The notes below the pieces were generated by a model. It was not told the DNA's origin. It did not search any database and saw only the letters and a program-made list of their open reading frames with translations. A DNA stretch of 41,618 bases, taken from NCBI GenBank assembly GCA_900318955.1, contig ONMJ01000018.1:1-41618 (forward strand), written 5' to 3'. This stretch comes from an uncultured Bacteroidales bacterium. Its GTDB lineage: Bacteria > Bacteroidota > Bacteroidia > Bacteroidales > UBA932. The position numbers and the translations under genes are program-made. The stretch's first letter is position 1. The number at the start of each line of letters is the position of its first letter. Positions 1 to 41,618 of this stretch are shown piece by piece.

Positions 1-180
1 GCGAAGCAGAAGGACGGCGTCTGTCCGACGACGTTGGACAGGGCATTCTGCCCTGACCAAAAGGAGGAGTTCGCCGTCCAGCCAACGAGGCGGACAAGCC
101 CGCCCTTTCCCGACGTCAGCCCGAAGGCCTGTAGTGGTAGAGCAGAAGGTCCGCGGCGACGGACACAAGGCCTGTGATGG
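1..180 (+). repeat. Left terminal inverted repeat (GC-rich dispersed repeat)
   Basis: This segment matches the reverse complement of the right end of the window. Bases 1-99 are identical to it. After that there are scattered substitutions (at 100, 138, 150, 157 and near 176) and one small indel near 161-164, and similarity fades at about 180. It contains a perfect hairpin, CAGGGCA-ttc-TGCCCTG, at 39-55. It is clearly richer in G+C than the neighbouring genes. One frame is open from base 1 to a TGA at 175-177, but no start is visible and the right copy stops at a different codon, so coding is doubtful. It is probably a dispersed repeat at which assembly stopped. Confidence 0.9.
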
Positions 181-211
181 CAATGACCTCATTCTGCCAA
201 AAATAAGAAAA

Positions 212-241
212 TTCCAGGTCTACCATTAAGGAGACCTGGAA
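212..241 (-). terminator. Intrinsic terminator of tonB
   Basis: A perfect 10-bp inverted repeat (TTCCAGGTCT at 212-221, AGACCTGGAA at 232-241) with a 10-nt loop lies about 50 bp beyond the tonB stop. Read on the minus strand it is followed by a T-rich stretch (rc of 198-211), as expected for a Rho-independent terminator. Confidence 0.8.
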
Positions 242-289
242 CAACAATTTCTTTTTGGATGCTTTTGAGACTTGAATGTCTCAGAAGAC

Positions 290-982
290 TTATCTAAGCT
301 GGAAGATAACAGGGAAGGTGTAGGTAACCTTTACTGCACGGTCTCTCTGCTTTCCGGGTTTCCACTTCGGGGAGCTCGAAACGACGCGAACAGCTTCCTT
401 GTCAAGGGAGTCATCAACGCCACGGAGGACCTTGACATTGGTTACACGGCCGTCTGCCTCTACAGTAAACTGAAGGGTGACACGGCCCTGAACACCATTT
501 TCCTTTGCAATCTCAGGATAGACAAGCTTGGAGTTGACCCACTTCGAGAACTCGTTGGCATCTCCGCCGTTGAACGACGGTTTTTCCTCTACGAGCTGGA
601 ATGGAATAGCTTCCTCCTCTACTTCCTCTTCCTGGACTTCTTCTTCCTTGTAGTCCATGATTTCTACACCTGTGCTGGCATCATCCTCAAGGGTCTGGAA
701 CATGTCATCAACTTTGATGTCATCGTCGACGATGTCGATCTGGTCAGACAGAACAGGGATGTTAGGTGCCTCGGGCGGCGGCGGAGGGGTCTCCTGCTGA
801 ATGGCGACCATCTCCTCGACGTCGGCCATCTCGGTGGTATCCTCGAGAGCGGCTACTTCAGCTTCCTTTGTGGAATAGTTGAATGCTCCGTACACGATAC
901 CAAGAGCGGCGACGAGTCCGATCTCTGTGAAAAGCAGCTTCTTATTTTCGAGGCTGGCTTTGTCGCTTTTCTTGATTTCCAT
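290..982 (-). CDS. tonB: TonB family energy transducer
   Basis: TonB passes proton-motive-force energy from ExbB/ExbD in the inner membrane to TonB-dependent outer-membrane receptors such as SusC proteins. The protein is 230 aa from the ATG at 982. A longer reading from 1030 would start inside the promoter and adds an unlikely leader. There is a short cytoplasmic basic segment, one membrane helix at about residues 14-32, an acidic and proline-rich periplasmic region containing PPPPPEAP, and a C-terminal TonB domain (about 145-230) with the typical YPEIAKENGVQGRV motif followed by VEADGRV. No exbB or exbD is adjacent, so it is a stand-alone tonB of the kind common in Bacteroidota. It has its own promoter and terminator. 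It could serve the SusC at 19.9-23.7 kb, but the sequence does not show that pairing. Confidence 0.93.
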   Translation of the reverse strand: MEIKKSDKASLENKKLLFTEIGLVAALGIVYGAFNYSTKEAEVAALEDTTEMADVEEMVAIQQETPPPPPEAPNIPVLSDQIDIVDDDIKVDDMFQTLEDDASTGVEIMDYKEEEVQEEEVEEEAIPFQLVEEKPSFNGGDANEFSKWVNSKLVYPEIAKENGVQGRVTLQFTVEADGRVTNVKVLRGVDDSLDKEAVRVVSSSPKWKPGKQRDRAVKVTYTFPVIFQLR

Positions 983-1013
983 AATGCGTGTATTTAGACG
1001 TTGTTTTACGATA

Positions 1014-1044
1014 CAAAGGTACGGCGACATTTATGCAAAAACAA
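1014..1044 (-). promoter_or_regulatory. tonB promoter (Bacteroides type)
   Basis: On the minus strand a TTG (1042-1044) is followed after 20 bp by TACCTTTG (1014-1021), an exact match to the Bacteroidota -7 consensus TAnnTTTG. The predicted start of transcription is near 1007, giving a leader of about 25 nt before the ATG at 982. Confidence 0.7.
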
Positions 1045-1063
1045 TTTTTCCTCTTTAAGAAAT

Positions 1064-1155
1064 CTCGCACGCTTGTTTCAGAAACAGCTGATTACCTGGC
1101 AGTTAGCTCGCACGCAACGAGGAAAAATCTCGCAAAGGCCATTTTCAATCTCGCA
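1064..1155. promoter_or_regulatory. Phased direct-repeat array CTCGCA upstream of tonB
   Basis: The hexamer CTCGCA occurs four times in the same orientation, starting at 1064, 1107, 1129 and 1150. The first two copies are extended to CTCGCACGC and the last two sit in ATCTCGCAAA. The spacings are 43, 22 and 21 bp, close to two or four helical turns. The array lies in the dnaE-tonB gap just upstream of the tonB promoter, so an activator or repressor binding array is plausible. No binding protein is identified. Confidence 0.35.
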
Positions 1156-1175
1156 AAAGGCCCCTCGAAAGGGGG
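1155..1175 (-). terminator. Possible weak terminator after dnaE
   Basis: On the minus strand CCCCT-TTCG-AGGGG (1161-1174) can form a short hairpin closed by a UUCG-like tetraloop, followed by CCTTTT. The stem is short and the T-run is only four bases, so some read-through into tonB is possible. Confidence 0.4.
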
Positions 1176-1193
1176 AAATGCTCCCCACCCGAA

Positions 1194-4100
1194 TTACTTT
1201 TTCAGAGCTTCGTATTCGACGACGCCGATGGAGCGGAGATCGGTAATGAGATCTTCGTTTACTCCGACCTTATACTTGTTGGAATGGAATTGGATGCGGT
1301 ATCCGGTCTCATGGTCGGTCAGATACATCCCGAGAGGGAACTTTCCGGGGTGCCTTTTCAGCACAGCAGCAAGATCCTTTCTGAACTTTTGGGTAAGCAT
1401 AGGAGTCGTAAGGCCTATTACAAAACCGGAGAGAAGATCATCGGCCACATTGCCGAGAAGATTGATCTTTTTGACCTTGAAGGAATAAGGAGAAGTCTTA
1501 CCCGCGGCCCTTTCCTCGGGGCGAATGTAATACTTTTCGCCTATTTCACCTTCGATATAAAGGGCCTCATGGAGCTTCATATAACTGAGATTGGCCTCAT
1601 AATCCTTACCGAAAAACGCCAGCTCATAGCTGCCGCTATAATCCTCGATTACGGTCTTCGACCACGGTTTTCCTGTCTTTGAAGTAAGGCTCTTTACGTC
1701 TGTGACAAGACCGGCAAGAGTCACCTTCATCGGCTTTTTAGTCTTTTCGCACTCCGCAACAAGATCATCAAGAGCCGAAAGCTCGGTGGTGACGAAGTTG
1801 TCGATCGCGAACTTATGGACATCTAGAGGATGGGATGAAAGATACATTCCTACAAGCTCCTTCTCCCTCTGAAGATCTGCAAAGATATCCTCTTCTCCGG
1901 ACATTTCCGGCACTACAGGCCTCTCCGGGGCCATTTCCTCCATTTCCCCGAAAAGGGAAGCCGCCGAATCCAGGGTATCGTTGCGGTAACCTTCAATATA
2001 CCGTACAAGTTCGTCAATAAAGAGATCTCCGCTCCTTCCGGGAAGGAAGAACTGCGATCTCTTATAGCCGAAGCTGTCGAATGCACCGGACCAAATCAGA
2101 GTCTCGATATTCTTCCTGCTCATATACTGGCTCATCCTCTCGACGAAGTCGAAGAGGTCCGTATAGAGGCCGTTTTCGGAGCGGTCTGCGATAATGGCGT
2201 CAACTATATTGCCACCAAAGCCTTTCATTCCCAAAAGGGCATAGCGTATATCCCCGTTCTTATTGACAGTGAAATGGGATGTACTTTCGTTGACATCCGG
2301 GTTCAATATCTTGATACGGTGGGACTTGGCGTCGTCCATTATCTTCTTGATTTCATCCATGCTCTTGGCGTTGGTCAGGCAGGAAGCAAAGAATTCAGAA
2401 GTATAATGGCACTTTAGCCAGCCGGTCTGGTAGCTGACCCATGCATAACACGTAGCGTGGGACTTGTTGAAGGCGTACTGGGCGAACTTTTCCCAATCCT
2501 TCCATATCTTGTCGAGGGTCTTTTCCGGGTGGCCTTTTGCGATGCCGCCGGCCATGAATTTGTCCTTCAGCGAGTTAAGAATATCTATCTGCTTCTTACC
2601 CATCGCCTTTCGGAGCTTGTCCGCTTCGCCCTTTGTAAAGCCAGCGAGTTTCTGGGAGAGAAGCATGACCTGCTCCTGATAGACAGTAACCCCGTAAGTA
2701 TCATTGAGATACTCCTCCATCTCCGGAAGATCATACTGGATAGCCTTCAGACCCAGCTTTCGATCAACAAAGTCCGGAATATAGTCCATAGGGCCCGGCC
2801 TATAGAGGGCATTCATAGCGATTAGATCTTCGAATCTTTCGGGATGGAGCTTCTGAAGCCAGTTCTTCATGCCCTCAGATTCAAACTGGAAAACGCTCGT
2901 CGTGTCGCCTCTGCCGTATAGCTCGTAAGTCTCCTTGTCGTCTATCGGAATCGCCTCTATATCAATATCTTCCCCTGTCCTTTCCTTGATAAGGTCGAGA
3001 CAGTTGTGGATAATCGTCAGCGTTATAAGGCCGAGGAAGTCCATTTTGAGCATGCCGACGTCCTCGATATAATGGCCGTCATACTGGGAGATGCGTACAT
3101 CTTCGCCTGTCTCCTTATCCTTGGCAGTAGATAGAGGCAGAAAGTTCGTCAGATCGCCTCGACCGATAATGGTAGCGCAAGCGTGGACGCCAACCTGACG
3201 GACGCAGCCTTCAAGAGCCTGGGCATAGCGAAGAACCTCCTTATTGAGCTCGGAGCCGTTTTCCAGCTCATTAATAAACTCAGGGACAAGGCGGAAACAA
3301 TTGGCCAGAGTTATCTTTACATCAACATCCTCAAGGCCCTTCTGGAAGGTCTTCATGACCTTTATCTTCTGTCCTTCGTGCTCCGGATCATCGACCTCAA
3401 CTTCCTTCTCAAAAGTCTTGAAGCCCGGTTTAAGTTCATCGAGAGAAGGATTGAACGGATATTCTCTCTCCTTCTTCTCTGAGAGGCGGTCAGGGACCAT
3501 TTTGGTAAGACGGTTGGACTCGTCGATGGAAACATGGCTGATCCTCGCGACGTCCTTGATGGCGCTTTTGGCGGCCATGGTGCCGAAGGTTATGACCCTT
3601 GACACATGGTCTTCGCCATATTTCTGCTCAACATACTCGTGGGCCTTGGTGAGGTCCTCGAAGTCGACGTCGATATCCGGCATCGAGATACGATCAGGAT
3701 TGAGGAAACGCTCGAACAGGAGCTGGTAGCGAATCGGATCGAGATTGGTGATTTTGAGGCAATAGGCAACGACCGATCCAGCAGCGGATCCTCTGCCAGG
3801 GCCGACCATGCTTCCCATTCTCCTTGACGCTGCAATATAATCCTGGACAATAAGAAAATAGTCCGGGAAGCCCATCTTGGATATTGTTTTCAGCTCAAAA
3901 TCAATTCTTTCCGCCTGTTCGTGAGTCAACGACTCTCCATACCGCTCCCGCGCTCCTTCATAAGTCAGATGGCAAAGGAAGGCGACGGAACGACAGAATT
4001 CATCACCTCGGTAAGTCCCGTTTTTATCGCATTTTCCCGCGTCTATGACATCCTTATACTTTTCCAGATAAGCATCAATGTCCTTTAGGAACCCCGGGTC

Positions 4101-4988
4101 AATATCGTACTTGGGGAGAATCGGGTCACGGTCGATGCTGTAGCTCTCTACTTTATCGACAATCTCCATAGTATTGGAGAGAGCTTCGGGATGGTCCGGG
4201 AAAATGGCGGCCATCTCCTCCTCGCTTTTTAGATACTCTTGCTGGGTATAACGAAGGCGGTCCGTATCGTCAACATATGCATTAGTCGTCAGACAGATCA
4301 GCCTGTCATGCACAGGACCGTCTTCCTTTCGGATAAAATGGACGTCGTTTGTGGCAATTACCTTGACTCCATGCTTTTGGGCGAGTTCGAAGACAACGGG
4401 TACATAAGCGCTCTGTCCTTCAAAAACCTCCTGTGAAAGCCCCGGAACCTCGGTTTTATGCATCATTACCTCGAGGTAATAATCTTCGCCGAAGACCCTC
4501 TTGTGCCATTCAATCGCCTCATCGGCTGCTTTTATATCCCCGGCAAGAATATCTCTTGCAATCTCGCCTGCCATACAGGCGGAAGAACATATCAGCCCCT
4601 CGTGGTACTTCTCAAGAATCTCGTGGGAAACCCTTGGGCGATAATACATTCCCTCTACATGGGCCTCAGAGACTATCTTGACGAGATTTTTGTACCCCTC
4701 ATAGTTCTTCGCAAGAAGAATCAGATGATAATACTTCTTATGTGCGGTATCCTTGAGGTGGTGGTCATAATGCTGGGTTACGTACACCTCACACCCGATA
4801 ATCGGCTTGACCGAAGGGTGCTTCTTCGCAAATTTGAAGAACTCTTTGACCCCATACATATTGCCATGGTCGGTAATGGCAAGGGCCGGCATGCCGAGCT
4901 CCTCGGCTCTCTTGAAAAGGCCGTCTATTGACGAAAGGCCGTCGAGAATCGAGTACTGGGTGTGTACATGAAGGTGAACGAACGCCAT
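1194..4988 (-). CDS. dnaE: DNA polymerase III subunit alpha
   Basis: This is the catalytic polymerase subunit of the replicative DNA polymerase III holoenzyme. It is 1264 aa, full length for DnaE. The N-terminal PHP domain begins with HLHVHTQYS at residues 5-13. The palm carries PGRGSAAGS (around residue 395), PDIDVDFED with the first two catalytic aspartates (around 438) and KMDFLGL with the third (around 649). The fingers and tandem helix-hairpin-helix regions follow, and an OB-fold lies at about residues 1085-1170. No intein or frameshift is visible. The start is the ATG just upstream of AFVHLHVHT; only 15 bp separate it from the stop of glyS, so the two are probably co-transcribed. Confidence 0.98.
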   Translation of the reverse strand: MAFVHLHVHTQYSILDGLSSIDGLFKRAEELGMPALAITDHGNMYGVKEFFKFAKKHPSVKPIIGCEVYVTQHYDHHLKDTAHKKYYHLILLAKNYEGYKNLVKIVSEAHVEGMYYRPRVSHEILEKYHEGLICSSACMAGEIARDILAGDIKAADEAIEWHKRVFGEDYYLEVMMHKTEVPGLSQEVFEGQSAYVPVVFELAQKHGVKVIATNDVHFIRKEDGPVHDRLICLTTNAYVDDTDRLRYTQQEYLKSEEEMAAIFPDHPEALSNTMEIVDKVESYSIDRDPILPKYDIDPGFLKDIDAYLEKYKDVIDAGKCDKNGTYRGDEFCRSVAFLCHLTYEGARERYGESLTHEQAERIDFELKTISKMGFPDYFLIVQDYIAASRRMGSMVGPGRGSAAGSVVAYCLKITNLDPIRYQLLFERFLNPDRISMPDIDVDFEDLTKAHEYVEQKYGEDHVSRVITFGTMAAKSAIKDVARISHVSIDESNRLTKMVPDRLSEKKEREYPFNPSLDELKPGFKTFEKEVEVDDPEHEGQKIKVMKTFQKGLEDVDVKITLANCFRLVPEFINELENGSELNKEVLRYAQALEGCVRQVGVHACATIIGRGDLTNFLPLSTAKDKETGEDVRISQYDGHYIEDVGMLKMDFLGLITLTIIHNCLDLIKERTGEDIDIEAIPIDDKETYELYGRGDTTSVFQFESEGMKNWLQKLHPERFEDLIAMNALYRPGPMDYIPDFVDRKLGLKAIQYDLPEMEEYLNDTYGVTVYQEQVMLLSQKLAGFTKGEADKLRKAMGKKQIDILNSLKDKFMAGGIAKGHPEKTLDKIWKDWEKFAQYAFNKSHATCYAWVSYQTGWLKCHYTSEFFASCLTNAKSMDEIKKIMDDAKSHRIKILNPDVNESTSHFTVNKNGDIRYALLGMKGFGGNIVDAIIADRSENGLYTDLFDFVERMSQYMSRKNIETLIWSGAFDSFGYKRSQFFLPGRSGDLFIDELVRYIEGYRNDTLDSAASLFGEMEEMAPERPVVPEMSGEEDIFADLQREKELVGMYLSSHPLDVHKFAIDNFVTTELSALDDLVAECEKTKKPMKVTLAGLVTDVKSLTSKTGKPWSKTVIEDYSGSYELAFFGKDYEANLSYMKLHEALYIEGEIGEKYYIRPEERAAGKTSPYSFKVKKINLLGNVADDLLSGFVIGLTTPMLTQKFRKDLAAVLKRHPGKFPLGMYLTDHETGYRIQFHSNKYKVGVNEDLITDLRSIGVVEYEALKK

Positions 4989-5003
4989 AGTTTACTCCCT
5001 GGA

Positions 5004-6542
5004 TTACAGTTTCCTAAGGAGGTTGGCGAGGCTGACTTTCTTAGCAATCATGTCGCGAAGGTCTTCGATCTTGACCCTCTCCTGGGTCATCGTGTCGCGG
5101 TCGCGGACGGTCACGCAGCCATCGTTTACGGTATCATGGTCGATAGTTACGCAGAAAGGAGTACCGATTGCATCCTGACGGCGATAGCGCTTGCCGATGG
5201 AGTCCTTCTCGTCATACTGATATGAGAAGTCATACTTGAGCTCATCAACCACCTTCTGGGCGATTTCCGGCAGGCCGTCTTTCTTGACAAGCGGCATGAC
5301 AGCAACCTTGATCGGAGCAAGCGGGGCGGGAATCTTCATCACTACGCGTGATTCTCCGTTCTCAAGCTGCTCGACTGTATAGGCGTGGCTAAGGACAGCA
5401 AGGGTCATTCGATCAACACCGATTGAGGTCTCTACGCAGTAAGGGACATAGCTCTCACCGGTCTCAGGATCGAAGAACTGGATTTTCTTTCCGGAGAGAC
5501 GCTGATGGTTGCCAAGGTCGAAGTCGGTACGGGAATGAATTCCTTCGAGCTCCTTGAATCCGAAGGGGAAGTTGAACTCGATATCAGTGGCGGCGTTGGC
5601 ATAATGGGCGAGTTTCTCATGGTCATGGAAACGGTAATTCTCCGCACCCATTCCGAGGGCGACATGCCATTTCATGCGGTTTTCCTTCCATGCAGCGAAC
5701 CACTCCATCTCGGTTCCCGGCTTGACGAAGAATTCCATCTCCATCTGCTCGAATTCCTTCATTCTGAAAATGAACTGGCGGGCGACAATCTCATTGCGGA
5801 AGGCCTTTCCAATCTGGGCGATTCCAAAAGGAATCTTCATTCGGCCGGTCTTCTGGACATTGAGATACTCTACAAATATACCCTGCGCGGTCTCCGGACG
5901 GAGATAAAGGACATCATCCTGATTGCCGGTGTTGGATCCCTGAGTAGAGAACATAAGGTTGAACTGGCGGACATCTGTCCAATTGGCCGTTCCCGAAATC
6001 GGATCTACGATACCGCAGTCGAGGATGATCTGCTTGTATTCAGCAAGATTATTGGTGTCCTCTGCTGCCTTGTAACGGGCATGAACCTCGTCATATTTCG
6101 CTTTTTCACGAAGGACATTGGGGTTTGTCGCGCGGAACTGCTCCTCGTTGAAGGCCTCTCCGAAGCGTTTGCGGCCCTTTGCGACCTCCTTATCCATCTT
6201 CTCCTCGATCTTTGCGAGATAATCCTCGATAAGGACATCGGCGCGATAGCGCTTCTTTGAATCTTTATTGTCAATGAGAGGGTCGTTGAATGCGGCGACA
6301 TGGCCTGATGCGACCCAGGTCTTCGGATGCATGAAGATGCAGGAATCGATACCTACGATGTTCTCGTTGAGGCGGGTCATAGCCTCCCACCAGTATTCCT
6401 TGATATTGTTTTTGAGCTGTACTCCCATCTGGCCGTAGTCGTAAACGGCGGCGAGACCGTCATAAATCTCGCTTGAAGGGAATATGAATCCGTACTCCTT
6501 GCAATGGGCGACAAGCACCTTGAAAAGTTCTTCCTGTGTCAT
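5004..6542 (-). CDS. glyS: Glycine--tRNA ligase (single-chain, class II)
   Basis: It charges tRNA-Gly with glycine in the cytoplasm. This is the single-polypeptide, homodimeric (eukaryote/archaea-like) type, not the alpha2beta2 enzyme. The chosen ATG at 6542 gives 512 aa, the usual length, beginning MTQEELFKVLV. A longer in-frame reading from 6578 would run into folK and was rejected. Class II motif 2 is seen in RPETAQGIF (around residue 215) and KAFRNEI, and motif 3 in GVDRMTLAVL (around 375). The C-terminal part (about 405-512) is the anticodon-binding domain. It lies 28 bp after folK and 15 bp before dnaE. Confidence 0.97.
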   Translation of the reverse strand: MTQEELFKVLVAHCKEYGFIFPSSEIYDGLAAVYDYGQMGVQLKNNIKEYWWEAMTRLNENIVGIDSCIFMHPKTWVASGHVAAFNDPLIDNKDSKKRYRADVLIEDYLAKIEEKMDKEVAKGRKRFGEAFNEEQFRATNPNVLREKAKYDEVHARYKAAEDTNNLAEYKQIILDCGIVDPISGTANWTDVRQFNLMFSTQGSNTGNQDDVLYLRPETAQGIFVEYLNVQKTGRMKIPFGIAQIGKAFRNEIVARQFIFRMKEFEQMEMEFFVKPGTEMEWFAAWKENRMKWHVALGMGAENYRFHDHEKLAHYANAATDIEFNFPFGFKELEGIHSRTDFDLGNHQRLSGKKIQFFDPETGESYVPYCVETSIGVDRMTLAVLSHAYTVEQLENGESRVVMKIPAPLAPIKVAVMPLVKKDGLPEIAQKVVDELKYDFSYQYDEKDSIGKRYRRQDAIGTPFCVTIDHDTVNDGCVTVRDRDTMTQERVKIEDLRDMIAKKVSLANLLRKL

Positions 6543-6565
6543 ATTATTTCGTTGTTTGTATCTTG

Positions 6566-6573
6566 CAAATTTA
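6566..6573 (-). promoter_or_regulatory. Possible internal promoter before glyS
   Basis: TAAATTTG on the minus strand matches the TAnnTTTG -7 consensus and would start transcription near 6559, about 17 nt before the glyS ATG. No good -33 TTG is seen at the usual distance, so it is only a candidate within the longer suf-folK operon. Confidence 0.4.
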
Positions 6574-7059
6574 ATCAAATAATTCCGGAAAAGCCGCCCG
6601 GAGAGAGGGTTTTGCTATCTCCCGAAGTGGAATAAGTACGAAATCCCTTTGGGAGATAAGCGGATGAGGAACCTTAAGGCTCTCCGTATCAATTGTTTCC
6701 GTCCCGTAGAAAAGAATGTCAATATCTATCGTCCGATCATGATAGATGCGCCTCCCCTCTTTATCGAACTCAATTTCCTCCCTTCGGCCCAGGGACCTCT
6801 CTATCTCTTTACATTTTGCGAGAATTTCTAGGCAGTCTTCCTCCGCCGTCTCCTTTGCCATCGGGATTCTATAGAGGGCGCAGCAGTTGAGAAAACGCTT
6901 TGTCGCCCCTTCTCCCCACGGGGCGGTATCAATGATGCGGGAAACCGCTTTTGCGCGGCCCCCAAAGGCCTTATCCATCATGTCCAAGGCCTTTTCTAGA
7001 TTCGCCTCCCGATGACCGAGATTACTCCCGAGGGAAAAATATACGCTGTTAAATGACAT
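6571..7059 (-). CDS. folK: 2-amino-4-hydroxy-6-hydroxymethyldihydropteridine diphosphokinase
   Basis: HPPK transfers pyrophosphate from ATP to 6-hydroxymethyl-7,8-dihydropterin, a late step of folate biosynthesis. It is 162 aa, a normal size for the stand-alone enzyme. The N-terminal SLGSNLGHRE motif, the ATP-binding loop region around GRREEIEFDKEG, the signature DRTIDIDILFYG (about residues 108-119) and VPHPLISQRDFVL are all present. Its start lies directly after the stop of the upstream DUF59 gene, so it is in the same operon as the suf genes. No other folate gene is in the window. Confidence 0.96.
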   Translation of the reverse strand: MSFNSVYFSLGSNLGHREANLEKALDMMDKAFGGRAKAVSRIIDTAPWGEGATKRFLNCCALYRIPMAKETAEEDCLEILAKCKEIERSLGRREEIEFDKEGRRIYHDRTIDIDILFYGTETIDTESLKVPHPLISQRDFVLIPLREIAKPSLRAAFPELFD

Positions 7060-7440
7060 CTATTCTTCTGGTTCGTCGTCTGCGTCAAGACCCAGTTCTA
7101 CTCTCGCTTCTTCTGAAAGCATACTCCTATCCCAAACGGGGTCAAAAGTGAGTTCGATCTCACAAGAATGGACCCCAGGGACATCTTGCACGCTATCCCT
7201 AACCTCCATCAGCACCTGATCTGCCATAGGGCAGTTCGGAGCGGTGAATGTCATCAGAATATAAACATCCCGCGATTTACTTATTGTGAGATCATATATA
7301 AGCCCAAGGTCATAAATATTGACCGGGATTTCCGGATCGTATACCTGTTTCAACGCGAGAATCACATTGGAATAAAGGGGAGTCAGCTCCTTCACATCCT
7401 CTGCCGTCAGCACACTCTCATTCTTTTTCTCTTCTTCCAT
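7060..7440 (-). CDS. MIP18/DUF59 family Fe-S assembly protein (SufT-like)
   Basis: This is a small MIP18/DUF59 protein of the type that helps mature Fe-S proteins. From the ATG at 7440 it is 126 aa. The DUF59 core contains YDPEIPVNIYDLGLIYDL and the conserved TAPNCPMADQV with its cysteine, then FDPVWDRSMLSEEAR near the C-terminus. An ATG at 7464 would add eight residues and overlap sufE by 23 bp. The 7440 start was preferred because it leaves a one-base gap and has GGGAGG about 12 nt upstream, but both are possible. The position right after sufS-sufE supports a role in Fe-S cluster assembly. Confidence 0.88.
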   Translation of the reverse strand: MEEEKKNESVLTAEDVKELTPLYSNVILALKQVYDPEIPVNIYDLGLIYDLTISKSRDVYILMTFTAPNCPMADQVLMEVRDSVQDVPGVHSCEIELTFDPVWDRSMLSEEARVELGLDADDEPEE

Positions 7441-7441
7441 C

Positions 7442-7870
7442 TTATTCTTTTTCCTCCCGAACATTTTCCTCTGCTATTCTTTTTATTGTTTCAATCATCG
7501 AGAAAAGGCCGTTAGCGCGCGTAGGAGACAGATTCTCTTTAAGTCCTATCTCTTCTATGAAGCCAAAATCATCATTGGCAATCTCCTCGGCGGACCGTCC
7601 GGAATACACGCTTATAAGAAGCGAGATAATTCCTTTTGTAATGATTGCATCGCTATCTGCCCAGAAGAATATCTTCCCGTCTTTAACCTCGCTGTCAAGC
7701 CATACTCTTGACTGGCAACCCTTGATGAGCCTGTCGTCGGTCTTTTTCTCCTGAGGATAAGGCTCCAGATTTTTCCCGAGATCAATCAGATACTCATACT
7801 TATCTATCCACTCGTCGTAAACCGAAAAATCTTCGATTATCTCCTGCTTTTTATCTTCTATATTATTCAT
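7442..7870 (-). CDS. sufE: Sulfur acceptor protein SufE
   Basis: SufE accepts persulfide sulfur from the cysteine desulfurase SufS and stimulates it. It is 142 aa. The conserved motif GCQSRVWLD carries the acceptor cysteine at about residue 51, the same position as in the E. coli protein. It begins one base after the sufS stop codon, so translation is probably coupled to sufS. The scaffold genes sufBCD are not in the window and must lie elsewhere if the SUF system is complete. Confidence 0.95.
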   Translation of the reverse strand: MNNIEDKKQEIIEDFSVYDEWIDKYEYLIDLGKNLEPYPQEKKTDDRLIKGCQSRVWLDSEVKDGKIFFWADSDAIITKGIISLLISVYSGRSAEEIANDDFGFIEEIGLKENLSPTRANGLFSMIETIKRIAEENVREEKE

Positions 7871-7871
7871 T

Positions 7872-9098
7872 CTATCTAAGCATATTAATCGCTCTGTCGA
7901 GAGACTTGATAAAGTATTCAGCCTCCTCGATTGTATTATAAGGGGCCAAAGAGGCTCTTAACATCCCTGTCACCCCAAATCTATCCATTGTCGGTTCCGC
8001 ACACATTTGGCCCGACCTTACGGCTATTCCCATTTTATCCAAAATCAGCGCAAGGTCCTCGTGATGGACGCCCTCTACCGTGAAGGAGAATAAAGGGATT
8101 TTATTCTCTGTTCTACGTGGAACACCATAGAGAGTTATCCTATTGTCGCTAGTTAGTGAATCATAAAGATACTCTTTGACCTCCTCCTGATAACGGGCAA
8201 TCTCTTTATCCTCTCTAACTGCTTTTGCGAACTCCAATGCCGGGACAAAGGTCGGAACGGATGCAATGTTCTGCGTGCCTGCTTCAAACTTATAAGGAAG
8301 GGACGCATATGTTGTCTTTTCGAAGCTGACCCTATCTATCATCTCTCCCCCGCCCATATAGGGAGGCATCGTCTCGAGAAACTTCTTCTTTCCGTAAAGA
8401 ACGCCTGTGCCGGTCGCTGCATATATCTTATGGCCGGAGAAACAATAAAAGTCACAGTCCATCTCCTGGACGTCGACATTTTGATGAACCACCCCTTGTG
8501 CGCCGTCAATCAGGACAGGAATGCCTTTTTCGTGACAAACAGAGACAATTTCTTTTACAGGGTTTAAAATGCCTAAGATATTGGAAATGTGAGAGATAGC
8601 TACTATTTTAGTCCTCTCAGAAAGAAGATTTTTTAAAGACTCGATAGAAATCTCGCCGGATTTTTCAATTCTCAGGGGCTTAATCGTTGCTTTTTTTCTC
8701 TGGCACATCAACTGCCATGGAACAATGTTCGAATGGTGCTCGGCTTCGTAAATGACAACTTCGTCCCCTTCTCCGATAAAGGCTTCGCCGAAAGAATAAG
8801 CGACAAGATTGATTGATGCTGTTGTCCCTGAGGTAAAGATAACCTCCTCCCGGCTGGGAGCATTTATAAAAGAGGCTACAGCGTCCCTGGCCGCCTCGAA
8901 TTCTTTCGTAGCCTCATTGGCCAGAAAGTGGACGGAACGGTGGATATTAGCATTATGTAAGCGGCTCATTTCCAGATACTTCCCTATTACAGGCGAAGGC
9001 CTCTGAGAGGTGGCGGCATTGTCAAAATAGACAAGAGGCTTACCATAAACCTTCTCAGATAGTATCGGAAAACTTTTTCTTATTTCTTCAACTGTCAT
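7872..9098 (-). CDS. sufS: Cysteine desulfurase SufS
   Basis: This PLP enzyme removes sulfur from cysteine and supplies it for Fe-S cluster assembly. It is 408 aa, a normal group II desulfurase length. The N-terminus contains VYFDNAATSQRPSPV. The PLP lysine is in FSGHKIYAATGTGVLYG (about residue 222), and the catalytic cysteine in RSGQMCAEP at about residue 364, matching SufS-type enzymes. It is the first gene of the sufS-sufE-DUF59-folK-glyS-dnaE block. A parS-like palindrome lies within its coding sequence at 8109-8124 and is read as VPRRT. Confidence 0.97.
   Translation of the reverse strand: MTVEEIRKSFPILSEKVYGKPLVYFDNAATSQRPSPVIGKYLEMSRLHNANIHRSVHFLANEATKEFEAARDAVASFINAPSREEVIFTSGTTASINLVAYSFGEAFIGEGDEVVIYEAEHHSNIVPWQLMCQRKKATIKPLRIEKSGEISIESLKNLLSERTKIVAISHISNILGILNPVKEIVSVCHEKGIPVLIDGAQGVVHQNVDVQEMDCDFYCFSGHKIYAATGTGVLYGKKKFLETMPPYMGGGEMIDRVSFEKTTYASLPYKFEAGTQNIASVPTFVPALEFAKAVREDKEIARYQEEVKEYLYDSLTSDNRITLYGVPRRTENKIPLFSFTVEGVHHEDLALILDKMGIAVRSGQMCAEPTMDRFGVTGMLRASLAPYNTIEEAEYFIKSLDRAINMLR
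8109..8124. promoter_or_regulatory. parS-like site (one mismatch) inside sufS
   Basis: TGTTCTACGTGGAACA differs at one base from the perfect 16-bp palindrome at 10331-10346, which is a known form of the ParB-binding site. Two such sites 2.2 kb apart suggest a ParB-loading region. One half-site carries the mismatch, so binding may be weaker. Confidence 0.6.
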
Positions 9099-9117
9099 AT
9101 CGCTTCGCTAAAGTATG

Positions 9118-9125
9118 CAAATTTA
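9118..9125 (-). promoter_or_regulatory. sufS promoter -7 element
   Basis: TAAATTTG on the minus strand fits TAnnTTTG. It would start transcription near 9111, about 13 nt before the sufS ATG. A matching -33 element is not clear. Confidence 0.5.
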
Positions 9126-9160
9126 ACTAAAGTAATCTTTCATTTGACATTTATTTATGA

Positions 9161-9168
9161 TAATTTTG
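9161..9168 (+). promoter_or_regulatory. ruvA promoter -7 element
   Basis: TAATTTTG fits TAnnTTTG and would start transcription near 9175, about 15 nt before the ruvA ATG. A TTTG at 9143-9146 is closer than usual for a -33 box, so the upstream half is uncertain. Confidence 0.5.
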
Positions 9169-9189
9169 TCATGAAGAAAACAAGAAAAT

Positions 9190-9777
9190 ATGATTGACTA
9201 CATCAAAGGCACAATTATCGAACTTTCCCCTACCGAACTTATTCTTGAATGCGGAGGGATTGGCTACAGCATATTAATATCCCTTCAGACTTACGAAAAA
9301 CTCGAGAACCAAGAAAAAGCGGTCGTCTATATTCACCACTACATCCGCGAAGACGAAGAGCTCTTTTACGGATTTGCCAGCAAGGACGAGAGGGAATTAT
9401 TCCGACTTCTTATTGGGGTCTCTGGAATCGGTGTAGCGTCTGCAAGAATGATGCTTTCTTCGTTGACATCTGATGAGATCAGATCGGCAATACTCGCAGA
9501 GGATATAAACAGGATAAAGAGCGTGAAAGGAATCGGGCTAAAAAGCGCCCAGAGGCTTATTCTTGAACTAAAAGATAAAGTTGTCAAAGGAGAAGGTGCA
9601 GACAATTCTGTACTATTCGTTCAAGAAAACAATGCCGTTGCGCAGGAAGCTACGACTGCTCTCGTTATGCTTGGATTCACAAAGGCTAATATCAACAAGG
9701 TGATTCCAGCTCTTCTCAAAGAAAACCCGAAAGCTAAGGTCGAAGATCTGATCAAAGCTGCCCTGAAGCGCCTCTAA
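9190..9777 (+). CDS. ruvA: Holliday junction DNA helicase subunit RuvA
   Basis: RuvA binds four-way DNA junctions and loads the RuvB motor for branch migration. It is 195 aa, full length. An N-terminal OB-fold starts MIDYIKGTIIELSP. The tandem helix-hairpin-helix region holds LLIGVSGIGVASARMML and VKGIGLKSAQRLI. A C-terminal three-helix domain starts near residue 145 (EATTALVMLGFTKANI). It is one of only two genes left of 28.7 kb on the plus strand. Its partner ruvB is 18 kb away at 27.7 kb, and no ruvC is seen. It is divergent from sufS and convergent with mnmG. Confidence 0.97.
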   Translation: MIDYIKGTIIELSPTELILECGGIGYSILISLQTYEKLENQEKAVVYIHHYIREDEELFYGFASKDERELFRLLIGVSGIGVASARMMLSSLTSDEIRSAILAEDINRIKSVKGIGLKSAQRLILELKDKVVKGEGADNSVLFVQENNAVAQEATTALVMLGFTKANINKVIPALLKENPKAKVEDLIKAALKRL

Positions 9778-9789
9778 AGACGATAGCCC

Positions 9790-9820
9790 TTTCTGGGGAG
9801 AAGGGTTATATCTCCAGAAA
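9790..9820. terminator. Possible terminator between convergent ruvA and mnmG
   Basis: TTTCTGG (9790-9796) and CCAGAAA (9814-9820) form an inverted repeat, extended by AGA/TCT with a two-base bulge, in the 76-bp gap between the two convergent stops. There is no clear T-run on either side, so this is a weak candidate. Confidence 0.3.
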
Positions 9821-9853
9821 CCATAAACACCCGTAGCCTTGTAAAAGAAGGAA

Positions 9854-11917
9854 CTATCGGCCGAAATAAACCAGCAATACAGAGATATCTGCAGGGGAGA
9901 CTCCGGAAATCCTGGAGGCTTGTGCTATGGTCAAAGGCTGATATTTCTTTAGTTTTTGCCGCGCTTCTATTGAGAGACTCTTTATCGAGTCGAAGTCAAA
10001 ATCAGAGGGAATTTTAACGTATTCAAGGCGATTGATTTTTTCCGCCTGTCTCTCTTCCCTATCGATATAGCCTCTATATTTGATAAAAATGTCGACAGCC
10101 TCAAGTATTTGTCTCTTGAAATCATCGGAAATAGTTGCATCAGCCTCATCAAGACGCAATTCTGAAAGTGGATAAAGAGTATTGAATTTAAGGATAGCGA
10201 GAGCCCTTGCAAGAGCGGTCGTTTCCGTTGAAGATATTTGTCTTGACAGAGAATCGAAAGAATCGAAGTTCAGCAACTCTTTATACTCCGTGGTCAAAAG
10301 GAACGAAAGATCTATTTGATGTTTAGAAAATGTTCCACGTGGAACAAATTCCAAAAGATCACCCAAAGAAAGTTCTGGCCTGGAGGCTAATTCGGCAAGT
10401 TTCTTCGAGTCGGTAATTTCGGTTGACTCTCGGTGTGCCAAAAAATCATTTACAGAAGCCGCTTTGACCTTCGTCATCTGCGCCATCTCTTGGACTTTCT
10501 CCACCTGAGAATACTTTCTCATGGTATAATCATGGCGGAAATCATCTGCGAGACCTATAGAATGTGAACGTTCTGTAAGCCTTGAATCGGCATTATCCTG
10601 ACGAAGAAGAATCCGATATTCAGCCCTGGAAGTAAACATTCTATATGGCTCATCTACGCCCTTTGTGATCAGGTCATCAATCAAGACTCCTATATAAGCT
10701 TCGTCTCGGCGAAGAATAAACGGATCCTTCTCGTTAATCTTGAGATGGGCATTAATTCCGGCCATTATTCCCTGGGCGGCAGCCTCCTCATATCCGGTAG
10801 TTCCATTAACCTGACCGGCAAGATAAAGGTTTTCGACCACTTTGGACTCAAGAGTAGGCCTCAAATATGTAGGATCGAAGAAATCATATTCGACGGCATA
10901 TGCCGGCTTATAAATAACAGCGTCCTCAAGACCCTCAATAGCATGAAGCGCATCAAGCTGCACCTGAAGAGGGAGAGAAGATGAGAATCCTTGGAGATAA
11001 TATTCGTTGGTGTACCGGCCTTCGGGTTCTAGGAAAAGAAGGTGCGAATCTTTATCAGAAAAGGTCCTGATCTTATCTTCGATGCTAGGACAGTAACGAG
11101 GGCCCTTCCCATGAATCATTCCAGTAAACATCGGGGACTCTGAGAATCCGCTTCGAAGGATATCATGAACATGTTCGTTTGTATGAACTATATAGCAAGG
11201 TAGCTGAGGAGTGCCATTCTGGGCTGTTGAGAGATAAGGAAGAAAAGAGAATTTATCCGGCTTTTCATCTCCAACTTGCTTGACGAGCCGAGAAGTATCA
11301 ATGGATGAAATATCGATTCTTGGGGGAGTACCGGTCTTCATCCTATCGGAAGGAATACCCAGGGCGACGAGCTGCTCAGTAAGACCATATGAAGACAACT
11401 CCCCTATTCGGCCTCCTTCGAACTGAGTGCGCCCGATGAAAAGTTTGCCTGTAAGGAAGGTTCCTGCGGTCAAGATAACTGAGCGAGAATGAAAAATTGC
11501 CCCGGTATTCGTACGGACGCCTACAATTTTTGAATTCTCAAAGAGGAAAGAAGTCGCAACGTCCGCGTAAATACTTAATTTACAATTAGTTTCGAGAATT
11601 CTACGCCAGAGCCTCGAAAATTCAGATTTATCACACTGCGCTCTTGGACTCCACATAGCCGGCCCCTTAGAACGGTTGAGCATACGGAACTGAAGAGTAG
11701 AAGCATCTGTTACAATTCCGGTATATCCTCCGAGCGCATCAATCTCGCGGACTATCTGCCCTTTGGCAATTCCACCGATAGCCGGATTGCAAGACATACG
11801 GGCGAAACCGTTCATGTCCATTGTGATGAGAAGGACAGTCGACCCCATCGATGCTGCCGCCATGGCGGCTTCACAGCCGGCATGACCGCCTCCAACAACT
11901 ATGACATCATAAATCAT
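9854..11917 (-). CDS. mnmG: tRNA uridine-5-carboxymethylaminomethyl modification enzyme MnmG
   Basis: With MnmE, this FAD enzyme installs the 5-carboxymethylaminomethyl group on wobble uridine 34 of several tRNAs. The FAD motif [30 protein letters not shown] and the C-terminal [17 protein letters not shown] are all present. It is 687 aa, whereas family members are usually about 620-635. Compared with the E. coli sequence from memory, the interval between the motifs RPEL and IKYRGYI is about 95 residues instead of 27, so about 68 residues are inserted at roughly 524-592. A perfect parS-type palindrome encodes VPRGT at the start of that insertion. The start overlaps the ybeY stop by 4 bp (ATGA), so the two are translationally coupled. 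Confidence 0.96.
10331..10346. promoter_or_regulatory. Perfect parS-type palindrome inside mnmG
   Basis: TGTTCCACGTGGAACA is a perfect 16-bp palindrome matching the parS family TGTTNCACGTGNAACA; the same sequence is used as parS in pseudomonads. It would nucleate ParB for chromosome segregation. mnmG (gidA) is often close to the origin and to par sites in bacteria. It lies about 18.5 kb from the proposed origin at 28.8 kb. Confidence 0.8.
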
Positions 11918-12333
11918 ACGAGCTCCCTGAGAGAAAGATAATAATTCTCCTTTGCCCTCATCGTCTTGATATCTACCTCGGTATGATCATCATAACCGAT
12001 AAGGTGCAAAAGACCATGGACGATGACGCGATTGAGTTCATCAGCGAACTCCGTCCCGTAGAAAGCGGCGTTCTCACGAACGCTGTCTATGCTGATAAAA
12101 AGGTCCCCCGAGAGGCGATCGCCTTCGCAGTAGTCGAAAGTGATAATGTCTGTATAATAATCGTGTTGCAGATATTTTATATTGACATCTAATATATAAT
12201 TATCGGAACAGAATATAATAGAGATATCACCAAGACGGCGTATCTCGCTCTCTGCGACCAGTTTAAGCCAGCGCGAAGTCAGCCGCTTCTCCTTAAAAGA
12301 AAACTTGATGTCTTCTGTAAAATATGAAATCAT
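11914..12333 (-). CDS. ybeY: Endoribonuclease YbeY
   Basis: YbeY is a zinc-dependent RNase involved in 16S rRNA 3' maturation and ribosome quality control. It is 139 aa. The metal-binding signature is complete as [12 protein letters not shown] near residues 105-116, and the preceding strand [14 protein letters not shown] is typical of the family. It is the first gene of a two-gene unit with mnmG. It diverges from hflX across a 53-bp gap containing opposed promoter elements. Confidence 0.95.
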
Positions 12334-12351
12334 TGCAATCTAATTAAAACA

Positions 12352-12380
12352 CAAAAATAGCAAAATTATCACTACTTTTG
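12352..12380. promoter_or_regulatory. Overlapping divergent promoters of ybeY and hflX
   Basis: On the minus strand TATTTTTG (12352-12359) and TAATTTTG (12361-12368) both match TAnnTTTG and would serve ybeY. On the plus strand TACTTTTG (12373-12380) matches for hflX. If its last base is at -7, hflX transcription starts at 12387, exactly the A of its ATG, so the mRNA would be leaderless. The opposed elements are only a few bases apart, so polymerases at the two promoters would exclude one another. Confidence 0.5.
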
Positions 12381-12386
12381 TAGCCT

Positions 12387-13571
12387 ATGATTGAGCAGAA
12401 TACAGAAAAAGCGGTCTTTGTCGGCGTCGTCCTTGAAAAGGGAGGGGAGAGAAAGACCATGGAATACCTCGATGAGCTGCAGTTTCTCGCCGAAACTGCC
12501 GGCGCTGTCGGGGATAAAAAGTTCATCCAGCGACTGGACCAGACATATAAGGCAACCTATATCGGTACAGGCAAGCTCGAAGAGATAAAGGCCTATTGTG
12601 AGGCACATGAAATCAAATATGTCATCTTTGATGACGAGCTTACCGGCACCCAGCAGCGAAATATAGAGAAGATCATCGGCTGCTGCAATATTATCGACAG
12701 AACGAGCCTGATACTCGAAATCTTCGCCCAAAGGGCAAAGACTTCATACGCAAAAATGCAGGTAGAGCTCGCCAGGCACCAATATATGCTCCCGAGGCTC
12801 GCCGGTATGTGGACCCATCTTGAGAGACAGAGGGGAGGCGTCGGAACCCGCGGAGGTATGGGCGAAACCCAGATCGAAGTCGACCGCCGAATTGTAAAGG
12901 AGAGAATCACCCGCCTTAAGGAGGAACTGAAAAAAGTTGACCGCCAGATGTCGACGCAAAGGGGCAATAGAGGCTCTATGGTGCGACTTTCCCTTGTAGG
13001 GTATACCAATGTAGGGAAGAGCACGCTTATGAACCTCCTGGCCAAATCTGACGTCTTTGCTGAGAACAAACTTTTCGCCACCCTCGATACAACCGTACGG
13101 AAAGTGGTCATAGAGAATGTCCCCTTCCTTCTCAGCGACACCGTAGGATTCATCCGAAAGCTTCCAACCCAGCTTATAGAAGCCTTCAAAAGTACCCTTG
13201 ACGAGGTCAGGGAGGCAGATATCCTTGTCCATGTAGTCGATATTTCCCACCCGGATTTTGAAGAGCAGATGACTGTCGTAGAGCAGACGCTTAAGGATAT
13301 AGGAGCCTTCAATAAGCCTGTTTATGTGGTCTTCAATAAGATCGACGCATACAAGAGCGAAGCCTATGACGAGTTCTCTCTCGAGCCTAAGGGCAAGGAG
13401 CACCGTACCCTCGAAGAACTGAAAAACAGCTGGATAGCAGAGGAAAAGACCCCTTGCATCTTCATTTCAGCAAAGAACAAGACCAACATAGAAAAACTCC
13501 GCAACGACATCTATAAGATGGTTGCGGAGATCCATGCGGGAAGATATCCCTTCAATAATTTCCTCTACTAG
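12387..13571 (+). CDS. hflX: GTPase HflX
   Basis: HflX is a ribosome-associated GTPase that splits stalled 70S ribosomes, notably under stress. It is 394 aa. The N-terminal HflX domain contains the glycine-rich RQRGGVGTRGGMGETQIE (about residues 149-166), followed by a coiled-coil segment. The G domain holds GYTNVGKST (G1, about 207), DTVGFIRKLP (G3) and FNKID (G4). Its TAG stop shares the palindrome CTAG (13568-13571) with the stop of the convergent phosphoesterase gene, so the two coding regions overlap by four bases with no terminator between them. Confidence 0.96.
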   Translation: MIEQNTEKAVFVGVVLEKGGERKTMEYLDELQFLAETAGAVGDKKFIQRLDQTYKATYIGTGKLEEIKAYCEAHEIKYVIFDDELTGTQQRNIEKIIGCCNIIDRTSLILEIFAQRAKTSYAKMQVELARHQYMLPRLAGMWTHLERQRGGVGTRGGMGETQIEVDRRIVKERITRLKEELKKVDRQMSTQRGNRGSMVRLSLVGYTNVGKSTLMNLLAKSDVFAENKLFATLDTTVRKVVIENVPFLLSDTVGFIRKLPTQLIEAFKSTLDEVREADILVHVVDISHPDFEEQMTVVEQTLKDIGAFNKPVYVVFNKIDAYKSEAYDEFSLEPKGKEHRTLEELKNSWIAEEKTPCIFISAKNKTNIEKLRNDIYKMVAEIHAGRYPFNNFLY

Positions 13572-15130
13572 AAGGTGATTCTCTGGGAAAGACCTTCTCC
13601 CGGTGTCGCTACAAACTCGGCAATAATGCCGGAAGGGCCGATATTCACAATATTGAATCCCGTATAACCTAGCTTCAGCGGACTTCCAACAGGGCCGGCG
13701 GTAATGAATTTAATACCTTCATACTCGCTGTAGTAATCCTGATGGGTATGGCCCGCATAGACGGCATCAACACCGTACTTCTTGAAAAGAGAAATATATT
13801 TGTATCTCTTGTCCATCGGGAAGTTGAAATAATCCTCCTTTTCGTAAATATTTTCGCGGATTACAGGGCAGTGGATAAAAATATTGAGGCTCTTGGCTCC
13901 AGCATATTTTGCGAGTTCGCCTTCCAGCCACTCAAGCTGCGCCGCCTCAACTTTTTTGGCCCCATCCTTAATGCAGTTGGTGTCAAATCCGACGAAAGCG
14001 TGGCCATCCTTTTCGATAGAGAAACGATCATACCCACGAAGGTCCATATAATGGGCGTGCTTATCCTCGGAATAACCTCTGATATCGTGGTTTCCGGGCA
14101 CTTCATAAACAGGGATAGAAGGATTGAAACGAGCCTTACCCTCAACATAGATCCTGTTCTGGAGTGTATCGTAGGCGTCATTAATAAGATCGCCGGTGAT
14201 AAAGGCCATCGCCGGGTGAATAGCATTCACTACATCCACGGCGGCATTCATTCTATCCCTCGAGAGCTGCCAGGAAGGGGTCTCATCTTTGAAGCCGATC
14301 TGCGTGTCCGTCATATGGACGAAAGTCAGAGATTCCTGCTTCGGAAGGACTTTGAATTTCACCATTACAGGGAAATGGTCAGACTCCCTTGCCACATTGA
14401 TGCCCTTCTCCTCATAAACTACCTTGGAGTCAAGAACCTTGACCTGACGGGCGGTCTTGAAGGAGAGCACGTAATCAATGCAAATATGCGGTTTCTCCGT
14501 CGAATGGGTAGGCTGATCCACAGAAAGCACATTCCAAAGCCTTCTGAGCTCGATAAGGGTCGAACTTGAAGGTGTGGAATTGAGGTCACCGCAGAGGATT
14601 ACAGGCTTGTCATAACCAGTATAATGAATAGCGAACCAGTCGTTGATTATCGCTGCCTGGGAGCGGCTGACGGCATCAGAGGTATGCTCAAGATGAGTAG
14701 CCGCGAATACCATATCCTCGGTTTCAACCACCGCAACACTTCGGATTTCAGAGCCCTCGAAACGAGGAAGTTCAATCCGGTAACGAGCAATAATCGGCTT
14801 GCTTGAAACAACCCCGTTGCCATAGGCTCCGCCTTTATAGTCAAGAGACTTTGAGAAGGAAAAATTCCATCCGCCAAGAGCCTCAGCGATGTCTTTGAGC
14901 TGATCTGTATTATGCCTTGTATTGCAACTGTCAAGCTCATTGAGGCCAACAAGTACGGGGTCCTCAGCCTTTATGACAGAGGCTATCCCCTCGGCGCTGC
15001 ACCCTTCGTACTTACTGAGAGAACCTATATTATAGGTCATTACAGTGAATGTCCCTTCAGAAGATTTCTTGCCTGCGCATGAGCAGACCAAAATAGCGAT
15101 GGCTAAAGCCGAGAATAACTTGGTTTTCAT
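13568..15130 (-). CDS. Lipoprotein with EEP phosphodiesterase and metallophosphoesterase domains
   Basis: This is a two-domain secreted phosphoesterase of 520 aa from the ATG at 15130; an upstream reading to 15196 only adds a non-signal leader. A lipoprotein signal peptide ends at LVCSC, so it is probably anchored to the outer membrane. Residues about 28-272 form an endonuclease/exonuclease/phosphatase (DNase I-fold) domain with MTYNIGS, VGLNELD, THLEH, GDLNSTP and ESDHFPV. Residues about 277-520 form a calcineurin-like metallophosphoesterase with MTDTQIG, ITGDLIND, PGNHDI, a HCPV histidine and GHTHQDYY. The first metal motif is D-x-Q rather than D-x-H, as in CPPED1-like enzymes. It is the last gene of the SusCD operon, 10 bp after the next EEP gene. 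The substrate is unknown. Confidence 0.88.
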   Translation of the reverse strand: MKTKLFSALAIAILVCSCAGKKSSEGTFTVMTYNIGSLSKYEGCSAEGIASVIKAEDPVLVGLNELDSCNTRHNTDQLKDIAEALGGWNFSFSKSLDYKGGAYGNGVVSSKPIIARYRIELPRFEGSEIRSVAVVETEDMVFAATHLEHTSDAVSRSQAAIINDWFAIHYTGYDKPVILCGDLNSTPSSSTLIELRRLWNVLSVDQPTHSTEKPHICIDYVLSFKTARQVKVLDSKVVYEEKGINVARESDHFPVMVKFKVLPKQESLTFVHMTDTQIGFKDETPSWQLSRDRMNAAVDVVNAIHPAMAFITGDLINDAYDTLQNRIYVEGKARFNPSIPVYEVPGNHDIRGYSEDKHAHYMDLRGYDRFSIEKDGHAFVGFDTNCIKDGAKKVEAAQLEWLEGELAKYAGAKSLNIFIHCPVIRENIYEKEDYFNFPMDKRYKYISLFKKYGVDAVYAGHTHQDYYSEYEGIKFITAGPVGSPLKLGYTGFNIVNIGPSGIIAEFVATPGEGLSQRITF

Positions 15131-15140
15131 ATATTTACAA

Positions 15141-16160
15141 TTATTTGTACTCCCATTTGAACAAGACCGGATAATGGTCGGAAATGAACGGAACACCGTA
15201 GTTGGTCTTGTCTACCCAATACTCTTTCGGAACAATACTCTTTCCTCCGAAAAAGATATGGTCAATCAGGCTGCCGCTATCTTGATTTTTAAATCCATTG
15301 AACGTCCCCGTGTACCTGTCTTTGGATTCGACAGAGAGGCGGGCATAATCCATATTATCCTTCAGGCTCTTTAACTGGGCGTTCTCATATGACGTATTGA
15401 GATCGCCAACATGGAAAATTATACAGTCGGCATTCTTGATATCGTCCACTTTGCAGATATTTTTGATCTGGGTAATCATCAGGTCCGCAGCATTCTTTCT
15501 CGCCGTCTCGCTCTTATGATCATAGTGGGTAGGGAAGAAATAAACTATGGAATTGTTGTGTTTCTTATCCTTCAGTTTAACATACACCGTAACTCTCCTG
15601 CAGGCAGAATTCCAAGCACCATAAGTCCCGTCAGAATTCTTGGCAGGAAGTGTTCTCGGGGTTTCATCAAGCCAGAAAAAGTCCTTCTGGACGACCTCGA
15701 AACGGTCTTTTTTGTACAAAAGTCCAACTCCTTCGCCACCGGCACTGGCAACAGAAGAACCGCTGCCGCTATCGCGACCTACATCATAATATCCGTATTC
15801 GGAACCGAAATTAGAGGTGAAATACTGGGATTGTTCCTTTCTGATTTCCTGAAGTCCTATAAGATCGGGATCAGTCGCCTCAACGAACTTTTTTACCGCC
15901 GGAGCCCTGACACTCCATGCCGCGCTGCTGCCATCAGGGAATTGATCCGCTGTGTTGGCATAGCGAAGATTGAATGTACATACCGTCATTGACACCTTCT
16001 CTCCGGAAGGCGTAGGATCAGGAGTCGGTGTTGGATCCGGATCCTCCGGCGTCACCGGTGTAACCGGAGTTACAGGATTGACGACATCTGCCGGCCTGCA
16101 GGCTGCAAAAAGCAGCACTGCAGGCAGGAAGATGCTTAAAATAGATTTGTTAATTTTCAT
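15141..16160 (-). CDS. EEP-family phosphoesterase lipoprotein
   Basis: The protein is 339 aa with a lipoprotein signal peptide (lipobox LFAAC) followed by a low-complexity Thr/Pro/Asp linker of about 25 residues (repeated VTP then TPDPTP), which would hold the enzyme away from the membrane. The catalytic domain has the EEP motifs in order: CTFNLRYAN, LIGLQEIRKEQ, THYDHKSETARKNA, VGDLNTS, LIDHIFFGG and ISDHYPV. The FNLRY...GLQE...SDHYP pattern resembles a group that includes phosphatases acting on sugar phosphates and lipid phosphodiesters as well as nucleases, so the substrate cannot be assigned. It starts 2 bp after the PKD/PQQ gene stop, firmly within the SusCD operon. Confidence 0.88.
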   Translation of the reverse strand: MKINKSILSIFLPAVLLFAACRPADVVNPVTPVTPVTPEDPDPTPTPDPTPSGEKVSMTVCTFNLRYANTADQFPDGSSAAWSVRAPAVKKFVEATDPDLIGLQEIRKEQSQYFTSNFGSEYGYYDVGRDSGSGSSVASAGGEGVGLLYKKDRFEVVQKDFFWLDETPRTLPAKNSDGTYGAWNSACRRVTVYVKLKDKKHNNSIVYFFPTHYDHKSETARKNAADLMITQIKNICKVDDIKNADCIIFHVGDLNTSYENAQLKSLKDNMDYARLSVESKDRYTGTFNGFKNQDSGSLIDHIFFGGKSIVPKEYWVDKTNYGVPFISDHYPVLFKWEYK

Positions 16161-16162
16161 TA

Positions 16163-18094
16163 TTACTCTGCTTTACAAGTCTTGCGAGGGTTACCTCCGA
16201 GCTGCGACCATCCTGCCGCAGGACCGGTTGCCGAACCCTTTACCGCGAAGAGTGTCACCTTGCCTTCCTTCATTCCGGTACAGTAGATGGTGCCGTCCGG
16301 AGCAATGGTCGGAGAAGAACGAAGAGACTCTCCGAGAGTAATTTCAGACGCCTTCGTTCCATCGCTCTTAAGTTTGATAAGCTTTCCGGTGGCCAGTTCA
16401 CCATCGGACTCGTTATAGTAGATGTAGCCCTGATTATCCACGGCCGGACTACCCCATACATAGCTGGTTTCAGCGCCAGTTGGGGTGAACCATTTCCTGG
16501 TGCCGCCCGGATCTACTGCGGTGATACCGTTGCGTGTTGATACATAGATAGTTCCGTCCTCGCCCAACACGACGCCGAGACCGTAGTAACGGTTATTGGT
16601 ACCATCGATACCCAATGTCCATTCCGGTCCAATTCCCGCACTCTTATTGTACTTGTTGAGGTCGTAGCAGTATAGGACAGCCTTCTCCGACACGATGCCG
16701 GTATTAGTCCCATAGAGTATATAGACCCTGTTATTCTTATCGATGGCCATGTAGCTTGAGGCTCCGTTTTCTCCGGTATTTTTAGTCGAGCTATATCCAA
16801 GCGCGAATACGTCTCTATTGTCGGCTTTGCCATAATATTTCCAAGAGCCATTTTCTTTCCATAGGACCCTGGAGCCATAAGCATCGTTACAATGCGTCAC
16901 GATGGTTTCTTCGGCGGTTGCTGCCTGTCCACCATAGGAACCCTGCTTGATTTGCATCATCTGAGCAAAAGAACCGTCGGACTTATTGAGGAAGAAACCG
17001 TTGTCAAGATTACTGATTGCCCAAAGTTCCGGATAATTTGCAGATTCGGGATTGTATTTGGTTGTCAGGAATATCTTATCTTCGAGAATCATCGGGACTA
17101 CATTGATGAAACGGGCGTTTCCATATGCAAAATACCATTTCTGACTACCGTCCGGATTGACGGCGAATACGCCGGATTCATTGATACCAACTGTGGCTTT
17201 GTAGTCCTTCTCGTTGTAAGCTACGGCAAAATAAATCGTACCGTCCGCATCTACCGAAGGTGTGCAGGAACTGCCTGTCTTGGAACCGTCGTTGCTGAGC
17301 TGATTAGGATTGTGGATATTGCCGTCAAAACTCCATTTCTGATTACCTTCGGCGTCGAAAGCGGCGAGATGGAGACCGCTGGAGAAGGCGTAGACCATGC
17401 TGCCATCAGCATTGGTAGCCGGGGAAGCGAACTTAACGAACGCGTCGTTGTCAGAATCGAACGGCTTCGCCCATGCAATCTCAAGAGAGTTGGGGCTCTT
17501 GTCTACATGGATGGTCTTGATAGCTGAAGCCTTCTTTTTCTGGTTGTCCGTAACAGTGAGGACCACCTCAATCTCTCCGAACTCGTTAAAAATGAAGGTG
17601 GGGTTCTGTTCAGTGACGACATTGGAGCCGAACTTCCACTCCCAAGCGACAATCTGACCGTCCGGGTCGGAGGAAAGATCCTTAAACTGAACTTCGTCTC
17701 CTGCTGCAATTCCGGTTTCGGGGGTCCATGTAAAGTCCACGACAGCCTGTTCATTGGTATCTTGAACAGTGATTTTCTTTGTCACTGTTCCGCTGACATT
17801 AGAGTTGGTGACAGCCGTAAGAGTAATCTCTTTTTCTCCTACTGTGTCGAAGGAAATAGGCTCTTCGAGTTGTTTTCCCCATTTGTATCCTGTCCCCCAG
17901 TCCCACTTGCAGGCGATAATGATATCGTTCGTAGCGGTGGAGGTGTTCTTTATAATTACATCCTCATAAAGCTCATACACGTCCTTATTGGTCGTGAAAT
18001 CAGCATTGACCGATATCTCCGGCTTGACGCAGGAAGATATTGCGGCAATCGATAGCGAAATGAGAATTATCTTATGGATTCTTTTCATAATCAT
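16163..18094 (-). CDS. PKD-domain and PQQ-like beta-propeller lipoprotein in SusE/F position
   Basis: A 643-aa surface lipoprotein (signal peptide ending AAISSC). Residues about 25-110 and 115-200 are PKD-type Ig-like domains; the second contains FKDLSSDPDGQIVAWEWKFG and ends IKTIHVDKS. The rest is a PQQ-like beta-propeller with repeated blades such as LAAFDAEGNQKWSF, VFAVNPDGSQKWYF and ITAVDPGGTRKW. It has no catalytic motif. It occupies the place downstream of susD usually held by SusE/SusF surface-binding lipoproteins, so a substrate-capture role is inferred. A second start codon two residues downstream (18088) is equally possible. It is flanked by 2-bp gaps on both sides. Confidence 0.85.
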   Translation of the reverse strand: MIMKRIHKIILISLSIAAISSCVKPEISVNADFTTNKDVYELYEDVIIKNTSTATNDIIIACKWDWGTGYKWGKQLEEPISFDTVGEKEITLTAVTNSNVSGTVTKKITVQDTNEQAVVDFTWTPETGIAAGDEVQFKDLSSDPDGQIVAWEWKFGSNVVTEQNPTFIFNEFGEIEVVLTVTDNQKKKASAIKTIHVDKSPNSLEIAWAKPFDSDNDAFVKFASPATNADGSMVYAFSSGLHLAAFDAEGNQKWSFDGNIHNPNQLSNDGSKTGSSCTPSVDADGTIYFAVAYNEKDYKATVGINESGVFAVNPDGSQKWYFAYGNARFINVVPMILEDKIFLTTKYNPESANYPELWAISNLDNGFFLNKSDGSFAQMMQIKQGSYGGQAATAEETIVTHCNDAYGSRVLWKENGSWKYYGKADNRDVFALGYSSTKNTGENGASSYMAIDKNNRVYILYGTNTGIVSEKAVLYCYDLNKYNKSAGIGPEWTLGIDGTNNRYYGLGVVLGEDGTIYVSTRNGITAVDPGGTRKWFTPTGAETSYVWGSPAVDNQGYIYYNESDGELATGKLIKLKSDGTKASEITLGESLRSSPTIAPDGTIYCTGMKEGKVTLFAVKGSATGPAAGWSQLGGNPRKTCKAE

Positions 18095-18096
18095 TG

Positions 18097-19929
18097 CTAT
18101 TTAGTAATCCAACCGGGGTTCTGCTTGAGGTTATCATTTTTGAGGATGACTGACTCAGGAACCGGATATATATACATATTATCATTCCACTTGCGAGGCA
18201 TTACATATCCGAGCTTATATCCCTTTGCCGGGTCGTCAGCAAGAGCCTCCACAACCTGGTGATCATTGAGAGTCATTGTAATCGCCTTGTATGTTCCGTT
18301 CTTCTGATAGTTGGCATCGGCGGTTACATACACATCATAAGTTCCGTCTCCATTGAGGTCGAGAGGAGTGTCAAGGGCGGGAATATATATTCCATCCCAA
18401 GGTGCATTCTGCCAGTTACTTCCACAAGCCCAGCGCTTGAGGTCATTCAAACGGAAACCTTCGAGAATAAGCTCGATTGCACGGTCGCGGCGAATCTCAA
18501 GAATGATAGGATCTGTAACATTGGGATAGAATGTCTGCTGGAGATATGTATCCACTACTGTAGGAAGCTTATCAAGATCACCTCCGGTAATACCGGCGCG
18601 GCGGCGCAGGGCGCCTATAGTTTTGGTCCAGTCATCTACGGTAATTGTACCCAATTCCGCCTTTGCCTCCGCATAGTTGAGAAGAACCTCGGCATAACGG
18701 AGGATAGGAGTATCGTTGTCATTGGAGCGGGCTCCATCATAGCCGATATCATCCATTACATGCTTTGTGTACTGATAGCCTGTAAGTGAAAGACTCATAT
18801 CAGGAGCTGTCTTTACATATACCTTGGATGCGTCCAGACGGGTATAGTCTGCTCCACGGATAGTCTGGCACATACGGGGATCACGGCCCGTAGTCTCCTG
18901 GGCGAAAGTCTTATATGATCCGGAGGCCGTCTTCTCGTTGTAGATTGTACCGTCTGCATTGAGATAGGTCTTGGCAAAAGCACGGGTCATTGAAGTATGA
19001 GGACCGTATGATGTTGAATTGTAATACCAGTTGGCCTCGCCGAGATTAGAAAGTTCCTTACTCAGGGCAACAGCCAGCATAACTTCTTCGCTGACAGGAT
19101 TGTCGCTGGTGAAAAGATCGCGATAAGCTCCGCGGCCTCCGGCTGTATAAGGAGTGCCGGTATGGAGTTTATAAGGGCCCTCGTCCATAATCTTCTTAGC
19201 TGCATCAGCCGCCTGTTGGAGAAGGTCATTCGCAGAGATAGTGCACCCTTCGAGATATTCTTTTCCAAATTCGCTACCATTTGCATGATACTTACGGAAG
19301 GTCCCTTCAAAGAGGCAGATACGACTCTTGAGGGCAAGGGCAGTCCACTTATTGACAGTATTTGCTCCTGGAGTGAAGCCAGTCGCAGTGATATGCTCGG
19401 CCGCAAAATCAAGATCCTCTATAATATGGGTGATAATCACATCCCTTGAATCCTGCCCTTTATAGAGTTCCTCATCTTTAGGGTCAAGAGGCTTATCAAT
19501 CCATGGAACTGCTCCATAAGTGACAAGTTTGTCATAATACAGATATGCACGGAATAAGCGGGCGATACCTGTATAATTGTTCCTTATCTCCTCAGAAAGG
19601 TTGGGATCCGTATTATACTTGATAAAGTAATTGACATTACGGATACTCCCCCAGCTCCATGAAGTTGATGTGTTAGTAGTATAAGCTCCCTGCTCATACA
19701 CGCCGATACTCATCTTTGCTGAGTAATCGTGCGTTGTATTGATTTTAAAAGCATTATCATAGTTGGGGAGATAATTATAGAAACCATAGCAATAATTTCT
19801 AAGTCCCGCCTCGTCTCCGAATATAATTGCTCGTCCAGCCTCTGCTTGCGGTGCTTCCGTGAGGTCGCAGGATGATGCCATGAGGCCCAGCGCGATAAGC
19901 GAAGAAAGAATGTAGATATATTTTTTCAT
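18097..19929 (-). CDS. SusD/RagB family nutrient-binding outer-membrane lipoprotein
   Basis: SusD proteins form the lid over a SusC transporter and bind the substrate. It is 610 aa, with a lipoprotein signal ending LMASSC. The N-terminal helical TPR-like part includes DEAGLRNYCYGFYNYLP and YFIKYNTDPNLSEE. The C-terminal RagB/SusD part has ILRYAEVLLNYAEAKAELG and IILEIRRDRAIELILEGFRLNDLKRW (shown here only as family landmarks near residues 410-500), which is diagnostic for the family. It lies 12 bp after the susC stop, preceded by a strong Shine-Dalgarno sequence. The cognate transporter is the SusC-OmpA protein. Confidence 0.96.
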   Translation of the reverse strand: MKKYIYILSSLIALGLMASSCDLTEAPQAEAGRAIIFGDEAGLRNYCYGFYNYLPNYDNAFKINTTHDYSAKMSIGVYEQGAYTTNTSTSWSWGSIRNVNYFIKYNTDPNLSEEIRNNYTGIARLFRAYLYYDKLVTYGAVPWIDKPLDPKDEELYKGQDSRDVIITHIIEDLDFAAEHITATGFTPGANTVNKWTALALKSRICLFEGTFRKYHANGSEFGKEYLEGCTISANDLLQQAADAAKKIMDEGPYKLHTGTPYTAGGRGAYRDLFTSDNPVSEEVMLAVALSKELSNLGEANWYYNSTSYGPHTSMTRAFAKTYLNADGTIYNEKTASGSYKTFAQETTGRDPRMCQTIRGADYTRLDASKVYVKTAPDMSLSLTGYQYTKHVMDDIGYDGARSNDNDTPILRYAEVLLNYAEAKAELGTITVDDWTKTIGALRRRAGITGGDLDKLPTVVDTYLQQTFYPNVTDPIILEIRRDRAIELILEGFRLNDLKRWACGSNWQNAPWDGIYIPALDTPLDLNGDGTYDVYVTADANYQKNGTYKAITMTLNDHQVVEALADDPAKGYKLGYVMPRKWNDNMYIYPVPESVILKNDNLKQNPGWITK

Positions 19930-19936
19930 TGCTGTT

Positions 19937-19943
19937 CCTCCTT
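19937..19943 (-). promoter_or_regulatory. Strong Shine-Dalgarno sequence of susD
   Basis: AAGGAGG on the minus strand lies 7 nt upstream of the susD ATG and overlaps the susC stop codon. Such a perfect anti-16S match is uncommon in Bacteroidota, where initiation seldom relies on it. It may secure high SusD output or re-initiation after SusC. Confidence 0.6.
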
Positions 19944-22900
19944 ATAATTTTTCAATGATTACACACCTGTCAAGTTCGGAATCTCTGTCGAAGCCGAGTC
20001 CGGTATTGACAGTAAATCGGTCTGGATCTACTCCAAGTTCTTTCATGTAGGCAATTACATTATCAACCCTCTGCTGTGAAAGTTCTGCATTGCGTGCAAC
20101 TGTTCCGGTTCCGGCATCAGCATTTCCGCGGATTGAGAACTTGACAGAAGGATCTTCAGCGTTGATCCTACGTACTATATCCCTTACATGAACCTTCTCA
20201 AGGTCAGTAAGTTCACTGTTGTTGAGTTCGAAGAAGACTGGATAGAAAGCATTTTCCCTTTCTACCTTTACCAGCTTCTCATACTTCTCTTCAGCTGCTT
20301 TTGCGTCAGCCTCGGCCTTTTCGGCTTTCGCCATGAGAGCTGCTATCGCGGCTGCATCATAAGCGGGTTTCGCTGCCTTTCTGACTGCATCTCCAAAATG
20401 ACCGAATGTCATCTTGAGACCTATGCTGAGACTCTTCATTGTAGGGAAGTTGTATCCGTCACCGGTAGTGCTCAGAACACTGTCAGTACCGTAGATATTG
20501 GCGGTAACATCAATGTCGCGGGTATGCCTGTAGACAGGAGACCATGTCCAAAGATTCTCTCCTGCAAGGAAGATGGAAACCTTCTGCATTCCAGCCTTCC
20601 TGGTGAGCTTCTCGGGAAGGGTATACCCGAACTGAACACTCTTCAGACGGATATATGAAGCATCCTGGAGATAGAGAGTATTGGCATTGACACGTCCTTT
20701 ATAGAAAGGTGCGAAGTAACCGGTATACCTCGGGAGATAAGCGTTGGGATTATCTTCTGTCCAATAGTTGTTTAGGTGCCATGAAGGCATCTGGTTGTAA
20801 GGACGGTTATACATGCCCCAGAATGTGGAAGACTCATTATCAGGGAACCAATCCTGCTTTCCAACACCCTGGAAGAATGCATTTGCATAAAATCCGTTCC
20901 ATCCAAGATCAATTCCGAAAGAATAAATATAACGGGGTTCCGAATTACCTATAATCTTGCGGTCTCCGGAATCATCAGCGGTATTCTTGCCACGGTCGAT
21001 ATATCCGTTATTATTGAGATCCTCGAATTTAATATCACCGGGATAGAGGGTATAGGACTCTGTCTGCTGCATTCTGGGATTAAAATGAGCCTGACCGACC
21101 TCTTTAGCCCTTGCTTCATCTGCGTCAATCTCTGCCTGGCTCTGATAAAGCCCGTTAGCAACATATCCCCAGATTTCACCAAGCCTCATTCCTTCATAGT
21201 AGCTTGTATTATAAGCATTATCGCCGAGGGATTTGAGAGCATTGTTGTACTTGTCAATAATTGAATAATAATCAGCAAGAGTAGCGCGAAGTCCGTATGT
21301 GAAGGGCTTTCCTCCGAGATTGAAAGCATCCTCCCAGCTGAGTGAGAGTTCGAATCCGCGGGTTGTCATTTCAGCGTAGTTGCCCTTCGGAGAAGAAGCT
21401 CCAAATACATCCGGGAGGGTTGGTCCTACCGTGTACATGTTGAGAGTCTTACGACTGTAAATATCACCCGTAAAGTTGAGTCTTCCGGAGAAGAAGCTGA
21501 GGTCGACTCCACCGTCGAGAGTCTGGGCCGTTTCCCATGTCAAAGACTCAGGAATCGGGCTTGGAGCGCTTGTATAACGGACTTTCTGGCCATTGATGAT
21601 TCTTCCGTTGTCAAAATCAAAAGTCTCATCGTATGCATATACCCCAACATTACTGTTTCCGAGGGAACCATAAGATCCGCGAATCTTAATGTTGGATATC
21701 CACCTCTTGTCTACATTGAACCAAGGTTCTTCGCTCAATCGCCAACCTGCGGAAATAGAAGGGAAGAATGCCCATCTCTGACGTGCAGGGAACTTTGAAG
21801 ATCCGTCATAACGGCCGTTCACTTCAAAAAGATATCTTTCGGCATAGTTATAATTGAAACGGAAGAATGCACCGGCTGTACGCCACTTGCTGTAGTCACC
21901 TGTAATACTCTTGTTGTCAAGACCGAGAGCAAGGTTGATGTTATCCACATTAGGACTGAGAAGGCCGTCGTTGTAAGCATAGGTATTCTTATATACCTGC
22001 TGCTCATAGTTGTAACCAACAAGAGCCTTGAAATTATGCTTGCCCCAGCTGTCTTCGTACTCAACAAACTCATTGGTAGAGAGATAGTCATATGTACGAA
22101 GGGTTTCACTGATGTAATCGGCAAGACCCTTTATGTCCGCAAGCGATTCGATAACTCCCTCATAGCGGGAGAAAGGACTCGGAAGACGGTGAACATGGGT
22201 ATCATAAGTTCTTACCCTGTATGTGAAATCAGCATTGAGACGAAGGCGGTTGTCAAATAATGTAGCCTTTGCACCAACTGTATTCTGTGCCTGACGGTTG
22301 GTGTAAGTACGGTTACTTCCTCCGTAAAGAATATCACCAACAGAGTAAACACCTGAATATGACAGAGTCCCGTCCGGGTTGATAATAGGTGAGCAAGGAT
22401 GGCCTTCATCAGCTATATTACGCCAAATATTACCGCCTCCTTCGCTTTGAGTCTCCGGCATCACATACTTACTGTATGAAATATCAGTATTGGAATAAAT
22501 TCTAAACCAAGGAGTTACCTGATATCCTGCCTTTACACGGCCGTTATACATCTTGTATGAATCCGGATTGACTGTACTGTCGAAAAGTCCGTCATTGTCA
22601 TAGATACGAGCCGATACATAGTAATCAAACTTGTCGTCCGCTCCGGAAATAGAGATGTTGTGAGTCTGGGTAAATGTAAAGTCCTTATAGAGAGCATCGT
22701 AGTAATCTGTTCCCTTATGAAAATAGAGCCAGCGTCCCTTGTCAATCAAGGATCCATCTGAAACAAGGGTCTCGAAATTCCCACTCTCCGCTCTTTGACG
22801 ATACTCTTCGAGCCAGGCAGTTGTAAACTGCATGGTTTTGTTGATCTGAGTAGGATTACTTCCCTTATAGTTGTACCAGCTTCTGTAGAAATGTTCAGCC

Positions 22901-23694
22901 CATGTATAACCATCAGAAACTACATCCGGTATAGCGGTAGGAGTTTCAAACGAGAAATTGGCCTGATAGTTTACTGTTGCCGTACCCTTCTTCGCATTCT
23001 TTGTCGTAATAAGGACGACTCCGTAAGGAGCGCGGGATCCGTAGATTGCTGAAGAGGCTGCATCCTTGAGAACAGATACACTTTCAATATCGTTAGGGTT
23101 AAGAAGGCCTGCATTTCCTTCTACTCCGTCGATAAGGACAAGAGCATTACCGCCCTGTCCGATAGAGGTGCGTCCGCGAATGTTGAAAGAAGGTGATGAA
23201 TTAGGACGACCGTCGGTGAATTTAAGGTTAAGGTTTGCTACGCGGCCCTGAAGCATCTGGGCAAGGTTGGCGTTCGGACGGCCTTCAAAGGTCTCTTCAC
23301 CAACCTGGTCGACTGCACCTGTAAGGTTCGCTTTCTTTTGCGTACCATAACCTACTACGACAATCTCGTTAAGCATTTCCTGATCGGAAGAGAGTGTAGC
23401 ATCTATTCTTGCACGACCTCTGACAGGAATTCTTTCTGTCTTGAAACCGATGCTTTGAATAGTCAATGTAGCATTGGAAGGAACTGTAATAGTATAACGT
23501 CCGTCCATATCGGTCGCTGTACCAAGAGTTGTTCCTTCCACCATTACTCCTGCACCTATAACCGGCATTCCCTGATCATCAAGGACCCTGCCGGATACGG
23601 TAACTCTACCGGCACCTTGTCCGCCACCCTGTCCGAAAGCAGGAGTGACCAGCAGAATGAGTGCCAGCAGCAATAGATTAATTTTAGATTTCAT
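19942..23694 (-). CDS. SusC/RagA-type TonB-dependent transporter with C-terminal OmpA-like domain
   Basis: Outer-membrane TonB-dependent importer, 1250 aa from the ATG at 23694 (a longer reading to 23775 lies in promoter sequence). A signal peptide ends TPAFGQ, then a Gly-rich stretch, a carboxypeptidase-regulatory-like domain (VSGRVLDDQGMPVIGAGV), the SusC signature EIVVVGYGTQKKANLTGA, and a plug domain with NIRGRTSIG and DAASSAIYGSRAPYGVVLITT. The barrel appears to end at SIGLKMTF near residue 1098. About 150 further residues follow: an Ala/Glu/Lys-rich helix likely to be a coiled coil, then an OmpA-like peptidoglycan-binding domain (about 1148-1250) with FFELNNSELT, IRGNADAGTG, ELSQQRVDNVIAYMKELGV and a terminal LDRCVIIEKL. 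The Asp and Arg expected to bind diaminopimelate are present. Most SusC proteins end at the barrel. Confidence 0.95.
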   Translation of the reverse strand: MKSKINLLLLALILLVTPAFGQGGGQGAGRVTVSGRVLDDQGMPVIGAGVMVEGTTLGTATDMDGRYTITVPSNATLTIQSIGFKTERIPVRGRARIDATLSSDQEMLNEIVVVGYGTQKKANLTGAVDQVGEETFEGRPNANLAQMLQGRVANLNLKFTDGRPNSSPSFNIRGRTSIGQGGNALVLIDGVEGNAGLLNPNDIESVSVLKDAASSAIYGSRAPYGVVLITTKNAKKGTATVNYQANFSFETPTAIPDVVSDGYTWAEHFYRSWYNYKGSNPTQINKTMQFTTAWLEEYRQRAESGNFETLVSDGSLIDKGRWLYFHKGTDYYDALYKDFTFTQTHNISISGADDKFDYYVSARIYDNDGLFDSTVNPDSYKMYNGRVKAGYQVTPWFRIYSNTDISYSKYVMPETQSEGGGNIWRNIADEGHPCSPIINPDGTLSYSGVYSVGDILYGGSNRTYTNRQAQNTVGAKATLFDNRLRLNADFTYRVRTYDTHVHRLPSPFSRYEGVIESLADIKGLADYISETLRTYDYLSTNEFVEYEDSWGKHNFKALVGYNYEQQVYKNTYAYNDGLLSPNVDNINLALGLDNKSITGDYSKWRTAGAFFRFNYNYAERYLFEVNGRYDGSSKFPARQRWAFFPSISAGWRLSEEPWFNVDKRWISNIKIRGSYGSLGNSNVGVYAYDETFDFDNGRIINGQKVRYTSAPSPIPESLTWETAQTLDGGVDLSFFSGRLNFTGDIYSRKTLNMYTVGPTLPDVFGASSPKGNYAEMTTRGFELSLSWEDAFNLGGKPFTYGLRATLADYYSIIDKYNNALKSLGDNAYNTSYYEGMRLGEIWGYVANGLYQSQAEIDADEARAKEVGQAHFNPRMQQTESYTLYPGDIKFEDLNNNGYIDRGKNTADDSGDRKIIGNSEPRYIYSFGIDLGWNGFYANAFFQGVGKQDWFPDNESSTFWGMYNRPYNQMPSWHLNNYWTEDNPNAYLPRYTGYFAPFYKGRVNANTLYLQDASYIRLKSVQFGYTLPEKLTRKAGMQKVSIFLAGENLWTWSPVYRHTRDIDVTANIYGTDSVLSTTGDGYNFPTMKSLSIGLKMTFGHFGDAVRKAAKPAYDAAAIAALMAKAEKAEADAKAAEEKYEKLVKVERENAFYPVFFELNNSELTDLEKVHVRDIVRRINAEDPSVKFSIRGNADAGTGTVARNAELSQQRVDNVIAYMKELGVDPDRFTVNTGLGFDRDSELDRCVIIEKL

Positions 23695-23733
23695 AAATGA
23701 TGGTTTATGATGATAATTAGTGTTATCTAAGTG

Positions 23734-23741
23734 CAAATTTA
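23734..23741 (-). promoter_or_regulatory. susC operon promoter -7 element
   Basis: TAAATTTG on the minus strand fits TAnnTTTG and predicts a transcript start near 23727 with a leader of about 33 nt before the susC ATG. The -33 region is very AT-rich without a clear TTTG. No ECF sigma/anti-sigma pair or hybrid two-component regulator is adjacent. Confidence 0.5.
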
Positions 23742-23773
23742 GTAATTTTATATAAATATTAATATTTATATAC

Positions 23774-23806
23774 AAAAAAAGCGACTATAAAACATAGCCG
23801 CTTTTT
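23774..23806 (-). terminator. Intrinsic terminator after frdB
   Basis: On the minus strand GCGGCTAT-gtttt-ATAGTCGC (23781-23801) pairs over 8 bp including one G-U pair, and is flanked by A-run and T-run on both sides (TTTTTTT after it). It separates the frd unit from the susC operon. The plus-strand version has an A-C mismatch, so the terminator is directional. Confidence 0.8.
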
Positions 23807-23825
23807 AAATATTTTTTTTAAAATT

Positions 23826-24569
23826 CTATAGTGAGAACTTTGCGTTGATGTACTCTCTGTTGAGACGTGCTATATGGTCAATAGTCACATGTTTAGGACA
23901 TTCCATCTCGCAGGCGCGGGTATTCGTGCAGTTTCCAAACCCGAGTTCATCCATCTTTGCAACCATCGCACGGGCACGGCGTGCAGCCTCAGGACGTCCC
24001 TGAGGAAGGAGAGCAAGAGAAGATACCCTGGCAGCTACGAATAGCATTGCAGAGCCATTCTTGCATGTTGCAACGCAAGCACCGCAACCTACGCAAGCTG
24101 CCGCATCCATACTCTCTTCAGCCTTGTCGTGAGGAATGAGAATATTATTGGCATCCTGGGCACTTCCGGCACGTACAGAGATGAATCCTCCCGCCTGAAG
24201 AATCTTATCGAAAGCAGTACGGTCAACTACAAGATCCTTGATTACAGGGAACGCTGAAGACCTCCAAGGCTCTACCGTAATAGTAGCACCCGGTTTGAAG
24301 TGACGCATGAAAAGCTGGCAGGTGGTTACCTGATCATCCGGACCATGAGCGCGGCCGTCCACATATAGAGAGCAGGCTCCGCATATACCCTCGCGGCAGT
24401 CATGATCGAAAGCCACAGGCTCTTTACCCTGACGGATAAGCTGGTCATTGAGTATATCGAGCATCTCGAGGAAAGAAGCGTCTTCCTCCACATCTGTAAC
24501 ATGATAAGTCTCGAAATGACCTTTTGTCTTGGCGTTTTTCTGACGCCACACTTTTATATTGTATTCCAT
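23826..24569 (-). CDS. frdB: Fumarate reductase/succinate dehydrogenase iron-sulfur subunit
   Basis: Electron-transfer subunit of a quinol:fumarate reductase or succinate dehydrogenase at the inner membrane. It is 247 aa. The N-terminal ferredoxin domain holds [15 protein letters not shown] for the [2Fe-2S] cluster. The C-terminal domain has [16 protein letters not shown] and [13 protein letters not shown] for the [4Fe-4S] and [3Fe-4S] clusters. The sequence resembles the FrdB of anaerobic Bacteroides that reduce fumarate during fermentation. It starts 6 bp after frdA. No cytochrome b (frdC) gene is adjacent. Confidence 0.96.
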
Positions 24570-24575
24570 ATCCGA

Positions 24576-26525
24576 TTAGTCTTTGTAGTTTCTTGTGGCA
24601 ATCTTGATATTCTCATACTTGAGAGGCTCTTTATGAAGTTCCGGCTCAACACCTTCACCCTTATACTCCCAAGCGGCTACATACATGAAGTTCTCGTCGT
24701 CACGAAGGGTCTCTCCTTCTGGAGTCTGCATTTCCTCGCGGAAATGTCCTCCGCAGGACTCTCTTCTGTTGAGAGCATCACGGGCCATAAGTTCTCCAAT
24801 ATCGAAGAAGTCAATAAGACGGAGAGCTTTCTCAAGTTCCTGGTTGAACTCTTCGTTGGTACCGGGAACACGTACAGTCTTCCAGAATTCCTGACGGAGT
24901 TTTCCGATTTCTTCGATTCCTTTCTTAAGACCTTCTTCAGTACGGGCCATTCCTACATACTCCCACATTATATGGCCGAGTTTCTTGTGAATAGAGTCTA
25001 CAGTCTCTGTACCATTTACTGCAAATACCTTTGCAATGCGCTCACGTACAGCTTTTTCCGCTTCAGCAAACTCAGGTGCATTGATATCTGTCTTAGGCTC
25101 CGCAAATTTGTGGGAAAGGTAATCTCCGATAGTATAAGGGAGGATGAAATAACCGTCTGCAAGACCCTGCATGAGGGCTGAAGCACCGAGGCGGTTGCCG
25201 CCATGATCGGAGAAGTTGCACTCTCCGATAGCATACAGACCTGGAATTGTAGTCTGAAGATCATAATCTACCCAAAGTCCACCCATCGTATAGTGGATAG
25301 CAGGATAAATCATCATAGGCTCTTCCCAAGGAGAAGTTGTGGTGATCTTCTCATACATATCAAACAGGTTGCCGTAACGCTCTGCCACCCTCTGATGTCC
25401 GAGACGCTTGATAGCATCTGCAAAATCAAGGAATACGGCAAGACCGGTTTCATTTACTCCATAACCTGCATCGCATCTTTCCTTGGCTGCACGTGAAGCA
25501 ACGTCGCGGGGAACAAGATTTCCGAAGGCAGGATAACGGCGCTCGAGATAATAATCGCGATCCTCTTCAGGGATCTGAGAAGGCTTAATCTCGTGCTTGC
25601 GAAGTTTCATCACATCTTCCATCTTCTTCGGAACCCAGATACGGCCGTCATTACGAAGAGACTCCGACATAAGGGTCAGTTTGCACTGCTGGTCACCATG
25701 AACAGGGATACAGGTAGGGTGAATCTGTGCAAAGCAGGGATTTGCGAAGAAAGCTCCCTTCTTATAGCACTGCCATGCCGCAGATCCGTTGGAATTCATT
25801 GCGTTGGTAGAAAGGAAATAAGTATTTCCATAACCTCCCGTTGCAAGTACAACAGCATGAGCACCGAATCTCTCTATTTCACCGGTAATAAGGTTGCGCG
25901 CAATTATACCCTTTGCCTGACCATTGATAATTACAAGATCAAGCATCTCATGTCGCGGGTAACTCTTGACAGTTCCAGCAGCTATTTCTTTGTTAAGAGA
26001 AGCATATGCTCCAAGAAGAAGCTGTTGGCCGGTTTGTCCGCGGGCATAGAATGTACGGCTCACCTGAACACCTCCGAAAGAGCGGTTGGCAAGGTATCCG
26101 CCATATTCGCGTGCAAAAGGAACTCCCTGCGCAACGCACTGATCTATAATAGCGGCACTTACTTCAGCAAGACGGTAGACATTCGCCTCGCGGCTGCGAT
26201 AGTCACCTCCTTTGATGGTGTCATAGAACAGGCGATAGATGGAGTCGTTGTCGTTCTGGTAATTCTTTGCAGCATTGATACCTCCCTGAGCCGCAATAGA
26301 GTGAGCACGGCGGGGAGAATCGCTGATACAGAATATCTTGACATTGTATCCGAGCTCTCCGAGAGAAGCAGCTGCGGATGCTCCGCCAAGACCGGTACCT
26401 ACTACAATAACCTCAAGTTTGCGCTTGTTATTGGGACTGACAATTCTAATTTCGGATTTGCGCTTTGTCCATTTTGAAGCTAGCGGACCATCCGGAATCT
26501 TCGAGATTAATTTATTATCGGCCAT
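24576..26525 (-). CDS. frdA: Fumarate reductase/succinate dehydrogenase flavoprotein subunit
   Basis: Catalytic flavoprotein that interconverts fumarate and succinate. It is 649 aa, the length typical of the Bacteroidota type. The FAD-binding [19 protein letters not shown] is near residue 40, [15 protein letters not shown] carries the flavin-linking histidine, and [17 protein letters not shown] and [15 protein letters not shown] belong to the active-site region. The C-terminal [18 protein letters not shown] is also conserved. It is followed by frdB. Upstream is an unrelated hydrolase gene, 43 bp away, where the membrane anchor frdC would usually be found. Confidence 0.96.
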
Positions 26526-26568
26526 AATAGTATTGAATGATGATCTTTTTTACTAATAGTCTGCAATT

Positions 26569-27663
26569 TTAATTAATTTTCGGGGATTTCCCAAATATAT
26601 CATCACAGAACCTGCTATATAGTCGGAAAAATCTTCTATTTCTCATCTTCCCGCTTGTCCATCTGGAATAAATATCATTAAAATCATAATCTATTTCCGC
26701 TTCTTCCGGCAGACCTTCCTCACGAGATGAAATACCTCTTATTTCCTTTTCCTTAAGGGCTCCGTCGCATAAAAGTGAATGATCAGATACTTTCGATTTT
26801 TTCATATAAGAAGGCACCCTGTCCTTATCCAATACCATTACCGGAATATACGGAACGCAAGTCGGATATCCGAGACATGTCCACATTACCGTATGGAGAG
26901 GATTACCTCCGTCAGCAACTCCTTCAATCACAATACTGGCAGATGTTATATTCCTCAGTATAGGCTTCCCGGAACGGGAAATACTGTTTATAAGTCCTCT
27001 GTGGTTATAATCAGAAGGTGAAAGCCCTTTCATTATAGCTGAGGCTTTTTCAAACCTTTCCACTCCTTTTCTATCCTGGACCCTTCCTGTCCTTGAAAAA
27101 TTCGTAACTACCATATATCCTTCATCTATGGTATTTACATCAAATTTTACCCACTTATAATTATTAACCTCATAGTAAGCAGCCCCGCCATGAGCATCTA
27201 TTATCCCAAAATTAGCCTCAACTCCCATAGGTCTTGAGAGAGTATCCAGAAACATTTCAAAATCAGCAAGATTGGAACATATTTCAAGGGCCCTGTACAT
27301 TAGTTCACCCTCTCTATCCATCATTTCTGTTGGAACATCATCGTCTTTTAAATCGTAAGTTGCAGTGTTCATAATGCTGAATCCTGCACTGTTGCTTCCG
27401 GTCCATGCCTCACCTGCCGCATACGGATATGATGCCTGTCTTTCTTTTTCCCAACTTGCGTTTACAAGGGCTACAAAATTGTATATCTCACCCTCAAACC
27501 ACTGAATCCTGTTGTTTAATTCACCTGTATCGCGATGTTTCATCATTACAGGTCTTCCGTCCGGCGTAGACTTACCGGAAATAATAACTGAGGTGCAAGC
27601 TGCAGCTTTGGTTGAAAAAGACAACAAAAGCACAGCTATAAACAAATATCCTGCTTTATTCAT
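26569..27663 (-). CDS. Secreted Ntn-hydrolase (linear amide C-N hydrolase / acyltransferase-like)
   Basis: A 364-aa exported protein. The signal peptide ends TKAAA and the next residue is Cys23 (ACTSVIISG). In the choloylglycine/penicillin-acylase-like Ntn-hydrolases this cysteine becomes the N-terminal nucleophile after processing. Other family-like features are MMKHRDTGELNNRIQW, the GSNSAGFSIMNTATYDL strand and GVEANFGIIDAHGGAAYYEV. The substrate is unknown; relatives cleave amides such as bile-salt conjugates, acyl-amino acids or beta-lactam precursors. It starts 17 bp after the ruvB stop, so it may be read from the ruvB promoter. An alternative view is that it is a secreted dipeptidase-like protein of family C69. 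Confidence 0.8.
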   Translation of the reverse strand: MNKAGYLFIAVLLLSFSTKAAACTSVIISGKSTPDGRPVMMKHRDTGELNNRIQWFEGEIYNFVALVNASWEKERQASYPYAAGEAWTGSNSAGFSIMNTATYDLKDDDVPTEMMDREGELMYRALEICSNLADFEMFLDTLSRPMGVEANFGIIDAHGGAAYYEVNNYKWVKFDVNTIDEGYMVVTNFSRTGRVQDRKGVERFEKASAIMKGLSPSDYNHRGLINSISRSGKPILRNITSASIVIEGVADGGNPLHTVMWTCLGYPTCVPYIPVMVLDKDRVPSYMKKSKVSDHSLLCDGALKEKEIRGISSREEGLPEEAEIDYDFNDIYSRWTSGKMRNRRFFRLYSRFCDDIFGKSPKIN

Positions 27664-27680
27664 TATTAATAATTAATTCT

Positions 27681-28715
27681 CTAAAACAGACTTCCGATGT
27701 CTTCAGAGGAGTTTTTCTGAATATATGAATCCAATCCGAGATGACGATACGCAAGTTCGGTTGCCACTCGGCCTCTCTGAGTCCTTACTATGAAACCTTC
27801 CTTGATAAGAAAAGGTTCATATACCTCTTCTAGAGTTCCCGCATCTTCACTTATTGAAGTAGCAAGAGTACCTACGCCTACAGGACCTCCCTTAAACGTA
27901 GTTATCAGTGTTCTCAATATCTTATTATCAATCAAATCAAGACCTCTCTTATCTATCTTCAATTTATTGAGAGCAAAGCGCGCTATTTCAATATCTATAT
28001 GACCATCTCCCATTACCTGGGCAAAATCCCTTACTCTTCTTAGGAGGGAATTGGCATGACGGGGAGTACCACGGCTTCTAAGAGCTATCTCTCCGGCTGC
28101 GTCATCATCTATTGCAACTCCGAGTATTGAAGAACTTCTCTTCACTATCCTCTTCATATCTTCAATATCGTAATACTCTAAAGCACAGTTTATTCCAAAC
28201 CTAGCACGGAGAGGAGCAGTAAGCAGACCGCTTCTAGTTGTGGCACCAATGAGAGTAAACGGATTAAGTGATATCCTGACAGACCTTGCACCCGGTCCCT
28301 TGTCTATCATTATATCAATTACATAATCCTCCATAGCGGAATAGAGATACTCCTCTACTTCGGGAGAGAGGCGATGAATCTCGTCTATAAAAAGGACATC
28401 TCCCTCATCAAGGCTGGTAAGGAGGCCAGCAAGATCTCCCGGTTTGTCAAGTACCGGTCCGGAGGTTATTTTCATATTAACCCCCATCTCATTTGCAATG
28501 ATATGGGCAAGAGTAGTCTTACCTAGACCTGGAGGACCATGGAAAAGAGTATGATCCAAAGCCTCACCTCTCATCTTCGCCGCCTTTATATAAACATTCA
28601 GATTAGAAACAATTTCCCTCTGACCTGTAAAATCATCCAGTTCCTGAGGTCTTATTATTCCATCTAAATCACTATCTTTGCGGTCATTATTCGCATGTGG
28701 ATTGAATTCGTCCAT
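27681..28715 (-). CDS. ruvB: Holliday junction branch migration ATPase RuvB
   Basis: AAA+ motor that drives branch migration with RuvA. It is 344 aa from the ATG at 28715 ([11 protein letters not shown]). An in-frame TTG at 28739 was rejected because it lies inside the -7 promoter element. The Walker A motif is GPPGLGKTT, Walker B is FIDEIHRL, sensor 1 is GATTRSGLL, the arginine finger lies in LRARFG, and the C-terminal winged-helix part holds [12 protein letters not shown]. The gene borders the proposed replication origin and is transcribed away from it, as mfd is on the other side. Confidence 0.97.
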
Positions 28716-28736
28716 CGAGTATGGTTTAAACGAATA

Positions 28737-28744
28737 CAAATATA
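28737..28744 (-). promoter_or_regulatory. ruvB promoter -7 element
   Basis: TATATTTG on the minus strand fits TAnnTTTG. The predicted start is near 28730, giving a 15-nt leader to the ATG at 28715. The promoter's upstream part lies in the AT-rich side of the proposed origin. Confidence 0.5.
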
Positions 28745-28979
28745 GTATTTTTATTTAAATAGACTTTTGTTTTTATACTCCTGTTGAAAAGTTGAAAACT
28801 ATATTTAAGTAATTAATACTCAAATATTTATATTATTATTTAATTGTTAAAAACAGTGTTGGTTAAGGATTGTTCCGCTGTTGAAAAGATTTTCGGAATA
28901 ATTATCAACTTTTCAGAAGTAGGTTATTAACAGTGTTATCAACGGGTTTTTAACACTTTTTTACATAGAATGTTGATAA
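28741..28979. other. Proposed chromosomal replication origin (oriC)
   Basis: This gap between divergent ruvB and mfd contains a 45-bp stretch (28801-28845) with only three G/C bases, suitable as the unwinding element. It also holds many DnaA-box-like 9-mers of the form TTWTYAACN. On plus: TTATCAACT 28902, TTATTAACA 28924, TTATCAACG 28936 and TTTTTAACA 28947. On minus: TTATCAACA 28971-28979, TTTTCAACA 28782 and 28879, TTTTCAACT 28790 and TTTTTAACA 28845. The right-hand boxes start 22, 12, 11 and 24 bp apart, close to multiples of the helical repeat. AACAGTGTT occurs twice (28852, 28929). Genes on both sides point away from the gap, as expected at an origin. dnaA itself is not in the window. 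Confidence 0.72.
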
Positions 28980-31900
28980 GTCATAATTCGACTGAACATC
29001 TTAAGCGCAGAATAAATTCTGAAAATGAATTATTCTGTAGCGGTTTGTATCTGTCAGCGAGATGGTTTGTTCTTTCAGAGGTTGCAGAAAAAGGAATCCA
29101 TTTAATTATACTTCCTAATAAAGAGGCTGCCGAATACTGTAGTGGAGACCTTTATAATCTTATAGAAGGGGACTGTGTTTTTTACCTTCCTGATTCCGGT
29201 AAAGCTGTGGAAAGGAGTAATTATAAGTCCTCTCTCGGAGTTCAAAGGACTTCCACTATAGCAGTTTTAATGAAGAAACCCGAGAAGTTGTATATAGTTT
29301 CTTATCCTGAAGCTATTGAGGAAAAGATTCCTGACAATTCTAAAATAAAAGATACTCTACTTACTGTTTCCGAAGGACAGAGAATTACTTTCGAACAAAT
29401 AAAGAGTGTCCTTTTTGAAAGGGGATTCGAAAAAGTTGATTTTGTATCCGCACCGGGCCAATTTGCAATCAGGGGTTCGCTTATAGATATATTCTCCTAT
29501 TCAAATAATAATCCTTATCGTCTTTCTTTCTTCGGTAACGACATAGACGAAATCCATATATTTGACTGTAATACCCAGCTTTCCATAGAAAAGGTATCTA
29601 AGGCAGATATCTATCCTGATATGGTTTCCCAGGGTGAAGGAGGAGAAATAAGTATTACAGATATACTCCCGGAAGATACTGTAGTGTGGCTGGATTCTTC
29701 CGATATGTATAAAGACAGGAACTTCTATCCTCTACTTGGAAAGTTTAAGAGGGTTTATATGGAAGTACCTGTAAGTAAGAGCGTTGAAGATGCAGTTGAG
29801 TTCCATATTTCTCCCCAGCCGGTATTCAACAAGAGTTTTGAACTTCTTATATCCGACATTACTAAAAAGATGGAAAATGGATATAAGATTTATATTTACG
29901 GAGAGAAAGAGGCTCAGCTCGAGAGATTAAAATCCATTATACTCGAAGAGACCAGAATACTTCCTGAGTTTGTAAAAGGAAAGAATATCCATAGCGGTTT
30001 TATAGATAACGATGATAAAATATGCTGTTATTCCGATCATGAGATATTCGATCGTTTCCATAGGGTTCGTCTTCGTCGTTCGGTTGAAAAAACCGAGCAA
30101 CTTACAATTAATGACCTCAACGCTTTCAATATAGGCGATTATGTTGTCCATATCGACCATGGAGTAGGCATATATGGAGGTCTTGTAAAAATGACCGATG
30201 ACAAAGGAAGGGTCCATGAAGTAGTGAAAATAACATACAAAGACAATGATGTTGTATTTGTTTCAGTTCATTCGCTTCATAAGATTTCCCGTTTCAGGTC
30301 AAAGGAAGGAGAACCGCCGAGAATAAACAAACTAGGGTCAAAGACTTGGCAGAATATGAAAAATACCGCCAAGTCCAAGGTTAAAGATATAGCAAAGGAT
30401 CTTATTCGTCTTTATGCAAAGCGCAGGGCTTCCAAAGGTTTTGCTTTTTCTCCAGATACATATCTCCAGGAAGAGCTGGAATCTTCATTTATGTATGAGG
30501 ATACTCCGGATCAGGAGAAGGCTACATCGGCTATTAAAAGAGACATGGAGGAAGATTATCCCATGGATCGCCTGGTTTGCGGAGATGTAGGCTTTGGAAA
30601 GACAGAAATAGCTATCAGGGCTGCTTTCAAGGCTGTTTCTGATAATAAGCAGGTAGCGGTCTTAGTGCCTACTACTATACTTGCTCTCCAGCACTATACC
30701 ACATTTACTTCCCGCCTTGCTTCCTTCCCGGTAAATATAGATTATGTGAGCCGGCTTCGCACAGCCAAGGAAATAACCGATATAAAAAAGCGTCTGAAAG
30801 AAGGTAGAATTGATATAATAATAGGAACTCATAAAATTCTCGGTTCTGGCTTTGAATTCAAGGATTTAGGTCTCCTCGTTATCGATGAAGAGCAAAAATT
30901 CGGAGTAACTGCAAAAGAAAAGCTCCGCCAGCTCAAGGCTTCTGTAGATACCTTGACTCTGACAGCTACTCCTATTCCAAGGACACTTCAGTTTTCCCTC
31001 CTTGGAGCGCGTGACCTTTCAATAATTAATACTCCTCCACCGAACAGAATTCCAGTTCAAACCGAAATAATTCTCTTCTATAAAGATGAAATAAAGAGCA
31101 TTATTGACTACGAGCTAAACAGGGGCGGTCAGATATTCTTCCTCCATAACAAAGTAGAGGAACTGCCTTCGATATATGAGATTCTCCATAGGCTCGTTCC
31201 TGATATGAGAATTTGCGTCGCCCATGGGCAGATGGAATCCAAAGAACTTGAAAACAGGATGCTGGATTTCATAAAGGGAGAATATGATATGCTTCTTTGC
31301 ACGACCATCATAGAAAATGGCCTGGATATACCTAATGCCAACACTATAATTATAAATCAGGCTCAAAACATAGGTCTCAGCGACCTTCATCAGCTTAGGG
31401 GCCGTGTAGGAAGATCAAACAGGAAAGCTTTCTGTTATCTTATTGTTCCGCCGCTTATTTCAATTACAGATGACGCCAGAAGGCGCCTTAAGGCTATTGA
31501 GGAATTCTCAGACCTTGGCAGTGGTTTCAATATAGCCATGCAAGATTTGGATATCAGGGGAGCCGGAAATCTTCTTGGTGCAGAACAAAGCGGATTCATT
31601 ACTGATATGGGATTTGAAGTTTATCAGAGTATTCTTTCCGAAGCAATGGAAGAGCTTGGAGTGGAGACAGGTATCACTTCAAAGGCAAAGAACGATTATT
31701 ATGTTGAGGATTGCATTGTAGAAACCGATCAGCCGGCATTTATTCCTGATGATTATATTGATATCAATGCCGAGAAGATAAGAATTTATAAGCAGCTCGA
31801 TGCTCTACGGTCTGATAAAGAACTGGACCGTTACGCCATTGGACTTGAAGACCGTTTCGGCCGTTTGCCAATGGAAGTCAAGAACCTTTTCGATGTAGTG

Positions 31901-32149
31901 AAAATAAGAAATTTGGGTGCATCAAAGGGTTTTGAGAAGATAATTATTAAGAACGGACTACAGATAATGTTCTTTATCAACAATCCTCTTACTGGTTATT
32001 ATAAGTCTGATACTTTCGGATCAATACTTGAAAAAATAAACGAAGGAAAAACCGACTTCGTATTTGTCCAGAAAGACGGAAAACTGAGAATAAAAGCCAG
32101 AAATGTGGATTCTCTTTCCAAGGCACTCCGTAATCTTGAGCGATTGTAG
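28970..32149 (+). CDS. mfd: Transcription-repair coupling factor
   Basis: Mfd removes RNA polymerase stalled at DNA lesions and recruits UvrA for repair. It is 1059 aa, shorter than the roughly 1150 of E. coli but near the size of some Bacteroidota forms. After the UvrB-like N-terminal region come the RNA-polymerase-interacting CarD-like domain (NIGDYVVHIDHGVGIYGG, about residue 387), and the helicase motor with GDVGFGKTE (Walker A, about 540), LVIDEEQKFGV (motif II), TATPIPRTLQ (motif III) and QLRGRVGRS (motif VI). The C-terminal TRCF domain includes YIDINAEKIRIYKQL. A DnaA-box-like site overlaps its start codon region. No clear TAnnTTTG element was found just upstream. Confidence 0.97.
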   Translation: MLISHNSTEHLKRRINSENELFCSGLYLSARWFVLSEVAEKGIHLIILPNKEAAEYCSGDLYNLIEGDCVFYLPDSGKAVERSNYKSSLGVQRTSTIAVLMKKPEKLYIVSYPEAIEEKIPDNSKIKDTLLTVSEGQRITFEQIKSVLFERGFEKVDFVSAPGQFAIRGSLIDIFSYSNNNPYRLSFFGNDIDEIHIFDCNTQLSIEKVSKADIYPDMVSQGEGGEISITDILPEDTVVWLDSSDMYKDRNFYPLLGKFKRVYMEVPVSKSVEDAVEFHISPQPVFNKSFELLISDITKKMENGYKIYIYGEKEAQLERLKSIILEETRILPEFVKGKNIHSGFIDNDDKICCYSDHEIFDRFHRVRLRRSVEKTEQLTINDLNAFNIGDYVVHIDHGVGIYGGLVKMTDDKGRVHEVVKITYKDNDVVFVSVHSLHKISRFRSKEGEPPRINKLGSKTWQNMKNTAKSKVKDIAKDLIRLYAKRRASKGFAFSPDTYLQEELESSFMYEDTPDQEKATSAIKRDMEEDYPMDRLVCGDVGFGKTEIAIRAAFKAVSDNKQVAVLVPTTILALQHYTTFTSRLASFPVNIDYVSRLRTAKEITDIKKRLKEGRIDIIIGTHKILGSGFEFKDLGLLVIDEEQKFGVTAKEKLRQLKASVDTLTLTATPIPRTLQFSLLGARDLSIINTPPPNRIPVQTEIILFYKDEIKSIIDYELNRGGQIFFLHNKVEELPSIYEILHRLVPDMRICVAHGQMESKELENRMLDFIKGEYDMLLCTTIIENGLDIPNANTIIINQAQNIGLSDLHQLRGRVGRSNRKAFCYLIVPPLISITDDARRRLKAIEEFSDLGSGFNIAMQDLDIRGAGNLLGAEQSGFITDMGFEVYQSILSEAMEELGVETGITSKAKNDYYVEDCIVETDQPAFIPDDYIDINAEKIRIYKQLDALRSDKELDRYAIGLEDRFGRLPMEVKNLFDVVKIRNLGASKGFEKIIIKNGLQIMFFINNPLTGYYKSDTFGSILEKINEGKTDFVFVQKDGKLRIKARNVDSLSKALRNLERL

Positions 32150-32168
32150 ATAATTTTTTGTATTTTTG
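32136..32168 (+). promoter_or_regulatory. coaX promoter
   Basis: TATTTTTG (32161-32168) fits TAnnTTTG, and a TTG at 32136-32138 lies 22 bp upstream, at the long end of normal spacing. The predicted start is near 32175, about 22 nt before the GTG start of coaX. The -33 element lies within the last codons of mfd. Confidence 0.5.
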
Positions 32169-32196
32169 TCCGCTTTGTTGAAAACATACCCCAGTA

Positions 32197-32925
32197 GTGG
32201 CTAATCTTATTATAGAAATAGGAAATACCGCAGTTAAAGCGGCTTGTTCCGAAGGGATGACGCTCGGAAAAACTTACCGTTATCAGGGAGAAAAAGTGAT
32301 GGATTTCATCATTGATATTCTCGAAAGGGAAAAACCCGAAGTTGCGGTTATAGCTTCCGTATATGAAATATCCCAATATGACGAAGATTCTTTCAAAAGC
32401 CGCTGTCCAGACGTATTGATTCTTGACAGCGCTCATGGAGATATTCTCAAAGCTAACGCCCTTCCTCCTTTCCTTACTTACGACAGGGCTGCTTCAATTA
32501 TTGCAGCAAGGTATCTTTTCAAAGGGCACGGTTGTACAATAGTGGATTTAGGTACAACTCTTACAGTCGATACAACAGATACTGAAGGAAACTATACAGG
32601 AGGCATTATTTCCCTCGGCTGCCGTACCCGTCTCAAGGCTTTGAACCGTTATTCACGCCGCCTTCCTCTTTTGGATTCTCCTGAAATGAAGAATTTTTCA
32701 GAGATATCTCTTGAGGGTTCCATGGTGAAGGGAGTTGTTTCGGGCATGGTGTTTGAAATAGAGGGGTACGTCTCCCAAAATCCGGATAATATGGTGGTTT
32801 TCACGGGTGGAGACGCGATTTATTTTGCAAAACGGATGAAAAAACCGATATTTGTAGTTTGCAATCTCGTACTTATGGGATTGGCATTAATTGCGGACAG
32901 GTATGTCAGGAAGATTGAGAAATAG
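32197..32925 (+). CDS. coaX: Type III pantothenate kinase
   Basis: CoaX phosphorylates pantothenate, the first step of coenzyme A synthesis. It is 242 aa and starts with GTG. Family motifs are LIIEIGNTAVKAA (phosphate-binding, residues 4-16), the catalytic-site YDRAASIIAARYLF region, IVDLGTTLTVD (about 118-128), GGIISLGCRTRLKAL and the C-terminal TGGDAIYFAKRM. It heads a plus-strand run coaX-OMP-TPR-lptC-ppiD that resembles a conserved Bacteroidales arrangement. Its end overlaps the next gene by 23 bp if the ATG at 32903 is used. Confidence 0.95.
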   Translation: MANLIIEIGNTAVKAACSEGMTLGKTYRYQGEKVMDFIIDILEREKPEVAVIASVYEISQYDEDSFKSRCPDVLILDSAHGDILKANALPPFLTYDRAASIIAARYLFKGHGCTIVDLGTTLTVDTTDTEGNYTGGIISLGCRTRLKALNRYSRRLPLLDSPEMKNFSEISLEGSMVKGVVSGMVFEIEGYVSQNPDNMVVFTGGDAIYFAKRMKKPIFVVCNLVLMGLALIADRYVRKIEK

Positions 32926-34222
32926 TTTGACGGCAATTGTTGCGGGATTTATCGCAGCAGTATGTGTCAATGCACAGGATGGTACATACGGCGGTTATAC
33001 TCCATATTCAGTGTATGGAATAGGGGAGATACATAATTATGGTTCCGCATTCAATAAGAGCATGGGGGGAGTTGGAATTGCAACGAGAAACAGAAGGTTT
33101 GTGAACTACATGAACCCTGCTTCCCTGACCGCCCGCGACTCTCTTTCATTCATGGCCGACTTCGGACTTTATGGTAAGACGGCTATTTTCAACCAGAATG
33201 GAGAAAGGTCTATCAATAACATAATGAATCTCGAGGATTTCGTTATATCTTTTCCTCTATTCAGACATACCGCTATGATGGTTGGCATAGCCCCGTATAG
33301 CGATACAGGTTATAATTTCACATATATAGAGCAGGATCCTGATCTTATCGGTCGTACCGGGACTCAGGGTTATTCTGCAACAGGAAATGGAAGCATATAT
33401 CAGGCATTTGCTGGCGGAGCTATAACCCTATGGGATAGACTTTCCCTCGGAGCTCAGTATATTCTTTATTTCGGTAAAATAGAGAAAAATGTCAACCTTG
33501 CTTTCGGTAAGGATTCATATAGAAATATAGTAAGCGGTCATAAGCTTCAGCTAAATGCCTCTACAGCCAAGTTTGGTCTTCAGTATGACCAGCCGCTTGG
33601 CGGAATGACAAAAATGACCATTGGAGGTACTTATAAACTGAAAGCCGGGATGCATGGATATACCAATGATTATTCATACGCAACCATTTCCAGCCTTACC
33701 GATACCCTGAAAAATAACACGGTCCATCTTACGGGAAAGGAGAAACTTAAATTTTCGGATGAACTAGGAGTAGGTATTTCCTTGAAAGGTGGAGAAAGGT
33801 GGTCAGCGGAAGTTGATTATATCCGCTCAGACTGGAGGAATCTAGGTTATGACGAGACATCCGGATTTTCCAATTCTTCCGCATATGTATTCTCTTCTTC
33901 GATAGCCCAGTCTTTCCGCGCGGGATTCGAGTTTACCCCTAACAGAAGCGATATCAGATATTTCTACAAGAGAATTACCTATAGGGGAGGACTCTATTAC
34001 GATCAGAGTTATTACCGCCTTGACGGCAACCCGATAGATTCATATGGAATCACCCTCGGAGCTACAATTCCTGTTAACGCAGGATATAATGGAATAACCG
34101 TCGGATTGGAGTTTGGAAAGAAGGGAACGATAAAGAACGGACTTGTCCGGGAGAACTATTTCGGGTTTAATATAGGATTCAATATTTTCGATATTTGGTT
34201 CCAAAAATCCATGTACGATTAA
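32903..34222 (+). CDS. Outer-membrane beta-barrel protein, function unknown
   Basis: A 439-aa exported protein. The ATG at 32903 gives a good signal peptide (SGRLRNSLTAIVAGFIAA then CVNAQ). The mature part begins DGTYGGYTPYSVYGIGE, and has NKSMGGVGIATRNRRFVNYMNPASL, a pattern seen in Bacteroidota FadL/PorV-like barrels, followed by alternating aromatic and glycine-rich strands. The end is NIFDIWFQKSMYD. I recognise no specific family function. An upstream TTG at 32891 would also be in frame. Its place between coaX and the TPR/lptC genes suggests a link to outer-membrane or LPS assembly, but this is only context. Confidence 0.8.
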   Translation: MSGRLRNSLTAIVAGFIAAVCVNAQDGTYGGYTPYSVYGIGEIHNYGSAFNKSMGGVGIATRNRRFVNYMNPASLTARDSLSFMADFGLYGKTAIFNQNGERSINNIMNLEDFVISFPLFRHTAMMVGIAPYSDTGYNFTYIEQDPDLIGRTGTQGYSATGNGSIYQAFAGGAITLWDRLSLGAQYILYFGKIEKNVNLAFGKDSYRNIVSGHKLQLNASTAKFGLQYDQPLGGMTKMTIGGTYKLKAGMHGYTNDYSYATISSLTDTLKNNTVHLTGKEKLKFSDELGVGISLKGGERWSAEVDYIRSDWRNLGYDETSGFSNSSAYVFSSSIAQSFRAGFEFTPNRSDIRYFYKRITYRGGLYYDQSYYRLDGNPIDSYGITLGATIPVNAGYNGITVGLEFGKKGTIKNGLVRENYFGFNIGFNIFDIWFQKSMYD

Positions 34223-34270
34223 GTTTTGCACGCTTTTTGATTTTATTGAGACAATTAAACATTTAACGAT

Positions 34271-35590
34271 ATGAAAAAATTTGCTTACATCCTTTTCGCT
34301 GCGGCGGCTCTGGTATTGAGTGGAAGCGTTTCTTCCGCCCAGGGAAAGTATGGTGCAGACAGCGCCGAGTGCATTAAGTACCTTTCTTACTATCAGGAGT
34401 ATTACAAGCAGCACAACTATGACGCCGCTCTTCCTAATTGGCGCAAAGCTTACAAACTCTGCCCTCCGACAGCGTCTCAGAACATGTTTGTCCATGGCAC
34501 AACCCTTATGACCCGTCTTTATTCAGCAACTAAGGATGCGGCCGCGAGAGCAGCTATTGCAGATACTGTTATCGCGCTTCAGGACCAGAGGCTTGCAACA
34601 TATCCGAAAAACAAAATATCCATTCTCAACAACAAGGGTAATTATATTATCAAGTACAAAGAGAATGATACCAAGTTCGTATATGAGAATCTCAACGATA
34701 TCATTGAGAAAATCGGTGCAGAAGCAAGACCCAGCCTTCTTGTATATGATCTCCAGTCTTCTATCAAGCTTTACAAAGAAGGGGCTCTTACCGCTGACAA
34801 CGTAATAGCAGATTACAACAAAGTTATCGACTGCATCAATAATGCGGTTGCAAAGAACGACGAAGAGGCTGCTCAGAATGCTTCTGTCAAGAGAGATCTT
34901 GAGTCCATCTTCGCTGACAGCAAGGTAGCAAGCTGCGATAATATCATTGCCATCTTCGGTCCCCGCTTCGAGGAGAATCCGAACGATCAGGCTCTTGTTA
35001 CAACTATTGTCAAACTCATGAACAGCGCTGAGGATTGCTTCTCCAACGATCTTTATCTCAAGGCTGTCACCTCTATGCACAAGAACGAGCCTTCAGCTCA
35101 GTCCGCATACTTCCTATATAAGCTCAACTCTTCCAGGGATAATGTAGACGAAGCTATCTCTTATCTTGAGGAGGCTGTTGCCGGTGCTGATGCTGAGAAT
35201 AAGGCAGAATACTGCTATGAACTCGCCAATTTTGCTCTCAAGAACAAGATGAAGGGCAAGGCATACGATGCTGCAAGAAGGGCTGCAGACCTTGGAAACG
35301 GATTCGAAGGAAAGGCTTATTATCTTATCGGAACAATCTGGCTCTCTACCTCTTGCTCGGGCAACGAGATTCAGAGAAGGGCTCCTTACTGGGTGGCTAC
35401 GGATTATTTCCAGAAGGCAAAGAACGCAGATCCTTCCCTCACCGACGACTGCAACAGGATGATCGGACAGGCTAGCTCATACTATCCTCAGGTTGCTGAT
35501 GCGTTCATGTATGACCTCTCTGCAGGACAGGCTTATACAGTTTCCTGCGGCGGAATGACCGCAACGACGACCGTCCGTGTCGCCAAGTAA
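34271..35590 (+). CDS. Exported tetratricopeptide-repeat protein
   Basis: A 439-aa periplasmic protein with an N-terminal signal peptide ending SGSVSSAQG. The N-terminal region contains YLSYYQEYYKQHNYDAALPNWRK near residues 39-60, a TPR-like helical pair, and further TPR-like units at about 275-390 (AQSAYFLYKLNSSRDNVDEA, ELANFALKNKMKGKAYDAAR). The tail is alanine-rich with several cysteines. It probably acts as a protein-protein interaction scaffold; the partner is unknown. It stands 48 bp after the outer-membrane protein gene and 3 bp before lptC, so it is probably in one transcript with both. Confidence 0.85.
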   Translation: MKKFAYILFAAAALVLSGSVSSAQGKYGADSAECIKYLSYYQEYYKQHNYDAALPNWRKAYKLCPPTASQNMFVHGTTLMTRLYSATKDAAARAAIADTVIALQDQRLATYPKNKISILNNKGNYIIKYKENDTKFVYENLNDIIEKIGAEARPSLLVYDLQSSIKLYKEGALTADNVIADYNKVIDCINNAVAKNDEEAAQNASVKRDLESIFADSKVASCDNIIAIFGPRFEENPNDQALVTTIVKLMNSAEDCFSNDLYLKAVTSMHKNEPSAQSAYFLYKLNSSRDNVDEAISYLEEAVAGADAENKAEYCYELANFALKNKMKGKAYDAARRAADLGNGFEGKAYYLIGTIWLSTSCSGNEIQRRAPYWVATDYFQKAKNADPSLTDDCNRMIGQASSYYPQVADAFMYDLSAGQAYTVSCGGMTATTTVRVAK

Positions 35591-35593
35591 GTC

Positions 35594-36223
35594 TTGGAAA
35601 AGACAAGAAGAATATTAAGGATGATTGCAACCGCCCTGGCGGTTGCTTTCGTCGTATATTCCTGTAAGGGAAAACTCTCTGAAGCGGAAAAGTTGGATTT
35701 GTCGGTAACGCCGGTTCAGACGGTGTGGGATATGTTTTTCGTACAGTCTGAGAACGGCAGGGTCAAGATCAGGGTTGAGGCTCCTGTAATGGAGAGTTAT
35801 GACCACGATTCGCTTAAATATGAAGTTTTTCCCGAGGGGTTGAATGTTTTCGGATATTCCGAAGACGGCATGTTGGAGACTACTATTCGCTCCGACAATG
35901 CCCGTCATGACAAATCTTCCAAAGGCGAAAAAGAGATTTGGAAGGCCACTGGTAATGTGGTTGTGAAGAATGTCATAAAGAATGAAACAATGGAGACCGA
36001 TACCCTATACTGGGATCAGGCCGCCCATGAGATATATACCGACTGCTATATCAAGATGTATTCTCCGTCAGGATTTATGCAGGGATATGGTATGCGTTCC
36101 GATGAAATGGCGGAGAATTCGGTGATATTGAGACCATTCAACAGTTATGGGGTTGTTGTCAGGGATTCCACCGAAGTTACTATCGATTCTATAAATTTTA
36201 TAGGGCCGTTGTTAAAAAAATAG
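35594..36223 (+). CDS. lptC: LPS export ABC transporter periplasmic protein LptC
   Basis: LptC receives lipopolysaccharide from the LptBFG ABC transporter and hands it to the periplasmic bridge. It is 209 aa if the TTG at 35594 is used; this supplies a basic n-region (EKTRRILR) for the lipoprotein-like signal MIATALAVAFVVYSC. The first ATG is at 35621, giving 200 aa, so the start is uncertain. The OstA-like fold is suggested by VWDMFFVQSENGRVKIRVEAPVM..., SDNARHDKSS, KATGNVVVKNV, ETDTLYWDQAAHEIYTD and the C-terminal YGMRSDEMAENSVI (family landmarks only). In related genomes a CorC/GldE-like gene often lies between lptC and ppiD; it is absent here. Confidence 0.85.
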   Translation: MEKTRRILRMIATALAVAFVVYSCKGKLSEAEKLDLSVTPVQTVWDMFFVQSENGRVKIRVEAPVMESYDHDSLKYEVFPEGLNVFGYSEDGMLETTIRSDNARHDKSSKGEKEIWKATGNVVVKNVIKNETMETDTLYWDQAAHEIYTDCYIKMYSPSGFMQGYGMRSDEMAENSVILRPFNSYGVVVRDSTEVTIDSINFIGPLLKK

Positions 36224-36302
36224 TGATAAATAAGATAAAAATTGCTATCTTCGCACCCCATATACTTTAATTGAGGAAAAATATTAAAATTTATAATTAA
36301 AA

Positions 36303-38372
36303 ATGGCAGTTTTACAGAAAATGCGCGGCTGGGGTATCGTTCTTTCGATACTCGTCGCTCTACCGCTTTTGCTGTTCATCATCGATCCTCAGCAGATTAT
36401 GCAGACTGTTCAGTCCGTGTCGTCTAAAAATGACGTAGGAAAGATTGCGGGCAAAGCAATTTCCTATATGGATTTTCAGCAGGATGTAGACAAATTCCAG
36501 ACAATCAATGAGATTTTGACCGGCAATTCTACCTCTGAAGAGGGTCAGAAGCAGGCTCGTGACGCCGCTTGGCAGAACCTCGTTGACAAGAACCTCTTTA
36601 TTCCCAATGCGGAGAAAGCAGGCATCAATGTCGGACATGATGAAATGATTGATCTTACAACCGGCGACAAGCCGTCTCCGCTCATCGCTAACAATGGCAT
36701 TTTCATGGATGAGAACGGACAGTTCTCTCCTGACAGGCTTCGCGATTTCGTCCAGATGGTGAATGACGGTTCCGTAGATCCGAGATATAAGACTTATTGG
36801 GATTATCTTCAGTCAGCTGTAAGGACCAACCAGTTCTACAACAAGTACAACGCTCTCTTCAAGGCTTCATCTTTCGAGAACGCGCTTCAACTTGAGAACG
36901 CTCTCGCCGGCAATAACAATACTGCCGATGTTGAGTATGTAATGGTTCCTTTCAGCTTCAAGACCGACAGCACTGTAGTCGTTTCTGACAGCGAGATCAG
37001 GGACTGGTACAATAACCACAAGAATTTCTACAAGCAGCAGGCTGGCAGGGATATCGAATATGCTGTATTTGAGGTAGTTCCTTCAGCAGAGGATATTGCT
37101 GCACAGAATGTCCAGTTCAGCAATCTCTACAATGAATTCGCAGCAACTGACAATATCCGCTCGTTCCTTCAGAGAAACTCCGATCGCCAGTATTCCGATT
37201 ACTTCTATAAGAACGGAGAGCTCAAGAGCCTCAATGCAGACGTAGATGCATTTGTCTCTGCCAACACTACCGGAACTTCTCCTATAATCCAGGATGGAAA
37301 CAAGTTCTATGCAGCTCGTATTGTCGAGACCGCAACCCTTCCTGACTCTGTCTATGTAAGGCATATCCTTCTTCAGGGAGAAAACGCCAAGCATGTAGCC
37401 GACAGCCTCGTGAAGGTTGTCAACAAGGATAACTTCGCTACTCTTGCTACTCTCCATTCTGCTGATCAGGGTTCTCAGGCTGACGGTTCGATGGGTAACA
37501 TCGGTTGGATGACCCAGTCTTATATGATTCCCGGTTTCGAGTCTGTTATTACCTCTAAGGTTGGTGTTCCTTTCGTTCTTACCACCCAGTACGGCACCCA
37601 TGTCGTCGAGGTTACCAAGGCTACCAAACCTATCCTTAAGAAGAAAGTAGAGATCTTTGAGAAAGAGACTCTCGCCAGCAAAGAGACCTTTAATTCCTTC
37701 TACAACAAGGCCAATCGCCTTGCTACCATTGCTGCAGGTAAGATCGAGAACTTCAAGGCTGCTTGCGACTCTGTAGGTGCTTATTCTCATGCTCTCCAGA
37801 TTATCGAAGCTACTGATACTTATGGATCAATCGACCATGCGAAGGAAGTAACCCGCTGGGCATTTGACAATAAGCCCGGAAAGGTTTCCCAGATTATCAC
37901 AGTCGACAACAATTACTTCTTCGTAGTTGCCATCAAGGATGCCCGCAAAGAAGGTTTTGCTGAAATCAAGGATGTCGCCGCCGGTATCAAGGATCAGCTC
38001 TATGCTGAGAAATATGCTGCAAAGCGTCAGGCTGAAGTAGCAGCTCAGATTGCCGGTCTTACCGACATGCAGGCTATTGCAGAGAAACTCGATGCAACAG
38101 TCAACACCCAGACAGGTGTAGCATTTGCTTCGATGTCCCGCAGCCTTGATCCTAAGTTCGTCGGAGCAATCGCTGCTGCAGACGAAGGAGTTGTAGCAGG
38201 TTCTTATGGAGTCTATGTCTATAAGGTTACAGGCCGCGATACCGGTTCTTACTATACCGAGAGCGATGCCAAGACTTATAATACCCAGCTCAATAATTAT
38301 GAGACTCAGCTGATTGTTCCTGTTATGATGGACGACGCTGACGTAAAGGACAACAGAGCAAGATTCTATTAG
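36303..38372 (+). CDS. PpiD-like peptidyl-prolyl isomerase (SurA N-terminal / PpiC domain)
   Basis: A membrane-anchored periplasmic folding factor for outer-membrane proteins. It is 689 aa. It has an N-terminal membrane anchor at residues 10-27 (GIVLSILVALPLLLFIID), a SurA-N-like domain (about 40-190), and a parvulin PpiC domain at about 345-445 with VYVRHILLQGENAKH, GSMGNIGWMTQSYMIPGFE and TQYGTHVVEVTK. The long C-terminal part is helix-rich and shows no second intact parvulin. It lies 79 bp after lptC in an AT-rich gap that has TATCTTCG near 36247, one mismatch from the -7 consensus. It is followed 3 bp later by ychF. Confidence 0.9.
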   Translation: MAVLQKMRGWGIVLSILVALPLLLFIIDPQQIMQTVQSVSSKNDVGKIAGKAISYMDFQQDVDKFQTINEILTGNSTSEEGQKQARDAAWQNLVDKNLFIPNAEKAGINVGHDEMIDLTTGDKPSPLIANNGIFMDENGQFSPDRLRDFVQMVNDGSVDPRYKTYWDYLQSAVRTNQFYNKYNALFKASSFENALQLENALAGNNNTADVEYVMVPFSFKTDSTVVVSDSEIRDWYNNHKNFYKQQAGRDIEYAVFEVVPSAEDIAAQNVQFSNLYNEFAATDNIRSFLQRNSDRQYSDYFYKNGELKSLNADVDAFVSANTTGTSPIIQDGNKFYAARIVETATLPDSVYVRHILLQGENAKHVADSLVKVVNKDNFATLATLHSADQGSQADGSMGNIGWMTQSYMIPGFESVITSKVGVPFVLTTQYGTHVVEVTKATKPILKKKVEIFEKETLASKETFNSFYNKANRLATIAAGKIENFKAACDSVGAYSHALQIIEATDTYGSIDHAKEVTRWAFDNKPGKVSQIITVDNNYFFVVAIKDARKEGFAEIKDVAAGIKDQLYAEKYAAKRQAEVAAQIAGLTDMQAIAEKLDATVNTQTGVAFASMSRSLDPKFVGAIAAADEGVVAGSYGVYVYKVTGRDTGSYYTESDAKTYNTQLNNYETQLIVPVMMDDADVKDNRARFY

Positions 38373-38375
38373 AAT

Positions 38376-39479
38376 ATGTCTCTTAGATGTGGAATAGTTG
38401 GACTTCCTAATGTCGGGAAGTCCACTTTGTTTAACTGCGTCAGTTCCTCAAAGGCGCAGAGTGCCAACTTCCCGTTCTGCACAATAGAACCCAACGTCGG
38501 ATTGACCAATGTCCCCGACAAGAGACTCGAAGTATTGACGGAAATCTGCTCCCCGAAAAGGACCATTCCCGCCACAGTAGAGATAGTAGACATTGCCGGT
38601 CTTGTCCGCGGGGCCAGCAAAGGAGAAGGTCTTGGCAATCAATTCCTTGCCAATATCCGCGAGACGGATGCTATTCTCCATGTCCTTCGCTGCTTTGATG
38701 ATGGCAATATTGTCCATGTTGACGGCACTGTAGACCCTGTAAGGGACAAGGAAGTTGTAGACCTCGAGCTACAGATTAAAGACCTTGAGACGGTAGAAAA
38801 CCGCATAAAGAAGGTGGAGAAGCAGGCTACAACCGGAGGTGACAAGGAAGCTAAAAAGCTCCTTAATGTGCTTCTTAAGTATCGAGAGGCTCTACTTGCC
38901 GGTAAGTCCTGCCGCAGCGTAAAGCTCGACAATGCAGAAGAGGAGCAGATGGCAAAGGACCTTTTCCTTCTTACCGACAAGCCGGTAATGTACGTATGTA
39001 ATGTAGACGAAGGTTCTGCCGCTACTGGAAACGCCTATGTTGACGCTGTCCGAGAAGCAGTCAAGGACGAAAATGCGGAGATACTTGTTATCGCCGCGAA
39101 GACGGAAGCGGAAATAGCTGAAATAGAGGAGTATGACGACCGCCAGATGTTTCTTGAGGAGATGGGTCTCGAAGAGTCAGGAGTTGTTCGCCTGATTCAG
39201 GGAGCGTATCGCCTGCTCGGCCTTCGCACCTTCTTCACTGCCGGAGCCGATGAGTGCCGCGCATGGACCATCCATGTCGGAGACAAGGCGCCAAAGGCTG
39301 CGGGAGTCATCCATACGGACTTCGAAAAAGGTTTCATCCGCGCTGAAGTCATCAAATACGATGATTTTGTCCACTACAAGACAGAAGCGGCCGTCCGTGC
39401 TGCTGGCAAGATGGGTATAGAGGGTAAGGATTATGTTGTCCAGGACGGCGATATAATGCATTTCCTTTTTAATGTGTAG
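38376..39479 (+). CDS. ychF: Redox-regulated ATPase YchF (Obg family)
   Basis: A translation-associated P-loop NTPase of the Obg family that prefers ATP and is inhibited under oxidative stress in other bacteria. It is 367 aa, full length. The G1 motif is GLPNVGKST, the switch I region is NFPFCTIEPNVG, G3 is VDIAGLVRGASKGEGLGNQFL (split here as family landmark), and the ATP-type G4 variant is CNVDE. The C-terminal TGS domain includes RTFFTAGADECRAWTI and GIEGKDYVVQDGDIMHF. Its TAG stop overlaps by one base the GTG start of the histidine kinase gene. Confidence 0.97.
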   Translation: MSLRCGIVGLPNVGKSTLFNCVSSSKAQSANFPFCTIEPNVGLTNVPDKRLEVLTEICSPKRTIPATVEIVDIAGLVRGASKGEGLGNQFLANIRETDAILHVLRCFDDGNIVHVDGTVDPVRDKEVVDLELQIKDLETVENRIKKVEKQATTGGDKEAKKLLNVLLKYREALLAGKSCRSVKLDNAEEEQMAKDLFLLTDKPVMYVCNVDEGSAATGNAYVDAVREAVKDENAEILVIAAKTEAEIAEIEEYDDRQMFLEEMGLEESGVVRLIQGAYRLLGLRTFFTAGADECRAWTIHVGDKAPKAAGVIHTDFEKGFIRAEVIKYDDFVHYKTEAAVRAAGKMGIEGKDYVVQDGDIMHFLFNV

Positions 39480-40603
39480 TGGCGACGAGAGAATATTTCA
39501 GCATATTTGACACTATTAATACTACTGCGGAGGAGCGTCGCAGAAGGCATGTGCTTCTTCTGGTAAATGCAGTTGTCCTTAGCTGGATTATTTGGTGTAT
39601 AGTGAATTGGCGGAACTATGCAGCCTTAAATGGCTCGCTGTTGTTCCGTGAGATTCTCGTAGATTTCCTTGAAAATCTAGTTGAGGTGGTTGCCCTTGTT
39701 GAACTCTCAATTATTTATAGCAAGATTATAATTCGCGTTTTTTGGAATCAGAAAAGGACGATTACAAGGCTTTTCCTGCAAGTATTTATTTTGAGCCTGC
39801 TTAATGCACTTTCTTCCCTTGCCATAGGTGAGTTATATCATTTGATATATCCAGAGGAACAAGGCATTCTTTTGAGAATATTCATCTCTGACTTTTTCGT
39901 CGTATCTGTTTTGACAACTACTTACTTTGTTTCTTTTCTCATAAGTAGACACCGCAAAGAGGAAGAGGTCAGATTGTTATCGGAAAAGAGAGAAAGGGAG
40001 CAGGAGATTATTTCCATGCAGACAAAACTGGATAATCTGGCGCTTCGTACAGATAATCACTTTATATTCAATAGTTTCAGTACTCTTGGAGGGATGATTC
40101 GTACACAGCCGGATGATGCAGAAAAGTTCTTGCAGGAACTATCTGAGATGTTTCGCTACTTAGTTCGTAACGGAGACAGGAAAATTGTATCTCTCAGAGA
40201 CGAGATTAGTTTTACGGAACACTATGTCACTCTGATTAATTACCGTTATGACGGTATCCGGGTCAGTATTGATAAGTCTCTCAGAAAAATAAATGCATAT
40301 ATTTTCCCGGTATCAATCCAGCAACTGGTGGAAAATGCCGTGAAACACAATCGGCATGGGGAAAATAACCTTCTGACAATAGAGATTCTAAGTGACGGAG
40401 ACAGTGTTGAAGTAAGGAATAATATTCTTGAGCTCAAAGCTAAACCGGCGGACGGAACTGGCTCCGGGCTTAAGACTCTAGGGGAGAGGATGAGGCTTTT
40501 ATTAGGGAAAAAAATTAGTGTGGAAAACGATGGAAAGACATTTTCTGTGCGCGTTCCCTTGATTTACGAAGAAGAATTGAAGGATGAAAGTTTGGATTAT
40601 TGA
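39479..40603 (+). CDS. LytS/YehU-type sensor histidine kinase
   Basis: An inner-membrane sensor kinase of 374 aa. It starts with GTG, overlapping the ychF stop by one base (TAGTG). Four hydrophobic segments occupy residues about 20-40, 60-80, 95-120 and 130-155. A charged linker (SRHRKEEEVRLLSEKRERE) leads to the phosphoacceptor histidine in DNHFIFNSFSTLGGM (about residue 193). The ATPase domain has an N-box PVSIQQLVENAVKHNRH and a G-box GSGLKTLGERMRLLLG. In most LytS-family kinases the histidine motif reads NPHFLFN; here Pro is replaced by Asn. It overlaps the response regulator gene by 20 bp. Confidence 0.93.
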   Translation: MATREYFSIFDTINTTAEERRRRHVLLLVNAVVLSWIIWCIVNWRNYAALNGSLLFREILVDFLENLVEVVALVELSIIYSKIIIRVFWNQKRTITRLFLQVFILSLLNALSSLAIGELYHLIYPEEQGILLRIFISDFFVVSVLTTTYFVSFLISRHRKEEEVRLLSEKREREQEIISMQTKLDNLALRTDNHFIFNSFSTLGGMIRTQPDDAEKFLQELSEMFRYLVRNGDRKIVSLRDEISFTEHYVTLINYRYDGIRVSIDKSLRKINAYIFPVSIQQLVENAVKHNRHGENNLLTIEILSDGDSVEVRNNILELKAKPADGTGSGLKTLGERMRLLLGKKISVENDGKTFSVRVPLIYEEELKDESLDY

Positions 40604-41342
40604 AGACGAGAAGGCCCTCTCTACAGCTCTTTCTCAGCAGCTTATAAGGCTTAGGCCGGATATTACAATCGAAGGGATTTCCACAAATATCGAAGACTCA
40701 ATCGATGCTATTCGGGCATATCGGGATATCGACATCATTTTTGCTGATATCAAGATAGACGACGGAGATTCTTTTTCTGTGTTCGATGAGGTTGAAACCG
40801 ATGCTATGGTCGTGTTTACGACTGCATATGATGAGTATGCTCTCAAGGCTTTCGATTACAACTGCGCTGATTATCTGTTGAAGCCGATCAGCGACGAGGC
40901 TCTAGAAAGAGCTCTGGAGCGGTGCGAGAAGCATCTTTCACGGATCAGCGGAGAGCAGATCCGAACCATGTCCGAAGATATTGCCAGAAAGGGAGTCAAA
41001 TATCGTAAAAGACTCTTTCTTGACTACGGGACCGGCACATTGATATGCCCGGTAACAAGACTTGCTTACATTTTGACGGAAAATGGTTATACTCGAGTCT
41101 TTTTGGATGATGGGACATTCGGATCCACGGATCAGTCTTTGAACGACTTTGTAGATAGTCTTGATCCAACTTTGTTCTGCCGGGTTAGCAGACAAGCGAT
41201 TATTAATATCGATTATGCTGAAATCATTACACCTGGCCCCTCCCGGGATTTCACCGTTCACCTTCGCGCTCCATTTAAAGACACCGCGTTCATAATGACT
41301 CCTGAGAAGACAAAACTTCTTAGGCAGCTCCTATCCGAATAA
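40584..41342 (+). CDS. LytTR-family response regulator
   Basis: A DNA-binding response regulator of 252 aa paired with the preceding kinase. The receiver domain (residues 1-120) has the acidic pair in WIIEDEKAL, the phosphoacceptor Asp in IIFADIKIDDGD (about residue 54), the conserved Thr in VVFTTAYDEYALKAFD and Lys in YLLKPIS. The LytTR domain (about 150-250) includes VTRLAYILTENGYTRVF and LFCRVSRQAIINIDYAEI. The pair overlaps by 20 bp, so the proteins are made together. No obvious target promoter (LytTR direct repeats) was recognised. The 58-bp stretch after the stop has no clear terminator before the GC-rich repeats begin. Confidence 0.94.
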   Translation: MKVWIIEDEKALSTALSQQLIRLRPDITIEGISTNIEDSIDAIRAYRDIDIIFADIKIDDGDSFSVFDEVETDAMVVFTTAYDEYALKAFDYNCADYLLKPISDEALERALERCEKHLSRISGEQIRTMSEDIARKGVKYRKRLFLDYGTGTLICPVTRLAYILTENGYTRVFLDDGTFGSTDQSLNDFVDSLDPTLFCRVSRQAIINIDYAEIITPGPSRDFTVHLRAPFKDTAFIMTPEKTKLLRQLLSE

Positions 41343-41386
41343 TAAACTTGCCACTAACAGCGCTCGACAGCAGATTCTGATTAGGC

Positions 41387-41489
41387 TGGCCACAGGCCAG
41401 GCCTTTGGGCTGACGTCACCGCGGACCGTCTGCTCTGCCACTACAGGCCTTGTGCCTTGTCACCGCGGTCCTTCTGCTCTGCCACTACA
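41387..41489 (+). repeat. Tandem 44-46-bp GC-rich repeats
   Basis: A short hairpin (CTGGCC-aca-GGCCAG, 41386-41400) is followed by two imperfect tandem units beginning GGCCTT. Unit A is 41400-41445 (46 bp) and unit B 41446-41489 (44 bp); both contain CACCGCGG and end CTGCTCTGCCACTACA. A third partial unit begins at 41490 and merges into the terminal repeat. The left end of the window holds one and a half degenerate units. Confidence 0.8.
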
Positions 41490-41618
41490 GGCCTTCGGGC
41501 TGACGTCGGGAAAGGGCGTGCTTGTCCGCCTCGTTGGCTGGACGGCGAACTCCTCCTTTTGGTCAGGGCAGAATGCCCTGTCCAACGTCGTCGGACAGAC
41601 GCCGTCCTTCTGCTTCGC
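41438..41618 (-). repeat. Right terminal inverted repeat
   Basis: This is the inverted partner of bases 1-180. The last 99 bases of the window are the exact reverse complement of the first 99. The mirrored hairpin CAGGGCA-gaa-TGCCCTG lies at 41564-41580. On the minus strand the open frame starting at 41618 ends at a TGA near codon 53, unlike the left copy, which argues against conserved coding. It is probably a dispersed genomic repeat at the contig end. Confidence 0.9.

Follow-up and report, generated by a model that had tools for sequence, protein, structure and literature searches.

A SusCD operon with predicted phosphoesterases and a beta-propeller lipoprotein in an uncultured Bacteroidales bacterium

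Genes of the operon and surface topology

The window, i.e., the whole stretch of 41,618 nucleotides that was analysed, contains an operon of five genes on the minus strand, running from 23694 to 13568 with gaps of 12, 2, 2 and 10 bp. A previous sequence-only reading had described a tight set of SusC-OmpA, SusD, PKD/propeller, endonuclease/exonuclease/phosphatase (EEP) and EEP-metallophosphoesterase (EEP-MPE) genes without glycosidase, lyase, sulfatase or peptidase. Spacing and identities were borne out, the latter by Pfam/NCBIfam matches, and none of the four enzyme classes was detected with these profiles among the five proteins. The operon and its surroundings comprise:

12387-13571, plus strand: flanking GTPase, which we take to be HflX
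13568-15130, minus strand: EEP and calcineurin-like metallophosphoesterase fusion lipoprotein (EEP-MPE), 520 aa; PF03372 2.6e-15, PF00149 1.8e-11
15141-16160, minus strand: EEP lipoprotein, 339 aa; PF03372 5.1e-15
16163-18094, minus strand: lipoprotein with PKD domain and PQQ-like beta-propeller, 643 aa; PKD PF18911 3.5e-10
18097-19929, minus strand: SusD/RagB-type lipoprotein, 610 aa; PF07980 8.5e-39, lipobox-like motif
19942-23694, minus strand: SusC/RagA-type TonB-dependent transporter with C-terminal OmpA-like domain, 1250 aa; TIGR04056, Plug, barrel, PF00691
23776-23806, minus strand: terminator-like hairpin, a stem of 14 pairs with a T run behind it; consensus match only
24576-26525: succinate dehydrogenase/fumarate reductase flavoprotein on the other flank (Pfam/NCBIfam)

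Both flanks look like housekeeping genes. The hairpin (23806-23776) separates SusC from the genes upstream; terminator-like sites as a class were no more frequent than in shuffled sequences. In the window, scans for Rfam families and tRNAs gave no matches, and a tandem-repeat scan of 13000-24000 found none. A SusC-type transporter adjoining a SusD-type lipoprotein, here 12 bp apart, defines a SusCD pair. A polysaccharide utilisation locus (PUL) in the strict sense includes a CAZyme, which is absent from the operon; thus we speak of an operon working like a PUL and not of a PUL.

SusC matched TIGR04056 with 836.5 bits. Its OmpA-like domain occupies approximately residues 1130-1250 behind a linker rich in Ala, Lys and Glu, with the PF00691 match (5.9e-07) at residues 1154-1231. 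TonB-dependent barrels have their C-terminal end in the periplasm, thus binding of peptidoglycan by this domain is possible, and the domain may tie SusC to the peptidoglycan from the periplasmic side. The extension was present in four of 19 close orthologs (L161, L162, L167, L170), a count in which the SusC of L166 is truncated; close orthologs are defined by a propeller identity of at least 53 %. Two further SusCs of the same genome bear an OmpA extension, and the genome has a second locus with SusC-OmpA, SusD and a metallophosphoesterase. The presence of the fusion in the window operon and in four orthologs suggests that this type of transporter can be anchored at the cell wall. A tblastn search with SusC against plasmids returned 162 records, all below 60 % identity.

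Lipobox-like motifs were recognized by a simple pattern search on SusD, the propeller protein, EEP and EEP-MPE. Export signals of surface lipoproteins in Bacteroidetes include acidic residues, according to a passage in PMC5080379. The N-terminus of SusD (Cys-Asp-Leu-Thr-Glu) is acidic, as in surface lipoproteins. The one of EEP-MPE (Cys-Ala-Gly-Lys-Lys-Ser) is devoid of the acidic residues, hence this protein is probably located at the periplasmic face. The N-termini of EEP (Cys-Arg-Pro-Ala-Asp-Val) and the propeller protein (Cys-Val-Lys-Pro-Glu-Ile) are ambiguous in this respect.

The propeller-EEP module in the genus

The propeller part of the window protein gave a weak, sub-threshold match, and a homolog matches PQQ_2; a probable role of the protein is that of a surface ligand-binding subunit. 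Of 400 genomes examined in the genus, 45 carry the propeller at E <= 1e-50, counting the own genome, with 18 carriers among 150 genomes of good quality. A search across the family (199 genomes, E <= 1e-30) found it in the own genome and in a single congener. Besides the window, 51 propeller places were obtained, 44 within 40 loci (L091, L128, L130 and L161-L197; 37 checked by script, three by eye) and seven outside (G208, G427, G333, G251, G499, G296). In all 40 loci read, the propeller has SusC, SusD and EEP as same-strand neighbours. Three arrangements occur. The window operon and the close orthologs have the order SusC-SusD-propeller-EEP, the order SusC-SusD-EEP-propeller is seen, e.g., in L177, L180 and L194-L196, and 14 of the 40 loci (L181-L193, L197) have an EEP-propeller fusion with a length of about 850 or 1100 aa. 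The fusions are good evidence that both parts work together. As judged from gene order and homology, SusC-SusD-propeller-EEP is a conserved module of the genus, and its constant enzyme is a predicted EEP, not a glycosidase. Annotation of PULs easily passes over such loci, because the sole constant enzyme is not a CAZyme.

The presumed catalytic set of the window EEP is complete (N64, E105, H212, D253, N255, D300, D328, H329); the metal-binding and catalytic roles of these eight positions are our assumption. They are invariant in 55 of 56 module EEPs, the remaining one being cut by a contig end; the aligned proteins came from a profile search, and such a search is biased towards canonical members. 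With these residues unchanged the module EEPs look like active enzymes, and the alternative of degenerate binding domains was rejected. The best characterised sequence match of the window EEP was a mannosyl-6-phosphatase (4c1r, BT3783; 7.6e-19), with 29 % identity in a structural alignment, and nucleases were absent from the hits below E 0.01 in the search against sequences of known structures. A different EEP of the genome is the one with which 4c1r groups, and the window EEP is of another subgroup; the match indicates kinship rather than activity. The predicted model of the EEP was poor (pLDDT 57.9), and its structural matches do not settle the substrate.

The complete EEP-MPE was found in the own genome only among 149 genomes of the family (E <= 1e-40). 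Its halves match separately in other genomes, as in 13 loci, and no metallophosphoesterase of the EEP-MPE type was among the genes picked in 37 mapped loci. The EEP motifs corresponding to the eight catalytic residues are present in EEP-MPE too, and the PF00149 match reached 45.3 bits against a cut-off of 21.5. Calcineurin-like metallophosphoesterases carry the motifs D-x-H, GD, GNHD, H and GHxH. In the second domain of EEP-MPE, motif I reads D-x-Q rather than D-x-H, without exception among the eight aligned members; the other motifs are present. The predicted model had a mean pLDDT of 74.9.

EEPs are abundant in the own genome (2.40 Mb, 98.9 % complete), which has 22 PF03372 matches and 23 SusD matches. 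Genomes from other genera of the family carry one to nine EEPs (55 genomes, median 4, maximum 9). The three congeners first compared have 3, 4 and 11. The genus itself has a median of 6 (121 genomes), with ten or more EEPs in 29 and 15 or more in 13 genomes; in the most EEP-rich of these, scoring covered only part of the candidates, and one relative reached 30 when counted more completely. Thus richness in EEPs is a trait of the whole genus, and the idea that the own genome alone is EEP-rich was rejected. EEPs tend to be neighbours of SusD: across nine genomes of the genus, at least 42 out of 148 EEP matches have a same-strand SusD no more than 6 kb away, versus 7.1 expected for uniform placement. 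The 42 is a lower bound, as 150 of 197 SusD matches of the relatives were used, and the eight lowest of 134 EEP matches from the eight relatives were left out. These relatives are no random sample: seven were chosen because they are rich in EEPs, and G183 because it has an orthologous operon. In the own genome 7 of 22 EEPs lie within 6 kb of a SusD, two of the seven in the window operon.

Accompanying genes and the likely substrate

In the window operon the slot behind EEP holds EEP-MPE. In the 19 close orthologs this slot is variable; downstream genes were listed without a codon score, as the codon-score picker had missed some genes in the maps. Glycosidases of family GH3 (L161, L167) and GH31 (L163, L172) were present in two orthologs each, and the propellers of these four are 56-68 % identical to the one of the window. 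GDSL esterases were found in L130 and L165 and, judged by place and an N-terminus resembling that of L130, probably in L168 (4601-6031). L169 has a 385-aa protein without Pfam match. Nine slots are empty (nothing of at least 200 aa within 250 bp) and two are at a contig end. EEP-MPE was found in none of the 19 close orthologs, therefore the proposal that the five-gene set is conserved had to be rejected. The sequence-only reading had described the locus as equipped with phosphoesterases in place of glycosidases, and had named glycosidases in orthologous operons as evidence against this. With GH3 or GH31 directly behind EEP in four of 19 close orthologs, such a description is not supported for the system, but the nine empty slots agree with it, thus the claim is refuted in part. 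A glycosidase may have been lost here or gained in the orthologs. The same reading had proposed a phosphorylated macromolecule or lipid as target. From the variable slot a phosphorylated glycan is the likeliest target, whereas nucleic acid or lipid is not favoured.

The GDSL esterases are one reason to consider a lipid head-group system, in which the EEP would act like a sphingomyelinase or phospholipase C on glycosylated phospholipids, while glycosidases and GDSL esterases trim the glycan and acyl parts. The EEP fold takes in sphingomyelinases, as observed in the structure comparison, and the sister locus L121 has a weak, sub-threshold ceramidase match (27.9 bits, cut-off 32.1). However, the best characterised sequence match of the EEP is a sugar phosphatase, and GDSL families act in the deacetylation of glycans as well, so that we consider this explanation highly improbable.

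Sister loci have a broad set of enzymes. GH92 is present in L051 of the own genome and in L180, GH39 and GH2 in L182 and L184, and an EEP-GH27 alpha-galactosidase fusion in L181 and L186. L117 encodes Gfo/Idh oxidoreductases and a 3-keto-disaccharide hydrolase. Additional phosphoesterases are a PF01663 phosphodiesterase in L184 and a metallophosphoesterase in L131. In L124 a single protein consists of a His_Phos_2 histidine phosphatase and a phosphodiester glycosidase, beside EEP and a SusCD whose SusD is related to the window SusD (2e-211). Together these contents point to glycans bearing phosphate esters. What is supported of the phosphoesterase theme is the constant EEP with its presumed catalytic residues intact, joined by further phosphoesterases in sister loci. 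Genus EEPs accompany widely differing glycosidases and reach the very high number of 30 in one genome; this would suit an ordinary glycan uptake with the EEP as a general accessory for occasional phosphates or some other chemistry, the glycan not being characteristically phosphorylated. Such an explanation is unlikely, given that the EEP is constant in the module and fused to the propeller in a good part of the loci, and that sister loci repeatedly contain further phosphoesterases, a phosphodiester glycosidase included.

The sequence-only reading had taken the lack of a linked regulator as a hint of control by a global signal such as phosphate. Indeed, no FecR anti-sigma gene was seen beside the window operon. 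The argument is weak, since FecR is encoded directly upstream of SusC in three of six upstream genes scanned in relatives (the close orthologs L091 and L176 and the more distant L179), which points to substrate sensing of the PUL type. Control by phosphate limitation belongs to a further explanation, a scavenging of phosphate similar to the PusCD loci of Flavobacterium: SusCD would import organic phosphorus, e.g., nucleic acids or lipid head groups, and EEP and EEP-MPE would free the phosphate. In PusCD loci, as presented in parts of PMC8115612, SusCD is found with phosphodiesterases and phosphomonoesterases replacing CAZymes and is induced by phosphate depletion. A section of PMC6499787 counts, among 14,713 susC/D loci, 576 loci with PF00149 or PF01663 and without CAZymes, sulfatases and peptidases. 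The absence of a glycosidase from the window operon, the second SusC-OmpA/SusD/metallophosphoesterase locus of the genome, sub-threshold nuclease matches of the window EEP and the matches that the other EEP subgroup has to AP endonucleases are in line with scavenging. The glycosidases behind EEP in close orthologs, GH2, GH39, GH92 and GH27 in sister loci and the FecR-type regulators of some relatives speak against it, and we regard scavenging as rather unlikely.

With slightly more confidence than doubt we propose from the genomic evidence that the operon works like a PUL for a phosphorylated glycan, although it has no CAZyme of its own. The propeller protein would hold the substrate at the cell surface beside SusD, and the EEP, as a relative of BT3783, would remove or cleave phosphate ester links of the glycan. 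SusCD would take up the product, and the probably periplasmic EEP-MPE could finish the removal of phosphate with two phosphoesterase domains on one chain. The dephosphorylated glycan would be degraded by glycosidases encoded elsewhere, or behind EEP in some relatives. This proposal draws on the conservation of the module, the EEP-propeller fusions and the invariant residues, on the sugar phosphatase match in a search devoid of significant nuclease structures, on GH3 and GH31 in ortholog operons, the EEP-GH27 fusions and the sister loci with GH92, GH2 and GH39, and on the two-domain protein of L124 beside a related SusCD. In a gene group of Bacteroides thetaiotaomicron listed in part of PMC10434189, an EEP likewise appears together with GH92, GH125, SusC and SusD.

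Possible, at a clearly lower level of confidence, is a dedicated phosphoglycan machine: a surface EEP on the propeller, in many loci within a single chain, would depolymerise the glycan by phosphodiester hydrolysis, a whole family of such loci would exist in the genus, and here the machine would be coupled to EEP-MPE and a peptidoglycan-anchored SusC. Example substrates are teichoic-acid-like, phosphomannan-like or capsular glycans. If the operon does work on a phosphorylated glycan, removal of phosphate would stand at the front line when a little-known group of Bacteroidetes forages for glycans, and the conserved EEP-propeller pair would be a handle for finding the phosphorylated glycan that is eaten.

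Comparison with known systems

PULs for mannan carry alpha-mannanases and alpha-mannosidases. The EEP of the window is of the same superfamily as BT3783, an enzyme of the yeast alpha-mannan PULs of B. thetaiotaomicron. In contrast to the mannan PULs, the window operon lacks a glycosidase, its EEP is of another subgroup, and it has the PKD/propeller protein and EEP-MPE. A passage of PMC5798181 counts sugar phosphatases among the enzymes that break down yeast mannan.

The window operon resembles PusCD loci, as far as portrayed in PMC8115612, in a SusCD pair beside phosphoesterases and not CAZymes. By this gene content it would be grouped with them, while the four close orthologs with GH3 or GH31 would not. 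PusCD loci are, however, defined by the induction under phosphate depletion, and the PUSI enzymes given in that part of the source are PF00149 and PF16670 proteins. In the window operon the core enzyme is an EEP, partnered by the PKD/propeller protein, and glycosidases join in some relatives. With the loci of PMC6499787 (Nat Commun 2019) the operon shares SusCD and phosphoesterases without CAZymes, sulfatases or peptidases; for some of those loci nucleic acids were suggested as target. The section on such loci refers to PF00149 and PF01663 only and does not name PF03372 or a propeller.

Searches of the open-access literature on phosphoesterases or EEPs beside SusCD, on mannose phosphatases and on OmpA domains in SusC brought up no description of a SusCD-propeller-EEP module, which is weak evidence of absence, and none of EEP-propeller, EEP-GH27 or EEP-MPE fusions. 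SusCD loci with phosphoesterases are already published, and the window locus departs from them as a conserved, unusual variant.

Further SusC-OmpA loci of the genome

A second SusC with a C-terminal OmpA-like domain is encoded in the genome of the window, on contig C24 (L131:2561-10171; coordinates of all comparison loci are locus-internal). It adjoins SusD and a metallophosphoesterase bearing MetallophosN/C domains. The third SusC-OmpA of this genome lies on contig C49 (L132:891-9881), where a lipoprotein-like gene, with a SusD match in the genome-wide search, occupies the place of SusD after the transporter gene; a 1127-aa beta-helix/DUF4957 protein is also encoded downstream of SusC-OmpA. 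In the window itself, outside the operon, a neighbour of RuvB encodes a 364-aa protein (26569-27663), for which the Pfam scan gave no match.

Loci with several EEP genes

A SusCD locus with a large lipoprotein between two proteins of the endonuclease/exonuclease/phosphatase family (EEP, PF03372) was seen in two genera, once on contig C40 of the window's genome (L051:4326-15275) and once in L100:4903-13836. The large lipoprotein of L051 carries a GLUG motif, and GH92 is present downstream in L051, but absent there in L100. Several EEPs were also found in the SusCD locus L117:8420-17994, two of the domains in one gene; Gfo/Idh oxidoreductases and a 3-keto-disaccharide hydrolase follow the EEP genes.

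EEP beside or joined to other enzymes

In the SusCD locus L124:3796-6909, the protein encoded next to EEP combines a histidine phosphatase domain with a phosphodiester glycosidase domain. EEP and GH27-type alpha-galactosidase domains were located on a single protein in two loci, L186:3-1976, where the locus edge truncates the gene, and L181:2236-4572.
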